Positions 1 to 64,000 of a stretch of 64,000 nt of DNA are shown here, in pieces. The notes below the pieces were generated by a model, which did not search any database, was not told the origin of the DNA, and saw nothing but the letters and a program-made list of their open reading frames with translations. This DNA is from an uncultured Flavobacteriaceae bacterium (GTDB taxonomy: Bacteria > Bacteroidota > Bacteroidia > Flavobacteriales > Flavobacteriaceae). The translations under genes and the position numbers were made by a program. How positions within the stretch are numbered: position 1 is the stretch's first letter; each line of letters starts with the position of its first letter. The DNA is taken from positions 62,001 to 126,000 of the forward strand of contig CANLXN010000001.1 in NCBI GenBank assembly GCA_947495135.1. Reading direction: 5' to 3'.

Positions 1-419
1 CTAAAAACATGTTCAAACTCTTGGCCAAGATAGATATTGAAAGCGATGATCCAGAAGTTCGAGAATATATGGAAATGGTAAACAGTCTAGACAACATTAA
101 GGTGTTTATGACCGAGAATGAAAGTGTAGGAGTTAGAATGAAGACAGACGTTCAGAAATACGTCTCGGCCTCCAAAGGTTTGGAAGAGTTGATGCGCGTA
201 AAAGACGACGGAAAAAATGTAAAGTTTTATTCGAAAGAAGGGAAGGATGAGAATCACGTGAGTGAGTTGCTTATGTTTTTAGATGGAGAGATGGACGGGA
301 AAGAAGGTACGGTTGTGATGAGTATCACAGGAAATATCGATTTAAAGCAAATTTCGAAACTTACAAAAGAGCTCAATGTTCCTGGAAGCGATGAGTTGAA
401 AAACGTTAAGAAGAACTAA
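1..419 (+). CDS. DUF4252 family protein, 5' end cut by window
   Basis: The frame is open to the window edge, so this is the C-terminal part of a protein; the methionine at base 9 is probably internal because DUF4252 proteins usually carry a signal peptide and about 40 more residues. What is visible is a mixed, lysine/glutamate-rich fold ending in a segment like ITGNIDLKQISKLTK, a pattern shared with the next gene (VLKLMNSIERGDLDVSKLS). It lies one base from the following DUF4252 gene, so the two are co-transcribed. DUF4252 proteins are Bacteroidota envelope proteins of unknown function. Family assignment is by overall resemblance and by pairing with the next gene. Confidence 0.75.
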   Translation, partial: KNMFKLLAKIDIESDDPEVREYMEMVNSLDNIKVFMTENESVGVRMKTDVQKYVSASKGLEELMRVKDDGKNVKFYSKEGKDENHVSELLMFLDGEMDGKEGTVVMSITGNIDLKQISKLTKELNVPGSDELKNVKKN

Positions 420-420
420 A

Positions 421-969
421 ATGACAGCTATTCTAAAATACATAACCGCCCTTGTTCTTGCAGCCATGTCATTAGTGAGTTGCAATACAGATCCATCACT
501 GCAAAAGTATTTAGTAGATAAGCAGGAAGACGACCGTTACTTAAAAATTGATTTGGCTACCAGCCTGTTAGAGAGTAACGATGCCAACTTAACTGACGAT
601 GAACGAGACATTCTCAAAACTGTTAAGAAAGTAAACGTAGTTGCTTATCCGCTTAAAGATACAGATTTAAGTGAATACGAAACGGAGAAAGCCGAAGTGA
701 AAAAAATCATTGGACAAGAGAAGTACAAAACGCTCACGACCATGAAATCTGGGAATATGAATTTTACCTTAAAATACTTAGGTGAAGAAGAAGCGATCGA
801 TGAGGTCATTGTTTTTGCCAGTGATAATGAAAAAGGATTTGGAGTTTTTAGATTACTCTGTGACGATATGCGCCCAGATCAGGTTCTAAAACTGATGAAT
901 TCTATTGAAAGAGGAGACTTGGATGTTTCTAAACTCTCTGGAATAGGAGATATTTTTCAGGAAATGTAA
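421..969 (+). CDS. DUF4252 family lipoprotein
   Basis: This is a 182-residue protein with a lipoprotein signal peptide: a charged start, a hydrophobic core and a lipobox ending LVSC at about residue 21, so it should be anchored in the inner or outer membrane. The mature part is acidic and resembles the preceding protein, most clearly in the C-terminal third where both have a D-Q/E-x-x-K-L-M/T-x-x-I-x-x-G-D-L-like stretch. The gene starts one base after the previous stop and is followed by a strong terminator, so it ends this transcription unit. Function is unknown. Two tandem DUF4252 genes are a common arrangement in flavobacteria. Confidence 0.8.
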   Translation: MTAILKYITALVLAAMSLVSCNTDPSLQKYLVDKQEDDRYLKIDLATSLLESNDANLTDDERDILKTVKKVNVVAYPLKDTDLSEYETEKAEVKKIIGQEKYKTLTTMKSGNMNFTLKYLGEEEAIDEVIVFASDNEKGFGVFRLLCDDMRPDQVLKLMNSIERGDLDVSKLSGIGDIFQEM

Positions 970-992
970 AAATATTTTATAATATAATTTGT

Positions 993-1021
993 AAAAGCCT
1001 CATTATGTGAGGCTTTTGCAT
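993..1021 (+). terminator. Rho-independent terminator after the DUF4252 pair
   Basis: A 10-bp perfect stem (AAAAGCCTCA with TGAGGCTTTT) closes a five-base loop and lies 24 bases after the stop codon. The 3' arm ends in four T's, then GCATTTT. Confidence 0.85.
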
Positions 1022-1139
1022 TTTAGTATGTGAACCCCATTCATTTTGTAGACTTTTATTTGGGAAAACCAGATATTATTTATAGTTTCACTTAACAAAC
1101 CTGATGGAACAATATTTTCCCCAGTGAAAATTTTTTCCT

Positions 1140-1224
1140 ATTTCCAGTCCAGAGACCCCTAAATACTAAAGGGATAGGTAGAGAAATTAAAAAGCCTTGG
1201 CGCCAACCTGCCAAGGCTTTTTTG
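1140..1224 (+). ncRNA. Structured RNA element, copy 1, with own terminator
   Basis: This is the first of two copies of one element in the 509-base gene-free stretch between 969 and 1479. The conserved core reads CCAGTCCAGAGACCCCTA, then a variable loop, then AAAGGGATAGGT. It folds as ACC/GGT stacked on CCT/AGG with a one-sided GATA bulge. An outer ATTTC/GAAAT stem closes it (1140-1144 with 1183-1187). Directly after it is a 10-bp terminator hairpin (AAAGCCTTGG at 1191-1200 with CCAAGGCTTT at 1211-1220) and a T run. No open reading frame fits. It resembles the kind of element catalogued as flavobacterial structured RNAs (for example Flavo-1 or 6S-Flavo), but family membership has not been tested. 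The rest of the gap holds no other recognisable feature. Confidence 0.7.
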
Positions 1225-1377
1225 TTGAACTTATTTTACAAAATGAAGTTGTTGGTGGGGAAAAGAAAACGGTTAACCGAAAACCCTCGTTTTTCGTTTT
1301 TATTTATCGTTTTTGGCTCGTAAATTGAATTAACATTTAAAGTAGGTTGACTTACTACCCAAATAGAGTAAACCGCG

Positions 1378-1460
1378 TCTTTCCAGTCCAGAGACCCCTA
1401 TGTGTAAAGGGATAGGTGGTGAAAGAGTAAGGCCTCAGGAGAAATCTTGGGGCCTTTTTT
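1378..1460 (+). ncRNA. Structured RNA element, copy 2, with own terminator
   Basis: This second copy lies 238 bases downstream of the first. The core is nearly identical (CCAGTCCAGAGACCCCTA and AAAGGGATAGGT), while the apical loop differs in sequence and length. The outer stem is TCTTTC/GAAAGA (1378-1383 with 1421-1426). Compared with copy 1, one outer A-T pair has become C-G, a compensatory change that supports pairing in the RNA. It is followed by a 12-bp terminator hairpin with a GAAA loop (1429-1440 with 1445-1456) and TTTT. The terminator ends 19 bases before the stop codon of the convergent purB. The strand is set by the T runs. Function is unknown; a small RNA or the 3' part of one is most likely. 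Confidence 0.7.
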
Positions 1461-1478
1461 ATCATTCTACAATATGGT

Positions 1479-2822
1479 CTAGATTCCGGTATAGTTACTA
1501 GGCGTAATAACTCTCATTTCTGCTTTTATCTCTTCCGAAATATCCAGCGTTTCGATGAAGTTTGCCATGGATTTCTGTGTGATTGCTTCATTAGTTCGGG
1601 TCAATCCTTTAAGCGCTTCGTAGGGATTTGGATAGGCTTCTCGTCTCAGAATGGTCTGAATGGCTTCAGCAACCACAGCCCAGTTGTTTTCCAGATCTTC
1701 CGCAAATTTAGATTCATTCAATAATAATTTGTTAAGACCTTTCATAGTAGACTGAATAGCAATCATTGTATGTCCAATAGGCACTCCAATATTTCGCAAT
1801 ACCGTGCTGTCGGTTAGATCGCGTTGAAGTCTACTTACGGGCAACTTAGACGAAAGATGCTCAAAGATTGCGTTGGCAATTCCGAGGTTTCCTTCACTGT
1901 TCTCGAAGTCTATCGGATTTACCTTATGAGGCATTGCACTAGACCCTACCTCTCCCTTTTTGATCTTTTGCTTAAAGTAATCCATAGACACATAGGTCCA
2001 GATATCACGATCTAAGTCGATTAAAATGGTATTAATTCGTTTCATACAATCAAACAGCGCTGCCATATGGTCGTAATGTTCAATTTGAGTAGTTGGGAAC
2101 GAGTGGTGTAAAAACAGTTTTTCCTGTACAAAATTACTTCCAAATTCTTTCCAGTCGATGTTAGGATATGCTACTTTGTGTGCATTAAAATTACCCGTGG
2201 CACCTCCAAACTTTGCTGCACTTTTAATATCGTTTAACAAATCGAATTGTTCTTCTATACGAACTACAAAAACTTGGATCTCCTTTCCCAATCGGGTAGG
2301 AGAGGCGGGTTGGCCATGTGTGCGCGCAAGCATTGGAATATTTGCCCACTCAGAAGCTAGTGCCTTTAGTTTGTCTTTTAATTCTAATATCCCAGGAACG
2401 TATACTTCGTTCATCGCCTCCTTAAGTGAAAGTGGAATAGCGGTATTATTAATGTCTTGTGAAGTAAGACCAAAATGGATAAACTCCTTGTATTTCTCAA
2501 GTCCCAATCCGTCAAATTTTTCTTTGATGAAATACTCAACTGCTTTAACGTCGTGATTGGTTATTTTTTCCGTGTTTTTGATGTGAAGAGCATCCTCTGT
2601 AGAGAAATCGGTATAAAGCTTTCTCAATGTTGGGAAGAGCGAAGTATCAAAGTCGCTTAATTGCGGTAACGGAATTTCTACCAAAGCGATAAAATATTCA
2701 ATTTCTACCTGTACTCTATATTTAATAAGAGCTTCTTCAGAAAAAAAAGGAATCAATCCTGAAGTTTTGGAAGCGTAACGCCCGTCAATGGGAGAAATCG
2801 CTTGTAATGCAGTATTCGACAT
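1479..2822 (-). CDS. purB: Adenylosuccinate lyase
   Basis: PurB cleaves SAICAR to AICAR and adenylosuccinate to AMP, releasing fumarate both times, in cytosolic purine synthesis. The 447-residue length is usual. The N-terminus SPIDGRYASK is typical of the family, TRLGKE-type and THGQPASPT motifs lie near residues 168-176, and the fumarase/ASL superfamily signature GSSAMPHKVNPIDFEN lies at about 293-308 with the catalytic serine loop. A Bacteroidota -7 box lies just upstream. The next gene on the same strand codes for a helical protein often found after purB in flavobacteria, although here that gene lies upstream of purB in the direction of transcription. Confidence 0.97.
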   Translation of the reverse strand: MSNTALQAISPIDGRYASKTSGLIPFFSEEALIKYRVQVEIEYFIALVEIPLPQLSDFDTSLFPTLRKLYTDFSTEDALHIKNTEKITNHDVKAVEYFIKEKFDGLGLEKYKEFIHFGLTSQDINNTAIPLSLKEAMNEVYVPGILELKDKLKALASEWANIPMLARTHGQPASPTRLGKEIQVFVVRIEEQFDLLNDIKSAAKFGGATGNFNAHKVAYPNIDWKEFGSNFVQEKLFLHHSFPTTQIEHYDHMAALFDCMKRINTILIDLDRDIWTYVSMDYFKQKIKKGEVGSSAMPHKVNPIDFENSEGNLGIANAIFEHLSSKLPVSRLQRDLTDSTVLRNIGVPIGHTMIAIQSTMKGLNKLLLNESKFAEDLENNWAVVAEAIQTILRREAYPNPYEALKGLTRTNEAITQKSMANFIETLDISEEIKAEMRVITPSNYTGI

Positions 2823-2842
2823 GGCTGTATTTTTAGAAGGGG

Positions 2843-2850
2843 CAAAGATA
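2843..2850 (-). promoter_or_regulatory. Bacteroidota -7 box for purB
   Basis: On the minus strand this reads TATCTTTG, a perfect TAnnTTTG box, 20 bases before the purB start codon. No clear TTG was found at the usual upstream spacing, so the assignment rests on the -7 box alone. Confidence 0.5.
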
Positions 2851-2921
2851 GGCTTTTTAAGTCGTTAATGGAGACTTCAAAATTTAGAATTAAGGAGTGC
2901 ATTTAAAACACAGGTCATCGA

Positions 2922-3500
2922 TCAACGTTTACTATTAATCTTCGCTATTTCTTTTAAAACCCATCGGCCTCTGGCTTTATAAGCTGCGCTGGATTGATGA
3001 CTATTCTCCATTACAATTTGCTGAAGTTCTGGGTGGATCCAAAGGTATTCCCTCCCTAGGTAGCACAATGCGGTCATTGCTCTTACTTGACAGGCTACTT
3101 TTTGATCGCTAATGAGCCAGTCAAAGCACAGTTCGGTCATTATTTTTTTATGTTTTTCTGAAAGTTTCTCTGCAAGTACCCGATTCTTATTCTTGTAGAT
3201 TTCGATCATAAGTAACTCACAGATGTGCGAAAAGGGTCTCAAGGATTGATGTTTTTTTATCAAGTGCAGCTTTCCGAAGAAACTATCCAAATACGGATAA
3301 AGCAACCCGAGGTCTTCTAAACAAACAAATTCTAAAACCCAGGCAGCTTTGTGCGAAATAGCTGTTTGTTCTTTGTCAAAACAATACGCCAATAACTCTT
3401 CAAAGGCATGCGGATTTGCAAGTACCCAATGTGCAGCGTTCAATCTATTCTTGCGATAGGCCTTTGCGTAATTAATTTGTTCGTACAATTGGGTCGACAT
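2922..3500 (-). CDS. HEAT-like helical protein next to purB
   Basis: This 192-residue, cysteine- and leucine-rich protein is predicted to be nearly all helical. Repeating segments such as KAAWVLEFVCLEDLGLLYP and VRAMTALCYLGREYLWI resemble HEAT/ARM solenoid helices. There is no signal peptide, so it should be cytosolic. In databases such flavobacterial proteins are often mislabelled adenylosuccinate lyase because they sit beside purB. No lyase signature is present, so that name should not be used. It lies 99 bases from the purB start on the same strand, and the purB promoter lies in that gap, so co-transcription is possible but not required. Function is unknown. Confidence 0.7.
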   Translation of the reverse strand: MSTQLYEQINYAKAYRKNRLNAAHWVLANPHAFEELLAYCFDKEQTAISHKAAWVLEFVCLEDLGLLYPYLDSFFGKLHLIKKHQSLRPFSHICELLMIEIYKNKNRVLAEKLSEKHKKIMTELCFDWLISDQKVACQVRAMTALCYLGREYLWIHPELQQIVMENSHQSSAAYKARGRWVLKEIAKINSKR

Positions 3501-3552
3501 GGTAATGTTGGTTGATGGTTTTTTTAGTTATTGGTAGCCAGTAAATAAAATT

Positions 3553-4239
3553 TCACTTCTTATGTCTAACATTTAATTCCTCAATGACCATTGGCACTCC
3601 TACCGTCGCTTTCTCCGAAAAAACGGTAATTCTGTTAGACGAGTTCATGGAGGGCTTAGGGTCTACGAAATAAGCTTTTGCATCTTCTGAAGCATATTGA
3701 ATAAGGCTAGCCGCAGGATACACTTGCATGGAGGTTCCTACTATTATAATTACATCTGCAACCTGAACTAAATTGATGGCTACATCCATCATGGGTACGG
3801 CTTCTCCAAACCAAACAATGTGTGGTCTTAACTGAGAATTGTGTTTACAGAAATCACCCACAAGAAGGTCTTTTCGCCAGTCCATTATTAAATCCTCGTC
3901 AAATGAACTACGCGCTTTTAAAAGTTCCCCGTGCAAATGAACTACTCTGGTGCTGCCTGCTCGCTCATGTAGATCGTCTACATTCTGTGTGATAATAACT
4001 ACTTCATGATCTTTTTCCAATTGTGCCAATGCCTTGTGAGCAAGATTAGGTTCCACCTCCAAAAGCTGCCTGCGTCTTTGGTTGTAAAAATCGAGCACCA
4101 ATTCTGGGTTCCGTTTGTATCCTTGAGGAGAGGCGACCTCCATCACATCGTGCCCTTCCCAAAGACCATCACTGTCCCTAAAAGTATTGATTCCGCTTTC
4201 TTGACTAATCCCTGCTCCCGTTAGAACTGCTATTTTCAT
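3553..4239 (-). CDS. cobB: Sir2-family NAD-dependent protein deacylase (class III, no zinc site)
   Basis: This 228-residue sirtuin uses NAD+ to remove acyl groups from protein lysines in the cytosol. The NAD-binding motifs GAGISQESGINTFR (8-21) and TQNVDDLHERAG (84-95) and the catalytic histidine in HLHGEL (H103) are intact. Tyr52 and Arg55 form the YxxR pair that in class III sirtuins such as SIRT5 and CobB selects succinyl or malonyl lysine. The segment that normally holds four zinc-binding cysteines (about 105-140) has only one cysteine, C131, so the zinc ribbon is lost. The gene lies 52 bases upstream of the HEAT-like gene on the same strand. Confidence 0.9.
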   Translation of the reverse strand: MKIAVLTGAGISQESGINTFRDSDGLWEGHDVMEVASPQGYKRNPELVLDFYNQRRRQLLEVEPNLAHKALAQLEKDHEVVIITQNVDDLHERAGSTRVVHLHGELLKARSSFDEDLIMDWRKDLLVGDFCKHNSQLRPHIVWFGEAVPMMDVAINLVQVADVIIIVGTSMQVYPAASLIQYASEDAKAYFVDPKPSMNSSNRITVFSEKATVGVPMVIEELNVRHKK

Positions 4240-4419
4240 GGTGTTTTATTGAGATACTAATATATTTAAAAAATGTTAGTTTGATGGATGGTTGATGGCC
4301 GATTGAAAAATGGGCGAACGGAAAAAATAGAGCGGTCATCCACAGAAGAAATTCAAAAAATTGCTTGTCTCTTGTCGCAAATTTCACATCTAATTTTATC
4401 TTAGCAAAAAATAGAACCA

Positions 4420-5079
4420 TTGGATCTGCAACTTCTTGATCATCTCGTTTCTTTTCTTACAGACCGTAGGCAACATTTATTTAAAAAAGTGCTGAGCGAA
4501 CGCACACGTCATTTTACAGTGGTTACCGAAGATGTCTATCAGTTACACAACACTAGCGCCGTAATGCGCAGCTGCGATGTGTTTGGAATCCAGGATTTAC
4601 ATGTAATTGAAGAGCGTTTAGGTAAGAAAATGGATAGGGAGATTGCGATGGGAGCCCAGAAATGGGTAGATATTTACAGGCATAAAAACGTCGATAATTG
4701 TGTGACTAAATTGAGGCAGGAAGGTTACCAAATTATCGCAACCACTCCACACAACGATTCTCAGTTATTACACGACTTTGACGTAACTCAAAAGGCGGCT
4801 TTTTTCTTTGGTACGGAGCGCGACGGACTGAGTGAGGAAGTGATAAAAAATGCCGACGGATTTCTGAAGATTCCCATGTATGGTTTTACTGAAAGTTTAA
4901 ATATTTCGGTGTCGGCAGCAATTATACTTCAGCGGGTGGTCACTAAGTTGAAACAGAGTGAGGTGGATTGGCAACTTTCAGAAGAAGAAAAACAAGTACT
5001 TACTATGGAATGGACCAAGAAAACGATTAAAAGCGCAGACGAGATTATTGAGCGATTTTATGAAGAGAAAAAGAAATAA
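4420..5079 (+). CDS. trmH: tRNA 2'-O-methyltransferase, TrmH family
   Basis: This SPOUT-class enzyme should transfer a methyl group from S-adenosylmethionine to a ribose 2'-OH of tRNA, most likely Gm18. The three SpoU/TrmH motifs are all visible: NTSAVMRSCDVFG near residue 45, FFGTERDGLS near 130, and SLNISVSAAI near 160, which forms the knotted cofactor site. At 219 residues it matches TrmH rather than the longer RlmB group, which has an extra N-terminal domain. The start is TTG; no ATG that preserves motif 1 lies upstream in frame. The gene faces away from the sirtuin gene across about 180 bases. Target base is inferred from the family. Confidence 0.9.
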   Translation: MDLQLLDHLVSFLTDRRQHLFKKVLSERTRHFTVVTEDVYQLHNTSAVMRSCDVFGIQDLHVIEERLGKKMDREIAMGAQKWVDIYRHKNVDNCVTKLRQEGYQIIATTPHNDSQLLHDFDVTQKAAFFFGTERDGLSEEVIKNADGFLKIPMYGFTESLNISVSAAIILQRVVTKLKQSEVDWQLSEEEKQVLTMEWTKKTIKSADEIIERFYEEKKK

Positions 5080-5111
5080 CGCAAAAGTAGTAACTACAAA
5101 AACTTAGATTT

Positions 5112-5486
5112 ATGAAAACAAACCCAATTAGCTGGATAGAAATTCCGGTAACCAATATGGACCGGGCAAAAGTTTTTTACGAAAAGACGTTCGATTTTGA
5201 AATCAAAGTAATGGATTTTGGAGGAACAAAAATGGGCTGGTTCCCTAATGCCGGAGCAGCTTACGGAGCAACTGGGACGCTTATACAGCAGGAGAGTTAT
5301 GTGCCAAGTTATGAGGGATCTGTGGTTTATTTTTCTTCGGAAGACGTTCAAATAGAATTGGACCGAATAGAGGCCGCAGGAGGCAAAGTGCTTCAAGGGA
5401 AAACACAAATCTCTCCAGAACATGGATTTATGGGGCTTTTCGAAGACAGTGAAGGGAATAGAATCGCTTTGCATTCAGATAAATAA
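5112..5486 (+). CDS. VOC family (glyoxalase/bleomycin-resistance fold) protein
   Basis: This 124-residue cytosolic protein has one vicinal-oxygen-chelate module pair: the N-terminal ISWIEIPVTNMDRAKVFYEK segment and a C-terminal EHGFMGLFEDSEGNRIALH segment are the usual beta-alpha-beta-beta-beta halves. VOC proteins act as small metal-dependent enzymes or binding proteins; the substrate cannot be told from sequence. The gene follows trmH by 32 bases on the same strand, so the two may share a transcript, and is followed by a spacer and rdgB. Confidence 0.85.
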   Translation: MKTNPISWIEIPVTNMDRAKVFYEKTFDFEIKVMDFGGTKMGWFPNAGAAYGATGTLIQQESYVPSYEGSVVYFSSEDVQIELDRIEAAGGKVLQGKTQISPEHGFMGLFEDSEGNRIALHSDK

Positions 5487-5520
5487 GTGATTGGTTGGAA
5501 GTTTTTAAACGAAAAAATCA

Positions 5521-5544
5521 TCTCACATCTCACATCTAACATCT
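5521..5544 (+). repeat. Short-period CATCT-type spacer before rdgB
   Basis: A degenerate tandem of CACATCT/AACATCT units lies just before the rdgB start codon. A similar tract lies immediately before the gene at 27023 (about 26996-27017), and a weaker one at 6178-6192. These tracts are always intergenic. They look like drifting low-complexity spacers, not binding sites, but the recurrence just upstream of start codons is notable. Confidence 0.5.
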
Positions 5545-5550
5545 ATAAAA

Positions 5551-6126
5551 ATGAAATTAGTCTTTGCAACTCACAATCAGAATAAATTCAAAGAGGTGCA
5601 AGCCTTGGTGCCAGATTACATCGAGTTATTAAGCTTAACCGATATTAATTGCCACGACGACATTCCCGAAACGGAACCCACCATAGAAGGAAATGCCAAG
5701 TTAAAAGCAGATTATGTGCGAGAACATTACAATCTTAATTGTTTTGCAGACGATACTGGGCTAGAAGTAACTGCTTTAAATGGAGCTCCTGGGGTTTACA
5801 GTGCGCGTTATGCTGGGCCAGAGAACAATGCAGATGCCAATATGAAAAAGCTCCTTCAAAGTTTAGAAGGGATGGAAGACCGTTCTGCTCAGTTTAAGAC
5901 CGTTATCGCGCTTTCGTTGGATACTTCGGAAATGTTATTTACCGGAATTTGCAAAGGAGAAATTATACATGCAACCAAAGGAGAAAAAGGATTTGGCTAC
6001 GACCCTATCTTTCAACCCAAAGGATACGATCAAACCTTCGCCGAGATCTCTTCCGAAGAAAAAGGAAGGATAAGCCATAGAGGAAAGGCGATTCAGTTGT
6101 TGTTAGCCTATTTAAGAGGTGATTAG
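5551..6126 (+). CDS. rdgB: dITP/XTP pyrophosphatase (RdgB/HAM1 family)
   Basis: The enzyme hydrolyses non-canonical purine nucleotides (dITP, ITP, XTP) to monophosphate and pyrophosphate, which keeps them out of DNA and RNA. The 191-residue length is standard. Family motifs are present: THNQNKFKE at the N-terminus, FADDTGLEV near residue 67, SARYAG near 86, GFGYDPIF near 147 and SHRGKA near 176. ATG follows the CATCT-type spacer. The gene is followed by about 220 bases that hold the helicase promoter and leader. Confidence 0.96.
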
Positions 6127-6218
6127 TGATCGGTAATTTTTAAATCAGCGTATTGACAGATTTATCATGCGGCTCAAATCTAACATTTCACGCTAAACTA
6201 CTATTCACGCATAACATA

Positions 6219-6248
6219 TTGCTACTTTGGAAAAAAGAAGTACATTTG
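6219..6248 (+). promoter_or_regulatory. Bacteroidota promoter for the DEAD-box helicase
   Basis: TTG (6219-6221), 19 bases and TACATTTG (6241-6248) match the Bacteroidota -33/-7 pattern exactly. Transcription should begin near 6254 and leave a leader of about 90 bases before the helicase start codon, long for this window. Confidence 0.75.
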
Positions 6249-6294
6249 CACGAAATTCCTCAGGGTGAGGATGTGTTGAAATAGGACAGTAGGG

Positions 6295-6336
6295 TTTAAT
6301 CGTCGTCGTCTTAGAATCAGCACTATAACGATTAAA
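6295..6336 (+). promoter_or_regulatory. Leader hairpin just before the helicase start
   Basis: A 9-bp perfect inverted repeat (TTTAATCGT at 6295-6303 and ACGATTAAA at 6328-6336) lies in the long leader; its 3' arm ends eight bases before the ATG at 6345. The 24-base loop contains a CGTCGTCGTC run. Pairing would fold the ribosome-binding region. DEAD-box helicases of the CsdA/DeaD type are often controlled through long structured leaders, so autoregulation or cold response is plausible but inferred. Confidence 0.5.
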
Positions 6337-6344
6337 TTATTTAA

Positions 6345-8195
6345 ATGTCAAAGTTTCAAGAATTAGGCTTGGAAGAAAATCTTCTGCGCGCAATTACGGA
6401 TATGGGGTTCGAAACTCCTTCCGAAGTCCAAGAAAAAACAATCCCAATACTTTTAGGTCAAGATACAGACCTTGTTGCACTAGCGCAAACCGGAACTGGT
6501 AAAACAGCTGCCTTTGGTTTCCCTATGCTTCAAAAAATAGATGCTGAAAGCAGAACTACTCAAGGTTTAATACTTTCTCCAACACGTGAACTGTGTATGC
6601 AGATCACTAACGAATTAAAGAACTACGGAAAGTACGTTAAAGGACTTAACGTAGTGGCGATCTACGGAGGGGCAAGTATCCAAGATCAAGCAAAACAAGT
6701 TAAAAAAGGAGCACAGATTATTGTGGCCACTCCGGGCCGTATGAAAGATATGATTGGGCGTCGCATGATCGATATCTCTAAAATTGAATACTGTGTACTC
6801 GATGAGGCAGACGAGATGCTGAACATGGGATTCTATGAAGATATCACAGAGATCCTTTCACACTCTCCAGAAGATAAGAGCACGTGGCTGTACAGTGCAA
6901 CCATGCCGAAAGAAGTTTCGGCCATTGCAAGGAAGTTTATGCATGAGCCACTAGAGGTGACGGTAGGAGCTAAAAATACCAGTACCAAAAACGTATCGCA
7001 CGAATACTATTTGGTAAACGCACGTGATCGATACCAATCTTTAAAGCGTCTGGCAGATACCAATCCAGAAATCTTTTCGGTGATTTTCTGTAGAACCAAA
7101 AGAGATACTCAAAAAGTAGCGGAGCAGTTAATCGAAGATGGTTACAGCGCCGCAGCTTTACACGGTGATTTGAGTCAGAACCAACGCGATTTGGTGATGA
7201 AATCTTTCAGAAATCGTCAAATCCAGATGTTGGTGGCTACAGATGTAGCGGCTCGTGGAATTGATGTAGACGATATCACGCACGTAATTAACTATCAATT
7301 ACCAGACGAAATTGAAACCTATACGCACCGTAGTGGTAGAACTGGTCGAGCAGGGAAGAGTGGTATTTCTATGGTAATTGTATCCAAGAGCGAGGTACGT
7401 AAAATCAAGTCTATTGAAAAGATCATTCAGCAGAAATTCGTTAAAAAGGATGTGCCTGGCGGAATGGAGATTTGTGAAATTCAGTTATTTCACTTAGCGA
7501 ATAAAGTAAAAAATACGGATGTAAATCACGAAATCGACGTGCATCTTCCTAAGTTGGAAGAGGTGTTGGCCGATTTCTCTAAAGAGGATTTAATCAAAAA
7601 GTTCTTTTCAGTTGAATTCACAAGATTCTATAACTACTATAAGAAAGCGAAAGACCTTAATATAGATCCAGGAAGTAGTCTACAGGATAAGGAATATTCT
7701 AAAGACAGTGTTCGCTACTTTGTGAACATTGGTAAGAAAGATGGTTTAGACTGGCAGGACTTAAAGGACATGATTCGCGAATTAACTCAATTGGGTAAAG
7801 ACGATGTCTTCCACGTTGATAGTATGGATACCTTCTCCTTCTTTAATACAGATGCGAGCCACAGTGAAATGGTTTTACAAGCCATTCAGGGTATTGAGGT
7901 AAACGGGCGAAACGTAGACATTGAAATTTCTAAAGATAAAGGTCGCAAAGGTGGCGGAAGAGGACGTGGTGGAAGCGGCGGCGGATTTAGAGGTAGAAAA
8001 GGTGGTGGAGATCGACGTGGCGGCGGAAGAAGAAAAGATGGGGAGCGTCGCGGAGATAGAGATCGCAAATCGTCTGGAGACAGAGGAGGTTCTGGAAGTA
8101 AGTCTGGAAGTGGAAGTCCTTTTAAGGGAAAACGCCGTGGAACTGCTAAGCCAGCTGGTGGCAGTGGAACGGGTGGAAGACGTAGGAGAGGGTAG
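6345..8195 (+). CDS. DEAD-box ATP-dependent RNA helicase with DbpA-type RNA-binding domain and RG-rich tail
   Basis: The protein unwinds short RNA duplexes, most likely in ribosome assembly or mRNA turnover at low temperature. It has 616 residues. The Q motif lies near residues 3-28, AQTGTGKTAA near 50, DEAD near 152, SAT near 184 and HRSGRTGRAG near 329. After the two RecA-like domains comes a spacer and a DbpA-type RNA-recognition fold at about 455-530. The last 80 residues are rich in Arg, Gly, Lys and Ser, as in other flavobacterial DeaD/CsdA-like proteins, and probably bind RNA non-specifically. It is monocistronic, with its own promoter and terminator. Confidence 0.95.
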   Translation: MSKFQELGLEENLLRAITDMGFETPSEVQEKTIPILLGQDTDLVALAQTGTGKTAAFGFPMLQKIDAESRTTQGLILSPTRELCMQITNELKNYGKYVKGLNVVAIYGGASIQDQAKQVKKGAQIIVATPGRMKDMIGRRMIDISKIEYCVLDEADEMLNMGFYEDITEILSHSPEDKSTWLYSATMPKEVSAIARKFMHEPLEVTVGAKNTSTKNVSHEYYLVNARDRYQSLKRLADTNPEIFSVIFCRTKRDTQKVAEQLIEDGYSAAALHGDLSQNQRDLVMKSFRNRQIQMLVATDVAARGIDVDDITHVINYQLPDEIETYTHRSGRTGRAGKSGISMVIVSKSEVRKIKSIEKIIQQKFVKKDVPGGMEICEIQLFHLANKVKNTDVNHEIDVHLPKLEEVLADFSKEDLIKKFFSVEFTRFYNYYKKAKDLNIDPGSSLQDKEYSKDSVRYFVNIGKKDGLDWQDLKDMIRELTQLGKDDVFHVDSMDTFSFFNTDASHSEMVLQAIQGIEVNGRNVDIEISKDKGRKGGGRGRGGSGGGFRGRKGGGDRRGGGRRKDGERRGDRDRKSSGDRGGSGSKSGSGSPFKGKRRGTAKPAGGSGTGGRRRRG

Positions 8196-8270
8196 TAAAT
8201 CTTCAACTTTCAATGTTGATTGTTCAATTGACAATTAACAGTTGTGAGGTTTCTTAAATCATAAATTTAA

Positions 8271-8306
8271 AAAAGGGCTGCTAAATTATTTAGCAACCCT
8301 TTTTTA
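8271..8306 (+). terminator. Terminator after the helicase gene
   Basis: AAAAGGG pairs with CCCTTTT, and inside it TGCTAAA (8279-8285) pairs with TTTAGCA (8289-8295) around a short loop, followed by a T run. The rest of the gene-free stretch 8196-8503 holds an AT-rich direct/inverted CAATTGACAATTAAC-like spacer near 8205-8240 and the promoter below; nothing else was seen. Confidence 0.8.
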
Positions 8307-8453
8307 TTTGTTTTGAATGAAAGAAATAGCGCTAACTTTTACCAATCTTATGTCACGAGTGTAGCGTTGATCTATTGTTAAGTGAATTATTTTTTCCTCA
8401 AATCGCCCGTCCTAGATGGTCCATCCCAAATAAAAAACTTCCATTCTTAAAAC

Positions 8454-8489
8454 TTTGGCACGATATTAACGTCTAAATGTTTAATTTTG
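8454..8489 (+). promoter_or_regulatory. Probable promoter overlapping an upstream in-frame ATG
   Basis: TTTG at 8454-8457 and TAATTTTG at 8482-8489 fit the Bacteroidota elements, though with a long spacing (24 bases). The -7 box lies after an in-frame ATG at 8477, which argues that translation starts at the second ATG, 8504. Confidence 0.45.
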
Positions 8490-8503
8490 ACCAATTCGCA
8501 GCT

Positions 8504-9277
8504 ATGAAGAATCTACTCTTACTTTTATTCGTTTTAACGATACCCTTTATCTCCTTTTCTCAGGATGAGCAGAAGATTGTGGGAATGGTCTTAAACGACG
8601 ACACAGACAAACCTTTGGAGAATGTAAATATCGTTAACCTTAATCAGGTGGTGGGAACTACTACCAATAAACAAGGAGAGTTTGAGATTAGAGCAGCTGT
8701 AAACGACACCCTTTACTTTTCGTATTTAGGTTTTAAATCGCTTCGTGTAAAAGTGAGTAATGACTGGACTAAATTTGGTGATGTTAAGATTAAAATGACG
8801 GAGTTAGGTATTGCGTTAGAAGAAGTGATAGTGCGTCCTGTAGAACTTACGGGGTATGTGGAAGTAGATGCAAAACTAATTCCTATTTACGACGATTATC
8901 GTTATCGCATTGCCGGATTAGGTGGTGGATACGAAGGAGGAAAGAATCAGCCAGGAGCCGTTTCTAAAGTACTGAGTTCAATTTTTAACCCGGCAGATTT
9001 TCTATACAATGTCTTCGGAAAGCGACCCAAACAGATGCGGAAGCTTCGGAAGATGAAAGAAAATGACGAGATCCGAAATCTGCTCCAATCCAAGTTTGAC
9101 CGAGAAACACTGATGGCGGTGCTTCAGTTAGAACACATGGATATTGACGAGATCTTGAATAATTGCAACTACTCAAAAGGGTTTATCACTACCGCAAACG
9201 ACTTGCAAATTTTGGACGCCATTAGTGAATGTTATGAAGAATACCGCGTACTTAACCGCGGCAAGGACAAAGAATAG
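8504..9277 (+). CDS. Secreted carboxypeptidase-regulatory-like domain protein
   Basis: Starting at ATG 8504, the protein has 257 residues and a clean signal peptide (MKNLLLLLFVLTIPF to about residue 20). Next comes a CarboxypepD_reg-like/CNA-B-like beta domain with the typical core GMVLNDDTDKPLENVNI and an FEIRA...LYFSYLGFK pattern, the same module that starts many TonB-dependent receptors. The C-terminal 150 residues are basic and helical and show no known domain. The upstream ATG at 8477 would place nine hydrophilic residues before the signal peptide and lies inside the promoter, so it was not used. Function unknown; periplasmic or surface location likely. Confidence 0.75.
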   Translation: MKNLLLLLFVLTIPFISFSQDEQKIVGMVLNDDTDKPLENVNIVNLNQVVGTTTNKQGEFEIRAAVNDTLYFSYLGFKSLRVKVSNDWTKFGDVKIKMTELGIALEEVIVRPVELTGYVEVDAKLIPIYDDYRYRIAGLGGGYEGGKNQPGAVSKVLSSIFNPADFLYNVFGKRPKQMRKLRKMKENDEIRNLLQSKFDRETLMAVLQLEHMDIDEILNNCNYSKGFITTANDLQILDAISECYEEYRVLNRGKDKE

Positions 9278-9280
9278 TGC

Positions 9281-9604
9281 ATGCTTCAGCAGCTAGTCCA
9301 TTACAGCTTACATTTTTTATTTCCTGGCCTCATTGCCTTTGTTTTTTTTAGAAAGAACTGGAAATTCGCTTGGCTTATCATGATGGCTACCATGCTGGTG
9401 GATTTAGATCACCTCTTCGCCTTTCCTGTATACGAACTCAATAGATGCAGTATTAATTTCCATCCACTTCATACATATATAGCTATGGTCTTTTACGGCT
9501 TGTTTTTGGTCTTTAAGAAAACCCGTTTGATAGGAATCGGACTGTTGCTGCACATGGCAACCGATTTCCTAGATTGTGTGTGGATGGGTACGTTTCCGAA
9601 GTAA
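9281..9604 (+). CDS. Small membrane protein, DUF6122-like
   Basis: This 107-residue protein has about four hydrophobic helices and conserved-looking polar residues inside them: HYSLHFLFPG near residue 7, LVDLDHLFAFP near 40, HPLHTY near 61 and HMATDFLDC near 91. Histidine/aspartate pairs in membrane segments recall the YdjM-type membrane metal-dependent hydrolase fold. It begins four bases after the previous stop, so the two genes are translationally linked. Family name is given from general resemblance; no function is known. Confidence 0.6.
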   Translation: MLQQLVHYSLHFLFPGLIAFVFFRKNWKFAWLIMMATMLVDLDHLFAFPVYELNRCSINFHPLHTYIAMVFYGLFLVFKKTRLIGIGLLLHMATDFLDCVWMGTFPK

Positions 9605-9882
9605 TAGGTGTTATTGTTGTCTTCGGAAATTTTCACAACTCAAAAAATGTTCGCCGAACAAAATTATTGTACTAATTTTAATCGTCTGAAGACCCTATTA
9701 ACACTCGAAAATTTCAGCTAAAAGGAAGAGAAAAACCTAAGTTTAGAAATTCTTGGCATCAACTTTGTTTAGCATCTTACGTCAATATGTTTTGATAAAT
9801 CGACAAAAATTTGTTGCTTAGCGGCTCGATTGTGGCTCCTCAACTTTTAGTCGATTCGGGAAGAACCATAAACAACTAACAA

Positions 9883-10389
9883 ATGTTAAAAAAAGTACTT
9901 GTATCGTTAACCATTTTATTGTCATGTGCTGTCTCTGCACAGAACGTAACAGTTGATCAACTTATAGCCCTTAGTAAAAAAGACCTAGGAGATGTGGAAG
10001 AATATCTCACTGCTAACAATTGGGATTTCTTTGATGGAGTAGACGAGACCAAAAAATCATACGGAAACGCAAAATTTGTGTTCGACAGACCCAACTTTAA
10101 GCCTACGGATCCAGCAGAATACTTCGCTACGTTCTACTTTTCTGAAGACGAGGGTGCAAATGCTTTAGAAATTTCATTTAGAAAGAAACCTCTGTACGAT
10201 ACTTTTTTAATCGAGATTAAAGATCTCAGTTTCAAATTGATTGATTCAAAAACGACCGATGGAAACATCACCAAAGTTTACAGAAAGGGGTCTAGTATTA
10301 TAGAAGTCTCTATTCCGCCCGACTTTACCGCTACTAATTCTTATAAGTTTCTTTTCGCCAAGCGATCTAGCTATAAAAAGTTTAGATAA
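9883..10389 (+). CDS. Secreted protein of unknown function
   Basis: This 168-residue protein has a signal peptide ending in CAVSAQ at about residue 20. The mature part is about 150 residues of mixed strands and helices. It begins with a helix (TVDQLIALSKKDLGDVEEYL) and ends very basic (FLFAKRSSYKKFR). No cysteine, repeat or known motif was recognised. The gap before it (9605-9882) is an AT-rich leader in which no promoter box fits well. The gene stands alone between the DUF6122-like gene and the aldehyde dehydrogenase. Confidence 0.6.
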   Translation: MLKKVLVSLTILLSCAVSAQNVTVDQLIALSKKDLGDVEEYLTANNWDFFDGVDETKKSYGNAKFVFDRPNFKPTDPAEYFATFYFSEDEGANALEISFRKKPLYDTFLIEIKDLSFKLIDSKTTDGNITKVYRKGSSIIEVSIPPDFTATNSYKFLFAKRSSYKKFR

Positions 10390-10447
10390 ACCTTCCATTT
10401 TTTAGTTTGAATATTGGTATTTTTAGGGGATATAAGTAACAGCCCTA

Positions 10448-11809
10448 ATGAAATCTATTGTCCAATCGCAACGCCAGTTTTTTAATACACAGGCTACCCA
10501 TAGTATTCCTTTTAGAATTCAGCAATTAAAGAAACTGAAAAAGGTTCTGAAGGCAAACGAATCTTTGATGTATGAAGCTATTTACGCCGATTTCAAGAAA
10601 TCTGAGTTCGAAACCTTTGTGAGTGAAATTGCGTTGGTCTATCATGACATCGATCAAGCCTGTAAGAGTATCTACAAATGGGCGCGAAAAAAACCTGTCT
10701 CTACTAACTTATTAAATTTTCCAGCAAAGAGCTACGTCTTGGCCGAGCCATTAGGTGTTTGTTTGGTTATTGGAGCTTGGAATTATCCATATCAGTTATC
10801 TTTTGCGCCAATGGTAGCGGCTATGGCTGCAGGCTGCACGGTAGTTTTAAAACCCAGTGAGCTGCCTTCGAGAACGAGTGCTGCAATGGCCAAAATTATT
10901 TCGGAAAACTTTAATGTAGCATACTTAAAAGTAGTAGAAGGAGGAATACCCGAAACTACGGAGTTGTTGAATCAAAAGTTTGATAAGATTTTCTTTACTG
11001 GAAGTACTGCTGTGGGTAAGATTGTTTATAAAGCGGCAGCAGAACACCTCACCCCTGTTACCTTGGAGTTAGGAGGGAAGAGTCCAGCCTTTGTTACTGC
11101 AGATTGCAATCTCAAAATAACTGTAAAACGCTTGATCTGGGCTAAATTCTTGAATTCGGGTCAGACCTGTATTGCTCCAGATTATGTGATGGTTGACAAA
11201 TCGATTGAAGCTAAATTTCTTTCACTGTGTAAAGAAGAAATTGAGAAAGAACACTTTTCGTTCGAGAACGGTAATTATACGCAGATCATTAACAACCGTA
11301 ATTTTGAACGTATTACAGACCTCATAGAACCATCTAAGGTCTATCACGGAGGAGACGTAGATGCCGAGAAAAGATATATCGCACCTACGCTTCTAAAAAA
11401 TGTAAGTTTTGACGATAAGGTTATGCAGGAAGAGATTTTTGGGCCAGTTCTGCCCGTTATATCATACCATACGTTGGAGGAAGCTATTTCTGAGGTAAAA
11501 AACCTTCCTAGACCTTTGTCCTGTTATGTTTTTACCAGTAGTAGTAAAGTCAGAAAAAAAGTGCTCCATCAAATTTCCTTTGGAGGTGGAGGGGTGAATG
11601 AGGCCGTTATGCATATTACCAACAGCAATATGCCCTTTGGGGGAGTTGGTATGAGTGGTATAGGAGCTTATCATGGAGAAGATGGTTTTAAGGCGTTTAC
11701 ACACTACAAGAGTATTCTGCAAAAGAGTACTCTGTTGGAACTTCCTTTAAAGTATTACCCTCAGACCAAAATGAAATTGTGGTGGATCAAGAAGTTTCTG
11801 AACATCTAG
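10448..11809 (+). CDS. NAD(P)-dependent aldehyde dehydrogenase (ALDH3-like)
   Basis: This 453-residue enzyme oxidises an aldehyde to the acid. The catalytic cysteine is C241 in NSGQTCIAP and the general-base glutamate is E207 in LELGGKSPAF; the cofactor loop FTGSTAVGK lies near residue 179, and the C-terminal EEIFGPVLP and FGGVGMSGIG motifs are present. The length and the basic C-terminus with hydrophobic residues resemble class 3 (fatty-aldehyde type) dehydrogenases, which may be membrane-associated. Substrate is not determined. It is flanked by spacers and seems monocistronic. Confidence 0.93.
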   Translation: MKSIVQSQRQFFNTQATHSIPFRIQQLKKLKKVLKANESLMYEAIYADFKKSEFETFVSEIALVYHDIDQACKSIYKWARKKPVSTNLLNFPAKSYVLAEPLGVCLVIGAWNYPYQLSFAPMVAAMAAGCTVVLKPSELPSRTSAAMAKIISENFNVAYLKVVEGGIPETTELLNQKFDKIFFTGSTAVGKIVYKAAAEHLTPVTLELGGKSPAFVTADCNLKITVKRLIWAKFLNSGQTCIAPDYVMVDKSIEAKFLSLCKEEIEKEHFSFENGNYTQIINNRNFERITDLIEPSKVYHGGDVDAEKRYIAPTLLKNVSFDDKVMQEEIFGPVLPVISYHTLEEAISEVKNLPRPLSCYVFTSSSKVRKKVLHQISFGGGGVNEAVMHITNSNMPFGGVGMSGIGAYHGEDGFKAFTHYKSILQKSTLLELPLKYYPQTKMKLWWIKKFLNI

Positions 11810-11972
11810 AATCTAGATTTTTGGATGAGAGATATGAGGTTTGAGTATTATTTAGCAGATAAGGATAACACTCACGCCCGAAATTTAAAACTTAAAATCG
11901 AACACTTAGAACTCCACACAGAGAAGCCTATTTTCTTTTTTCTTAAATTTATTGAAAACAAAACAACCTTTT

Positions 11973-12000
11973 TGTCCCCTACTATCCTTTTTGCTTCGTC
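11973..12000 (+). promoter_or_regulatory. Candidate ECF sigma-type promoter before the DGPF/ECF42 pair
   Basis: TGTCCCC at 11973-11979, a 17-base spacer and CGTC at 11997-12000 resemble the TGTC...CGTC promoter elements reported for ECF41/ECF42-type sigma factors. It lies 34 bases before the DGPF start codon, with no TAnnTTTG box near, and would fit autoregulation by the sigma factor encoded in the operon. The spacer sequence also contains TATCC, so a housekeeping promoter cannot be excluded. Confidence 0.5.
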
Positions 12001-12034
12001 TTAGAGGTATATGTTCAATTTAAACCAATAAATT

Positions 12035-12382
12035 ATGAAAGAATTTATGATGATTTTCACGGGGTCTGAATACGCAGATCTGGGTCTAACCGAAGAAGAT
12101 GTTCAAGCTAGAATGGGTAAATGGTTTGCCTGGGGAAGTAAAATGGAGGAAGCTGGGATTCTGAAAGGAGGCCATGCCTTAACGCCACAAATTAGAAAAG
12201 TGACTGGAGTAAACAGGACGGTGACCGATTTGTCTTCTGCCGAGGTAAAAGAAATTGTGGGCGGTTATTATATTGTAGAAGCTACAGATTTTGATCAAGT
12301 ACAAGAAATTGCACAAGATTTTCCAGATTACGATTTAGGAAATACAGTGGAGATTCGCGAAGTGATGGTGTTCGATCAATAA
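12035..12382 (+). CDS. YCII-related DGPF-domain protein, ECF42 partner
   Basis: This 115-residue cytosolic protein starts MKEFMMIFTGSEY and has the ferredoxin-like alpha/beta pattern of YCII/DGPF proteins, including the typical GG-x-x-L and EATDFDQVQEIAQDFP stretches and EIREVMVFDQ at the end. DGPF proteins are the regular genomic partners of ECF42 sigma factors. Its role in the circuit (enzyme, stress effector or regulator) is not settled. Its stop codon overlaps the sigma factor start by one base. Confidence 0.88.
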   Translation: MKEFMMIFTGSEYADLGLTEEDVQARMGKWFAWGSKMEEAGILKGGHALTPQIRKVTGVNRTVTDLSSAEVKEIVGGYYIVEATDFDQVQEIAQDFPDYDLGNTVEIREVMVFDQ

Positions 12383-13620
12383 TGGAGCCTAAAAATATAG
12401 ACCATCTTTTTCGGCATCATTACGGGAAGATGGTCTCTGTTTTAACGCGCATATTTGGGCTTGCTCATCTAGAAACTATTGAGGACGCTGTTCAAGATAC
12501 TTTTGTAAAAGCTACTTTGTCTTGGGAAGACAACCCTCCCGAACACCCAGAAGCCTGGCTCACCAAAGCTGCAAAAAATAGGGTATTGGATATTTTCAGA
12601 AAATTAAATGCTGAAAAAAAGAGAGTCCCACAGATAGATACGGGAATGCAGGGAATTGTATTAAATGAACTTTTCCTAGACGATGAAATTAACGACAGCC
12701 AATTACGGATGATATTTACGGCTTGTCATCCCAACTTGGACTCCAGAGATCGAATTTCTTTTGCTTTGAAGACGGTTTCAGGATTTAGCATAAAAGAGAT
12801 CGCCTCGGCTTTATTGATGAAGGAGGAGACGGTTAAGAAGCGTTTGAGCAGGTCGCGGAAGGTAATTGAGAAGGCCGGTATTTTGTTTCAAATTCCGCAA
12901 GGGAAAGAGCTGCTACCAAGATTGGAGAGTGTAATGGAAGTACTCTACTTAATTTTTAATGAAGGTTTTCATTCTAACAAGCCAGCTATGCTCGTACGAA
13001 AAGACCTGTGTTCTGAAGCAATTAGGTTGTGCAAACTTTTATTTAAAAATAAAGCTACCAGAACTGGGTCCGTCTACGCTTTATTTGCCTTGATGTGTTT
13101 CCATGCCGCTCGGCTAGACACTAAGATGGATGAAAGCAACGAATTATTGGATCTTAAGTCGCAAGACCGATCCAAATGGTATTTTCCGCTCATGAAGTTG
13201 GGTGATAGTGCAATGAATAAAGCTGTAGAGGAAGCGCCTTTTTCGTCCTATCATTATGAGGCAGCAATTGCTGCAGAACATCTCAAGGCGGCAACCTTCG
13301 AAGAAACCAATTGGAGAGCAATTTTGAATTGGTACGAACAGCTTTACCAACTGCAACCTATGCCTATTCACTTGCTAAATATGGCGGTGGTTTGTCTTCA
13401 GAAGTCTGATCTACATCTTATGAGGCATTATCTCAATGAACTTAAAAGTGCTAATCTAGGTCAAAGAACATATTTACTGCACGCAACTTGGGCTGAGTAC
13501 TACCTTTTAAAAGATAGTCTGCCTCAGGCCATTGAAAGTATTGATCGGGCAATAGCAATGGTTACCAATAAACAGGAAAAAAGCTTCTTGGAGAACAAGC
13601 GAGTGGGAATGTTGTTGTAA
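12382..13620 (+). CDS. RNA polymerase sigma factor, ECF42 group, with C-terminal TPR-like extension
   Basis: The 412-residue protein has a sigma-2 domain at about 1-75 (DAVQDTFVKATLSW), a sigma-4 domain at about 110-165 (FSIKEIASALLMKEETVKKRLSR helix-turn-helix region) and about 240 residues of helical repeats. The conserved LYLIFNEGF segment near 190 and repeated helices such as NMAVVCLQKSD and LLHATWAEYYLLKDS mark the DUF6596/TPR extension that defines ECF42. Such sigma factors have no anti-sigma gene; the extension takes over control. Overlap with the DGPF gene makes them one operon. Confidence 0.93.
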   Translation: MEPKNIDHLFRHHYGKMVSVLTRIFGLAHLETIEDAVQDTFVKATLSWEDNPPEHPEAWLTKAAKNRVLDIFRKLNAEKKRVPQIDTGMQGIVLNELFLDDEINDSQLRMIFTACHPNLDSRDRISFALKTVSGFSIKEIASALLMKEETVKKRLSRSRKVIEKAGILFQIPQGKELLPRLESVMEVLYLIFNEGFHSNKPAMLVRKDLCSEAIRLCKLLFKNKATRTGSVYALFALMCFHAARLDTKMDESNELLDLKSQDRSKWYFPLMKLGDSAMNKAVEEAPFSSYHYEAAIAAEHLKAATFEETNWRAILNWYEQLYQLQPMPIHLLNMAVVCLQKSDLHLMRHYLNELKSANLGQRTYLLHATWAEYYLLKDSLPQAIESIDRAIAMVTNKQEKSFLENKRVGMLL

Positions 13621-13705
13621 TTTTTTGTGAAAACAAGGCCTGTCTGCCGCGAAGGCATCATTTCCGAAAATTCACCTATTTTCGTTGCCGTTTAACTATT
13701 CGTTC

Positions 13706-14575
13706 ATGACGCCAACTTACTACACGCCAAATCTAAATACTCCCTTAGTTAACAAAGTTATCTGCCTTTTTGCTGGATTACTTATGGTACTCCTATTGGC
13801 GATGTTGCACGGTATTGTGAGTGCTTTAAATCCAATTATATATTTAGCAGTTGTAATCACTATTGGTTTTGGCTTACTAATGGGAATTTTTTATCGAGTG
13901 ATCTCTAAGATCGCTAAAATAAGGGATCAGGCTTTCGTCTTCTATTCTGGTGTTTTAATTGCTGTTTTTGGGATGTTCTTCTCTTGGGGAAGTTATGTGT
14001 TGTTTTTATTTGAAGGTGGAGCGTATGTTGCGACCAATTACTTTGCCAGTGTAGGAATGCTTTTGCAACTCAATGACCTAGGACTGGCTTTTAAGACTTT
14101 ATACGAAGAGGGCGGCTATGAGGTTTTTGGATTCATGGTTAGAGGGAATGCATTGATAGCGGTGTGGTTAATGGAATTAGGAATTGTAGTGTCTACTGCG
14201 TTCAAAATATTGCGTAACTATCATGTGGCTCCATTTAGTGAGCGTTATAACAAGTGGTACCCTAAGTACACTTTACTCCAGGAATACCAGAGTATGCCAA
14301 ACGAACGTTGGTTTTTATCCCAAGAAGGAAATTCGTATGTTGAAAAAATTGATCAGTTGAAACCTGGTCGTGCGACGCGTTTTGGAAGAATCTCTATTTT
14401 TTATCTTCCACATACATCTAATGCTTATTTACTATATGAGAATGTGGAAAGAGATGGGAACGGAAAGAAAGAACAATCTACTCCAATAATCGATAAATTG
14501 CTTATTTCGGGGCAAGAGGCTAAAGAAATAATCGAGCGATGTCACGGAAAGAAGAATTTCTTTTTAGACTATTAG
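13706..14575 (+). CDS. Membrane protein of unknown function, four to five helices
   Basis: From ATG 13706 the protein has 289 residues. An in-frame TTG at 13685 would add only MPFNYSF and was not preferred. Hydrophobic helices lie at about 18-38, 45-67, 78-102 and 145-165. The last 110 residues are soluble (KWYPKYTLLQEYQSMPNERWFLSQEG onward in part) and probably cytoplasmic. No domain was recognised. The gap before it contains a short TGCC/GGCA hairpin-like spacer. It lies between the ECF42 operon and a secreted hydrolase and has no clear functional link to either. Confidence 0.65.
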   Translation: MTPTYYTPNLNTPLVNKVICLFAGLLMVLLLAMLHGIVSALNPIIYLAVVITIGFGLLMGIFYRVISKIAKIRDQAFVFYSGVLIAVFGMFFSWGSYVLFLFEGGAYVATNYFASVGMLLQLNDLGLAFKTLYEEGGYEVFGFMVRGNALIAVWLMELGIVVSTAFKILRNYHVAPFSERYNKWYPKYTLLQEYQSMPNERWFLSQEGNSYVEKIDQLKPGRATRFGRISIFYLPHTSNAYLLYENVERDGNGKKEQSTPIIDKLLISGQEAKEIIERCHGKKNFFLDY

Positions 14576-14669
14576 ATAGCTAAAATTTGACCCCCAAGTG
14601 AAATCTCATTCGCTTAACTATTTTAATTATTAGTACCTTAGACCACCAATTATATTAAAAGCAGTTCCC

Positions 14670-16331
14670 ATGAAACCAATTTACCTCCTACTATTTTTAT
14701 CTATTTCATTTACGTCATTTTCTCAAAGCTATTTTCAGAAAAAACCAGAAGCAAAACCTATTTCCAATAGAAGCAATGTTCAAGTTCCAATAACTGCCAC
14801 TATAGGCTATCAGGGATATGAGGAAACACAGGATTATTTTGGTGAAGGAGAATATGAAATCTTCTTTGATACTGGAAATCAGGTATTGGACAATCCAATT
14901 ATCGTTTTAGATGGATTTGATCCAGGAGATTCTAGAAGCATTGGGGCTTTGTACAATAGCCTTAGTTTTGGAGGAGATAACATGGCGGATATTTTAAGGG
15001 ATGAAGGTTACGATATAGTAATATTGAACGCTCCGCAATACACAACAGATGGAAAGAATATCGATGGAGGAGCAGATTATATCCAGCGAAATGCCATGGT
15101 CTTGGTAGAACTCATTAATGAAATCAACGCCCAAAAGGTAGGCAATGAAGAATTGGTTGTTTTAGGGCCTAGTATGGGCGGACTTATAGCTAGATACGCC
15201 TTGGCTTATATGGAGCAGAACTCCATCGAGCATCAAACGCGTTTATATATTTCGTTCGATTCTCCACATCTTGGGGCTAACATTCCAATTAGTTTGCAAT
15301 ACCTTATTAATTATTTGGCAGAGGGAATAGGAGATGCAGATGCACAGGCTATTGTAGCTAACGTACTCAACTCACCAGCGGCAAAAGAAATGTTGATAGA
15401 TCACCTGTTGGGACATTTGTTGAATGGTTCCACTTTTGAGCAAGATCCCGCTTTATTATTGCCATTGGGAGCACCTAATTTTAGAGATGCGTTCCAGGCC
15501 GAATTAGATGCGCTCGGCTTTCCAGCAAACGTTAGAAATGTGAGTATGATTAATGGAAGCGGAATAGGAGCCACCACTGGTACTGCTGGAATGCAGGTGG
15601 TAGATACCAACGTAGACATTGGTGCAGGAATAACGACAGATATTACCTTAAATTTTGTGCCAGAGGCATCCCAAACAGCGCAGGTAACTAAGGTTGAAAC
15701 GTTTTTAATTGGTGTTCCCGTAGCTTTATTTACTGCCAATGCAGAATCTCCTTCCACTGGAGACGGAGTAGATAGTGCTCCTGGTGGGATTTCTAGTATT
15801 TCTACTGCCCTAGGAGACGGAGGAGGTAATCAGGTAATTATCGATTTCATTGCTGCTCTTGATCAAGATGAGTATAATTTTATTCCAACAATTAGTGCAT
15901 TAGCTATTGAGAATGAGGCAGACTGGTTTGCTATTCCAGATATTGGAGGCACACATACTTCCGCTTTTGTAAATACACACATTCCAGATGAAAACGAGTC
16001 GCATACACAAATTACTCAAGCTGGGGCAGAATTTGCCTTAACCGAAATTAGGGATGGAGACCTTGGTATAGGAGAAGTGAATAACTCGTATGCTGTTCAG
16101 TTAGATCGTAATCCAGTAGGAGGTAGTATCGATCTTATTTTGGATGGGAATGTTTCCTTCAGAAATTTGAACATCGAAGTGTTTTCTGTTTCAGGGCAAA
16201 GGTTAATGTCTACTGCAATAACAAATCCGAACACCCGAATAAATCTAAAGCACTCGCTCAGCTCTGGCGTATACTTTTTAAATATAAATGCTCAAACTGC
16301 TAGTTATAATCTGAAATTTCTGGTAAAATAA
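14670..16331 (+). CDS. Secreted alpha/beta hydrolase (lipase/PGAP1-like) with T9SS sorting domain
   Basis: This 553-residue protein has a signal peptide (to about residue 19, ending SFSQ). Next comes an alpha/beta-hydrolase core whose nucleophile is S168 in GPSMGGLIARYAL, preceded by a DGFDPGD segment and followed by DSPHLGANIP, as in DUF676/PGAP1-like esterases. A likely catalytic histidine lies in GTHTSAF or NESHTQ near 430-450. The last 80 residues form a type A T9SS sorting domain with IEVFSVSGQRL and SSGVYFLNI and end in KFLVK, so the enzyme should be exported to the surface or medium. Substrate (a lipid or other ester) is inferred from the fold only. Confidence 0.85.
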   Translation: MKPIYLLLFLSISFTSFSQSYFQKKPEAKPISNRSNVQVPITATIGYQGYEETQDYFGEGEYEIFFDTGNQVLDNPIIVLDGFDPGDSRSIGALYNSLSFGGDNMADILRDEGYDIVILNAPQYTTDGKNIDGGADYIQRNAMVLVELINEINAQKVGNEELVVLGPSMGGLIARYALAYMEQNSIEHQTRLYISFDSPHLGANIPISLQYLINYLAEGIGDADAQAIVANVLNSPAAKEMLIDHLLGHLLNGSTFEQDPALLLPLGAPNFRDAFQAELDALGFPANVRNVSMINGSGIGATTGTAGMQVVDTNVDIGAGITTDITLNFVPEASQTAQVTKVETFLIGVPVALFTANAESPSTGDGVDSAPGGISSISTALGDGGGNQVIIDFIAALDQDEYNFIPTISALAIENEADWFAIPDIGGTHTSAFVNTHIPDENESHTQITQAGAEFALTEIRDGDLGIGEVNNSYAVQLDRNPVGGSIDLILDGNVSFRNLNIEVFSVSGQRLMSTAITNPNTRINLKHSLSSGVYFLNINAQTASYNLKFLVK

Positions 16332-16373
16332 TCGTAGGGTTATGGATGGATATACGTATTTGAAGGAAGAATG

Positions 16374-16410
16374 ACAAAGTTTTTCATCCTTCGAAAACTT
16401 TGTTCTTTTC
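16374..16410. terminator. Bidirectional terminator between the T9SS hydrolase and rlmH
   Basis: ACAAAGTTTT (16374-16383) pairs with AAAACTTTGT (16394-16403) around a ten-base loop. A T-rich run follows on the plus strand. It lies between convergent genes and can serve both. Confidence 0.7.
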
Positions 16411-16440
16411 TCCTTATTTCAATTTTCCATCAACCATCAA

Positions 16441-16914
16441 CTACCTATGATGATAGGGTTCATTTTTTAAGATCGTAAAGGCGCGATAAACCTGTTCAAT
16501 AAAAAATAAACGAACCATTTGATGTGAAAATGTCATTTGCGATAGGGAAACTTTGCCATTAGAGCGTTGATAAATTTGGTCACTAAAACCATATGGACCA
16601 CCAATTACAAAGACTAGGTTTTTTAATCCGCTATTCATCTTTTTCTGAAGGTATTCACTAAACCCTACAGAGTCGAAAGTCTTTCCGTTTTCATCTAAAA
16701 GAATAAGTGTGTCGCTGGGAGCAAGCCTTTTTAGGATTTCTTGTCCTTCCAATAATTTTTGTTGCGCCTCGCTCAGGTTTTTAGCTTTCTTAATATCTGG
16801 AATGATGTCTACAACAAAAGGAACATAATGCTTAAGACGCTTGGTGTATTCTTCGATGAGGTTATTAAGATTCTTATCGTCGGTTTTTCCTATGGCGAGT
16901 AAGCTTATTTTCAT
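16441..16914 (-). CDS. rlmH: 23S rRNA pseudouridine(1915) N3-methyltransferase
   Basis: RlmH methylates pseudouridine 1915 in helix 69 of 23S rRNA on the assembled ribosome, using S-adenosylmethionine. The 157-residue length and motifs are standard. They are the N-terminal MKISLLAIGKT, LLDENGK near residue 74, the glycine-rich cofactor loop FVIGGPYGF near 102, and the C-terminal SHQMVRLFFIEQVYRAF and NEPYHH. The SPOUT knot is therefore complete. Expressed convergently with the hydrolase gene and divergently from the GH9 gene. Confidence 0.97.
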   Translation of the reverse strand: MKISLLAIGKTDDKNLNNLIEEYTKRLKHYVPFVVDIIPDIKKAKNLSEAQQKLLEGQEILKRLAPSDTLILLDENGKTFDSVGFSEYLQKKMNSGLKNLVFVIGGPYGFSDQIYQRSNGKVSLSQMTFSHQMVRLFFIEQVYRAFTILKNEPYHHR

Positions 16915-17097
16915 AGCGTAAATATACGATGTTGATTTGAAATCTAGTTAGCAGAATGATGGGGTCTATGAGGTCGCTAAGGATCTATTCCTTGGAGGTA
17001 ATTCTTCTTTAATAAGGACTTGTTTCAGGTAGATTCTATGTTAAATATTTATAAATCAGCTATTAGTGGGTCACCCAATAAGGTTATTTCTTATCTT

Positions 17098-17119
17098 TAG
17101 GATAAAAATTACTATCCTA
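17098..17119. promoter_or_regulatory. Inverted repeat overlapping the GH9 start codon
   Basis: TAGGATA (17098-17104) and TATCCTA (17113-17119) form a perfect 7-bp inverted repeat whose right arm contains the A of the start codon. A TATCTTTA near-match to the -7 box overlaps the left arm, and a GGGTCACCC palindrome lies about 30 bases further upstream. The arrangement would suit an operator or a translation-blocking hairpin; no regulator is identified. Confidence 0.4.
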
Positions 17120-19227
17120 TGAAAAAGCTATTATCCCCACTGGCTTTCCTTGCCATCCCCTTTTCTATTTTTGCCCAAGACATTAGTCAGTTTATTCATG
17201 TCGATCAATTTGGCTACGCATCCGCATCAAATAAAGTAGCTGTATTGAGTAACCCTGAAATTGGATACAATAACAGTCTAAGTTATTCACCACCCGCAAT
17301 TATGGAGCTCAGAAATGCGTCAAACGACGCAGTTGTATTAAGTGCCGCCCCTCAGACTTGGTCTGGAGGAGCCATACACTCGCAATCTGGTGATAGCGGT
17401 TGGTGGTTTGACTTTTCTTCGGTTACAGCGCCTGGAGATTATTACGTCTTTGATGCTTCCAACGATGAGCGTTCTGGATCTTTTTCAATAGGTGACGGAA
17501 TTTATAACGATGTACTAAAAACGGCTGGTCGTGCTTTCTTTTATAATCGCTGTAATTTTCCAAAAGAGGAGCCTTTCGCTCAAGGATGGGATGACGGACA
17601 AAATTTTGATAACCCCCTTCAGGATTTTAATGTGAGATTTATTGAAGACCCCAGCAATGCGTCCTTAGAAAAAGATTTGTCTGGTGGTTGGTTCGATGCG
17701 GGAGATTATAATAAATATGTCACATTCACCAACAAGACCCTTCATAATCTGCTTTCAGCTTATGAAGAAAATCCGCAGGCGTTTGGAGACGATTGGAATA
17801 TACCCGAGTCTGGAAACAATATTCCAGATCTTATCGACGAGATTAAATGGGAGTTAGATTGGTTAATGAAAATGACCAATCCAGACGGAAGTACGCATAT
17901 AAAAATGGGGAGTCAAAACTATTCGGAAAACACAAGTTCACCACCCAGTGCCAATACCGATCAGCGTTTTTATGGTCCAACTTGTTCTTCTGCTTCCATT
18001 GCGATTGCCGGAATTTTTAGTCATGCAGCCAAGGTTTTTGGAGGGTTTTTCGAGTTTGAATCGTATGCCAGTGAGCTACAGGAAACAGCAATTACAGCCT
18101 ACAATTACAGCAAATCCTTTATTGATACGAATACTTTGGAAACCGATTGTGACGATGGTAGCATTGTTGCAGGAGATGCAGATCTGGATGCCGATTCTCA
18201 AAAGGCGCAGTTTTTAATGGCAGCAGTCTATCTATTTGAACTCACAGGCGATAGCAGTTACAACGATTATATAACTGGGAATGTTATTTATTTAGAGCAG
18301 ATAAGCACCGGTTTCTGGGGGCCTTATTTTGCAGAAGTTAATGATGCCTTAATTAATTACACAACGCTTAGCAACTCCACAAATTCGACAGTAGCACTTA
18401 TTGAAAACTCTTTTTCAGATATGATAACCAACAACTACGATCAGTTTTTTGGTCTCTCTACAGCCGATTTGTACCGAGCTCATATCCCAGATTGGTCGTA
18501 TCATTGGGGGTCGAACATGCCCAAGGCCAACTACGGAAATTTAAATAGACTTGCCATTCAATCTAATTTGGTTCCTGGTTCAAATGCTAATTTTGAAGCT
18601 TATATAGATGAAACAATTCATTATTTCCATGGCGTAAATCCTCTTGGTATGGTCTATTTGTCTAATATGTATGCGTATGGAGCAGATAGGAGTGTAAATG
18701 AGATTTACCATAGTTGGTTTTATGATGGTACCGACTACGATAATGCGATTACTTCTCCCATTGGTCCTGCGCCCGGGTTTGTTTCTGGTGGGCCCAATGC
18801 ACAATTTTCGGTGAGTACATTAGTGCCTCCTTCCGGGCAGCCTCAGCAAAAGAGTTATTTGGACTTCAATGATGGTTTTCCTAACAATTCATGGGAGATA
18901 AGCGAGCCGGCCATTTATTATCAGGCGGCGTACCTTCGGTTGTTGGCCAATCGAGTAAACGCCGAACTAATTCTTTCAACAGAAGATGTCGCTTCTAATA
19001 GTACCTTTCAGTTTTACCCTAATCCTGCAGATACTTCTATAACTATTACAGGTTTAAACGAAGAAGCGAGCTTAGAAATTTATTCTACAATAGGATCTCT
19101 TGTTTATGAAAGCAGTATCCCCGAGAGTGGGGTGGTTGATATTAGTGGCTTTTCGAACGGACTGTATTTAATGCGATTAATAACTTCAGAAGGTCGTTCT
19201 AGGACTGGGAAGTTATTGGTGGATTAA
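17119..19227 (+). CDS. Secreted glycoside hydrolase family 9 glucanase with T9SS sorting domain
   Basis: This 702-residue enzyme probably hydrolyses beta-1,4 (or mixed-linkage) glucans outside the cell. After a signal peptide (to about residue 19) comes a CelD_N-type immunoglobulin-like domain (about 25-125, with IHVDQFGY at its start). The GH9 (alpha/alpha)6 barrel follows. D193 and D196 in WFDAGDYNKY are the catalytic-base pair, YFHGVNPLGM and NEIYHSWFYDG carry the usual conserved histidine region, and E596 in SEPAIYYQAAYL is the acid. The last 75 residues are a T9SS type A sorting domain starting YPNPADTSI. No SusC/SusD pair is near, so it is not in a classical polysaccharide locus. Confidence 0.93.
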   Translation: MKKLLSPLAFLAIPFSIFAQDISQFIHVDQFGYASASNKVAVLSNPEIGYNNSLSYSPPAIMELRNASNDAVVLSAAPQTWSGGAIHSQSGDSGWWFDFSSVTAPGDYYVFDASNDERSGSFSIGDGIYNDVLKTAGRAFFYNRCNFPKEEPFAQGWDDGQNFDNPLQDFNVRFIEDPSNASLEKDLSGGWFDAGDYNKYVTFTNKTLHNLLSAYEENPQAFGDDWNIPESGNNIPDLIDEIKWELDWLMKMTNPDGSTHIKMGSQNYSENTSSPPSANTDQRFYGPTCSSASIAIAGIFSHAAKVFGGFFEFESYASELQETAITAYNYSKSFIDTNTLETDCDDGSIVAGDADLDADSQKAQFLMAAVYLFELTGDSSYNDYITGNVIYLEQISTGFWGPYFAEVNDALINYTTLSNSTNSTVALIENSFSDMITNNYDQFFGLSTADLYRAHIPDWSYHWGSNMPKANYGNLNRLAIQSNLVPGSNANFEAYIDETIHYFHGVNPLGMVYLSNMYAYGADRSVNEIYHSWFYDGTDYDNAITSPIGPAPGFVSGGPNAQFSVSTLVPPSGQPQQKSYLDFNDGFPNNSWEISEPAIYYQAAYLRLLANRVNAELILSTEDVASNSTFQFYPNPADTSITITGLNEEASLEIYSTIGSLVYESSIPESGVVDISGFSNGLYLMRLITSEGRSRTGKLLVD

Positions 19228-19336
19228 CAAGCAACACTTTTAGTCTTTTTTGAAAGGGCAGGTGAGGGCATCGTCTTTTTTTGGTGGTTTCAGATTGGGT
19301 CTTTTTATTCTTTTTGTAATGGAGTTCTAAAAAACC

Positions 19337-19362
19337 GCCCACTGCCACTGCCTACTGCCGCT
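19337..19362 (+). repeat. CACTGCC-type low-complexity spacer
   Basis: Degenerate CACTGCC/TACTGCC units lie in the 167-base gap between the GH9 gene and nadC. The rest of the gap is GT- and T-rich with no clear promoter. Same class of drifting intergenic tandem as the CATCT-type tracts. Confidence 0.5.
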
Positions 19363-19394
19363 CTTTTTCATAAATTAGCTAAAAATAAGTAGCC

Positions 19395-20252
19395 ATGATT
19401 TCTGAAAGTAAGTTCAATAAAGAGGTTGATATTATAATTGCCAATGCTATAAGAGAAGACGTTGGCGATGGCGATCATAGTTCGCTGTCGTGTATTCCCG
19501 AGGAAGCTACGGGTAAGGCAAAGTTATTGGTGAAAGACGAAGGAATTATTGCGGGAGTGGAGTTTGCGCGTCAAGTTTTTGAATACGTTGATCCAGGTTT
19601 AACCATGGACATTAAGATCAAAGATGGTAATGCGGTGAAATACGGAGATGTTTGTTTTTATGTAGAAGGAAGTTCCCAATCTATTCTGAAAGCGGAACGC
19701 CTTGTTTTAAATGCTATGCAGCGAATGAGTGCAATCGCTACTAAAACCAATGAATATGTGAAATTACTGGAAGGAACGGGTACGAAGATCTTAGATACCC
19801 GAAAAACAACACCAGGAATTCGTGCATTAGAGAAATGGGCAGTGAAGATAGGAGGAGGAGAAAATCATCGATTTGCTTTGTACGATATGATCATGCTTAA
19901 AGACAACCATATCGATTTTTGCGGAGGTATTACCAAAGCTATTGATAAAACCAAGCAATATTTAGTGGAGGGAAACATGGATTTGAAAATTATTGTGGAA
20001 GCTAGAAGCTTGGATGAGATCAAGGAGATTCTGCAAAATGAGGGTGTTTATCGTATTTTAATTGATAATTTCAATTATGAAGACACAAGAACGGCAGTTC
20101 AATTAATTGGAGATAAATGTCTCACCGAGTCCAGTGGTGGAATAACTTTGGAAACTGTTCGTAAATATGCCGAGTGCGGAGTAGACTATATTTCGAGTGG
20201 AGCACTTACACATTCTGTTTATAATCTAGATCTTAGTTTAAAGGCAGTTTAA
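19395..20252 (+). CDS. nadC: Nicotinate-nucleotide pyrophosphorylase (carboxylating)
   Basis: NadC converts quinolinate and phosphoribosyl pyrophosphate to nicotinate mononucleotide, the last step of the de novo branch to NAD. The 285-residue length is normal. Motifs seen are EDVGDGDHSS near residue 17, ERLVLNAMQRMS near 101, LDTRKTTPGIR near 131, GGGENHRFALYDMIMLKDNH near 150-169, EARSLDE near 200 and SSGGITLE near 247. The stop codon overlaps the start of the following yihY-family gene by one base, an order common in flavobacteria. Confidence 0.97.
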   Translation: MISESKFNKEVDIIIANAIREDVGDGDHSSLSCIPEEATGKAKLLVKDEGIIAGVEFARQVFEYVDPGLTMDIKIKDGNAVKYGDVCFYVEGSSQSILKAERLVLNAMQRMSAIATKTNEYVKLLEGTGTKILDTRKTTPGIRALEKWAVKIGGGENHRFALYDMIMLKDNHIDFCGGITKAIDKTKQYLVEGNMDLKIIVEARSLDEIKEILQNEGVYRILIDNFNYEDTRTAVQLIGDKCLTESSGGITLETVRKYAECGVDYISSGALTHSVYNLDLSLKAV

Positions 20253-21202
20253 TGAGTTCTGCGATAGAAGAGAAGTTACTAAGCATTCCAGTGGTAAGAA
20301 CACTGGTGAAATTGCTGAAGCTTATTATTCTACCTGGATTTAACGGACTCTCATTATATCATTTACTTGAAATTTATATTGCGGGGATCATAGAGGGGAC
20401 ATTTTCGTCTAGGGCCAGTTCAGTCGCTTACAGCTTTTTTATTGCATTATTTCCTTTTCTTTTATTCATCTTGAACTTAGTCCCGAAAATTCCCATCGCT
20501 AATTTTCAGGAGCGCTTTCTTATATTTATTCTGAAGTATCTCCCTGCGCAAACAAAAGATTTCTTTTATCCAGTGGTGCAGGATATCGCACTTAACCCGA
20601 GGGACAGTTTACTATCTTTTACGCTACTATTAACCTTGTTCCTTGCTGCGAATGGAGTAAATTCAATATTTAGTGCCTTTGAATACTCGGTTCATGTTAG
20701 GATCAATAGAAATTTTTTTAGACAGTATTTTATTGCTTTAGGTGTTTCTATTCTTTTGGCATTGTTGTTGTTAATAACGGTAGGAGTGATACTGTATGGT
20801 GAATATGCCATCAGTGAATTAAAGGGAGGTAGCTATATTAGCGATGATGTTTTTTGGATCAATGCCCTGCAATTTATAGTTTCATTTATATTAATTTACA
20901 TCATAGTGGCGACATTGTATTATTTTGGAACAAAAGAAGGAAGGGCTTCACGATTCTTTTCGATAGGAGCGTTAATGACTACTTTACTATTTGTGTTAAC
21001 CACCTATTTGTTTGGTATTTATATTGATAATTTTAGTAACTACAACGAGTTATATGGATCAATTGGTGCCCTTTTAATTATGATGTTTTATATTTGGATC
21101 AATTCAAACTTGTTATTGCTGGGATTCGAATTAAATATTTCCCTGCAACGTTTAAAAGATAATTCAATAATTAATCCCGGTAATTTTCCGGATAAACTTT
21201 AA
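20252..21202 (+). CDS. YihY/BrkB family inner-membrane protein
   Basis: This 316-residue membrane protein has about six helices. The family pattern is clear: SSRASSVAYSFFIALFPFLLF near residue 50-70, the ANGVNSIFSAF segment near 132, a long hydrophobic region at 150-190, and LYGSIGALLIMMFYIWINSN near 270. Members of the BrkB/YihY family are widespread envelope proteins with no settled function; the old name ribonuclease BN for E. coli YihY was a mistake. It is translationally coupled to nadC. Confidence 0.93.
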   Translation: MSSAIEEKLLSIPVVRTLVKLLKLIILPGFNGLSLYHLLEIYIAGIIEGTFSSRASSVAYSFFIALFPFLLFILNLVPKIPIANFQERFLIFILKYLPAQTKDFFYPVVQDIALNPRDSLLSFTLLLTLFLAANGVNSIFSAFEYSVHVRINRNFFRQYFIALGVSILLALLLLITVGVILYGEYAISELKGGSYISDDVFWINALQFIVSFILIYIIVATLYYFGTKEGRASRFFSIGALMTTLLFVLTTYLFGIYIDNFSNYNELYGSIGALLIMMFYIWINSNLLLLGFELNISLQRLKDNSIINPGNFPDKL

Positions 21203-21224
21203 AATCAAACTTAAATAACTACTT

Positions 21225-21788
21225 ATGAAAAATTTATTATTAGCTTTTGTTGCCGTACTAAGTCTTAATGTTGCAACCGCCCAGACCGAGGTAGGAGCAG
21301 TGACTTTACCCAATACTGTCAATTTTGGAGGTGAAGAATTAGCTCTCAATGGAGCGGGGATTCGTAAGAAGGCGATGGTGTTAAAATTATATTCTGCCGG
21401 TTTGTACATGAATAAGAAATCGAGTGATGCAAATGCCATTATTAACGCCGATGAGAACATGGCTATCAAACTCCATATCACTTCTGGTTTTGTGTCTAGC
21501 GAAGCAATGAGTGAAGCGGTTCTAGATGGATTTGACGCTTCAATGGGAGGGAATACTTCTTCATTGTCTTCGGAGATCAAAGAATTTATTGGTTTCTTTA
21601 GTGACGAGATTGTCGAAAATAATATTTTCGACATTACTTACCAATCTGGTAAAGGGGTAGTGGTATACAAAGGAGGAAAAGAACTTGGAACCGTGAAAGG
21701 AATGGCCTTTAAAAAAGCTTTATTCGGAATATGGTTAGGAAAAGACCCAGCAGACTCTAAGTTGAAGAAGGGATTACTAGGTAAATAA
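21225..21788 (+). CDS. Secreted chalcone-isomerase-like domain protein
   Basis: This 187-residue protein has a signal peptide ending ATAQ at about residue 20. The mature part matches the bacterial CHI-like fold: LNGAGIRKKAMVLKLYSAGLY near 43-62, a middle segment MAIKLHITSGFVSSEAMSEA, and a C-terminal FKKALFGIWLGKDPADSKLKKGLLG that closes the fold. Bacterial members lack flavonoid isomerase activity as far as known and are thought to bind a lipid or small hydrophobic ligand. It follows yihY by 22 bases and may be in the nadC operon. Confidence 0.88.
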   Translation: MKNLLLAFVAVLSLNVATAQTEVGAVTLPNTVNFGGEELALNGAGIRKKAMVLKLYSAGLYMNKKSSDANAIINADENMAIKLHITSGFVSSEAMSEAVLDGFDASMGGNTSSLSSEIKEFIGFFSDEIVENNIFDITYQSGKGVVVYKGGKELGTVKGMAFKKALFGIWLGKDPADSKLKKGLLGK

Positions 21789-21811
21789 TTGTTTAATTGA
21801 CTTATTCTTAT

Positions 21812-22252
21812 ATGATCTATCCCAAACTCTTTTTAAGTACCCTAATTTTACTTGTAATGGGAGTCTCTGTAAATGCTCAGGACGTCTTTGGAAAGTGGAA
21901 AACGGTAGACGACATCACTGGAGAAGTGAAATCGATTGTTGAAATTTATGAGGTAAAAGGCAAGGTTTATGGAAAAGTTTCTGAGATTCTTGACCCTAAA
22001 GCACCTAAAAACCCTACTTGCGACGAGTGTACAGGAAAAGATAAAGGGAAACCTATTCTTGGATTAGAGTTCATCAAAGGTTTAGAGAAAGATGGAGATG
22101 AATATAGTGGAGGAAAAATACTAGATCCTGAGAACGGAAAGCTATATAAATGCTATATCACGCTTGAAGAAGACGATAAGCTAAAAGTACGCGGTTACAT
22201 TGGCTTCGCTTTATTGGGCAGGACTCAATATTGGTATAGAGTAAATCCATAA
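21812..22252 (+). CDS. Secreted DUF2147 family protein
   Basis: From ATG 21812 the protein has 146 residues and a signal peptide (MIYPKLFLSTLILLVMG, cleaved after NAQ). An in-frame TTG at 21797 would add five residues before the signal peptide and was not used. The DUF2147 features are seen: FGKWKTVDDITGEVKSIVEI, a CDECTGKDKGKPILG loop with two cysteines, GGKILDPENGKLYKCYI, and a final KVRGYIGFALLGRTQYW. The fold is lipocalin-like and the ligand unknown. It ends the run of genes at a strong terminator. Confidence 0.9.
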   Translation: MIYPKLFLSTLILLVMGVSVNAQDVFGKWKTVDDITGEVKSIVEIYEVKGKVYGKVSEILDPKAPKNPTCDECTGKDKGKPILGLEFIKGLEKDGDEYSGGKILDPENGKLYKCYITLEEDDKLKVRGYIGFALLGRTQYWYRVNP

Positions 22253-22271
22253 TTTGTTTATAAATTAAAAG

Positions 22272-22304
22272 AAAGGCTGCTTCATTATCGAGCAGCCTTT
22301 TTTA
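22272..22304 (+). terminator. Terminator after the DUF2147 gene
   Basis: AAAGGCTGCT (22272-22281) pairs perfectly with AGCAGCCTTT (22291-22300), nine-base loop, then TTT. Confidence 0.9.
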
Positions 22305-22434
22305 ATTTAGTCCCGTGATCTGAATGTTTGTCAAGATCAGTAAGTATCGAATAAGGTGGCAATTGTAACCATTGAGATATTTTACTTATCAACTATCAGT
22401 CCAACTTAAATTCTTATAAATTAGCGCTCATAAT

Positions 22435-24882
22435 TTGTTTTTCATAGATGTCATATTGCCTATTCCGCTTAAGCAGACGTTTACGTATAACGTAAATAAG
22501 GATGAGGCTTATTTCCTGAAACCAGGAATGAGGGTGGCCGTGCCTTTTGGCAAGTCTAAAATATTTACGGCGATTGTTTATGGTATCCATCAAAACGATC
22601 CATCTACCTACGAGACGAAATCTATAGATCAAATTCTGGATGAAACGCCTTTAATTACTGAAACGCAACTCAAACATTGGGAATGGATCGCTGGCTATTA
22701 TATGTGTACCCTTGGTGAAGTAATAAGAGCCGCCTTACCAAGTGCTTTTTTATTGGAAAGCGAAACCATCATTACCAAAGTAAAGAATAGTGCACCAGAC
22801 GAAAGTACATTTACAGACGATGAGTTTGTTCTGTACGAGGCCCTAGGAAATCAGTCTTCCCTTCATATAAACGATGTGCGATCTATTTTGGATAGAAAAA
22901 ATGTGGTGGCAGTAATTCAGAATTTGCTGGAAAAAGGAGTGGTAGAAGTGCAGGAAGAGGTATTTGAGCAGTATAAGCCCAAGCTAAAGCGCTATGTCAA
23001 ACTTTCTTCTCCATATGCAGACGAAGAATCTCTTCGGAAATTACTAGACTCCATGTCTAGGGCGCCTAAACAGAAAGAGGTGTTGATGAATCTTTTTATG
23101 TTATCCACTTCCGAAAAAAATGTCGATTCTTTGGAGCTTCAGAAAAAATCTGGCACCACTGCTTCGGTTTTAAAAACATTGATCGATAAGGGAATTTTAG
23201 AAGAATATTTTATTCAAAAAGATAGGGTAGAATATGCGGGAGATCATTCTTCAGAAATAAAAAAACTAAGCAAAGCTCAAGAAGAAGCATTGCTAGAAAT
23301 AAAGGAAACCTACAAAACAAAAGATATTACTTTATTACACGGTGTTACATCCAGCGGTAAAACCGAAGTTTACGTTAGGCTTATGGAGGAAATGCTCGTT
23401 TCGGGAAGACAAATACTTTATATGCTTCCAGAAATTGCACTAACCACTCAACTTATATCAAGGTTGCAGGAGTATTTTGGGGAGAAAATTTCAGTATACC
23501 ATTCGAAGTACACTCTAAACGAACGCGTTGAAGTTTGGAATAATGTGCTTCATCGAAAGGCAAAAGCCCAAATTGTTATTGGAGCTCGTTCTTCCTTGTT
23601 TTTACCTTTTCATGACTTGGGTCTTGTAATTGTTGATGAAGAACACGAGCCGTCTTTTAAGCAATACAGTCCTTCTCCAAGGTATCATGCCAGGGATAGT
23701 GTTGTAGTGCTTGCTAATTTACATAGGGCGAAAGTAATGCTAGGTTCGGCAACACCTTCTTTGGAAACCTATTTTAACGCTCAAAATGGCAAATACGGTT
23801 TGGTTCATCTTAAGGAGCGCTTCGGAAATGTGCAAATGCCAGAAATTGAGTTGGTTGATATAAAGGATAAGTCGAAGCGCAGATTAATGACAGGCCATTT
23901 TAGTGATCGTTTATTAGAGGAGATAAATGAGGCTTTAGCTAATAAGGAACAGGTCATTTTATTTCAAAATAGAAGGGGATTTTCACCTGTTGTGGAGTGC
24001 ACTACTTGTGGTGTTGCGCCTCAATGTCCTAATTGTGATGTGAGCTTAACGTATCATCAATATAAAAATGAATTGCGTTGTCACTATTGTGGTTACACTA
24101 TGGCGATGCTAGTTGCTTGTCTAGCCTGTGGAAGCGAAACCATGGACACAAAAGGGTTTGGTACGGAGCAAATTGAGAATGAACTAAATGAACTCTTTCC
24201 AAACAAATCGGTCGCCCGCATGGATCAAGATACAACACGGGGGAAACACGCCTACGCAAAACTAATCGACCGCATGGAAAATGAGGAGATAGACATTTTA
24301 GTAGGTACTCAAATGCTGGCAAAAGGGTTGGACTTTAGAAGTGTTAGTTTGGTTGGGGTAATGAATGCGGATAATTTATTGAATTTTCCAGATTTTAGAG
24401 CACATGAGCGCAGTTATCAACTGTTACAACAAGTAGCGGGAAGGGCGGGGCGAACTGAGAAGCGAGGCAAAGTAATTATTCAAACCTATAACCCTTATCA
24501 TCAGATACTAAAACAGGTTAGCGTGAACGACTATAGCGGGATGTATGCCGAACAGGTAGAGGAACGTTATCAATATAAGTATCCGCCACATTACAGAACC
24601 ATAAAAATAACCTTTAAACATCGTAATTTTATGACTATGCAAAAGGCTTCCATTTGGTTTGGAGAAGTGTTGCAATTACAATTAAAGGGAAATGTGTTGG
24701 GGCCCGTTAGCCCGCCAGTGGGTCGAATAAGGAATGAGTTTATTTCGAACATTCTGGTGAAAATACCCAAACAACAGTCTCTGCAAAAAACAAAGTTGTT
24801 TATACAGAAGGCCCAACAAAGGTTCTCCTCACAAAAAGAGTTTGCAAGAGTAAAATTAACAATTGATGTGGATAACTACTAG
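22435..24882 (+). CDS. priA: Primosomal protein N' (replication restart helicase)
   Basis: PriA recognises stalled or recombined replication forks and reloads the replisome. The 815-residue protein shows the N-terminal DNA-binding domain (FIDVILPIPLKQTFTY), Walker A GVTSSGKTEVY near residue 301, the DEEHEPSFKQ box II, and GSATPSLET. Two zinc-binding clusters follow (CTTCGVAPQCPNCDVSL and CHYCGYT plus CLACGSE), then GTQMLAKGLDF and AGRAGR. The start is TTG at 22435 since no in-frame ATG precedes the conserved N-terminus. Its end overlaps by four bases the convergent regulator gene. Confidence 0.96.
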   Translation: MFFIDVILPIPLKQTFTYNVNKDEAYFLKPGMRVAVPFGKSKIFTAIVYGIHQNDPSTYETKSIDQILDETPLITETQLKHWEWIAGYYMCTLGEVIRAALPSAFLLESETIITKVKNSAPDESTFTDDEFVLYEALGNQSSLHINDVRSILDRKNVVAVIQNLLEKGVVEVQEEVFEQYKPKLKRYVKLSSPYADEESLRKLLDSMSRAPKQKEVLMNLFMLSTSEKNVDSLELQKKSGTTASVLKTLIDKGILEEYFIQKDRVEYAGDHSSEIKKLSKAQEEALLEIKETYKTKDITLLHGVTSSGKTEVYVRLMEEMLVSGRQILYMLPEIALTTQLISRLQEYFGEKISVYHSKYTLNERVEVWNNVLHRKAKAQIVIGARSSLFLPFHDLGLVIVDEEHEPSFKQYSPSPRYHARDSVVVLANLHRAKVMLGSATPSLETYFNAQNGKYGLVHLKERFGNVQMPEIELVDIKDKSKRRLMTGHFSDRLLEEINEALANKEQVILFQNRRGFSPVVECTTCGVAPQCPNCDVSLTYHQYKNELRCHYCGYTMAMLVACLACGSETMDTKGFGTEQIENELNELFPNKSVARMDQDTTRGKHAYAKLIDRMENEEIDILVGTQMLAKGLDFRSVSLVGVMNADNLLNFPDFRAHERSYQLLQQVAGRAGRTEKRGKVIIQTYNPYHQILKQVSVNDYSGMYAEQVEERYQYKYPPHYRTIKITFKHRNFMTMQKASIWFGEVLQLQLKGNVLGPVSPPVGRIRNEFISNILVKIPKQQSLQKTKLFIQKAQQRFSSQKEFARVKLTIDVDNY

Positions 24883-25592
24883 TTACGCATAGACGCCGCA
24901 AGCGCTTCAACAAGGTCGGCTTTTCTGTTTCTACTTAACGGAAGTTGCTCATTGTCTAATTCGATTACCTTACTATTGTAACGTTCTACTTTATCGAGAT
25001 TGACGATATAAGATTTATGAATCCTTAAGAAGCGTTCTTTTGGTAATAAAGATTCGAATGCTTTCATGGTAGAAAGAACCACCAACGCATCGTGTTCGGT
25101 AACTAGTTTTACGTAATCTCCTAGGGCTTCGATGTAGCGAAGTTCGTTCAGAAATACTTTACGCTTTTTAAGATTACTTTTTACAAAAATGAAATCTTCA
25201 TCATCAAAACCATCTTCGTTCTTCATTTTGAAGTTGATGATCGCCTTGTGAACAGCATTTAGGAAACGCTCTTTTGAAATAGGCTTGCGCAAATAATCTA
25301 CGGCATCATAATCAAATGCCTTGAATGCGTATTTAGTCTTTCCAGTAACAAATATAATTTGCGGTTTATTGGTAAGATCATCTAAAAGATCGAAGCCCGA
25401 AAGTATGGGCATTTCAATATCTAGAAAAATTAAATCTATTTCGGTTGTAGCAAGACCCATTTTCGCTTCTATAGCATTGTTGTATTCGGCAACAAGGTCT
25501 AGGGAAGGATGATTTTCGATTAACTTAACAATAGATAGGCGTTGCAGGGTCGAGTCGTCTACTATTGCGCACTTTAATACAGGTTTGTCCAC
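24879..25592 (-). CDS. LytTR-family response regulator
   Basis: This 237-residue protein has an N-terminal receiver domain (VDDSTLQR, phospho-acceptor D58 in FLDIEMPILSG, and the switch lysine in YLRKPIS) and a C-terminal LytTR DNA-binding domain from about residue 135 (VFLNELRYIEALGDYVKLV, RIHKSYIVNLDKV). It should bind direct-repeat sites as a dimer when phosphorylated. No histidine kinase is adjacent, so it is an orphan. It is convergent with priA and divergent from the rpsF operon. Confidence 0.93.
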   Translation of the reverse strand: MDKPVLKCAIVDDSTLQRLSIVKLIENHPSLDLVAEYNNAIEAKMGLATTEIDLIFLDIEMPILSGFDLLDDLTNKPQIIFVTGKTKYAFKAFDYDAVDYLRKPISKERFLNAVHKAIINFKMKNEDGFDDEDFIFVKSNLKKRKVFLNELRYIEALGDYVKLVTEHDALVVLSTMKAFESLLPKERFLRIHKSYIVNLDKVERYNSKVIELDNEQLPLSRNRKADLVEALAASMRN

Positions 25593-25720
25593 GTCGTTTA
25601 GTTTAATTTAATAACAATATTAATAAAAAAATCGATGAACGGCAACTATTTTTAACTTTTAACGAAAAAATCGCACACTTAATCCATGACTTTGGTAAAA
25701 AAGTAATTCTATAGCAGGGG

Positions 25721-25751
25721 TTTGAATATTAAAATTAAAGTAGTATTTTTG
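25721..25751 (+). promoter_or_regulatory. Bacteroidota promoter of the rpsF operon
   Basis: TTTG at 25721-25724, 19 bases and TATTTTTG at 25744-25751 match the -33/-7 pattern exactly. The promoter lies inside a possible upstream extension of rpsF, which therefore is not translated. Confidence 0.85.
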
Positions 25752-25755
25752 CACG

Positions 25756-25775
25756 CTCTTGGCAAAGTGCCGGAG
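25756..25775 (+). promoter_or_regulatory. Probable S6:S18 ribosomal-protein leader hairpin
   Basis: Directly at the expected transcript 5' end, CTC (25756-25758) pairs with GAG (25773-25775), and GGCA (25761-25764) with TGCC (25768-25771) around an AAG loop, with unpaired TT on one side and G on the other. The 3' side carries CCG (25770-25772). A CCG-bearing bulged hairpin upstream of rpsF is the hallmark of the S6:S18 autoregulatory leader described in many bacteria. The match here is to the pattern only. Confidence 0.55.
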
Positions 25776-25805
25776 TTTTATTTTAATCAATTTAATCGAT
25801 TTTTT

Positions 25806-26147
25806 ATGAATCATTACGAAACTGTTTTCATCTTAAATCCCGTTTTATCTGAAGAACAGATAAAGGAAACAGTTAAGAAATATGAAGATATTCTTGTTTC
25901 TAAAGGTGCTAAGATGATATCAAAAGAGGATTGGGGGCTAAAAAAATTAGCCTACGCAATTCAACACAAAAAGAGTGGTTTTTACCATTTGTTTGAGTAC
26001 ACTGTAGATGGGCAAGCCATCAACGATCTTGAAGTAGAGTTTAGAAGAGACGAACGTATTATGCGTTACCTTACGGTAAGTCTTGATAAGCATGCAATTT
26101 CATGGGCTGAAAGAAGAAGAGCTCGTAATAACAAACAAAAAGCGTAA
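25806..26147 (+). CDS. rpsF: 30S ribosomal protein S6
   Basis: S6 binds the central domain of 16S rRNA together with S18. From ATG 25806 the protein has 113 residues and starts [13 protein letters not shown], the family N-terminus, followed by [21 protein letters not shown] and [13 protein letters not shown]. An upstream start at 25722 would add 28 residues, but it overlaps the promoter and is rejected. The basic tail [11 protein letters not shown] is usual in this phylum. First gene of the rpsF-rpsR-rplI operon, with a two-base gap to rpsR. Confidence 0.98.
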
Positions 26148-26149
26148 TT

Positions 26150-26446
26150 ATGGCAACTTTACAACAACAAGCAAAAGGAAAAAAAGATGGAGAGATCAGA
26201 TATCTTACTCCATTAAACATAGAGACTAATAAAGCGAAAAAATACTGTCGTTTTAAAAAGTCAGGAATTAAATACATCGACTACAAAGACCCAGATTTCT
26301 TATTGAAGTTTGTAAATGAGCAAGGTAAACTGTTACCTCGTCGTCTTACAGGAACTTCTTTAAAGTACCAACGTAAGGTTGCAGTAGCTGTAAAAAGAGC
26401 TCGTCACTTGGCTTTAATGCCATACGTAGCGGATATGTTAAAATAA
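26150..26446 (+). CDS. rpsR: 30S ribosomal protein S18
   Basis: S18 partners S6 on the 30S platform. The 98-residue protein shows the family core [19 protein letters not shown] and the C-terminal [19 protein letters not shown] with ALMPY near the end. Only one cysteine is present, so it is the zinc-free form. Second gene of the operon. Confidence 0.98.
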
Positions 26447-26460
26447 AAAGCAGATAGGAT

Positions 26461-26913
26461 ATGGAAATTATATTAAAGAAAGACGTTGAAAATCTTGGTT
26501 TCGCAGACGATTTAGTGAATGTGAAAAACGGATACGGAAGAAACTTCTTGATCCCACAAGGACACGCTGTCTTAGCTACGCCTTCTGCTAAAAAAGTATT
26601 AGCAGAGACGTTAAAGCAACGTGCATACAAAGAAAAGAAGATCGTTGATGACGCTCAAATTGAAGCGAATAAATTAAGCGGTCTAGAAATTAAGATTACT
26701 GCAAAAACTGGTGAAGGTGATAAGCTTTTTGGTTCAGTTTCAAATGCAGACTTGGCAGAAGCCTTGGCTAAAGAAGGAGTTTCTTTAGAGAAAAAATATA
26801 TTACTATCGCAGGAGGTATCATTAAGAGAACTGGGAAGTACGATGCTAAAATTCGTTTCCACAGAAGCGTAATTTCAGATTTCTCCTTCGACGTTGTAGC
26901 AGAAGCGAAGTAA
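26461..26913 (+). CDS. rplI: 50S ribosomal protein L9
   Basis: L9 binds domain V of 23S rRNA near the L1 stalk and helps to maintain reading frame. The 150-residue protein has the N-terminal signature GYGRNFLIPQGHAVLAT near residue 24-40, the long connecting helix, and the C-terminal domain with GKYDAKIRFHRSVI. Last gene of the rpsF operon, followed by two hairpins. Confidence 0.98.
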   Translation: MEIILKKDVENLGFADDLVNVKNGYGRNFLIPQGHAVLATPSAKKVLAETLKQRAYKEKKIVDDAQIEANKLSGLEIKITAKTGEGDKLFGSVSNADLAEALAKEGVSLEKKYITIAGGIIKRTGKYDAKIRFHRSVISDFSFDVVAEAK

Positions 26914-26926
26914 TTAAATATTTTAG

Positions 26927-26982
26927 AGTTAGTTGAACTAACTTTTTAGAAAACCATTCGTCTTAGGCGGATGGTTTTTTAT
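26927..26982 (+). terminator. Two tandem terminators after rplI
   Basis: First hairpin: AGTTAG (26927-26932) with CTAACT (26938-26943), then TTTT. Second: AAAACCATTCG (26950-26960) with CGGATGGTTTT (26968-26978, one G-T pair), then T's. Either one would stop the highly expressed ribosomal operon. Confidence 0.8.
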
Positions 26983-27022
26983 TTTTAGCAAATTTTACAT
27001 CTTACATCTCAAATCTATTAAA

Positions 27023-27496
27023 ATGAAGTATACGAGACTTACCAAGGAGCAATTTGAAGAATTACATCAAGAATTCATCAATTTTTTGGCAACGCAGTCC
27101 ATTACTGGTGATGAATGGAAAAAAATCAAGGAAACACAGCCAGAGGTGGCAGAGCAGGAGCTCGATGTTTTTAGCGATCTTATCTGGGAAGGGGCGCTTA
27201 GTAAAGCCAACTATTTGCAAAATAGTTCTGCTCAACAATTATTTCTATTTGAATTAGCTTCATCCGAAATGAGACTACTAGCAATAAAGGTGAGTGATCT
27301 CGCTGTCGATATTACAACAGAAGTTGGTTTTCAATGGCTTCAGGAAAACTTCTCGTCGGATAGTGTTGAATTGTTTACCGCTACTAAAGCGTATTCCGAA
27401 GAAAAGAATAAAGATGTTTTTGACTTAATACAACAAGGAGCCGAGATTACCGATGGTAGATTATACAAGCACTTTTCGGAAATGCTAGAAGATTAG
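27023..27496 (+). CDS. Cytosolic DUF6495-like protein
   Basis: This 157-residue acidic, soluble protein starts MKYTRLTKEQFEELHQEFINF and is predicted largely helical, with a central SSAQQLFLFELASSEMRLLAIKV segment. There is no signal peptide or membrane helix. It is a conserved flavobacterial protein seen downstream of rplI; the DUF number is given from memory with moderate trust. Function unknown. The start follows a CATCT-type spacer. Confidence 0.65.
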   Translation: MKYTRLTKEQFEELHQEFINFLATQSITGDEWKKIKETQPEVAEQELDVFSDLIWEGALSKANYLQNSSAQQLFLFELASSEMRLLAIKVSDLAVDITTEVGFQWLQENFSSDSVELFTATKAYSEEKNKDVFDLIQQGAEITDGRLYKHFSEMLED

Positions 27497-27499
27497 AAC

Positions 27500-27593
27500 A
27501 ACTTTGGCAAAGTTTAGAGAATAGTATTAAGTGCCTAGGAAGTATAAAGTAGATAGTTAGATGGATTAACCTTCAGCCAACTTTGCCAAAGTT
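27500..27593. repeat. Pair of 15-bp inverted repeats in an intergenic spacer
   Basis: AACTTTGGCAAAGTT (27500-27514) and its exact reverse complement AACTTTGCCAAAGTT (27579-27593) flank 64 bases without coding sense. Each arm is itself an odd palindrome (AACTTTG and CAAAGTT around one base). The pair lies between convergent genes, where it could act as a bidirectional terminator or be a small dispersed element. Confidence 0.65.
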
Positions 27594-27617
27594 CTGCTAC
27601 TTTACTATTAAATAAAA

Positions 27618-28859
27618 CTACTCGTACCTCAAGCTTTCAATAGCATCTAGTCTTGCCGCTTTTGCTGCAGGATATATACCAGATATTAGCGCCACGATAA
27701 AGCTCATTATAACGGCCCAAAACATAGCAGTCCAAGGTATTGTAAACGTTTGTTCAAAGAATTTTGCCATTCCAAAACCTACTAAGATTCCCAATACAAT
27801 TCCCAAAGCACAACCAAATTGACCAATCACAATAGCCTCCATAAAGAATTGAGTGGAAATGGTGGAGCTCTTAGCGCCAATAGCCTTTCTCACACCTATT
27901 TCCCTCGTGCGCTGAGAAACGGTCACTAACATAATATTCATTAGTGCTATAGAAGATCCAAGGATGGTGATGATACTAATAATCCAAGCACTAATTCTAA
28001 GCACCCCAGAAACTTCGCCAATAATGCTTAATAAATCGTCGCTTCGTTGAAACCCGAAGTTATTTTCCTCCATTGGCTGTAACTTTCGAACATTTCTAAA
28101 AACACGTGTGGCCTCATCTTGAGCGCCTGCGATCATCTCACTGTCATCAACTCGAACACTTATGGTGTAATTAATGTTAGGTGCTGTATAAATGCCTCTA
28201 GCCACTTGTATAGGTATAACCACTTTCAGATCTTGATTGTTTCCAAAAGAAGATCCTTTAGATTCTAAGACGCCAATTACTTTAAACTTAACACCTCGAA
28301 CACTTATGGTGGCTCCAATTGGGTTGTCGTTTTCAAATAGATTCTCGTAGAAATCGGACCCAATAATGCAAACCTTGGAGTTGTTTTCTATATCGAAAAC
28401 GGTAAATCCACGACCTACTTCAATTTTACTACCGGTATTGGCTAAGTAATGCTCATTTGCACCATACACCTGCGCTTCAGGATCTGTTTTTTCACTTCCG
28501 TATTTCACTTCTGCATTGGAAGTACATCTAAACGATATGGAGGTCTGACTTCTAGGGTATTCGTATTTTTCTACAAATTCCCGAATATTATTAAAGGAAA
28601 TGACTGGATTAATCTTTTCGCGTTCACTTCCATTATTGCGCTGGATATCGAATGCATATTGCTGTATATTGAAGGTATTGGATCCCATGGTGTCGAAATT
28701 TCCTCCAAAATTCTTTTCCATAGCATCTACGCCACTTAATGTTCCTACCAGTGCCATGATGCCAAGACTAATGATAACAATCGTTAAAATGGTTTTGAGT
28801 AACTGAGCCCGTATGGATCCAAGGGCGATGCGTACATTTTCTCTAAAGAGTCCGAACAT
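27618..28859 (-). CDS. MacB/FtsX-type ABC transporter permease
   Basis: This 413-residue membrane protein has a first helix at about 17-40, a large periplasmic MacB_PCD domain (about 45-270), and three C-terminal helices of the FtsX domain from about 285. The family motif TREIGVRKAIGAK lies near 312 and GIYPAAKAARLDAIESLRYE at the end. Such permeases work as dimers with a separate ATPase and usually export or use mechanical force on envelope substrates. No ATPase gene is adjacent, so its partner lies elsewhere. Substrate unknown. Confidence 0.92.
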   Translation of the reverse strand: MFGLFRENVRIALGSIRAQLLKTILTIVIISLGIMALVGTLSGVDAMEKNFGGNFDTMGSNTFNIQQYAFDIQRNNGSEREKINPVISFNNIREFVEKYEYPRSQTSISFRCTSNAEVKYGSEKTDPEAQVYGANEHYLANTGSKIEVGRGFTVFDIENNSKVCIIGSDFYENLFENDNPIGATISVRGVKFKVIGVLESKGSSFGNNQDLKVVIPIQVARGIYTAPNINYTISVRVDDSEMIAGAQDEATRVFRNVRKLQPMEENNFGFQRSDDLLSIIGEVSGVLRISAWIISIITILGSSIALMNIMLVTVSQRTREIGVRKAIGAKSSTISTQFFMEAIVIGQFGCALGIVLGILVGFGMAKFFEQTFTIPWTAMFWAVIMSFIVALISGIYPAAKAARLDAIESLRYE

Positions 28860-29072
28860 AACGTTTATGGGAAAGTTTTTTGATTAGACTGAAACTTACT
28901 GATAAAGTTACAATATTATATGAATAAACTTTTCGGTTTTAAACATTAGAAGACTTATTAGGACAGTATCTTCAACAGTACCGTGTGGAGATGTAGCGAT
29001 AAGCATTCATTTTGTGGGAAATCTATTGGAAGAAGTTTGCTGTATTCTTCTCTTCTGAAAAGGTTCTAGGAT

Positions 29073-30014
29073 TTAAATTTCCTCGCGAACAATATAATTT
29101 TTGTGGTCTTTTCTAGTGCGAAGAATTAATTCACCTAAAAACCCAGCAATAAAAAACTGACTTCCCAGGATCATTGCCGTAAGTGCGATAAAAAATTGAG
29201 GGCGCTGCGTTATAAGCCTGCCTTCTGGGTGAATGAAAAGTTTATCAATTCCGAGATAGAGTGCGAAGCCAAATCCTACAAACAACATAAGTGCTCCCCA
29301 GGTTCCAAACAGGTGCATGGGCCTTTTTCCAAAACGCGACAAAAAAGAAATGGTAATGAGGTCGAGGAAGCCGCGCACAAAACGCTCCATACCAAATTTA
29401 GTGGTTCCGTATTTTCGTGCTTGGTGTTGTACAACTTTTTCTCCAATGCGATTAAAGCCTGCAGACTTTGCTAGTACAGGGATATAGCGATGCATTTCTC
29501 CAGTTACTTGGATATTTTTAACTACCTCATTTTTATATGCCTTTAGACCGCAGTTGAAATCATGTAGTTTTACTTTAGACGTTTTACGAGCAGCGAAATT
29601 GAAGAGTTTTGAAGGAAGATTTTTTCCAAGTACAGGATCGTAACGTTTCTTTTTCCATCCAGAAACCAAGTCGAAATCGTCTTCAACAATCATTTTATAG
29701 AGTTCTGGGATTTCGTCGGGATTGTCCTGTAAGTCGGCATCCATAGTGATTACTACATCGCCTATGGCTTTTGCAAATCCGGCATGCAAGGCTTGCGATT
29801 TTCCGAAGTTATTTAAAAAGCGAATTCCCTTTACATTTGCATCTTGCTTTGATAGTTCTTGGATCACTTTCCAAGAGGTATCGGTGCTACCATCATCAAT
29901 AAAGAGTATTTCATATAAAAAACCATTGGACTGCATCACTTGTGCAATCCAATGGTGTAATTCTTTTAAAGATTCTTCCTCGTTAAGTAGAGGAATGATG
30001 ATGGATAAATTCAT
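29073..30014 (-). CDS. Family 2 glycosyltransferase, polyprenol-phosphate type
   Basis: This 313-residue GT-A enzyme probably moves a sugar from a nucleotide donor to a polyprenyl phosphate at the inner membrane. It has the N-terminal IIIPLLNEEESL, FIDDGSTD near residue 39 and the metal-binding DADLQD near 92. Two helices lie in the last third (about 232-256 and 268-295). This is the GtrB/DPM1-like architecture. It follows the DUF4199 gene by three bases on the same strand, so both are one transcript. Confidence 0.93.
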   Translation of the reverse strand: MNLSIIIPLLNEEESLKELHHWIAQVMQSNGFLYEILFIDDGSTDTSWKVIQELSKQDANVKGIRFLNNFGKSQALHAGFAKAIGDVVITMDADLQDNPDEIPELYKMIVEDDFDLVSGWKKKRYDPVLGKNLPSKLFNFAARKTSKVKLHDFNCGLKAYKNEVVKNIQVTGEMHRYIPVLAKSAGFNRIGEKVVQHQARKYGTTKFGMERFVRGFLDLITISFLSRFGKRPMHLFGTWGALMLFVGFGFALYLGIDKLFIHPEGRLITQRPQFFIALTAMILGSQFFIAGFLGELILRTRKDHKNYIVREEI

Positions 30015-30017
30015 GGT

Positions 30018-30545
30018 TTATAGCCCTTGTCTATCCTTTTTCAAGATTAATCCAGAAATAAGGGAAATTATAAAGCCAAAAAACAATGTACCTATAATGC
30101 TAAATAAAACCATAACTCCGGGACTCATAAATTTTTCTGTAATGGCCATGGCACTATCTACTTGCTCTTGCGTCATGTTAGGGTTTTGTTCCAACATGTT
30201 GTCTTGGGTAACTTCCATTATTTTAGCTACAAAATCTGGTTCGATAACCGTTACAAAGAGGTATGTAAATATGGCACCAACGATTCCTGCAATCACAGAA
30301 ATTGCCAGTCCAGTTTTTAGTGATTCTACGAAAGACATAAATCCACCGTTCTCTGTTCTAAATGCTTTTAATCCTAGTACAATCGCAACAACCATAATTC
30401 CGAAGTTGAGAACAGATTGCCACCAATGTTGCTCCATGTGCATATCTAAGATATATACTACTACAGAAACGGCAATAGTTCCGGCAGCTAGGAGAAGTCC
30501 GTAAGTAATTGCGATCTTTTTAACAGATGCTTTTTGATTGTCCAT
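30018..30545 (-). CDS. DUF4199 family membrane protein
   Basis: Starting at the ATG at 30545, the protein has 175 residues and four hydrophobic helices (about 9-30, 40-58, 74-96 and 145-168), the pattern of the Bacteroidota DUF4199 family. An in-frame upstream start at 30605 would add 20 residues that run through an intergenic hairpin and was not used. DUF4199 genes are regularly found before a DPM1-like glycosyltransferase in flavobacteria, as here. Function unknown; a role in the same lipid-linked sugar step is an inference from context. Confidence 0.85.
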   Translation of the reverse strand: MDNQKASVKKIAITYGLLLAAGTIAVSVVVYILDMHMEQHWWQSVLNFGIMVVAIVLGLKAFRTENGGFMSFVESLKTGLAISVIAGIVGAIFTYLFVTVIEPDFVAKIMEVTQDNMLEQNPNMTQEQVDSAMAITEKFMSPGVMVLFSIIGTLFFGFIISLISGLILKKDRQGL

Positions 30546-30562
30546 ATTTTTTTGGTTTTGTA

Positions 30563-30582
30563 GTCCGATCTTGCCATCGGAC
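30563..30582. repeat. GTCCGAT...ATCGGAC palindrome before the DUF4199 gene
   Basis: GTCCGAT (30563-30569) and ATCGGAC (30576-30582) form a perfect 7-bp stem with a six-base loop, GC-rich in an AT-rich leader, 18 bases from the DUF4199 start on the minus strand. A TACATTTG -7 box (minus strand, 30603-30610) lies just outside, so the hairpin would be near the mRNA 5' end. It may be a REP-like element or a leader structure. Confidence 0.5.
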
Positions 30583-30746
30583 AGGTTCGAAAGGTTAGTT
30601 AACAAATGTAATAAAATGTTACAGATTTGTTGATGTGTTCATTTGTTTATTCGTTTATTTGGCAAGAGTAAAGGCCTGGTGATCCATGGGAGCTAAATAG
30701 AATGATTGGTATTGCAAAAACATTTCAGAAAAAAGAAAAATAAATA

Positions 30747-30776
30747 TTGCAGATTTGTAATTAATCATTAAATTTG
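30747..30776 (+). promoter_or_regulatory. Bacteroidota promoter of the L31 gene
   Basis: TTG (30747-30749), 19 bases and TAAATTTG (30769-30776) match the consensus exactly, 36 bases before the start codon. Confidence 0.85.
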
Positions 30777-30811
30777 CACACTCAATTTGAGAAGTACATA
30801 ATATTAAGACG

Positions 30812-31096
30812 ATGAGAAACGGTATACACCCAGAGAATTATAGAATAGTAGCATTTAAAGATATGTCTAACGACGAAGTATTTTTAACAAAGTCTACAGC
30901 GAATACTAAAGAGACTTTAGAAGTTGATGGAGTTGAGTATCCTCTAGTGAAATTGGAAATCTCAAGAACTTCTCACCCGTTCTACACTGGAAAATCTAAA
31001 CTAATTGATACTGCAGGACGTATTGACAAGTTCAAGAACAAGTACGCTAAATTCAAGAAGCCAGCTGTTAAAGCTGAAGAGAAGACTGAAGAGTAA
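30812..31096 (+). CDS. rpmE2: 50S ribosomal protein L31, type B
   Basis: L31 forms part of the bridge between the ribosomal subunits. The 94-residue protein starts [17 protein letters not shown] and has [21 protein letters not shown] and the [12 protein letters not shown] motif. It has no cysteine, so it is the zinc-independent B type, which is the normal form in Bacteroidota. The lysine/glutamate tail is usual. It has its own promoter and terminator. Confidence 0.97.
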
Positions 31097-31118
31097 TCGT
31101 ACAACAGATCATATAATT

Positions 31119-31148
31119 AAAGCCTTTCCATTGTGAAAGGCTTTTTTC
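31119..31148 (+). terminator. Terminator after the L31 gene
   Basis: AAAGCCTTTC (31119-31128) pairs with GAAAGGCTTT (31135-31144), six-base loop, then T's. Confidence 0.9.
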
Positions 31149-31268
31149 ATTACCCTCTAAAGCATAAAGTCGAGGCGTTTTTTTGGTTGAAAGGCTTCCT
31201 TCGTTATAATTTGGCTTACCATATCGCAAATCCTATATAGTAGGTAGTAATTCAATTGCGATAGGTTG

Positions 31269-31276
31269 TATATTTG
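31269..31276 (+). promoter_or_regulatory. -7 box before the GlmU-like gene
   Basis: TATATTTG is a perfect TAnnTTTG box 20 bases before the ATG at 31296. It overlaps an in-frame TTG at 31266, which is thus unlikely to be the start. No TTG lies at the best upstream spacing. Confidence 0.55.
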
Positions 31277-31295
31277 TTTTTTAATTGCATCTCAA

Positions 31296-32471
31296 ATGAA
31301 TTATATTCTCTTCGACGGAGCCGTCCGAAACCAACTTCTTCCTTTTACCTATACCCGACCTGTAGCCGATATTCGAGTTGGTATTCTAACCATACGCGAA
31401 AAATGGGAAAAGTATTTAGGTTTCACGACTTCTACTGTTACCGAAGATTATTTGGTTGAAAAATGGCCAATGGTCGAATTAGCCGCTAACATTTTAATCA
31501 ATGCTTCTTTTTTGCCCACTGAAAATTTAGTCAAGATCGTATCTGGCTTAAAAGAGAATCAAGCTGTTTTCTTTGAAGATGAACCACTTGCGTTTTTTAC
31601 TGTTGAAGGACAGGACGTTGATTTTGATACGTTCGATATTGTTCAATATACGTATGGCGACGTATTGCGTATAGAGCACACCTGGGATATTTTTTCAAAG
31701 AACCCAGAAGCCATCGAACGAGATTTCAACTTGATAACTCGGGGGAGAGATTCCCAGCCTATTCCAGAAATGACCGTAGCTTTCAACAAAGAAGCTATTT
31801 TTATTGAAGAAGGAGCAAAACTTCCTTTGTGTTCACTAAATGCAACCGATGGTCCTATCTATATTGGAAAAGACGCCGAGATTATGGAAGGATCTATGAT
31901 TAGAGGTCCTTTCGCTTTATGTGAGTATGCAACGGTTAAAATGGGTGCCAAAATCTATGGCGGGACTACTATTGGTCCTCATAGCAAAGTAGGAGGTGAA
32001 GTTAGTAATTCGGTTATTTTTGGGTTTTCTAATAAAGGCCATGATGGTTTTATTGGTAATACAGTAATGGGTGAATGGTGTAATTTGGGGGCAGATTCCA
32101 ATACCTCGAATTTAAAGAATAACTATGCGGAAGTGCGTCTGTGGGATTATGAGACAGAAGGATTCGCTAGAACTGGACTTCAGTTCTGTGGTCTTATGAT
32201 AGGAGATCATAGTAAATGTGCGATTAATACGATGTTCAACACTGGAACCGTAGTTGGAGTTAGTTCGAATATCTTCGGAAGTGGCTTTCCACGTAATTTT
32301 GTGCCTAGCTTTAGTTGGGGAGGAAGCGGAGGAGTTACTACCTATAAAACAACCAAGGCTTTTGAGGTGGCTAAGATTGTGATGCAGCGCAGAAAACTAG
32401 AGTTTACCGAAGTCGATGAAAAAATCTTAGAGCATGTATTTGAAGAGACGGCTAAGTTTAGACGAGATTAG
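31296..32471 (+). CDS. GlmU-like protein: sugar-nucleotidyltransferase-like N-domain plus left-handed beta helix
   Basis: From ATG 31296 the protein has 391 residues. The N-terminal half resembles the GlmU N-terminal domain found in Bacteroidota (NYILFDGAVRNQLLPFTYTRP). It does not contain the usual G-x-G-T-R nucleotide loop of pyrophosphorylases. From about residue 180 the sequence shows hexapeptide repeats typical of a left-handed beta helix (AKIYGGTTIGPHSKVGGEV, IGEH/GDHSKC-like turns), ending in KTTKAFEVAKIVMQRR. Such proteins are often labelled glucose-1-phosphate thymidylyltransferase, but the reaction is not proven. A role in sugar-nucleotide or acyl transfer is an inference. Confidence 0.8.
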   Translation: MNYILFDGAVRNQLLPFTYTRPVADIRVGILTIREKWEKYLGFTTSTVTEDYLVEKWPMVELAANILINASFLPTENLVKIVSGLKENQAVFFEDEPLAFFTVEGQDVDFDTFDIVQYTYGDVLRIEHTWDIFSKNPEAIERDFNLITRGRDSQPIPEMTVAFNKEAIFIEEGAKLPLCSLNATDGPIYIGKDAEIMEGSMIRGPFALCEYATVKMGAKIYGGTTIGPHSKVGGEVSNSVIFGFSNKGHDGFIGNTVMGEWCNLGADSNTSNLKNNYAEVRLWDYETEGFARTGLQFCGLMIGDHSKCAINTMFNTGTVVGVSSNIFGSGFPRNFVPSFSWGGSGGVTTYKTTKAFEVAKIVMQRRKLEFTEVDEKILEHVFEETAKFRRD

Positions 32472-32518
32472 AAGGTGTAACTTATCACCAAAATTGTGCT
32501 CCGCCCAGACGTTAGAAA

Positions 32519-32830
32519 TTAATGTGCTTCCTGAAATCTAAAAAAGTCTACATTTATTAATTGCCATGAGTTTAAGACTAAGGCTACAATGGCGATAGTG
32601 ATAATCACAATGAACACTCTTATCATTATTTGGCGTTTGCGATCGATTTTTCTCTTCTCCGATTGTTCTCTTTTAAACACATCAAATTCATAGCTAGACA
32701 TTTTCTTGTGGTCATGCATTTTACCGTATATGCCTGAATATTTTCTGTCTTTATCGTATAACTTCCTTCGCTCCCCCTTTAGCTTTCGGTTGTTGTTGAT
32801 ACTATTATTCATGCCTTGAATACTGCTCAT
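32519..32830 (-). CDS. Small single-helix membrane protein
   Basis: This 103-residue protein is very basic for its first 65 residues (many Lys, Arg and Asp, with YDKDRKYSGIYGKMHDHKK), followed by one transmembrane helix (about 68-88, IMIRVFIVIITIAIVALVL) and a short outer tail. The charge distribution predicts a cytoplasmic N-terminus. No family was recognised. It lies alone between convergent and same-strand genes. Confidence 0.6.
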   Translation of the reverse strand: MSSIQGMNNSINNNRKLKGERRKLYDKDRKYSGIYGKMHDHKKMSSYEFDVFKREQSEKRKIDRKRQIMIRVFIVIITIAIVALVLNSWQLINVDFFRFQEAH

Positions 32831-32930
32831 AGGGGTGTGTTTGTTCTATTAGTCGAGAAACTGTAAGAAAACGTTACGCTTTTTGGTTTGGGAACGCAGT
32901 ATCCGAAAGGTTTAGAAGTAGTAGTAACGG

Positions 32931-34562
32931 TTATTTTTCTTTCTTAACCCGCTTCAAAAACAGGAAGTTTTGAGGATTGATCCCTAAACCATTTACTTTT
33001 TTACTCACGAAACGAATTGCCATATCATAGTAGAGAGGAATCACAGGCGCGTCTGCCACTATTAAGGAATCCATTTTGGTGTAGAGGTTTTTACGGTCGT
33101 CGATATGGACAATCGATAAGGATTGTTCGTACAAACTGTCCATTAATTCACTTTTGTAATGGGTGTAGTTAGGTCCATTAGGAGTAAAATTAAGACTGTA
33201 AAATAGGGATAGATAATTTTCAGCATCGGGATAATCTGCAACCCAGCTCGCCCTAAAAATATCTAACTCGCCACTGCTTTTCTTTTGTCTAAGCGTGGAT
33301 GGCGGCATTACATCTATAGTAACCTTGATGCCCAGTTTTTCTAATTCGCGCTGGATGTACTCGCAAATATCCAAGTATTGGCTATTGGTTCCAATAACGA
33401 TTTCAGGATTGGGATCTCCCGTTTCTAGTTTGTACTGTTCTATGAGGGACCGTGCTATTTCGGGTTGGTAAGAATAGCCTTCAATTTCAGCAAAACCAGG
33501 AAGCCCTTTTGGAATAAACCCGTGAATGGCTGGTATTCCCAGTCCGTTACGAAGATAGGTGACCATCTTTTTACGGTCAAAACCATAGTTTACTGCCTTT
33601 CTAAGTAGGTTGGATTGGATCTCGGGTGTTTCTGCTCCCATAAAAAAACCTAGGTACTCGGTATTCAAATAAGGAGTAGTAAGGAGTTTTACGCGATCTT
33701 GGTATTTTTCTTTGAGCTGCCCTTTGGTGGTAAGAATTTCATCTTTATAACTGTTGTCTAAACCCGACATGAAATCGATTTTTCCTTGCGCAAACTGAAG
33801 AAACTCACTCTGCTTATCGGGTAAAAAAGTGATGGAAACTGCTTCGAGATAGGGGAGTGGGGTTCCATTTTCGTCTTTCTCAAAATACAGTGGATTTTTT
33901 CTGAAAATGAGCTTTATGTTTTCTTCCCACATTTTATACTGAAATGGTCCTGTTCCTACAGGGTTTCGTCGCCATTCATTTCCATAGTGCTCTACGGCTT
34001 CTTTCGGCACTACCGAACAATACCTCATGGATAGCAAGCCCAAAAAGGCTGGGAAAGGTTGTTTTAATTGTACTACAAAGGTGGTGTCGTCTACCGCCTT
34101 GTACGATTCAACATTACTTAGTACCCAGCTGCCGGGCGACGCAACTTTAGGATCGGTGAGGCGGTCAAAACTATACTGAAAGTCGGATGCCTTCACGGTT
34201 CGCGTACCATCTACACCGAAAACACTATTTCGATGAAAATAGACGTCATTTCTTAAATAGAAGGTGTAGGTGGATGTAGAATCGTTGATCTCCCAGTCTT
34301 TAGCAATATCTGGCTGAATGTTAAGAGAATCATCCAGTTGTACCAATCCGTTAAATAATTGATTGGAAGGCCAAATAGTTTGTGGATTTCGAGCGAAAGC
34401 TGGGTCCAGCGAAGCGACATTACTGTGTTCGTTGTATCGAAAGACGAGGTGGTCTTTAGAGGTTTGCTCCGCTTCTTCCTTGCAAGATGTAAAGAAAAAC
34501 GCAAGGCAAGCTGCAGTGCATGAGACGGCGATGAATGTTAATTTTCGGGTAAGGCTTTCCAT
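32931..34562 (-). CDS. Family 5 extracellular solute-binding lipoprotein (peptide/OppA-like)
   Basis: This 543-residue lipoprotein has a signal peptide with lipobox FTSC at about residue 27. The mature part is the SBP_bac_5 fold: NEHSNVASLDPAFARNPQT near 45, DGTRTVKASDFQYSFDRL near 120, GTGPFQYKMWEEN near 198, KAVNYGFDRKKM near 315 and DYPDAENYLSLFYS near 445. Such proteins bind oligopeptides or similar solutes for ABC import. Its start overlaps the end of the next upstream gene (the eight-helix protein) by 25 bases, so the two are tightly coupled. No OppB/OppC permease is present. Confidence 0.92.
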   Translation of the reverse strand: MESLTRKLTFIAVSCTAACLAFFFTSCKEEAEQTSKDHLVFRYNEHSNVASLDPAFARNPQTIWPSNQLFNGLVQLDDSLNIQPDIAKDWEINDSTSTYTFYLRNDVYFHRNSVFGVDGTRTVKASDFQYSFDRLTDPKVASPGSWVLSNVESYKAVDDTTFVVQLKQPFPAFLGLLSMRYCSVVPKEAVEHYGNEWRRNPVGTGPFQYKMWEENIKLIFRKNPLYFEKDENGTPLPYLEAVSITFLPDKQSEFLQFAQGKIDFMSGLDNSYKDEILTTKGQLKEKYQDRVKLLTTPYLNTEYLGFFMGAETPEIQSNLLRKAVNYGFDRKKMVTYLRNGLGIPAIHGFIPKGLPGFAEIEGYSYQPEIARSLIEQYKLETGDPNPEIVIGTNSQYLDICEYIQRELEKLGIKVTIDVMPPSTLRQKKSSGELDIFRASWVADYPDAENYLSLFYSLNFTPNGPNYTHYKSELMDSLYEQSLSIVHIDDRKNLYTKMDSLIVADAPVIPLYYDMAIRFVSKKVNGLGINPQNFLFLKRVKKEK

Positions 34563-36316
34563 TTTTTTATGATACCAGAATATAAATAAATAAAAATTAA
34601 ACCTACGGCAAAAAGTAAGTAGCTTAAGTTTTCTTCAAGGTAATGTAGAATCCTGAAACACTCTTCAGCCCCTTGCACCCAAACGCCTGGTTCGTTGAAA
34701 CAATTATAATTTTGGTGTGTATCAATTATAAGTAATATTAGAAATACATACAATACAAATCCCCAAATAGAGATGTTCAAGAATACACCCGATACTACCT
34801 TCTTTACCTTGTCTAAAAAGAATAAGGGGACTATCAGAACAGCGGTTCCTATTGCGAGGCATAGGTATTCAATAAAAAGGTCAATTTGCTCAGGTCCATT
34901 TGTGTTTAAAAAAGAAAATAAGGTTCCAATAAGAGCTATGATAATCCATAATACTCCAAAACCAATAATAGAAAAAAGCAACGTTTTGAGTCCGCTGACT
35001 CTAAATGCAAAAATAAAGCAGGCGAGTGTAAAAGCAATCCACAAGAACGCATGAAGGGTTTCGTCGAAAATTTTCTTGTCCTTGATTTCATAAATATTCT
35101 CATACGTATTGTAGAGTTTGTTCGTCTCTATATGGTAGTTGGTTTGTATGGCTTTTGCATGTGATTGAAAGGGAGTCAATTCCATGCCTGTTTCATAGAC
35201 ACGTGAGTTTATTTTAGAGTCCTTTTTTAACCTTCTAATGAGTCCTGTAACTTCAAATTTATCTGGCTGGTATATAATATCGAACCAGGTGTTTACATCC
35301 AAGTTATAGGAAATTTGATGCGTGTCTGCAATTCTTAAGAAATCTGATAAGATCTGTTTTATTTCTGTAGGGTTATTTCTTTTCAACAGTTCATAGCCCT
35401 GTTTGTTCTGGAGATGCAGAAGATGTCTCTTTTCTGTAAAATCGTCATACTCGTTAGAATCTTCGTAGTAGGTTTCTTCAAGATACGAGCCATTGTCGTA
35501 GTAGTTAATTCCATATTCGTTTTCTTCTGAAAAAAAGACATGAGAAAAATTATAGTACGATGGATTTTTGGTGATAAGGTGTTTGGATACATCAACCACG
35601 GTGTCTTTGAAGTAATATACCATCGACGAGTCTAGCTGTGTAGAGCCAACATGGTTAGCAAAAATACTATCTCTATAGGTTTGGCTATACTTATAGGTTT
35701 TGGTTTTAAGACTATAGAATTGATAATCGACACCCAAAGAAGTAAAATATGATTTCGAGGTATCTATAAATTGCTCGTTGTCCTCACAATACAAGGAGTC
35801 GAAGAATTTGGGGTAGCGAATTTTTGATGGAGTGTAGTCTTGCAAGTTATGCGAAAAGAAAATCGCGGCCTTATTGGTCAAAGCAATCTCTTTGGCGATT
35901 TGTTCGTCTTTGTAGGTTTGGCTTACGCCAAACTTAACTCCTGCCATATAAGAGTAATAGAATGCAGTAGCACTTAAAATAATTACTAAGTAGCAAATAA
36001 ACTGCTTAAATAATTGCAGTCTGCTTGTTGGGTAATAACTTTTAAAAGAGTTGTTTTTGAATAAATAGAACAACCATACTACGAGGAGTAAGATGGAGAT
36101 TAGTATTCCGAAAAAGACGCCTCCATTGTTGAAAAACAGTCTGTCTGCTCCACGTTTATGAAAAAGTTCTGCATTAGACACCGAGCTAAAGCCAACTGTA
36201 AAAAAGCATAGGTGAATGAAAATAGATATTAAAATCATCCATAGCAATCGAGTATTCCAAATAATAGGATGTTTTTCGAGTAAACGGGTGTTAATGGTTC
36301 TGATCAATTTTTTCAT
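34538..36316 (-). CDS. Eight-helix membrane protein with large extracytoplasmic domain
   Basis: This 592-residue protein has three helices at about 25-45, 65-88 and 103-125. A roughly 300-residue hydrophilic domain rich in Tyr, Asp and Asn follows (about 127-425), then five more helices (about 430-450, 456-480, 492-512, 520-542 and 568-588). The domain between helix 3 and helix 4 faces outward by charge bias. No family was recognised. It is 12 bases downstream of an ABC ATPase gene and overlaps the solute-binding protein gene, which makes it the likely membrane part of this ABC system, though it is unlike OppB/OppC. Confidence 0.75.
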   Translation of the reverse strand: MKKLIRTINTRLLEKHPIIWNTRLLWMILISIFIHLCFFTVGFSSVSNAELFHKRGADRLFFNNGGVFFGILISILLLVVWLFYLFKNNSFKSYYPTSRLQLFKQFICYLVIILSATAFYYSYMAGVKFGVSQTYKDEQIAKEIALTNKAAIFFSHNLQDYTPSKIRYPKFFDSLYCEDNEQFIDTSKSYFTSLGVDYQFYSLKTKTYKYSQTYRDSIFANHVGSTQLDSSMVYYFKDTVVDVSKHLITKNPSYYNFSHVFFSEENEYGINYYDNGSYLEETYYEDSNEYDDFTEKRHLLHLQNKQGYELLKRNNPTEIKQILSDFLRIADTHQISYNLDVNTWFDIIYQPDKFEVTGLIRRLKKDSKINSRVYETGMELTPFQSHAKAIQTNYHIETNKLYNTYENIYEIKDKKIFDETLHAFLWIAFTLACFIFAFRVSGLKTLLFSIIGFGVLWIIIALIGTLFSFLNTNGPEQIDLFIEYLCLAIGTAVLIVPLFFLDKVKKVVSGVFLNISIWGFVLYVFLILLIIDTHQNYNCFNEPGVWVQGAEECFRILHYLEENLSYLLFAVGLIFIYLYSGIIKKWKALPEN

Positions 36317-36328
36317 GGACGTGTAGCG

Positions 36329-37489
36329 TTAGGATACAAAAAATCTCCTGGATGAATTTGTGATATTTCGAGTGTAAGTCACTTCCACTTCGTTTTCGCC
36401 CAGGGTTTTGAGAACAGAATAATAAGGCGTTTCGCTTCTGAAAGATGCAATAAAAACACCGCCGTTAAAAATGAGCTTTTCTAATTGTAAGGGTTTCAAA
36501 ATCCTATTCAATTCTTCTCTGTCACAATTGCAATCAATTTCAATGATTAACGGATTGTTACTGCGGTTTGAAGTAGTTTCGTGCGTATTTTCTTGTAGGT
36601 GTTTTCCGTTTTTTAGATAAATTACCTTATCTGAAACTTTTTCAACTTCGTAGAGTTGTTGTGAACTTAAAATGAGTGCAATAGGATTATTGATAGAACT
36701 GCAGATAGATTTTAAATCCTCAAGAATTACCTGTTGAGAGAGTATATCTAAATTTGCTAGTGGTTCATCGAGAAGTAGTAACTCTGGCTTTCGCAAAAGG
36801 GTTCTAGCGAGTTCGAATCTCATTTTGTATCCAGAAGATAGTTCACTCCATTTTAGGTGCTTATAGTTCCAGAGTCCCAAACGAGCTATCATCATTAAAA
36901 CCCTAGTTTCATTTTCTTCTGGCGGGACCCCGTAATTGGAGAGCACAAATTTGAGGTTGTCTTTTAAACTCCCGTACCATTTGTTGGTTCGTTGCGGAAT
37001 GTAGACTAAATGCGTACGCAGGTCGTAGTTAGAATAGGTGTTATCGTCAAAACGAAAACTCAGTTGCCCTGAAGTGCAGGCGAGTTCTTTGGCAAGTACT
37101 CGTAATAATGTTGTTTTTCCATTGCCGTTCTCACCTACAAGTCCATATACCTGTCCTTTTGTAATTGATAGAGAGATGGGGCCAAGGTTAAAACGATTTT
37201 TACCATAACTCTTTATCACGTTTTCGGCCTCAATAATAGGATGATTGTTACGGTGCTCTGGTATCGGAATTTTGCGAATTTTTTCTAGTAATGATTTGGA
37301 CTTTTCAACAAGTTCGATTTCGTTTTCTGGGAATTTTTCTTTCCAGTCTGTGAGCGTGATTACTTCGTTATAAATGTCGAGGTCTTGGGTGTCGATCGCG
37401 CAGTCCATAAGTTTTCTATAGCCTAGGACGGTATCTGAGTTGTGAAAAAAATTGAGAACTTCTTTTATTCTTTGTTCCGCTTTCGACAT
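36329..37489 (-). CDS. ABC transporter ATPase with N-terminal helical extension and changed H-loop
   Basis: This 386-residue protein begins with an 85-residue helical region that is not part of a usual ABC ATPase. The ATPase domain follows: Walker A GENGNGKTT (119-127), Q-loop Q166, signature LSSGYKMR (217-224), Walker B LLLLDEP (237-243) and D-loop. The switch histidine is replaced by Q277 in ILSSQQLYEVE, where ABC ATPases normally have H. The signature glycine and serine are kept. The C-terminal 85 residues form an extra domain. It is first in a three-gene cluster with the eight-helix protein and the solute-binding lipoprotein. Confidence 0.88.
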   Translation of the reverse strand: MSKAEQRIKEVLNFFHNSDTVLGYRKLMDCAIDTQDLDIYNEVITLTDWKEKFPENEIELVEKSKSLLEKIRKIPIPEHRNNHPIIEAENVIKSYGKNRFNLGPISLSITKGQVYGLVGENGNGKTTLLRVLAKELACTSGQLSFRFDDNTYSNYDLRTHLVYIPQRTNKWYGSLKDNLKFVLSNYGVPPEENETRVLMMIARLGLWNYKHLKWSELSSGYKMRFELARTLLRKPELLLLDEPLANLDILSQQVILEDLKSICSSINNPIALILSSQQLYEVEKVSDKVIYLKNGKHLQENTHETTSNRSNNPLIIEIDCNCDREELNRILKPLQLEKLIFNGGVFIASFRSETPYYSVLKTLGENEVEVTYTRNITNSSRRFFVS

Positions 37490-37589
37490 AAAAAACAGTT
37501 TTTATATTATCGTTTAATAACAATGTCTTTGGGTAGATAAACTACACATAAGGACGTGGGTGTCTAGCGAATATCTTCAATAATACTTG

Positions 37590-37597
37590 TATATTTG
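37590..37597 (+). promoter_or_regulatory. -7 box before mtaB
   Basis: TATATTTG, a perfect TAnnTTTG box, lies 23 bases before the mtaB start codon. No TTG at the preferred spacing upstream. Confidence 0.55.
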
Positions 37598-37620
37598 CAG
37601 CCGTTTGCTAAAGTACAATA

Positions 37621-38964
37621 ATGAACCTTTCCAAAAAAGTCGCTTTTTACACTCTTGGCTGTAAGCTCAATTTTTCTGAGACTTCTACGATTGCTCGTGG
37701 TTTTTCTTCGGAAGGGTTTGATCGTGTGGACTTTAAGGAGAAAGCAGATGTGTATGTGATCAATACCTGTAGTGTTACCGAGAATGCCGATAAACGATTT
37801 AAAACGATCGTAAAACAAGCGCAAAAAGCAAATCCTGAAGCTTTTGTTGCTGCTATTGGATGTTATGCCCAATTAAAGCCTCAGGAACTGGCAGATGTTA
37901 ATGGAGTGGATTTAGTTTTAGGCGCTACCGAGAAGTTTAAGATTACGGCATATATTAATGAACTGTTGAACCGACCGGAACGTATGAATGGGGTTGGCGA
38001 GATTCATTCCTGTGAGATTGAAGATGCAGATTTTTATGTAGGTTCCTATTCTATTGGAGACCGCACTAGAGCGTTTTTAAAAGTGCAAGACGGATGCGAT
38101 TATAAATGTACCTACTGTACTATTCCTTTGGCAAGAGGAATTTCTCGAAGCGATACACTTCAAAACGTATTAGATAATGCAGCCGAGATTTCAGCAAAAG
38201 GAATCAAGGAAATTGTATTAACTGGAGTTAATATTGGTGACTACGGGAAAGGAGAGTTTGGCAATAAAAAGCACGAACATACATTTTTTGAATTGTGTGA
38301 AGCATTGGATGAGGTGCCAGGGATAGAACGACTTCGAATTTCTTCTATTGAGCCTAATCTTTTAAAGAACGAGACCATTCAATTTGTTTCCTCTTCTAAA
38401 AGCTTTGTGCCCCATTTTCACATTCCTCTGCAAAGTGGTAGTGATGCGATTTTAAAATTGATGCGTCGCAGGTATATGAGTGATCTTTATGTAGAGCGCG
38501 TAGCAAAAATTAGAGAGGTGATGCCTCATGCTTGTATTGGCGTAGATGTAATTGTAGGTTTTCCTGGTGAAACAGATGAAATATTCCTTGAAACATATAA
38601 TTTCTTGATGGAGTTAGATATTTCTTATTTGCATGTGTTCACTTATTCCGAAAGAGATAATACACCCGCGGCCGAAATGGGCGGAGTAGTGCCAAAAAAT
38701 GTTAGAAGTAAACGAAGTAAGATGTTGAGAGGGCTCTCTGTGAAAAAACGAAGAGCATTTTATGAAAGCCAATTAGGTTCTGTGCGTACTGTTCTTTTTG
38801 AAGGTGAGAACAAAGAGGGTTTTATTCATGGATTCACAGAGAATTATGTGAAAGTAAAAACACATTGGAATCCTGAATTGGTTAACACTTTGCACGAAGT
38901 TATATTGACCAAAATTGATGAGGACGGCACGGTTAGAATAGAATTTGTAAACACCTTAGTCTAA
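37621..38964 (+). CDS. mtaB: tRNA t6A37 methylthiotransferase
   Basis: MtaB is a radical-SAM enzyme that adds a methylthio group to t6A at position 37 of ANN-reading tRNAs. The 447-residue protein has the UPF0004 domain with cysteines in LGCKLN, NTCSVT and IGCYAQ for the second iron-sulfur cluster. The radical-SAM triad is C159, C163 and C166 in CDYKCTYCTI, and SGVNIGDYG-type and LQSGSD motifs follow. The C-terminal TRAM domain ends the protein. Length and motif order fit MtaB (YqeV) rather than MiaB. It is convergent with the GNAT gene across a dispersed repeat. Confidence 0.95.
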   Translation: MNLSKKVAFYTLGCKLNFSETSTIARGFSSEGFDRVDFKEKADVYVINTCSVTENADKRFKTIVKQAQKANPEAFVAAIGCYAQLKPQELADVNGVDLVLGATEKFKITAYINELLNRPERMNGVGEIHSCEIEDADFYVGSYSIGDRTRAFLKVQDGCDYKCTYCTIPLARGISRSDTLQNVLDNAAEISAKGIKEIVLTGVNIGDYGKGEFGNKKHEHTFFELCEALDEVPGIERLRISSIEPNLLKNETIQFVSSSKSFVPHFHIPLQSGSDAILKLMRRRYMSDLYVERVAKIREVMPHACIGVDVIVGFPGETDEIFLETYNFLMELDISYLHVFTYSERDNTPAAEMGGVVPKNVRSKRSKMLRGLSVKKRRAFYESQLGSVRTVLFEGENKEGFIHGFTENYVKVKTHWNPELVNTLHEVILTKIDEDGTVRIEFVNTLV

Positions 38965-38987
38965 TAAGAAGCTAGAATAACAGATTT

Positions 38988-39098
38988 GCGTAAGGGATTG
39001 AACGGTCTGTTTGAGCTCTCCGCCTCAGGCGGAAGCGAGCAGTGAAAGCCCGTTGCCGCTTGATTGCGACCAAAGGAGTAAGAAAGTGGCATACGCCC
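38988..39098. repeat. Dispersed flavobacterial intergenic element with CCGCCT palindrome
   Basis: This is a 111-base, locally GC-richer tract between convergent mtaB and GNAT. On the minus strand it starts GGGCGTATGCC, contains CGGGCTTTCACTGCTCGC and ends AATCCCTTACGC. A 13-base palindrome (CCGCCT, one base, AGGCGG, 39020-39032) lies inside with flanking GCTC/GAGC arms. The framing GGGCGT...CGGGCTTTC...CAATCCC...ACGC is one I recognise from intergenic regions of many flavobacteria, but this is from memory. No coding sense; it may serve as a convergent terminator. Confidence 0.5.
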
Positions 39099-39105
39099 AA
39101 AGACA

Positions 39106-39405
39106 TTAAATACTAATGCCTACAGGTAATAAGTTCTTGTATTTTCTTCGATTTTTCCTCATAAACCCAGCAATTTCTGGACTGGTAGGAACCAGACTAA
39201 TGCCCCTATCTTCTACTTCTTTAAAAACTGCTTTAATAAAAATTTCTCTAAAACCTTGTTCTTCCAGATCTTCGGGCATTTCGTATTTGGTAAGGAAAAT
39301 TTTCCGGTCTTGCAGCGCGTATTCAATACGGGCCATGTTGTCTCCAATCTCAAGTTCGAATTGTCTTAAGAATTCATTGTCTGTAATTTCAACATCTTCA
39401 ATCAT
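39106..39405 (-). CDS. Small GNAT-family N-acetyltransferase (YidJ/CG-type)
   Basis: This 99-residue protein matches the short Acetyltransf_CG group: RIEYALQDRKIFLTKYEMP near 27-45, the EEQGFREIFIKAVFKEVEDRG helix in the acetyl-CoA region, and SPEIAGFMRKNRRKYKNLLP at the end. It lacks the full-length GNAT N-terminal lobe, as usual in this group. Acceptor unknown. It lies 17 bases downstream of the pirin gene on the same strand, so the two form an operon. Confidence 0.85.
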   Translation of the reverse strand: MIEDVEITDNEFLRQFELEIGDNMARIEYALQDRKIFLTKYEMPEDLEEQGFREIFIKAVFKEVEDRGISLVPTSPEIAGFMRKNRRKYKNLLPVGISI

Positions 39406-39422
39406 AGGGATCTGTTTTTCAA

Positions 39423-40139
39423 TTAATTCATTGGTACTTCAATTAGCAATACGCGACTGTCCTGTGCTATGGTCATTGAAATCGTTGGGACGTCCCAAAT
39501 GCCTATGGCATCTCTGGTGCTAATTGTTTCGTTATCAACAAGAACGGTGCCGTTTATGACTAGTAAATAAATACCATTTCCTTTCTGTTGAATGTTGTAA
39601 GTGGTGGTTGTTTTTTCTTGAAATTCGCCAATATTGAAATAGGCTTTTTGATGGATCCATAGCTCATTCTCAATAGCGGCCTCTTTGGGCTTTATCACTG
39701 TACAGAAGGCATTTGGACGAATTATGTCGGCTATTTTCTTTTGATCGTAGCGAGGAGTCACATTTTCGGTATCTGGAAGTAACCAAATTTGAAAAAGCTT
39801 GAGTTCTTCGTTAGAACTTGCGTTCACTTCACTGTGTTCGACTCCACTTCCCGCGCTCATCACCTGTATGTCTCCTGCTGGGACAATTCCTTCATTCCCT
39901 ATAGAATCTTGATGCTTTACAGCTCCAAATTGTGGGATCGTAACAATTTCCATGTTTTTATGCGGATGGGTGCCAAAACCCATTGAAGGAGCAATTACGT
40001 CATCGTTTAGTACACGCAACGCCCCAAACTGTAATCTGTTGGGATCGAAGTAATTAGCGAAGCTAAACGAATAGCGAGCCTGAAGCCAGCCGTAATTAGC
40101 GGCGCCTCTGCTTGCTGCGGGGTGTAAAATCTTCTTCAT
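39423..40139 (-). CDS. Pirin family protein (bicupin)
   Basis: This 238-residue cytosolic protein has two cupin domains. The metal ligands of the N-terminal cupin are intact: H58 and H60 in GTHPHKNME, H102 and E104 in GVEHSEVNA. This is the YhhW-like branch, some of which show quercetin dioxygenase activity in vitro; the natural role is not settled. The C-terminal cupin is smaller and lacks such a site. It is divergent from a hydrolase gene with overlapping -7 boxes between them. Confidence 0.92.
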   Translation of the reverse strand: MKKILHPAASRGAANYGWLQARYSFSFANYFDPNRLQFGALRVLNDDVIAPSMGFGTHPHKNMEIVTIPQFGAVKHQDSIGNEGIVPAGDIQVMSAGSGVEHSEVNASSNEELKLFQIWLLPDTENVTPRYDQKKIADIIRPNAFCTVIKPKEAAIENELWIHQKAYFNIGEFQEKTTTTYNIQQKGNGIYLLVINGTVLVDNETISTRDAIGIWDVPTISMTIAQDSRVLLIEVPMN

Positions 40140-40167
40140 TAGACTAGTTAAAGCGGGGTAAGAATTT

Positions 40168-40187
40168 TATCTTTGTTTACAAAGTTA
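40168..40187. promoter_or_regulatory. Back-to-back -7 boxes between pirin and hydrolase genes
   Basis: TATCTTTG (40168-40175, plus strand) and CAAAGTTA (40180-40187, minus-strand TAACTTTG) lie four bases apart as a near-palindrome. Each faces its own gene (57 and 41 bases away). Neither has a clear TTG at the usual distance. Two polymerases could not occupy both at once, so the genes may compete. Confidence 0.5.
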
Positions 40188-40231
40188 CAAAAAATACAGC
40201 CGCCATCGCTGAATTCGTTCGTTAAAGCCTT

Positions 40232-40897
40232 ATGACCACTGAAAGAATCCATGTTTATTTCGTTCCAGGACTTGCTGCTGGAAAAGAAATTTTCAAAAAT
40301 ATTGCTTTACCAAAAAATCGCTTTGAAATACATATTTTAGAATGGCTTTTACCGATTAAGAATGAGCCTATGGCCGCTTATGCCCAGCGTATGGCAGTGG
40401 GAGTGGTTGAGAAGCAAGCTGTTTTAGTGGGCGTTTCATTTGGAGGAGTGATGGTGCAGGAGATGGCCAACTTTCTAGAACTTCGAGCTTTGGTAATTGT
40501 CTCTAGTGTAAAAACCAAGCACGAGCTTCCAAAACGATTAAAATTGGTTAGAAAGACAGGTGTTTATAAAGTGCTGCCAACGGGTTGGGCCTTAAGTGTT
40601 GATGATCTTACTCGTTTGGCAATTGGTCCAAAAAGTTTGAAACGTCTTAAACTGTATCAAGAATACTTATCGGTTCGAGATAAAGGTTATTTAGACTGGG
40701 CAATAAAGCAAATGGTATGTTGGGATCGGGAAGCGGCAGACCCACAGGTGCATCATATACACGGAAATGGTGATATTGTATTTCCTATAAAGAATATTGA
40801 TCAACCCATTTTAATTGAAGGTGGTACGCACGTTATGATCCTCAACAAAGGGAGTAAGGTTAGTAAGCTGTTGGAAACTATTGCTGATAAGACGTGA
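40232..40897 (+). CDS. Alpha/beta hydrolase
   Basis: This 221-residue soluble protein starts with a strand and FVPGLAAGKEIF, an oxyanion-type loop, and has the nucleophile elbow GVSFGG near residue 70. HGNGDIVFP near 172 likely carries the acid and GGTHVMI near 198 the histidine of the triad. There is no signal peptide. Substrate is unknown. It is divergent from the pirin gene and lies 43 bases before the transglycosylase gene. Confidence 0.85.
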   Translation: MTTERIHVYFVPGLAAGKEIFKNIALPKNRFEIHILEWLLPIKNEPMAAYAQRMAVGVVEKQAVLVGVSFGGVMVQEMANFLELRALVIVSSVKTKHELPKRLKLVRKTGVYKVLPTGWALSVDDLTRLAIGPKSLKRLKLYQEYLSVRDKGYLDWAIKQMVCWDREAADPQVHHIHGNGDIVFPIKNIDQPILIEGGTHVMILNKGSKVSKLLETIADKT

Positions 40898-40940
40898 TGA
40901 AGCTTTTTTATTTTTTATCTTTATTGAAAATTATTGAATT

Positions 40941-41903
40941 ATGAATATTTTATCTAAAATTGGACTAGGTACTGTGCTTTTAGGAGTTGGATGGTTGTGT
41001 ACGGATGCAGTACAGGACCGCCAAGAAGCAGTTTCTAACATTGAAAATAAGGCTGCTGCGGAACAACAACAGGTAAAAGAGCCGGGCGAGTATAATGTAT
41101 ATGCCCTAGAATTACCTGAAAGTTTGGACTTTGCAGGTGAGCCAGTACCATTGAATGATCCGGATATTAGAGAGCGATTCGATCGAGAATTATTGGTCAA
41201 TACATATTGGCAATCCAATATGCTTATAATGATGAAGCGGGCCAATAAGTATTTTCCAATTATAGAGCCTATGTTGGAGCAATATGGACTACCAAACGAT
41301 TTTAAGTATTTAGCTATCGCCGAGAGTGGTTTAGATAATGTAAAATCGAGCGCGGGTGCAGCTGGATTTTGGCAATTTATGAAAGGTACTGGAAGGGAAT
41401 ATGGTTTGGAAATAAATGACTACGTAGATGAGCGATACAACCTTGAATTGTCTACCAAGGTAGCTGCAGAGTATTTAAAAAAATCCAAAAAGCGTTTTGG
41501 TAGCTGGACTACGGCTGCAAGTGCTTATAATGCTGGAAATGCGGGAATTAATAAGCAGTTAGAGCGTCAAAAGGTAGATAATTACTACGATGTCCTGCTA
41601 AATGCTGAAACAAGTAGATACGTGTTTAGAATATTGGCGTTTAAAGAGATCATTAGCAATCCGAAGAAATACGGTTTTAACTATGAGGAAAAAGATCTTT
41701 ACACGGCAGTTCCAACCTATAAAGTAGCGGTGGATACCGCGGTGACCGATTTCGCTTTATTTGCAAAGCGTTTTGGGATCAATTACAAGATATTAAAAAT
41801 ACACAACCCTTGGCTCCGAGATGATTATCTAAAGAATTCGTCTGGGAAAGAATATTTAATTGAGATTCCTAAGCAGGGTTATTACGATACTTCAGGTCAA
41901 TAA
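40941..41903 (+). CDS. Lytic murein transglycosylase (MltD-like, no LysM)
   Basis: This 320-residue envelope enzyme should cut peptidoglycan glycan strands to give 1,6-anhydro ends. It has an N-terminal signal/anchor helix, and the SLT domain at about 100-230 with catalytic E128 in AIAESGLDN, followed by GAAGFWQFM and TAASAYNAGNAGI. The C-terminal 80 residues are not LysM repeats, unlike MltD of Gammaproteobacteria. It starts 43 bases after the hydrolase gene. Confidence 0.93.
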   Translation: MNILSKIGLGTVLLGVGWLCTDAVQDRQEAVSNIENKAAAEQQQVKEPGEYNVYALELPESLDFAGEPVPLNDPDIRERFDRELLVNTYWQSNMLIMMKRANKYFPIIEPMLEQYGLPNDFKYLAIAESGLDNVKSSAGAAGFWQFMKGTGREYGLEINDYVDERYNLELSTKVAAEYLKKSKKRFGSWTTAASAYNAGNAGINKQLERQKVDNYYDVLLNAETSRYVFRILAFKEIISNPKKYGFNYEEKDLYTAVPTYKVAVDTAVTDFALFAKRFGINYKILKIHNPWLRDDYLKNSSGKEYLIEIPKQGYYDTSGQ

Positions 41904-41943
41904 TCTTTGATCCAATTACAAACCATTAATTTATTGCATACAT

Positions 41944-42315
41944 ATGACCATCAAAATTGTTATCTCTCTTATAATCATAGGCTTGTCGGCTGGAATATTA
42001 AGTGGTTTTATGGGGGTAGGAGGAGGAGTAATCATGATTCCTCTGATGGTAATGCTTTTAGGTTTTGACCAACATACAGCCCAAGGAACCAGTTTGGCTG
42101 TTTTGGCAGTGCCTGTAACGTTTTTAGCGGCTTATACGTACCATACAGGCGGTAGCCCAATTAACTGGAAGTTTGCCCTTATCATTGCTCTTACCTTTGT
42201 GGTGGGTGGTTTTATAGGATCAAAGTTCGCGGTTAGTATTAATCAGACTACTTTGAAACGAATTTTTGCAGTAATTCTTTTAATTGCGGCGGTCAAGATG
42301 TTCTTCGGAAAATAG
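41944..42315 (+). CDS. Half-size TauE/SafE (TSUP) family permease
   Basis: This 123-residue protein has four hydrophobic helices and the family repeat motif GLSAGILSGFMGVGGGVIMIPL near residue 14-34, with GTSLAVLAV near 48 and GGFIGSKFA near 87. Full TSUP permeases have two such repeats (about 250 residues); this one has a single repeat and would have to dimerise. Half-size members are known in several phyla. Substrate (sulfonate, sulfite or other anion) unknown. It follows the transglycosylase gene by 40 bases. Confidence 0.85.
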   Translation: MTIKIVISLIIIGLSAGILSGFMGVGGGVIMIPLMVMLLGFDQHTAQGTSLAVLAVPVTFLAAYTYHTGGSPINWKFALIIALTFVVGGFIGSKFAVSINQTTLKRIFAVILLIAAVKMFFGK

Positions 42316-42321
42316 ATCGGG

Positions 42322-43002
42322 TTATATGTCCTTTTCTACTTCGCCTCTTTTAAGTAGAGACACTCCGCTCATGAAGCTTTGATAGTTTGCATTATAAGAA
42401 GTGGAGTATTCTTCCAAATAATGGTGCATAAAATTGCGTCGAATATCTAATATCTTTTTGTCTTCATCTACAAAAAATGAGGTTGGGAATCCTAGGCTAT
42501 GCTTCATTGTACGAATGGTAAAGTCGCTTCGGTTTTCTTTCTCATCCACATAAAGTACGTGTATGTTACGACCAAACTGTCTCCGTAATTTTTTTACTTT
42601 TTTCTTTGATCCCCAGAAAAGTACCACAAAGTCAATTTCTTTGTGGTGTTTGTCTGCTACGTCACTAAGCGCTGGAATTTCGCCTTTACCAGGAACGCAC
42701 CAGGTAGCATAAGTAACTAGATAAATTGGTTTTTCGAATTTATATAAGTTAGTTCTTCTTCCGCTGGATTTTCTAATTTTGAAATTATCCAGGTATTTCC
42801 CGTTAGCAACTTTCGTCACTAGAGAGTCGAACAGAAATTGGGCGCGAGCTTCGTCTTTATAGATATAGGCGCGCTTCGCTTCTCTTCGGTATTTGCGTAT
42901 GTTCTTTCCAATGGCTTGAGAAAATAGATCTCTAGGCTCAATCTGCTGTGATTGAACGGTAAAGGTGATAAGAAAGAAAAATAGAAGTAAAAGTTTACCC
43001 AT
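42322..43002 (-). CDS. Secreted thioredoxin-fold protein with one active-site cysteine
   Basis: This 226-residue protein has a signal peptide (to about residue 18) and a TlpA/thioredoxin-like domain. The active site reads ATWCVPGKGE: C102 is kept but the second cysteine of the CxxC pair is G105. The cis-proline loop GFPTSFFVD is intact. It cannot form the normal disulfide, so it may act as a monothiol carrier or a binding protein. The stop is six bases from the convergent TSUP gene. Confidence 0.82.
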   Translation of the reverse strand: MGKLLLLFFFLITFTVQSQQIEPRDLFSQAIGKNIRKYRREAKRAYIYKDEARAQFLFDSLVTKVANGKYLDNFKIRKSSGRRTNLYKFEKPIYLVTYATWCVPGKGEIPALSDVADKHHKEIDFVVLFWGSKKKVKKLRRQFGRNIHVLYVDEKENRSDFTIRTMKHSLGFPTSFFVDEDKKILDIRRNFMHHYLEEYSTSYNANYQSFMSGVSLLKRGEVEKDI

Positions 43003-43022
43003 ATATTTTAATTAGTTGTGCG

Positions 43023-43051
43023 CAAAGGTAGAAAAGCTTTATAACTAACAA
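43023..43051 (-). promoter_or_regulatory. Bacteroidota promoter of the thioredoxin-fold gene
   Basis: On the minus strand TTG (43049-43051), 18 bases and TACCTTTG (43023-43030) match the -33/-7 pattern, 20 bases before the start codon. Confidence 0.7.
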
Positions 43052-43134
43052 CTGTTTTTTAGATGAACTGATTTAAATTATCGTTGAAATGCAAAAAATA
43101 GTTGTAGGAATTGCTATTTATTCCTACAAAATGT

Positions 43135-43704
43135 TTAACGGCCCTTTCTTCGTGCACTTCTCCCTCCACCATATTGTTGTCTAGGAGCGCTGGCGCGTTT
43201 CATTTGCTGTTTCATTGTCTTAATTTGATCATCCAGCATATTGTGCTTGTCAAGTTTCTTTGCTTCTGTCAATAAGAGTTCTGCCTCTCGTTTTCTGCTT
43301 TTGGTCATGGCTATTCCAGCAAGATTTAGTTTGACCATTGCCATATCGGCATCCATGGATAAGCCTAACTTTTCAGCCTTTTTGAAATGCTTCTCTGCCT
43401 CATTCATATTAGTTTGGGAAACCATAAGGCCGTTTAGGTAGTTGTAATATCCTTGTTGCTTAGGCACCAAAGCGCTTTCAGGGTTGGGTATTTTGTCTAA
43501 CCATGATTTCGCACCAGCAAAATTCTGCTTTCGGAGCTGCAAAAAAGCTAGAAGTATCATTTCATTCTTAAAATAAAGAACAACGAACATGATGGCAATT
43601 ATGATAAACATTATACCGTTTCCTATATTGCCATCTATGAACTGCCAGACAGCGGTTCCTATTGTTAAAGTAGCAAGGATTAATTTTATATTTTTGTTGA
43701 ACAT
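43135..43704 (-). CDS. Membrane-anchored TPR protein (DUF2892-like N-terminus)
   Basis: This 189-residue protein has two close N-terminal helices (about 6-44) with DUF2892-like sequence (GTAVWQFIDGNIGNGIMF), then tetratricopeptide-like helices at about 55-165 (YYNYLNGLMVSQTNMNEAEK, LNLAGIAMTKSRKREAELL). It ends in a very basic tail with GGGRSARRKGR. It is probably an inner-membrane scaffold with a cytosolic TPR part. A minus-strand TACCTTTG box lies 25 bases upstream. It faces away from the rpmH gene. Confidence 0.8.
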   Translation of the reverse strand: MFNKNIKLILATLTIGTAVWQFIDGNIGNGIMFIIIAIMFVVLYFKNEMILLAFLQLRKQNFAGAKSWLDKIPNPESALVPKQQGYYNYLNGLMVSQTNMNEAEKHFKKAEKLGLSMDADMAMVKLNLAGIAMTKSRKREAELLLTEAKKLDKHNMLDDQIKTMKQQMKRASAPRQQYGGGRSARRKGR

Positions 43705-43771
43705 GAATTCCGTTTTTTAATGGGGTGTCAAAGGTACTAAAAACATTCAAAAAAAATTTTACTTTTCAAGT

Positions 43772-43801
43772 TGGGAAACTAAAAAATCATTGTATATTTG
43801 C
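43772..43801 (+). promoter_or_regulatory. Bacteroidota promoter of rpmH
   Basis: TTG (43772-43774), 19 bases and TATATTTG (43794-43801) match the consensus exactly. The leader is about 65 bases. Confidence 0.85.
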
Positions 43802-43870
43802 ACCCGACTTTTGGAGTGCCGCTCCATGAAAGCAATAGAACAGATTTTTCAGAAGATAAAGTAATATAAA

Positions 43871-44032
43871 ATGAGCAAGAGAACATTTCAGCCATCAAAG
43901 AGAAAAAGAAGAAATAAGCACGGATTTAGAGAGCGTATGGCTTCTGTAAATGGACGCAAGGTACTTGCCGCCCGTCGAGCGAAGGGAAGAAAAAAACTTT
44001 CTGTATCTTCTGAAGCACGTCACAAGAAATAA
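43871..44032 (+). CDS. rpmH: 50S ribosomal protein L34
   Basis: This 53-residue, strongly basic protein starts [20 protein letters not shown] and continues [20 protein letters not shown], the unmistakable L34 sequence; L34 sits near the exit side of the 50S subunit. The C-terminal SSEARHKK is a usual flavobacterial extension. It has its own promoter and terminator. The gene is short and easily missed. Confidence 0.98.
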
Positions 44033-44050
44033 TGTTGATAACTCATACAT

Positions 44051-44088
44051 AAAAGGTGTTGTTTTTTAAAGCAACACCTTTTTTTTAT
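44051..44088 (+). terminator. Terminator after rpmH
   Basis: AAAAGGTGTTG (44051-44061) pairs with CAACACCTTTT (44072-44082), ten-base loop, then a long T run. Confidence 0.95.
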
Positions 44089-44133
44089 ACCCTAATGCGT
44101 CGTAATTTCACAACCGTAAAAAGTACTTGAGAA

Positions 44134-46986
44134 ATGCCAAAACAAAATCACCTAAAATCTATTTTAATTATTGGTTCAGGACCTATCGTTATTGGACAGG
44201 CCTGTGAATTTGATTATTCTGGATCGCAAGCGTTGCGTTCTTTAAGAGAGGACGGAATAGAAACTATTTTAATTAACTCCAATCCTGCAACTATTATGAC
44301 CGACCCATCGATGGCCGATCATATTTACTTGCTTCCACTTACCACCAAGTCTTTGGTGAAAATTCTAAAAGAGCATCCACAAATTGATGCTGTTTTACCA
44401 ACTATGGGTGGACAAACGGCTCTTAACCTTTGTATTGAGGCAGATGAGAAAGGAATTTGGACAGATTTTAATGTGGAGATTATTGGTGTGGACATTGACG
44501 CTATTAATATTACAGAAGATCGAGAACAATTTAGAAGCTTAATGGAAGAAATTGGAGTGGCAATGGCTCCACAAGCAACTGCTACTTCTTACCTAAAAGG
44601 AAAAGAGATAGCGCAGGAATTTGGTTTTCCATTGGTAATTAGAGCTTCCTACACCCTCGGAGGTGCTGGCGCTTCTATCGTTTACAAAGCAGAAGATTTT
44701 GATGAGTTATTGACTAGAGGTCTTGAAATTTCTCCTATACATGAGGTGATGATAGACAAGGCAATGATGGGATGGAAGGAATACGAATTAGAGCTTTTAC
44801 GAGATGCGAATGACAATGTAGTTATTATATGTGCTATTGAAAATATGGACCCTATGGGGATTCATACTGGAGATTCGATAACAGTTGCACCCGCCATGAC
44901 TCTTAGTGACGCTACTTATCAACGTATGCGTGATATGGCTATCCATATGATGCGCAGTATTGGTGATTTTGCTGGAGGTTGTAATGTACAATTCGCAGTA
45001 AGCCCAGATGAAAAAGAAGATATTATCGCAATTGAAATTAATCCGCGTGTGTCAAGATCTTCTGCGCTTGCATCGAAAGCGACCGGTTATCCAATTGCTA
45101 AAGTTGCAGCTAAACTGGCTATTGGATACCATTTAGATGAACTTCAAAATCAGATCACGAAATCAACTTCAGCCTTGTTTGAGCCTACCTTGGATTATGT
45201 AATTGTAAAAATACCAAGATGGAATTTCGACAAATTTGAAGGTTCAGACCGAACGCTAGGTCTTCAAATGAAAGCGGTAGGAGAGGTAATGGGAATAGGA
45301 AGGTCTTTTCAGGAGGCACTTCACAAAGCAACTCAATCGTTAGAAATTAAGCGCAACGGACTAGGAGCCGACGGTAAAAGTTACAAGGATTACGAACAGA
45401 TTTTAGACAAATTAAAGAATGCTAGCTGGGATCGAGTTTTTGTAATTTATGATGCAATCCAGTTAGGAATTCCGTTAAGTCGTATTCACGAGATCACAAG
45501 AATAGACATGTGGTATCTGAAGCAATACGAAGAGCTTTATATGTTGGAAAAGGAAATTTCAGCTCACACATTAGAAACCCTTCCAAGAGAACTTCTACTC
45601 GAAGCAAAACAAAAAGGATATGGCGATAGACAAATTGCACACATGCTTAAATGTTTAGAGAGCCAAGTCTATAATAAAAGAGACGAACTAAATATACAGC
45701 GTGTTTATAAACTAGTGGATACCTGTGCAGCCGAATTTAAAGCACAAACTCCATATTACTATTCCACTTTCGAAAATGAAATGGAAACGGCAGATGGAAA
45801 AGTATATGCAGAAAACGACAGTGTTGTTACCGATAAGAAGAAAATAATAGTTCTAGGTTCAGGACCAAACCGTATTGGACAGGGAATCGAATTTGATTAT
45901 TGCTGTGTGCACGGTGTTTTAGCCGCTGCCGAGTGTGGTTACGAAACTATCATGATTAATTGTAATCCTGAAACGGTCTCGACCGATTTTGATGTAGCAG
46001 ATAAGCTTTACTTCGAGCCTGTTTTTTGGGAGCATATTTACGACATAATTAGACACGAAAAGCCCGAAGGTGTTATTGTTCAGTTGGGGGGGCAAACTGC
46101 ATTAAAGTTGGCCGAAAAACTAGAACGCTACGGTATTAAGATTATGGGAACTAGCTTCCAAGCACTCGATCTTGCAGAAGACAGAGGTAGTTTCTCAAAT
46201 ATTTTAAAAGAACTTAATATTCCATATCCAGAATTTGGAGTAGCCCAAACAACCGATGAGGCATTGGCTCTTTCAGATCAATTGGATTTTCCACTTCTTA
46301 TTCGCCCGTCCTATGTTCTGGGTGGTCAGGGGATGAAAATTGTGATCAACAAGCAGGAATTAGAACATCATGTGGTGGACTTACTTCGAAAGATTCCTAA
46401 CAACAAGTTACTCTTGGATCATTATCTAGACGGAGCTATTGAGGCAGAAGCCGATGCTATCTGTGATGGAGAAAATGTCTATATCATAGGTATCATGGAG
46501 CATATAGAGCCATGTGGAGTTCACTCTGGAGATTCTAACGCTACCTTGCCACCATTTAACTTAGGTGAGTTTGTAATGCAGCAAATTAAGGATCATACCA
46601 AGAAAATAGCACTTGCGCTTAATACAGTGGGACTCATAAACATACAATTTGCAATTAAAGATGATAAGGTATATATTATCGAAGCAAATCCAAGAGCATC
46701 TCGTACGGTTCCGTTTATAGCAAAAGCTTATGGGGAACCCTATGTAAACTATGCAGCTAAAGTGATGCTTGGTGAGAAGAAAGTAACAGATTTTGACTTC
46801 AAACCGAAATTAGAAGGATATGCTATTAAACAGCCAGTGTTTAGTTTTAGTAAGTTTCCGAATGTCAACAAACAATTGGGACCTGAGATGAAGAGCACCG
46901 GAGAGAGTATCCTTTTCATAGATAGCTTAAAGGACGACGAATTTTATGAATTGTACTCGCGAAGAAAAATGTATCTAAGTAAATAA
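44134..46986 (+). CDS. carB: Carbamoyl-phosphate synthase large subunit, short form
   Basis: CarB uses ammonia from the CarA glutaminase, bicarbonate and two ATP to make carbamoyl phosphate for pyrimidines and arginine. The 950-residue protein has two homologous ATP-grasp halves: SGPIVIGQACEFDYSG near residue 14 and SGPNRIGQGIEFDYCC near 575, each followed by a TMGGQTALN- or QLGGQTALK-type motif. It ends shortly after KSTGESILF, where E. coli CarB continues about 130 residues into the allosteric (MGS-like) domain. UMP/ornithine control by that domain is therefore absent. carA is not nearby. Confidence 0.96.
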   Translation: MPKQNHLKSILIIGSGPIVIGQACEFDYSGSQALRSLREDGIETILINSNPATIMTDPSMADHIYLLPLTTKSLVKILKEHPQIDAVLPTMGGQTALNLCIEADEKGIWTDFNVEIIGVDIDAINITEDREQFRSLMEEIGVAMAPQATATSYLKGKEIAQEFGFPLVIRASYTLGGAGASIVYKAEDFDELLTRGLEISPIHEVMIDKAMMGWKEYELELLRDANDNVVIICAIENMDPMGIHTGDSITVAPAMTLSDATYQRMRDMAIHMMRSIGDFAGGCNVQFAVSPDEKEDIIAIEINPRVSRSSALASKATGYPIAKVAAKLAIGYHLDELQNQITKSTSALFEPTLDYVIVKIPRWNFDKFEGSDRTLGLQMKAVGEVMGIGRSFQEALHKATQSLEIKRNGLGADGKSYKDYEQILDKLKNASWDRVFVIYDAIQLGIPLSRIHEITRIDMWYLKQYEELYMLEKEISAHTLETLPRELLLEAKQKGYGDRQIAHMLKCLESQVYNKRDELNIQRVYKLVDTCAAEFKAQTPYYYSTFENEMETADGKVYAENDSVVTDKKKIIVLGSGPNRIGQGIEFDYCCVHGVLAAAECGYETIMINCNPETVSTDFDVADKLYFEPVFWEHIYDIIRHEKPEGVIVQLGGQTALKLAEKLERYGIKIMGTSFQALDLAEDRGSFSNILKELNIPYPEFGVAQTTDEALALSDQLDFPLLIRPSYVLGGQGMKIVINKQELEHHVVDLLRKIPNNKLLLDHYLDGAIEAEADAICDGENVYIIGIMEHIEPCGVHSGDSNATLPPFNLGEFVMQQIKDHTKKIALALNTVGLINIQFAIKDDKVYIIEANPRASRTVPFIAKAYGEPYVNYAAKVMLGEKKVTDFDFKPKLEGYAIKQPVFSFSKFPNVNKQLGPEMKSTGESILFIDSLKDDEFYELYSRRKMYLSK

Positions 46987-47013
46987 TACCATTGATCGCG
47001 TCCAAGTTTACGT

Positions 47014-48927
47014 ATGCCGAAATTTTTTATGATCCTCGTTTTTCTGTCATTGACAGTAACCGTTAATGCGCAGAGAAAAACGAAGCCTACCGAAGTAGAA
47101 TTAGAACTTGCTAAAGAACTAAAAGCCACTTTCAACGATCAGGACGTGGTGATTCTTAATAAGGACATCAACGTTTCCTTTAATAAAAATAGAACTTCAG
47201 GAAAAGTTGAAGTTTCTATTGAGGAGGTGGTCGACTTTATCAATATTAGTTCGAGCTCAAGAATACAGTTTCCAGTGTTTTACGACTCAGAGTCTAGGGT
47301 AGAGGATATTACCTTGAGAGACAAGAACGGACGAGAAATAAGTACTTATTTAAAAGACGAGTACATGAGTAGTGCCGATCTTTTTCACACAGATTATAGA
47401 GTTAAATACGCCAATATCTCTTTGCCAGTCAAGGCCTATAAGTGTCAGGTGATTGCTAAAAAGAAGTATTTCGATATTAAGTATTTTACGAGTCAATATT
47501 TCGTAGATCAGTACCCAGTTGTAAACGGATCTGTGAAAATAGAAATACCTTCTTGGTTAGAGCTAGAGCTAAAAGAGTTCAATATTCTTGGGTTTAACAT
47601 TAAAAAGGAAGTCGAAACTAACAAAGATGAAACTGTTATTACGTATGCTTTTGAGGATATGGAATCCAGAGTGCAGGAAGTAAATAGTCTCGGCCCATCT
47701 CACATTTATCCACATGTATTATTTATCGCAAAGTCTTTTAAGACGAAAGATGAACAAAAACCTCTTTTTAGTGATGTAAAGGATTTGTATAAATGGTATA
47801 ATGGTTTAGCTAAAAGTGTTGTAGTTGATACTTCTGTTTTTTCTGAAAAAGTAAATGAATTAATTAGCGGTGCTTCGTCTAATAAAGAAAAGATAGAAAA
47901 AATCTTTTACTGGGTTCAAGACAATATTCGCTACGTTGCTTTTGAAGATGGGATAGCAGGATTTAAACCCGATAGCCCGCAGAATGTTTTCACCAAGCGC
48001 TATGGAGATTGTAAAGGAATGGCGATTTTAACCAAGAGTATGCTGGAAATGGCTGGGTTTGATGCAAGGTTGGTCTGGATTGGAACAGATAGATTGGCTT
48101 ACGATTATTCTATTCCATCATTATCTGTGGATAATCATATGATCTGTTCTGTCGTGTTGGACGGAGAAACTGTTTTTCTGGATGGGACCGAAAAATATAG
48201 CCGTTACGGAGAGTATGCAACACGTATCCAGAATAAACAGGCACTTATGCAGGATAAAGATAATTTTGAAATCCTAACCGTTCCTTCGGAAAATGTTAAT
48301 CGTAATATAGACAAGGCAGTTTATGCACTTCAATTGGAAGGAGAATCCTTAAAGGGAAATATCAAAAGAATCTTTAGTGGAGAAACTAGAGTCGCTATTC
48401 AAAATGTCTACAATTCCTTCGGAAAAGACGATAAGATAAGCTTATTGAACAAATTTCTCGCAGGCGGAAATAGTAATTATTTGATCACAGAGATTGCTCC
48501 TTTTGATGAAGAGGACAGAGAAAACGACTTGACGATTGAATATACAGCGTCTATTAATAACGCAGTTACAGAATTTGATGGTACACTCTATTTGGACATA
48601 GATCCAATCAAAAGATTTGCGGATGCAGAGTTCAAGGATAGGAAAACGCCATTTAATCATGATTTTCAGGAAAAAATAATTACGGAAGTAGTGGTGAAAA
48701 TACCAGAGAATTATAAAAAGATTGAATTGCCATCAGACCTTTCAATTTCAAATGATATTGTTCAGGTAAATGTGAAATATGCTCAGAAAGACCATACTAT
48801 TAGCTACAAAAATGAAATCGATTTTATCAAACGAACTATAAGTAAAGACGAATTCGATCTTTGGAATACCACCTTTGCCCGATTAAAAGAAAACCTTAAT
48901 CAGCAAATTACGCTAACCAATAACTAA
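47014..48927 (+). CDS. DUF3857 protein with transglutaminase-like domain
   Basis: This 637-residue secreted protein has a signal peptide (cleaved after NAQ near 20), a DUF3857 beta domain at about 50-230 (DSESRVEDITLRDKNGREIS, YKCQVIAKKKYFDIKYF) and a transglutaminase-like domain whose triad appears complete: C333 in GDCKG, H375 in DNHM and D390 in FLDGTE. It ends in a beta-rich region. Such proteins are common in Bacteroidota and thought to act as periplasmic or surface peptidases or cross-linkers; no substrate is known. The next gene is a longer paralogue ten bases away. Confidence 0.9.
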   Translation: MPKFFMILVFLSLTVTVNAQRKTKPTEVELELAKELKATFNDQDVVILNKDINVSFNKNRTSGKVEVSIEEVVDFINISSSSRIQFPVFYDSESRVEDITLRDKNGREISTYLKDEYMSSADLFHTDYRVKYANISLPVKAYKCQVIAKKKYFDIKYFTSQYFVDQYPVVNGSVKIEIPSWLELELKEFNILGFNIKKEVETNKDETVITYAFEDMESRVQEVNSLGPSHIYPHVLFIAKSFKTKDEQKPLFSDVKDLYKWYNGLAKSVVVDTSVFSEKVNELISGASSNKEKIEKIFYWVQDNIRYVAFEDGIAGFKPDSPQNVFTKRYGDCKGMAILTKSMLEMAGFDARLVWIGTDRLAYDYSIPSLSVDNHMICSVVLDGETVFLDGTEKYSRYGEYATRIQNKQALMQDKDNFEILTVPSENVNRNIDKAVYALQLEGESLKGNIKRIFSGETRVAIQNVYNSFGKDDKISLLNKFLAGGNSNYLITEIAPFDEEDRENDLTIEYTASINNAVTEFDGTLYLDIDPIKRFADAEFKDRKTPFNHDFQEKIITEVVVKIPENYKKIELPSDLSISNDIVQVNVKYAQKDHTISYKNEIDFIKRTISKDEFDLWNTTFARLKENLNQQITLTNN

Positions 48928-48936
48928 TCCAATTTT

Positions 48937-51111
48937 ATGCTTAAATATATCTTTTTAGCAGTTTCGCTATTAATTTGTTCAAATGTGGCAACAGCCCAGT
49001 CGAAGGAAGAACTGGAACTTCAAAAACAATTCTGGGGAACCGAGGATAACCAGAAGAACATTGTAGAAGTACCCGAAAAGTGGTTGGGAGAAAGTGCCGT
49101 TATTTTATACCGTGACGAGTATTATAAGTTTACCAATAATGGAAAAAAGATGTATAATCCATCTTATTTTCATCAGCGTGTTAAATTATTAGACAAATCG
49201 GCAGTTGAGGATTTTTCAGAATATAGTTTTGAAAAAAATAGTAAGGTAGGTGCTGGATTCGTGAATTTTTCTAAAGATGAAACTACCGTTGGAATTAAGA
49301 TCCTAAAGTTGGATGGAGAAGAGATTATTGTTGATATAGATGCCGAAACAGTTGCACAAGACGACGAGAATAAGATTGCCATACCCAATTTGGAGGTAGG
49401 AGATATAGTAGATCTATATGTATATGAAGATGATTATTTACGTAGTTTTTCTGGAACACATATTTATCCTCCAGTAGAACGTGTTCTAAGCAGCGATTAC
49501 CCTATTGTATATAGTAGAGTGGCTGTAGAGGTAGAAAACGATTACTTTCTGAATATGGAATCGTACAACGGAGCCCCAAAAATCAAGGAGGAGGAGACCG
49601 ACAGAAAATCGACCAAACGATATGTATTAGAGGCGTCAGATTTGGATAAGAGTGAATTTCCAAGATGGTTTTATCCTTTAACAGAACTACCGGCCCTTAA
49701 ATTTCAGGTGACTTTTGCGCTGAAATTTCGAAATCAGTTAGGTGCAAAAGTATTCTTGTCTGAGGACGATGCAGAACGTAAGACGAAAGTAACCAACGAA
49801 GAAATCATTGAATATTACGGAAACAGGTTTAATACTTCAAAAGGAAGTAAGGTGAGAGATGTGGTAAATTACCTGGAGGACAAAGGAATAACCGATAAGC
49901 GTAAGCAGATCGAAGAGGCCTTGTATTATGTAAGACACAAAAGTTATAATCGTTTTATCGAATTAGTAATTGCCCGTGATAATGAAGTTAGGTATTACCC
50001 AGAGCTTTGCGACTCGGAGTATGTTATTTTGGATGAAGATACCTTTGTTAATTATTTCGCTGGTTTGGCCAAACGGCTAGAGATTGATTTTGATATTATA
50101 GTTGCGACCGAAGATTACAACGGTCCTATCGATGATCTTTTACTACGATCCAATGTTTCTTACGGACTTCGATTTAATTTTGATGAACCTCTGTATCTAT
50201 TTAGTCTTTCTCCGCATGTACAGGCAGATTTTTTTCCGAAGAACCTAGAAGGAACTAAAGTGTATCAATTGAATATTGTTAAGAATAGAAAAATTGAAGA
50301 TGTATCCTTCGATGTACTTCCAGTTACGGCTGCTTCCGAAAACAGTTCGTCTGAAGTAGTTAATATAGCGTTTGAAGATAATTTTAAAAAAATTATAGTT
50401 GATAGAGTGCAAAGTTATACAGGGCATTTTAAGAATGACGAAATTGACGACCGATTGGTTTTTGTGGATTATTTAGACGAAGAATTTAATAGATTTGAGA
50501 CCAAACACTTTTACCACTGCAAGAAGCGTCAAAATAAATCGGATGCAGAAGCCCAGTCTAAAATGGAGGCTTTTTATGCATCTTTTAGAGAAAAAAAGGA
50601 AGAAAAGATCAAGGAAAATGTAGGTGCAGGCTATGATGTTGAGATAGAAGACTACAGTTATGAGTTAGTGAATACGGGACGTTATTCTAAGGACCCACTC
50701 ACAATAGGGGACCATTTTACAATTTCTAACGAGTTTGTAAAAAAAGCCGGCCCAAACTTTCTTGTCGAGGTTGGAAAGTTCATAGGTGGACAGGTACAAC
50801 TAAAGGAAGAAGAACTTGTGCGTACCAAGGGAATCTATCTGGACCATGCTAAAACCTTCAACTATGAAGTAAATATTACCATTCCAGATGGTTACGAAGT
50901 GGTTGGCCTTGACAAACTACAACGAAATACAGTGAATGACACTGGCAGATTTGTAGCCGTTGCTACCATTGAAGATGGAATTTTAAAATATAGAACCACT
51001 AAAACATACGCGAAGAGAAATTATCCCGCCTCAGACTGGTTAAAAATGACCTCATGGTTAAACGAGGCATATGATTTTAGTCAAGAAAAGGTTATGTTTA
51101 GAAAAATATAA
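48937..51111 (+). CDS. DUF3857 protein with degenerate transglutaminase domain
   Basis: This 724-residue secreted protein (signal peptide ending ATAQ near 20) shares the DUF3857 pattern with the preceding protein (YFHQRVKLLDKSAVEDFSE, AVEVENDYFLNMESYNGAP). In the region matching the transglutaminase core, the sequence EDTFVNYFAGLAKRLEIDF replaces GDCKG and its helix, so the catalytic cysteine is gone, and the His/Asp positions (YGLRFNF, YLFSLSP) are also not kept. It is most likely a non-catalytic partner. Starts ten bases after its paralogue; same operon. Confidence 0.85.
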   Translation: MLKYIFLAVSLLICSNVATAQSKEELELQKQFWGTEDNQKNIVEVPEKWLGESAVILYRDEYYKFTNNGKKMYNPSYFHQRVKLLDKSAVEDFSEYSFEKNSKVGAGFVNFSKDETTVGIKILKLDGEEIIVDIDAETVAQDDENKIAIPNLEVGDIVDLYVYEDDYLRSFSGTHIYPPVERVLSSDYPIVYSRVAVEVENDYFLNMESYNGAPKIKEEETDRKSTKRYVLEASDLDKSEFPRWFYPLTELPALKFQVTFALKFRNQLGAKVFLSEDDAERKTKVTNEEIIEYYGNRFNTSKGSKVRDVVNYLEDKGITDKRKQIEEALYYVRHKSYNRFIELVIARDNEVRYYPELCDSEYVILDEDTFVNYFAGLAKRLEIDFDIIVATEDYNGPIDDLLLRSNVSYGLRFNFDEPLYLFSLSPHVQADFFPKNLEGTKVYQLNIVKNRKIEDVSFDVLPVTAASENSSSEVVNIAFEDNFKKIIVDRVQSYTGHFKNDEIDDRLVFVDYLDEEFNRFETKHFYHCKKRQNKSDAEAQSKMEAFYASFREKKEEKIKENVGAGYDVEIEDYSYELVNTGRYSKDPLTIGDHFTISNEFVKKAGPNFLVEVGKFIGGQVQLKEEELVRTKGIYLDHAKTFNYEVNITIPDGYEVVGLDKLQRNTVNDTGRFVAVATIEDGILKYRTTKTYAKRNYPASDWLKMTSWLNEAYDFSQEKVMFRKI

Positions 51112-51330
51112 TAAATGTTAAACACAACGACACGGAGATTCTGTTTTTTTATAATGTAATTTTTTATTAATATAGTGCTGATTTACAGAGTGTTATTTTG
51201 AAGTAACCTGAAATTTACTTATTGTTTCTGATTTTTTTTTTGTTTAACGGTAGGGAAAAAAGATTTATGGTTGTTTTATAAGTGTTAAAGAAAATACAAC
51301 AGATTTAAATAGCTAATCAAATCATCCTAT

Positions 51331-51702
51331 ATGAAGTTACGTTTTCCCTTTTTATTAGCAGTTCTTGCGCTCCTTGCAAGTTGTAGTTCCAATACTTTGG
51401 ATGATGTGGTTGAACTAGTGGATGAGGATCCAGGCCCCGAGTTAATCACTTATGAAGACGTTAAACAAGTGTTTAATAATAATTGCACACAATGTCACTC
51501 TAATCCGCCACAAAACGGAGCTCCGATGCCTCTTGTTAGTTTTATCAATGTGGAAAATGCTGTCTTAAACCGCGGTTTACTAGATCGCATCAGTAGAGCT
51601 GAGGGAGAAAGCGGTTTGATGCCACTAGGAGGACCTAGATTACCACAAACTACCATAGACCTTATTAACCAATGGGAAGACGATGGTCTTCTTGAAAATT
51701 AA
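51331..51702 (+). CDS. Monoheme cytochrome-c-like lipoprotein
   Basis: This 123-residue protein has a lipoprotein signal with lipobox LLASC (C18) and then a single heme-c site C52-x-x-C55-H56 in NNCTQCHSNPP. A later methionine in LMPLGG or MPLVS could be the axial ligand. The rest, ending TIDLINQWEDDGLLEN, is typical of surface c-type domains of Bacteroidota. Heme attachment requires periplasmic maturation. First gene of a four-gene operon with YceI, an OB-fold protein and DUF5777. The 219-base gap before it is AT-rich; no clear TAnnTTTG box was seen. Confidence 0.88.
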   Translation: MKLRFPFLLAVLALLASCSSNTLDDVVELVDEDPGPELITYEDVKQVFNNNCTQCHSNPPQNGAPMPLVSFINVENAVLNRGLLDRISRAEGESGLMPLGGPRLPQTTIDLINQWEDDGLLEN

Positions 51703-51713
51703 ATTTGACTATC

Positions 51714-52262
51714 ATGAACAAAACATTTTTCATCTTATTACTATGTGTTGGTTTGGTTGCAGTTACCAATGCACAGTCTAAATGGAGCACTAAAACAGGA
51801 AATCTAGTTTTTGAAGCTTCGGTACCTTCCTTTGAGGAAGTAAAAGCGACCAACAATAGTGTTAGTGCAATTTTAAACACCGAAACAGGTGCTTTCGCAT
51901 CACTTGCCCTAGTGAAGGGATTTCGCTTCAAAGTAGCCCTAATGGAAGAACACTTTAACGAAAATTATATGGAGTCTTCAGATTTTCCAAAGGCGGTTTG
52001 CAAGGGAAAACTCGTAAACTTTAATGTAAACGATTTAAAAGATACTTTTTCAGATTTTACAATGAAAGGTACTATTACTATGCATGGCGTTACAAAACCA
52101 ATTGAAACCATAGTAAAACTAAAAAAGACTAATAACGAAATTGAATTACAAAGCAATTTTATCTTAAAACCTGAAGATTTTGATATCAAAATACCAGGAA
52201 TCGTAAGTAAGAAAATCGCCGACGAGGTTAATGTATCGGCGAATTATTCACTATCACAATAA
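51714..52262 (+). CDS. Secreted YceI family protein
   Basis: From ATG 51714 the protein has 182 residues and a signal peptide (MNKTFFILLLCVGLVAV, cleaved after NAQ). An in-frame TTG at 51705 is not needed. The YceI lipocalin-like barrel is visible in WSTKTGNLVFEASVPSFEE, HFNENYMESSDFPKAVCKG and TMKGTITMHGVTKPIE. YceI proteins bind isoprenoid quinones or related lipids in a long cavity. It starts 11 bases after the cytochrome gene, which suggests a common redox or lipid role. Confidence 0.92.
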   Translation: MNKTFFILLLCVGLVAVTNAQSKWSTKTGNLVFEASVPSFEEVKATNNSVSAILNTETGAFASLALVKGFRFKVALMEEHFNENYMESSDFPKAVCKGKLVNFNVNDLKDTFSDFTMKGTITMHGVTKPIETIVKLKKTNNEIELQSNFILKPEDFDIKIPGIVSKKIADEVNVSANYSLSQ

Positions 52263-52266
52263 TTCT

Positions 52267-52647
52267 ATGAAAAAGAAAATTATATTACTGATAGTGACTT
52301 TGGTACTTGTAGTAGGTGCGTATTCAGGGTACAAGCACCTCTACAAGGCCCATCGAAATATTGAAACGGAAGTCGCTGTTATGGAGGTAGACGCTTTCAA
52401 ATTGAAAATGTTTTTCAAAAGAAATAAAACGGAAGAAGTTTTAAATAAAACAGTATCTGTCTACGGGATCGTGACTGGAATAGAAGGAAATACCATTACA
52501 TTAGAAGACATGATCCAGTGTAGTTTTGACGGAGAATTACCCAGCGTTAAAATAGATGATCAGGTGTCCATCAAAGGGAGATGTATTGGCTATGACGACC
52601 TTTTCGAATTAGTTAAAATGGATCAATCAACTCTAACCAAAAAATAA
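52267..52647 (+). CDS. Membrane-anchored OB-fold (tRNA_anti-like) protein
   Basis: From ATG 52267 the protein has 126 residues: an N-terminal helix (KIILLIVTLVLVVGAYSGY) and an OB-fold of the tRNA_anti-like family (NKTVSVYGIVTGIEGNTITLED, CSFDGELPSVKIDDQVSIKG, YDDLFELVKM). An upstream in-frame ATG at 52231 lies within yceI and was not preferred, since it would place 12 residues before the anchor. No nucleic acid role is implied; such periplasmic OB domains bind small ligands or proteins. Its stop overlaps the next start by one base. Confidence 0.85.
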   Translation: MKKKIILLIVTLVLVVGAYSGYKHLYKAHRNIETEVAVMEVDAFKLKMFFKRNKTEEVLNKTVSVYGIVTGIEGNTITLEDMIQCSFDGELPSVKIDDQVSIKGRCIGYDDLFELVKMDQSTLTKK

Positions 52648-53531
52648 TGAAAAAATTTGCACTACTATTCTTCCTATTTCCGCTTATTCTATCTGCTCAA
52701 GATGACCTTCTAGATGAATTGGAAAGTGGGATTGAGGAAGATAAAACGGTTATTGCAGCCTTTAAAGGACTTAAAGTCGTCAATTTCGAATCTACAAAGT
52801 TGGCAAGTAGCAAAGACCTTTTCTTTGTAGTTTCTCATCGATTTGGTACTGTAAAGAATGGAATAGACGATTTTTTTGGTTTGGATAATGCCGTTACCCA
52901 GCTTAAATTTATCTACGGAGTGAACGAATGGCTCAATATAGGAGTCGCCCGAAGTTCCCTTCAGCAAAAATATGGAGTACATGCAAAATACCGATTGCTA
53001 AATCAGGTAGAAGATGGTTTTCCAGTGACTTTGGTTGGTTATAACCTGGTAACTATTAATACTGCATTAGACAAGGATTTACTTCCAAGACTCGAATTTA
53101 GCGATCGGTTAAATTACACTACACAAGTATTGATTTCTCGAAAAGTATCTAAGAAACTTTCTCTCTTATTGGCTCCTACCTTTGTTCATGAAAATTTGGC
53201 AACAAGGAGTTTCAATATTCAGGAAGACGGAACAACTGAGTTTTCTGATGAAGATAACAATCAGTTTGCTTTGGGAATGGGAGGACGATACAAGTTAACA
53301 TCTCGTTGGAGCGTAAATGTAGATTACGGAGTTCACTTAAATCGAAATTCAAATAGTAATTTCAAAAACCCATTGTCGATTGGTTTCGATTTAGAAACTG
53401 GGGGGCACGTGTTCCAAATGCACTTTACCAATGCGCAGGCAATGTTTGAGGACGGATTTGTGGTTCAAGGTCAGGGAGACTGGGGAGATGGAGACTTCTT
53501 CTTTGGATTTAATTTAAGTAGGGTATTCTAA
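52647..53531 (+). CDS. DUF5777 family outer-membrane beta-barrel protein
   Basis: This 294-residue protein has a signal peptide (to about residue 18, ending LSAQ) and is made of alternating strands typical of an outer-membrane barrel (VSHRFGTVKNGIDDFFG, LNIGVARSSLQQKYGVHAKY, RWSVNVDYGVHLNRN). It ends in FNLSRVF, a C-terminal aromatic as in many barrels. DUF5777 proteins are found next to cytochrome and YceI genes in Bacteroidota. Role unknown; it could expose or anchor the operon's other products at the surface. Confidence 0.85.
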   Translation: MKKFALLFFLFPLILSAQDDLLDELESGIEEDKTVIAAFKGLKVVNFESTKLASSKDLFFVVSHRFGTVKNGIDDFFGLDNAVTQLKFIYGVNEWLNIGVARSSLQQKYGVHAKYRLLNQVEDGFPVTLVGYNLVTINTALDKDLLPRLEFSDRLNYTTQVLISRKVSKKLSLLLAPTFVHENLATRSFNIQEDGTTEFSDEDNNQFALGMGGRYKLTSRWSVNVDYGVHLNRNSNSNFKNPLSIGFDLETGGHVFQMHFTNAQAMFEDGFVVQGQGDWGDGDFFFGFNLSRVF

Positions 53532-53577
53532 ATATCCAAAATTGAGATAAACGCTCATTAAAAATAAGCTACGCACT

Positions 53578-54429
53578 ATGAAAAAAATTACTCTAATCGC
53601 CATCACATTTATGACTTTTTCTGTGGCAAGCGCTCAGATTTCGGAAGGAATTATCAGCGACTTCGAGGACGGGACTACTCAAGGCTGGTCTAATGGAGAA
53701 ACCTCTCCCAATCCTCCAGTGAATATTCCAACAGGAGGTCCCAGTGGTACAGACGATAACTTTATTGAAGAAGAAAGTGCCGGAGGTAGCGGACCAGGAA
53801 GTAGACTTGTTATGTTCAATGAAAACTCAGAATGGTTGGGTGATTATTCGCAAATAGGTCCTGCAGAAATGGTTATGAACATCAAAAATGCCGGAAATGA
53901 AGAACTTTTTATACGAATTGGTTTAGCCGGAGGTCCAGATGAAACGGAAATGGTTACCTCAGATCCAATTTCAGTGCCAGTATCTCAGACAGACTGGACA
54001 CTTATCGGTATTCCTGTAGACGAATTTAGTTTTACGGTTACCGATGGAGATGATACACCAGCCCAGGTGTTACAAGACGTAATTGAGATTAGAATATTAA
54101 GCAATGAGGACGTGGATTTTCGCGGAGCCGCTATTGTTGGTAAAATGCATATAGATAATATTGGGATTTTTGGAGCCATTGGTTTTGATGATAACTTAAT
54201 TGAGACATTTTCAATATCTCCGAACCCTGCGTTAAATCGATTAAATATTTCTTCTCAAGTTCAAATGCAGGAATATAGTATTTATAGCCTACTAGGAGCT
54301 ACAGTTGCCCAAGGTTTAATTGATGCGAATGAGAAGCAAATCAATATTTCCGATTTGTCTAGCGGACCTTATATCATTGAGGTTTCTTCGGAAAAGAGCA
54401 CGACAACAAAAAAGTTTATTAAACGCTAA
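53578..54429 (+). CDS. T9SS-secreted carbohydrate-binding-like protein (paralogue 1)
   Basis: This 283-residue protein has a signal peptide (to about 20, ending ASAQ), one jelly-roll-like domain of about 180 residues (starting SDFEDGTTQGWSNGE and ending MHIDNIGIFGA) and a type A T9SS sorting domain from about 215 (SISPNPALNRLNI, SSGPYIIEVSS, ending KKFIKR). The first domain resembles carbohydrate-binding or surface modules (F-E-D-G-T...GW motif). It is followed by a terminator and by a paralogue. Partner or substrate unknown. It follows the DUF5777 gene by 46 bases. Confidence 0.8.
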   Translation: MKKITLIAITFMTFSVASAQISEGIISDFEDGTTQGWSNGETSPNPPVNIPTGGPSGTDDNFIEEESAGGSGPGSRLVMFNENSEWLGDYSQIGPAEMVMNIKNAGNEELFIRIGLAGGPDETEMVTSDPISVPVSQTDWTLIGIPVDEFSFTVTDGDDTPAQVLQDVIEIRILSNEDVDFRGAAIVGKMHIDNIGIFGAIGFDDNLIETFSISPNPALNRLNISSQVQMQEYSIYSLLGATVAQGLIDANEKQINISDLSSGPYIIEVSSEKSTTTKKFIKR

Positions 54430-54455
54430 GTATATTTTGACTGGTCACAAAATGG

Positions 54456-54482
54456 AACCCGCTACACTGGCGGGTTTTTTCT
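54456..54482 (+). terminator. Terminator between the two T9SS paralogues
   Basis: AACCCGC (54456-54462) pairs with GCGGGTT (54470-54476), seven-base loop, then a T run. Confidence 0.85.
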
Positions 54483-54568
54483 TTTTTTTGAAATAAGAAG
54501 ACAACCAAAAAGAGAACCTGTTTACCAACCATATTATTTTTTTGTACTTTTCATTAAACTTTGAATCT

Positions 54569-55423
54569 ATGAGAACGATCTTATCTCTTTGTACCTTAAT
54601 ATTTTACTGTCAATTAGGAATGGCACAGTCTTTCAACAGCGATTTCCAGGATGGTACGCTACAAAATTGGACCAATACAGATGGAACGACCACAACAATG
54701 TCTGTTGAGGATGGTGACGATGGTGTTTCCAAACACCTAAAGAAGGTAAGTGACGGTTCTAACGGAGCAACCGGAGAATTAGCTATCAAGAATGTAATTG
54801 ATTACAATGGAAATTACGACTGTGATGATCCATCTGGCATCAATTGCTTGGGCTGGGTAGAAATTTATTTGAAAAACGAGAATTCTTTTGATATCAACTT
54901 ACGGATGGGAGTAGTAGGTGCGAATGGAACCAAACTAGTATCTAACGTTGCTAATCAATCGCTTAATTATCCAGAGGGATCTCAATGGTTTTTTTATGAC
55001 ATAGCACTGGATCCGAGTCAGTTTACAGTGGTAGAAGGTTCTGGGACTATTTCGGAAACATTGCAAGATGTAGTAGAAATGAGGTTAATTCAGAACGAAG
55101 AGCTTTCTTTTGAAGGAGTGTACGCGTCAGGAAATATGATTATTGATAACATCTTTTATATATTTCTGCTTTCTTCCAACGACAATCCGTTAACGAATGT
55201 GTCCTTGTATCCCAATCCAGCGACTCATACGTTGCATATCAAATTTCCAACTATTACAGCAAGTGATATTGAAATTTATGATCTTTCAGGAAAAAGAGTT
55301 CAAGCGCAAACTGGAACAACGAATATCGCTGCCGTAGATCTTTCAAGACTTTCTAACGGAATATACTTTGCGAAAATTTCAACCAACGGAGGAACAACTT
55401 TGAAAAAGTTCTTAAAAAAATAA
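54569..55423 (+). CDS. T9SS-secreted carbohydrate-binding-like protein (paralogue 2)
   Basis: From ATG 54569 the protein has 284 residues; an in-frame upstream ATG at 54542 would add nine residues before the signal peptide (MRTILSLCTLIFYCQLG) and was not used. The domain is homologous to the preceding gene product: SDFQDGTLQNWTN, QFTVVEGSGTISETLQDVV and a shared EMRLIQNEELSFEG/EIRILSNEDVDFRG stretch. A cysteine pair (CDDPSGINC) is extra. The type A T9SS tail starts YPNPATHTLHI and ends KKFLKK. Tandem duplication is the likely origin. Confidence 0.82.
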   Translation: MRTILSLCTLIFYCQLGMAQSFNSDFQDGTLQNWTNTDGTTTTMSVEDGDDGVSKHLKKVSDGSNGATGELAIKNVIDYNGNYDCDDPSGINCLGWVEIYLKNENSFDINLRMGVVGANGTKLVSNVANQSLNYPEGSQWFFYDIALDPSQFTVVEGSGTISETLQDVVEMRLIQNEELSFEGVYASGNMIIDNIFYIFLLSSNDNPLTNVSLYPNPATHTLHIKFPTITASDIEIYDLSGKRVQAQTGTTNIAAVDLSRLSNGIYFAKISTNGGTTLKKFLKK

Positions 55424-55460
55424 CGATCATACCGTGAACTAGTTCGAACTCTTTTTGAGA

Positions 55461-56780
55461 TTAATCTTCGTCTTCAGCTCTTTTTAAGAGTTTTTCGTTG
55501 ATGTGTTTCTTTTGCTTGATCCCGAGCTTCTTAATATTCTCCACTTTTCTTATTAGATTCCCTTGCCCGGTTAATTTCTTCATCGTAACATCGTAGCTTC
55601 CTTGCACAGTTTTAATTTGGTTTCCAACCTTAATCAAATCGTCGGTAAGATTTACAAATTGGTCGTACAATCTACCAGCCTGAGTGGCAATTTCTAGAGC
55701 GTTTTGTTGCTGCTTTTCATTATTCCACATGCTGTCAATAGTTCGTAGTGTGGCGAGTAGGGTAGTAGGCGTTACAATCACAATATTCTTTTCAAAGGCC
55801 CAATTGTAAAGTGTGTTGTCTGTATTCAAAGCAACCGCGAAAGCAGGTTCTATTGGCACAAAGAGCAATACAAAATCGGGGCTTTCAATTTGATAAATGT
55901 CTTGATAGTTTTTTCCACTTAAATTTTCAATATGGCGCTTTAACGAACCTACGTGTTCTTTAAGTGCAGCATTTCGATCCTCTTCTTCCTCTTCATTTAC
56001 AAAACGCTCGTATGCAGTGAGCGACACCTTAGAATCGATAATCATCTTCTTGTTATCTGGTAGATGAAGTACAACATCGGGTAATTGTCTTGCGCCTGTT
56101 TCGGAGGTAAAACTGTTTTGCACAAAATATTCTCGGTCTTTCTCTAGACCACTTTTCTCGAGCACACGTTCCAAGACTAATTCTCCCCAGTTTCCTTGTA
56201 ATTTGCTATCTCCTTTCAATGCTTTGGTAAGATTGGTCGCTTCCTTACTCATCTGTTCGTTGAGTTCTTTCAAGCCAATAATTTGTTGACGAAGCATGGC
56301 GTGTCGATCGATACTTTCTTTATGTGTCTCTTCTACCTTGCGCTCAAACTTATCGATTTTTTCCTGCAATGGTTTTAAAATACCATCCATGTTCTCCTTG
56401 TTCTGCTTGGTAAATTTCTCCGATTTAACGTCTAATATTTTGTTGGCAAGATTTTCAAATTCTTTGGTAAATTTTTCATTCAGCCTTTCAAGTTCCCCTG
56501 CCTGCTCTCGTAATTTACTTTCAAGATTATCGTTTTCAGCAGTGCGTCTCACTAACTCTTCATTTAGAAAGTCTTTTTCTTTACGTACCTCTTCGCGCTC
56601 CTTTAAAGCCGTTTCAAAACGTTCAGACAGTTTTTCTTCCTGCTCTTTTAATTGAACTAGTCGTTCTTCCAACTTACCAGACTCTGTTTTGGATTTGAGA
56701 CGCGCTATTAAATTACCAACGTAGGCACCTGCCAATGCTGAAATTACCCCAATAAGAAATATGATAAATGGTTCGCTCAT
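55461..56780 (-). CDS. rmuC: DNA recombination protein RmuC
   Basis: RmuC is a predicted nuclease-fold protein that limits inversion-type recombination at repeats. The 439-residue protein has an N-terminal membrane helix (IIFLIGVISALAGAYVGNL), a long coiled coil (about 25-180, Glu/Lys/Leu rich) and the RmuC domain: GNWGELVLERVLEKSGL near 200, LPDVVLHLPDNKKMIIDSKVSL near 236 and SPDFVLLFVPIEPAF near 300. The membrane anchor is usual. It is 127 bases from the BtuD-like gene on the same strand. Confidence 0.96.
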   Translation of the reverse strand: MSEPFIIFLIGVISALAGAYVGNLIARLKSKTESGKLEERLVQLKEQEEKLSERFETALKEREEVRKEKDFLNEELVRRTAENDNLESKLREQAGELERLNEKFTKEFENLANKILDVKSEKFTKQNKENMDGILKPLQEKIDKFERKVEETHKESIDRHAMLRQQIIGLKELNEQMSKEATNLTKALKGDSKLQGNWGELVLERVLEKSGLEKDREYFVQNSFTSETGARQLPDVVLHLPDNKKMIIDSKVSLTAYERFVNEEEEEDRNAALKEHVGSLKRHIENLSGKNYQDIYQIESPDFVLLFVPIEPAFAVALNTDNTLYNWAFEKNIVIVTPTTLLATLRTIDSMWNNEKQQQNALEIATQAGRLYDQFVNLTDDLIKVGNQIKTVQGSYDVTMKKLTGQGNLIRKVENIKKLGIKQKKHINEKLLKRAEDED

Positions 56781-56907
56781 GTGCTTTTCACCGTTTTAAT
56801 TGAATTTTTTAAACTTCTTCTACAGAAAGAAGTAAAGATAATAACTCTAGGCGATTTAAGATAGAAGTATCCCATATAGGATCAATACTATTTCAGATCT
56901 TTTGCAA

Positions 56908-57699
56908 CTACCGAATAGTAAAACGCCCCGTATCCTTATCAAATACAATTGTTTCTTCAGGGAAAAGAGCATTGAATGCACCTTTTTCGATGAGCGCCGC
57001 AGGTGAATCCATTTGAAGTCCTTCATGGGTCAATACCATCATTTTATCACTTAACTGGATTGCTAAATCGATTTCATGAGTCGAAAAAAGAATCGTTTTG
57101 TTAGTTTCACTGGCCAATTTCTTTAGAAGTTTTAAAACATAAGCACGATGATAAAGATCTAAATGCGTAGTGGGTTCATCTAAAATAATGAGTGGCGTAT
57201 CTTGGGCCAAAGCACGCGCAATGGCTACTCGTTGCATTTGTCCATCACTTAATTCGAAACATTTCCTTTGAGCGAGGCTGGAGGTATCTGTATGGTCCAG
57301 TGCCCATTGTATCGTTTCTTTATCCTTTGGAGAGAGTTGTCCCAGCCAGTTGGTATGTGGCTGTCTCCCCAGTGAAACAAATTCGAGAACACTTAAATTT
57401 TTAGAGGAAGGTGGTTCGGTGAGCACAACGCTTAAAACACCTGCCAATTCTAGAGGATGGTATTTGGAGAGTTCTTTACTGCCAATTTCTATTTCTCCTG
57501 TCAATGGTGTTTGCATTCCCGCAAGGGTTCTGAGCAAAGTCGATTTTCCGATTCCGTTTGCTCCTACAAGGCTAATAAGAGATCCTTCTGAAAATTGAAA
57601 ATCTAAATCACTCGCAACAGCGGTTGTTTTCTTTTTACTGAAATATCCTACCGAGAGCTCGCGTGCTTCTAAAATGATATGTGTGCTTTCCGAAGCCAT
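56908..57699 (-). CDS. ABC importer ATPase (BtuD/FecE-like)
   Basis: This 263-residue ATPase has Walker A GANGIGKST near residue 41, signature LSDGQMQRVAIARALA near 147, Walker B LIILDEPTTHLD near 169 and the H-loop in FSTHE near 204. It is the energy unit of a type II importer for iron chelates, heme or cobalamin. Its start overlaps the stop of the permease gene by one base. Confidence 0.95.
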   Translation of the reverse strand: MASESTHIILEARELSVGYFSKKKTTAVASDLDFQFSEGSLISLVGANGIGKSTLLRTLAGMQTPLTGEIEIGSKELSKYHPLELAGVLSVVLTEPPSSKNLSVLEFVSLGRQPHTNWLGQLSPKDKETIQWALDHTDTSSLAQRKCFELSDGQMQRVAIARALAQDTPLIILDEPTTHLDLYHRAYVLKLLKKLASETNKTILFSTHEIDLAIQLSDKMMVLTHEGLQMDSPAALIEKGAFNALFPEETIVFDKDTGRFTIR

Positions 57700-58730
57700 T
57701 AAAATAATAATTTACGTTTCCGAACCAATAACCAAATCACCACGGGTGCTCCCACTAAGGAAGTAATTGCATTAATAGGAAGTGTATATTCACTAAATGG
57801 AACCTGAGCAATAATATCACAAAGCAGCATGACGATACTCCCGCAAATTAACACGGCTGGGATTAAAATACGGTGATTGGAGGTAGTTATAAGTTGTCTT
57901 GTGATGTGTGGTATTGCCAAACCTATAAAAGCAATAGGCCCAGCAAAAGCCGTAATGCCTCCTGCCAAAATACTAGTAGTTATTATAATGACTAGGGTAG
58001 TTCGTTTTATTTGCACTCCCATGCTCTTCGCATAGTTTTCCCCTAGCAAAAGAGCATTTAACGATTTACTAGCCAAAAAGCTAATAGCAATGCCCAAAAC
58101 CACACAAATACTTAAAATAAGGACTCCGCTCCATGATTGGCTTCCCAAACTTCCAAAGGACCAAAATACATATTGTTGGAGCTGCTCTGCGCTGCTGAAA
58201 TAAGACAGAACGCCTACTACAGCCGCGGTAACACTTCCAAACATAAGTCCGATAATAAGTATAGCCATGGTGTCCTTTACTCTCAAGGTGACCGCTAAAA
58301 CCGCCAACAATACTAAAAAACTCCCCAATGCCGATGCAATTACCAAACTCCATTCGTTCGTCAATAAACTTCCCAATATACCGCCAAACGCACCCGCTCC
58401 CAAAATAAGCACTGCAACTCCTAAGCTGGCTCCACTGCTCAAACCTAATACAAAAGGACCTGCTAAGGGATTTCGAAACAATGTTTGCATTAAAAGCCCC
58501 GAAACGGCAAGACCACTTCCTACCAATAGCGCCGTAATGGCCTTCGGCAGCCTGTAGTCTATTAAAATGTAATTCCAAGTAGGTTTGGAGGTTTCTCTAC
58601 CGGTGAGAGCGGCAAATATTTCTTCCAAAGGAATGGCAACCGAACCTAGACTAACATTGAGCAAAAAGACCGCTAACAGCAAGAGGAGCAGAAAGAAAAA
58701 CATTTTGCTGTATGATCTGGTGGTTTCCAT
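57699..58730 (-). CDS. FecCD/BtuC-type ABC permease
   Basis: This 343-residue permease has about ten helices and the FecCD motifs YRLPKAITALLVGSGLAVSGLLMQ near 50 and AFAGPIAFIGLAIPHITRQL near 265. It forms a homodimer with the ATPase encoded next. Its start overlaps the stop codon of the upstream binding-protein gene by one base. Confidence 0.95.
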   Translation of the reverse strand: METTRSYSKMFFFLLLLLLAVFLLNVSLGSVAIPLEEIFAALTGRETSKPTWNYILIDYRLPKAITALLVGSGLAVSGLLMQTLFRNPLAGPFVLGLSSGASLGVAVLILGAGAFGGILGSLLTNEWSLVIASALGSFLVLLAVLAVTLRVKDTMAILIIGLMFGSVTAAVVGVLSYFSSAEQLQQYVFWSFGSLGSQSWSGVLILSICVVLGIAISFLASKSLNALLLGENYAKSMGVQIKRTTLVIIITTSILAGGITAFAGPIAFIGLAIPHITRQLITTSNHRILIPAVLICGSIVMLLCDIIAQVPFSEYTLPINAITSLVGAPVVIWLLVRKRKLLF

Positions 58731-59866
58731 TATTTAAGCGGACTAAAAAAGAAAAGTTCGTATTCTGGCAGCAGTTCTGGATGTAATATTTTAACCATAT
58801 CCTTTAAAACGATGTCTGGTCTATTAGGCGCTAATTCGTAATAAAGCACACCTCCATTTGCACCTTTTTTGGCGTTGAAAGTGTAGATGTTTTTATTCTG
58901 AAAAGCATCAAACTCCGCATAAACAGAGTGCGATTCCTGAAGTTTCTCATAGTCACTAAACTGTCCTGGCCCAATCCAAATTTGAGCATTCCTACCCTTA
59001 TCTAGAACTGTTTCTAAATTGAGGGATAGACTCCCAGTACCTTCACTGTCTTGCCAGAGGTAGGCACCGTTGGCATCATCAATAAAACGAGCCGCCCAAC
59101 TATTTCCTTGCGGCATGTACCAAATATCTTTATACATGGCTCCACTCAAGACAGTTGGTTTTGAACTAGTGGTCGCTACCAGTTCTTTTACCTGGTTGTA
59201 ACTTTTTTCAATTTCAGAAAAGATACTATCTGCTTCTCGCTTTTTGTTAAAAAGAATCCCGAAGAATTTGATCCATTCAGCCTTTCCGAGCGGGTGGGTT
59301 TCGGTCCAATCTCCATTATACATTACTGGAATACCGGTTTTTTGAATAGTGGATACTGTTTTGTTTCCACCCTTCACGGCAAAGGTGATGACTACATCTG
59401 GCTGCAAATCGATTAATACTTCCGTGTTAAGATCTTCGTTTTTACCTAACTCTTTGATCGTACCGTTATCAATTAATTTGCGCGTTTTTTCTGAAGAGAT
59501 GTAATCTAGATTGGGGAATCCCACCAATTTATTTTCTAAACCCAGCATTTCTAGAGAAGGAATGTGAGTGGTGGAGGTTACTACTATTTTTTCAATAGGG
59601 ACTGGAATTACCGCATCTATATTAGGCGTAGTATGCGTGATAGATCCTTTGGGAACAATGGCATATTTGAAACTTTCAGTAGCTCCAGGCCATGGATTTT
59701 TTATATGAATTATTTTTAGACCATTTTCCTCAATTACCTTAAAGCCCTTGGCATATTTTATGGTGGTTTTTGTTTCGAGCTGAACTTTCGGGTTTTTTAT
59801 TTCCTGTTTACAGGAGATGAGCAAACATCCAACCACAATGAGACCAAAGAATTTTATCATATTCAA
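58730..59866 (-). CDS. Helical-backbone metal-chelate-binding lipoprotein (BtuF-like)
   Basis: This 378-residue lipoprotein has lipobox LLISC near residue 19. The two-lobed helical-backbone (PBP-like) fold shows in KIVVTSTTHIPSLEMLGLENK, EVLIDLQPDVVITF and the long linker helix around SIFSEIEKSYNQVKELV. Such proteins bind iron-siderophore, heme or cobalamin. No cobalamin riboswitch lies in the 73-base gap upstream, so a B12 role is not supported by regulation. First gene of the importer operon. Confidence 0.92.
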   Translation of the reverse strand: MNMIKFFGLIVVGCLLISCKQEIKNPKVQLETKTTIKYAKGFKVIEENGLKIIHIKNPWPGATESFKYAIVPKGSITHTTPNIDAVIPVPIEKIVVTSTTHIPSLEMLGLENKLVGFPNLDYISSEKTRKLIDNGTIKELGKNEDLNTEVLIDLQPDVVITFAVKGGNKTVSTIQKTGIPVMYNGDWTETHPLGKAEWIKFFGILFNKKREADSIFSEIEKSYNQVKELVATTSSKPTVLSGAMYKDIWYMPQGNSWAARFIDDANGAYLWQDSEGTGSLSLNLETVLDKGRNAQIWIGPGQFSDYEKLQESHSVYAEFDAFQNKNIYTFNAKKGANGGVLYYELAPNRPDIVLKDMVKILHPELLPEYELFFFSPLK

Positions 59867-59939
59867 AAGTAAGGATTTAGTTGAGAGTCGGTAGCGGATG
59901 TTTCGAGAAAATTTCAGCTTATAAAAAGTAGAAATTTAA

Positions 59940-61085
59940 TTATTTCAGCTTTTTTCTTCGATTGGTCTCGTAGTCGGTAAAAATCATTTCTCCTAAGCCT
60001 TTTAGACCTGTGTAGAATGCCTTTCCTTGATTTGCTTCGGTAAAATTATCTACAAACTGCTGCAAATAGGGGTCGCTTGCAATCATAAACGTAGTAATTG
60101 GAATATGAAGTTTTCTAGCTTGGCGAGCCATGGTATAGCACTTGCTCACAATATGCGGATCTAAGCCAGCACTGTTTTTATAATAGGTTCCGTCGGGTAA
60201 ATTAAGACAACTAGGTTTTCCATCGGTGATCATAAAGATCTGCTTGTTGGTGTTCCGCTTTCTGCGAAGCATGTCCATCGCTAATTGTAGTCCGGCCACG
60301 GTATTGGTGTGATAGGGGCCTACATTTAAATAAGGAAGGTCTTTTATTTCGATAGGCCAAGCATCGTTCCCAAAGACTAGAATATCGAGGGTATCTTTTG
60401 GGTAGCGCGTAGTAATCAATTCGCTTAGCGCCATGGCTACTTTTTTAGCAGGAGTAATGCGATCTTCCCCATACAGAATCATGCTATGACTAATGTCGAT
60501 CATTAGAACCGTACTCATCTGTGCTTTAAACATGGTTTCTTCCACTACCAAGTCGTTTTCGGTGAGGTGCAGATCTCCAATTCCATGATTAATTTGTGCG
60601 TTTTTGAGGCTTTCGGTCATAGAAATGCGTTCCAAGGCATCACCAAATTGGTAGCCTCTATACTCGCCAGACTGTTCGTCTCCACGTCCTGTATGTTTGG
60701 TTTTGTGATTTCCAGCCCCACTTCTTTTAAGGTTTCCAAAGATTTGTTCTAGGGCTCTTTTCCGAAGTGAGCGTTCCAGTTTTTCGGTAATTTTGTTCCC
60801 GCCTTTACCTTCACCGCTTCCATCTCCTTTCGCGTCGGGACGTATTTCTTCGCGAATGTAACCTTTATCTTTTAACTCTTGGATAAAGTCGTCTATGGTA
60901 TAATCTTCGGTCGTAAGTTTATACTCATTGTCCAGTTGTTTTAGCCATTCGATGGCTTCGTCAAAATCGCCTGAAGTATGTGTAATCAATTCCTGAAAAA
61001 TCTCGAATAGACGTTCAAAAAGTGATTGTTCTTTGGGAGTGTGTTTTGTAAATACAAAGCCAGTAGGTCTGGGTTTCTTCTTCAT
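59940..61085 (-). CDS. VWA-domain protein, magnesium-chelatase/MoxR-partner type
   Basis: This 381-residue cytosolic protein has a helical N-terminus, a Gly/Lys-rich linker (about 85-145) and a von Willebrand A domain from about 190 with metal-site residues D197, S199 and S201 in DISHS. The middle shares the KITEKLERSLRKRALEQIFG pattern of VWA proteins that work with MoxR/BchI-type AAA ATPases. No AAA ATPase gene is adjacent in this window. It lies 73 bases upstream of the BtuF-like gene on the same strand, so co-transcription is possible. Confidence 0.88.
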   Translation of the reverse strand: MKKKPRPTGFVFTKHTPKEQSLFERLFEIFQELITHTSGDFDEAIEWLKQLDNEYKLTTEDYTIDDFIQELKDKGYIREEIRPDAKGDGSGEGKGGNKITEKLERSLRKRALEQIFGNLKRSGAGNHKTKHTGRGDEQSGEYRGYQFGDALERISMTESLKNAQINHGIGDLHLTENDLVVEETMFKAQMSTVLMIDISHSMILYGEDRITPAKKVAMALSELITTRYPKDTLDILVFGNDAWPIEIKDLPYLNVGPYHTNTVAGLQLAMDMLRRKRNTNKQIFMITDGKPSCLNLPDGTYYKNSAGLDPHIVSKCYTMARQARKLHIPITTFMIASDPYLQQFVDNFTEANQGKAFYTGLKGLGEMIFTDYETNRRKKLK

Positions 61086-61233
61086 ATTTTAAAGATAGTT
61101 CTTTTTGGTAAGAAAAATAATCGGGATTAACAGCCTTTTAAGAGTTCTACCTATACATTTTAGTACCTTTAGGTTTCAGATCTAAAAAAACCAACGTTCA
61201 ATTAAAAGACTACTCTTCTTGTAGGTTCAGCAA

Positions 61234-64000
61234 ATGAAAAAAATATTCCTCCTGGCACTTTTATGTGTGTTCTCTTCCCTTTCGGCTCAAAAATTATCAA
61301 TGGATATCCTCAAGGATATGAAACCCAGAAATATAGGCCCCGGCGGTATGTCTGGACGTGTAACTGCTATAGATGTAGTAGAGAGCGATCCAGATGTAAT
61401 GTATGTGGGTACTGCTTCTGGCGGACTTTGGAAATCGACCAGTGGCGGGATCAAATGGGACCCTATTTTTGATAATCAACCCACTGCTTCTATTGGTGCT
61501 ATTGCTATACAGCAGAGTAATCCTTCTGTTATTTGGGTGGGAACCGGAGAAGGTAACCCGCGAAATAGTTTAAACGGCGGATTTGGAGTTTATAAATCTC
61601 TCGATGGTGGTAAAACGTGGCAATCCATGGGACTGGAGAACACGCGTCATATTCATAGATTAATAGTAGACCCAACCAATCCGAACACGGTGTATGTGGG
61701 AGCCATAGGTTCTCCTTGGGGAGTCCACCCAGAACGTGGTGTCTTTAAAACAACCGATGGAGGGAAAACGTGGAATAAAATTTTGTTCAACAACAATAAA
61801 ACGGGGGTAGCAGATATGGTAATGGATCCATCGAACCCAAATAAACTAATGGTTGCCATGTGGGAGCATAAGCGGGACCCTTGGTTTTTTAAATCGGGTG
61901 GAGAAGGTTCTGGACTTTATATTACACATGACGGAGGAGATACTTGGGAGAAGCGAACCGATGCAGACGGATTGCCAAAAGGAGAACTAGGGAGAATTGG
62001 TATTGCTATTGCTCCCAATAAACCGAATATTGTATATGCCTTGGTAGAGGCAAAGAAAAATGCGCTGTATAAGAGTGAAGATGGCGGCTTTAATTGGAAG
62101 ATGATTAATGACAAAAATGACATTGGTAATAGGCCCTTTTATTATTCTGAAATATACGTAGACCCAGAGAACGAGAATAGAGTCTTCTCAGTGTTCACCT
62201 ATGTGAATGTTTCTGAAGATGGAGGCAAGAGTTTTAAAGAATTGATGCCTGCTTATGGAGTAGATAATGGGGTTCACCCAGATCATCATGCCTGGTGGAT
62301 TCATCCTTCGAATGGTGACTTTATGATCGATGGGAACGACGGCGGAATGAATATCACAAGAGACGGGGGTAAATCATGGCGTTTTATAGGAAATCTTCCA
62401 GTAGCACAGTTTTACCATATAAATGTGGACAACGAATTTCCTTACAATGTCTATGGAGGAATGCAGGACAACGGAAGTTGGAGAGGACCAGCATACGTAT
62501 GGAGAGCTCAAGGAATTAGAAATAGCTACTGGCAGGAAATTTCGTTTGGAGACGGATTTGACGTAGTTCCAGATAAAGACGATAGCAGGTATGGCTGGAG
62601 TATGAGTCAGCAAGGTTACGTAAGCAGATACGATTGGAAGACTGGTAATAATTATTCGGTACAGCCAACGCATCCGGATCCGGATATGAAACTCCGATTT
62701 AATTGGAATTCGGCTATCAATATAGATCCGTTTAGCAATAAGACTATATATTTTGGTAGTCAGTTTGTCCATAAGAGCATAGATAAAGGACTTACATGGG
62801 AAGTGATTTCACCAGATTTAACTACCAACGATCCCGAAAAGCAAAAGCAGAGTGAGAGTGGTGGACTTACCATGGACGCCACTGGAGCTGAAAATCATAC
62901 TACAATTTTGGTAATTGAGCCTTCTACCTTAGAGCAAAACATGCTTTGGGTTGGAACAGACGACGGAAGAGTTCATTATACTCAAAACGGAGGGCAAAGC
63001 TGGAACGATGTGAGCAAAAACATCAAAGGCCTGCCAGAGGGAAGTTGGATTGTCCAAATAAAAGCCAGTAATAAAGTAAAGGGGGAAGCCCTTTTAGTTG
63101 CCAACGATTACAGGAGGTTTAATTATACCCCGTATGTTTATAGAACTACTAACTATGGAAAGTCTTGGCAGCGTATTGTGGATAGTAATGATGTAATTAG
63201 TTTCGCCCTTTCCATTGTAGAGGATCCTATTGAAAAAAATCTATTGTTTTTAGGAACAGACGATGGTTTATATGTGTCTATCAATGCAGGAAACGATTGG
63301 CAGAAATGGAACCACGGTTTTCCTACTACCTCGGTAAAGGATTTAGTGATTCATCCAAGAGAACACGATTTGGTAATTGGCACCTTTGGAAGAGCGGCTT
63401 GGGTGTTGGACGACATTAGACCATTGAGAAAAATAGCCAAGAATAAAAATGTGCTAAATACCGATATTACTCTCTTTGATCCTCCAACTGCTTATCAAGC
63501 GGCATATCAGCAGGCCAGTGGAAGTAGATTTGGAGGAGACGCTTTGTACAATGGAGAAAATAGAGATTACGGAGCACAGTTTAAGTATTTTTATAAGGCT
63601 CCTTTAGCCTCAGTTACTGAAGATGATAAAGAAGATGACGAGGATGAAGCAGAAGATGACTTAGATGTGAAAATTTCCGAAGAGAAAAATATGCCAAGTA
63701 AGGATTCACTCTACTTAAAGATTTACGATGGAGATAGACTTATACGAAGCCTTAAAAGAAAAAAACCAGATAGCACTGGAATCTATAATTGGAGTTGGTA
63801 TTTGAGTGAAGCAGGAGGAGACAGACCTTCTCGGAAGATTAGAGAACGGAAGAGAGAACCAAGTGGAGTTGAGGTGAAGCCTGGAACGTATAAAGTTGAG
63901 TTGAGTTCGGCCAGCGGTACTTCTTCTAGTACTATTAAAGTGGAATCCGATCCTAGACTGAAGGTTTCCCAAAAGGCAATTGACGACAGTTACGCCGCCG
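61234..64000 (+). CDS. Large Asp-box (BNR/sortilin-like) beta-propeller protein, 3' end beyond window
   Basis: The frame starts at ATG 61234 and stays open to the window end (922 codons seen). A signal peptide (MKKIFLLALLCVFSSLSAQ) is followed by at least ten Asp-box/BNR hairpins such as SLDGGKTW, TTDGGKTW, THDGGDTW, TRDGGKSW and TQNGGQSW, which build one or two large propellers as in VPS10/sortilin-like and exo-sialidase-like proteins. An acidic linker (EDDKEDDEDEAEDD) lies near residue 795. The start is GxxGGMSGRVTAI-like near 40, common in secreted flavobacterial homologues over 1000 residues long. Ligand or substrate unknown. No stop is present in the window. Confidence 0.88.
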   Translation, partial: MKKIFLLALLCVFSSLSAQKLSMDILKDMKPRNIGPGGMSGRVTAIDVVESDPDVMYVGTASGGLWKSTSGGIKWDPIFDNQPTASIGAIAIQQSNPSVIWVGTGEGNPRNSLNGGFGVYKSLDGGKTWQSMGLENTRHIHRLIVDPTNPNTVYVGAIGSPWGVHPERGVFKTTDGGKTWNKILFNNNKTGVADMVMDPSNPNKLMVAMWEHKRDPWFFKSGGEGSGLYITHDGGDTWEKRTDADGLPKGELGRIGIAIAPNKPNIVYALVEAKKNALYKSEDGGFNWKMINDKNDIGNRPFYYSEIYVDPENENRVFSVFTYVNVSEDGGKSFKELMPAYGVDNGVHPDHHAWWIHPSNGDFMIDGNDGGMNITRDGGKSWRFIGNLPVAQFYHINVDNEFPYNVYGGMQDNGSWRGPAYVWRAQGIRNSYWQEISFGDGFDVVPDKDDSRYGWSMSQQGYVSRYDWKTGNNYSVQPTHPDPDMKLRFNWNSAINIDPFSNKTIYFGSQFVHKSIDKGLTWEVISPDLTTNDPEKQKQSESGGLTMDATGAENHTTILVIEPSTLEQNMLWVGTDDGRVHYTQNGGQSWNDVSKNIKGLPEGSWIVQIKASNKVKGEALLVANDYRRFNYTPYVYRTTNYGKSWQRIVDSNDVISFALSIVEDPIEKNLLFLGTDDGLYVSINAGNDWQKWNHGFPTTSVKDLVIHPREHDLVIGTFGRAAWVLDDIRPLRKIAKNKNVLNTDITLFDPPTAYQAAYQQASGSRFGGDALYNGENRDYGAQFKYFYKAPLASVTEDDKEDDEDEAEDDLDVKISEEKNMPSKDSLYLKIYDGDRLIRSLKRKKPDSTGIYNWSWYLSEAGGDRPSRKIRERKREPSGVEVKPGTYKVELSSASGTSSSTIKVESDPRLKVSQKAIDDSYAA

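Follow-up and report, generated by a model that had tools for sequence, protein, structure and literature searches.

A pair of predicted sibling small RNAs between a DUF4252 gene and purB in Flavobacteriaceae

Introduction

To our knowledge, few small RNAs (sRNAs) have been characterised in environmental flavobacteria. The closest described systems include the intergenic sRNAs of Bacteroides, such as BTnc231, which has a transcription start site and a terminator, and GibS of Bacteroides thetaiotaomicron (PMC7366714, excerpt), as well as the structured sRNA Rfp18 and other Indep TRs of Flavobacterium psychrophilum (PMC9723704, excerpt) and the Bacteroidetes RNA motifs Flavo-1 and 6S-Flavo, which were derived from comparative genomics (PMC2864571, excerpt). 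According to excerpts of PMC6847099 and PMC9723704, the Bacteroidetes -7 consensus is TAnnTTTG and Shine-Dalgarno sequences are lacking in the group; the SM5 box is given as TAnnTTGY in the excerpt of PMC9723704.

Here, we analyzed a stretch of 64,000 nucleotides from the Flavobacteriaceae genome G000 (C1:62001–126000; the window), in which the original prediction, made from the letters of the sequence, had placed two tandem copies of a structured RNA, each followed by its own terminator. Judging from sequence comparison across genomes, we consider it likely that the pair represents two sibling sRNAs, about 125–135 nt in length, that are transcribed separately from individual promoters to individual terminators and that probably act in trans.

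Results

Two copies of one element between a DUF4252 gene and purB

The pair sits between a DUF4252 gene (421–969, + strand; Pfam PF14060) and the convergent purB gene encoding adenylosuccinate lyase (1479–2822, - strand; PF00206, PF08328). This DUF4252 gene is the second of its kind and the last in an ECF sigma factor gene cluster with the order ECF sigma factor, small protein, DUF4252, DUF4252, where the small protein occupies the anti-sigma position and is without a Pfam match. A terminator scan places a terminator-like hairpin at 990–1020, after the cluster. On the + strand, the covariance model and cross-species pairing delimit the core of copy 1 at 1140–1187 (P1 ATTTC/GAAAT, conserved internal loop, inner stem) and that of copy 2 at 1378–1426 (P1 TCTTTC/GAAAGA). 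Only two ORFs of at least 40 amino acids overlap the element (40 aa on the - strand, 43 aa on the + strand).

Exact-string, whole-genome and covariance searches all return two places, confirming that these are two copies of one structured element. In the window, CCAGTCCAGAGACCCCTA matches exactly at 1144–1161 and 1383–1400 and, with up to three mismatches, at the same two places only (0.01 expected from shuffles); in the whole genome, both the 14-base CCAGTCCAGAGACC with at most one mismatch and the covariance model find these two places only. A second string common to both copies is AAAGGGATAGGT. The proposed tandem arrangement holds as well, with a copy-to-copy start distance of 239 bases, not the 238 originally given.

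When the window was scanned with 4227 Rfam models, none matched at its gathering threshold, and the same was true of eight related loci. The question of whether the element belongs to Flavo-1 (RF01705) or 6S-Flavo (RF01685) was thereby answered in the negative, as neither family reached its gathering score or appeared at all up to an E-value of 10. The best weak match, that of BTnc231 (RF04180) to copy 1, scored 29.9 bits and fell short of membership, for which the gathering score is 80.4; the terminator is the clearest part of this alignment, and copy 2 is not matched. We found no report of the element in the open-licence literature.

Compensatory change in the outer and inner stems of the core

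The original prediction folded each core into an outer stem, a middle ACC/GGU helix and an inner stem, with the same core carrying different loops in the two copies, the latter point being supported by our data. Across 17 sequences, 86% of the cells in this fold are paired, and 6 of 14 pairs show double-sided change, compared with an average of 3.1 in shuffles (6 was reached in 3 of 500). The outer stem is formed by ATTTC (1140–1144) with GAAAT (1183–1187) in copy 1 and by TCTTTC (1378–1383) with GAAAGA (1421–1426) in copy 2; in the 17 sequences, 76% of its cells are paired and five of its eight pairs have changed on both sides. The compensatory replacement of an A-T pair of copy 1 by C-G in copy 2 was borne out, and such change is also present across species, with one outer-stem pair being U-A in seven sequences and C-G in five. 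The inner stem shows a single double change, C-G to A-U, in genome G309.

While these two stems stand, with repeated compensatory change in the outer and one change in the inner, the middle helix fares less well. ACC/GGU pairs in all 17 sequences and varies in one cell only, but no double-sided change occurs among them, and the outgroups support a rival pairing, xxCC/GGUxx, which uses the same GGU strand with a partner 7 bases further 5′. Because both pairings use GGU, they are mutually exclusive. In five outgroup sequences, pairing reaches 96% for xxCC/GGUxx, with one double change, and 100% for ACC/GGU, with none; within the genus, xxCC/GGUxx is formed in part only. Single-copy folding does not discriminate between the two, and copy 1 favours another fold: folded in isolation, its core does not adopt the proposed structure at minimum energy (z = 0.24 versus shuffles), and the isolated copy 2 core yields z = -1.25. 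As the copy 1 core does not outperform shuffles, it is cross-species comparison, and not folding energy, that supports the structure. The count of G-U cells (4) versus A-C cells (6) does not decide the strand. At the level of sequence comparison, the core has the conserved secondary structure with compensatory change that characterises an intergenic sRNA gene, apart from the disputed middle helix.

The most conserved bases are located in and around the internal loops (AGAG; GACCCCU with AGGGAUAGGU), where they are near-invariant in the genus and mostly retained in the outgroups. This pattern is also what would be expected if the core were mainly a protein- or ligand-binding domain, that is, a sponge or stand-alone aptamer, so that the RNAs would sequester or sense a partner instead of base-pairing with mRNAs. 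We regard this as the strongest alternative, a serious possibility albeit clearly the less probable one. It agrees with the finding that the single exact pairing site, the complement of a part of the core (GGGTCTCTGG) taken as a target seed, is not enriched in the genome (one non-self place versus three control places). However, a conserved core could equally serve base-pairing, and the G205a copy is without part of the conserved loop.

Terminators, upstream box and putative promoters

As proposed, each copy is followed by a terminator-like hairpin. For copy 2, the scan finds it on the + strand (1429–1462, stem 1429–1456), together with a T run. The copy 1 hairpin (1189–1222), which is T-rich on both sides, was assigned to the + strand by eye, where GGCTTTTTT follows; the scan lists it on the - strand only, because the T run of the + strand is itself base-paired to an A run of the stem. 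This - strand listing slightly weakens the sRNA reading. When at least five T are required among the 10 bases that follow the terminator stem, 15 of 18 copies qualify on the + strand and 7 of 18 on the - strand, where some tails are cut short. A terminator of its own, as expected of an intergenic sRNA gene, is thus predicted for 15 of 18 copies. Given the - strand listing at 1189–1222, leftward purB transcripts could end there, in which case the purB mRNA would overlap copy 2 in antisense.

Two sequence elements recur upstream of the cores. In 17 of 18 copies, GAAAAC (GAAAAG in G201b) starts 91–101 bases ahead of the core window (300 shuffles: mean 0.36 copies, maximum 3), and a -7 box with at least five of six consensus bases lies 49–59 bases ahead of it, between the upstream box and the core, in 9 of 18 copies (shuffle mean 3.0; 0 of 300 reach 9). 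Both shuffle controls are generous, since the copies are related to one another and the position ranges were set with knowledge of the data. In window copy 2, the upstream box reads CGAAAAC (1278–1284, + strand). Copy 1 is the sole exception among the 18, with no CGAAAAC-like box at 91–101 bases upstream, and since it is without the box at that place, the two window siblings may be under different control. Neither window copy is among the nine with a good -7 box. Their putative promoters, both weak and on the + strand, contain the -7-like elements TATAGTTTC (1081–1089) in copy 1, 55 bases ahead of position 1136, where the core window starts, and TAAATTGA (1321–1328) in copy 2, which resembles the SM5 box; in copy 1, the best-scoring 8-mers of the -7 scan fall away from TATAGTTTC. 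In G205b and G156b, the best -7 box is found at other positions.

The same regions hold further repeats. In the b copies of G156, G200 and G205, an inverted repeat, CTGTATACC (CTGTATATC in G205) and GGTATACAG, flanks the promoter region (L010:1390–1455; b copies in L007 and L009), and G200a and G156a carry a TGTAGG...CCTACA repeat at the -7 region; either could be an operator. A TTTTTATTTATCG.TTTTGGC stretch upstream of window copy 2 (1290–1320) recurs in G204, where it lies within an inverted repeat (L013:1500–1560). Upstream of the ECF gene, a TGTAACA...TCGTC-like sequence is, by eye, common to three genera (L116:2690–2920, upstream of the window; L117:5730–5940, - strand; L118:720–980) and is perhaps an autoregulated ECF promoter. 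Shared control of the RNAs with the neighbouring ECF sigma factor was discarded as an explanation, as no such TGTAAC/CGTC-like sequence was seen at the RNAs by eye.

These flanking signals bear on whether the RNAs are separate genes at all, or processed from the 3′ UTR of the DUF4252 operon. The element does lie on the same strand, directly downstream of the operon, but the hairpin at 990–1020 separates the two, and most single copies carry both the upstream box and a terminator-like hairpin. We therefore judge a 3′ UTR origin to be unlikely and continue with the reading of two separately transcribed sRNAs.

A 5′ hairpin with a usually C-rich loop

Ahead of the core, folding and an arm-swap test point to a 5′ hairpin on the + strand, at 1106–1138 in copy 1 (C-rich loop) and at 1345–1374 in copy 2 (CCC in the loop). 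A run of 3 to 5 C, starting 15–21 bases before the core window, is present in 13 of 18 copies. In these 13, each copy's own arms gave a mean of -7.5 kcal/mol and swapped arms -4.1 kcal/mol, with 0 of 20000 permutations as good. Several copies have a weak hairpin (mean z -0.99), and the arms of G309 pair worse together than with those of other copies. The remaining 5 of 18, without a C run, are G200a, G205a, G156a (loop AGAGGAC), G203a and G201b. A pairing of the AGAGGAC loop of a-type copies with the core GUCC was considered and dropped, because G205a has lost GUCC yet retains the loop.

Separately kept paralogs in one subclade

In a FastTree phylogeny of 18 short sequences, one clade unites the a-type copies of G156, G200, G205 and G203, and another the b-type copies of G156, G200 and G205 (support 0.98 for each); the placement of W1, W2 and both G199 copies is not resolved in this tree. 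Because the copies group by position and not by genome, a and b are separately kept paralogs in the G156/G200/G205 subclade, as expected of sibling sRNAs, with a duplication that predates these species and copies that were not homogenised. A single match each was found in G263, G332, G309, G201 and G202, while G203 has one match plus, by eye, a second copy cut by the contig end.

Distribution across genomes and relation to purB

R1, a covariance model built from 13 genus copies, matches eight of the nine genus genomes, at 13 places that are the training copies themselves; the one genome without a match, G204, is 76% complete. Applied to 397 family genomes, R1 returned 12 matches at E ≤0.1, of which six were accepted (G000, G156, G201, G263, G332, G309). 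The outgroup members outside the R1 training, G263, G332 and G309 (E = 7.8e-15, 1.7e-7 and 0.003; one genome each), all carry the element between DUF4252 and purB. The weak matches L032–L037 were rejected as chance, having no purB C-terminus, no DUF4252 and, by eye, no terminator. A second model from 17 copies (R2), which G063, G263, G309 and G332 match by construction, gave seven matches in the 397 family genomes, all accepted and spread over four genera.

In a search around G309, three of 79 matched (G309, G063 and G427, the last outside the model, E = 7.7e-5), with no match in the fourth congener, G426; around G332, only G332 itself matched among 79, its three congeners being without a match. 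Across 395 genomes of the order, the three matches were the window's own genome and L114 and L115, two weak matches rejected as chance (no purB C-terminus, no DUF4252, no terminator by eye). In 199 family genomes, the exact pattern, which is too strict, found the window's own copies only. In every genome with an accepted match, the copies are confined to one locus.

We also examined 60 purB-adjacent regions (one of only 154 bases). DUF4252 is present on the expected strand in 49 of them, and an unfiltered R2 search found the RNA in two (G156 and G063); the next match, L055 (E = 0.14), and L104 (E = 0.69), both weak, were dropped. Two genera, represented by G040 (L058) and G168 (L052), have a longer gap between DUF4252 and purB in which, by eye, a small ORF resembling a membrane protein seems to take the place of the RNA.

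The neighbourhood could suggest that the element acts in cis on purB, by antisense or attenuation, with transcription either starting at the RNA promoters or continuing past the last terminator. The copy 2 terminator ends 17 bases from the purB end, and a purB C-terminus is present in 12 of 16 loci, with two genomes entering the 12 twice; of the four misses, two come from one and the same short contig and one is a stretch starting at the purB end. Copy 1, however, ends 257 bases from purB, and no antiterminator pairing was seen by eye. A purB-specific cis role appears quite improbable because, in G427, which retains both the RNA and DUF4252, about 1.4 kb of downstream sequence yielded no purB C-terminus, and because most purB-adjacent regions have the gene pair without the RNA (DUF4252 in 49 of 60, the RNA in only 2 of 60). 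Tandem copies might also suggest a mobile palindromic DNA repeat that has no function as RNA, but this is very improbable given the single locus per genome with an accepted match, the paired changes in the stems and the absence of the exact pattern from viral contigs.

Discussion

Comparison between genomes demonstrates, at the sequence level, a conserved structure, locus and upstream box, as well as separate paralogs in one subclade. From this pattern, we infer transcription, start sites, trans action and targets for two sibling sRNAs. Each gene would use its own promoter and terminator to produce a predicted transcript of about 125–135 nt, composed of a 5′ hairpin with a usually C-rich loop, the conserved core stem-loop and the terminator hairpin. 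The shared core would most likely provide stability, partner binding or a common pairing site, the variable loop of the 5′ hairpin would make sibling-specific contacts, and the most likely role of the RNAs would be trans-acting post-transcriptional regulation.

A bolder and rather doubtful reading is that the RNA is lineage-specific and uses its conserved core as a stand-alone domain to recognise a protein or a small molecule, with two siblings carrying this sensor or sponge core under different upstream control and with different 5′ loops (C-rich versus AGAGGAC). If true, a single signal would act on two sets of targets in bacteria without Shine-Dalgarno initiation. Because the family is compact and bounded, occupies a defined locus, includes species with one and with two copies and has an upstream box that is conserved, the predicted sibling sRNAs would be a convenient test case for sRNA action without Shine-Dalgarno sequences.

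We file the element as a probable new RNA family of a known kind, absent from the Rfam library searched. Like GibS, it would be a Bacteroidota intergenic sRNA gene; GibS, however, has a long single-stranded 5′ seed (PMC7366714, excerpt), whereas the 5′ part of our element is largely hairpin. It can also be likened, by description and not by sequence, to Rfp18 and the other Indep TRs as structured flavobacterial sRNAs (PMC9723704, excerpt). Finally, the pair resembles a known adjacent sRNA pair of another phylum, for which several targets are known: there too, with no sequence relation claimed, the two members are related and share a similar multi-hairpin fold with partly different sequence.
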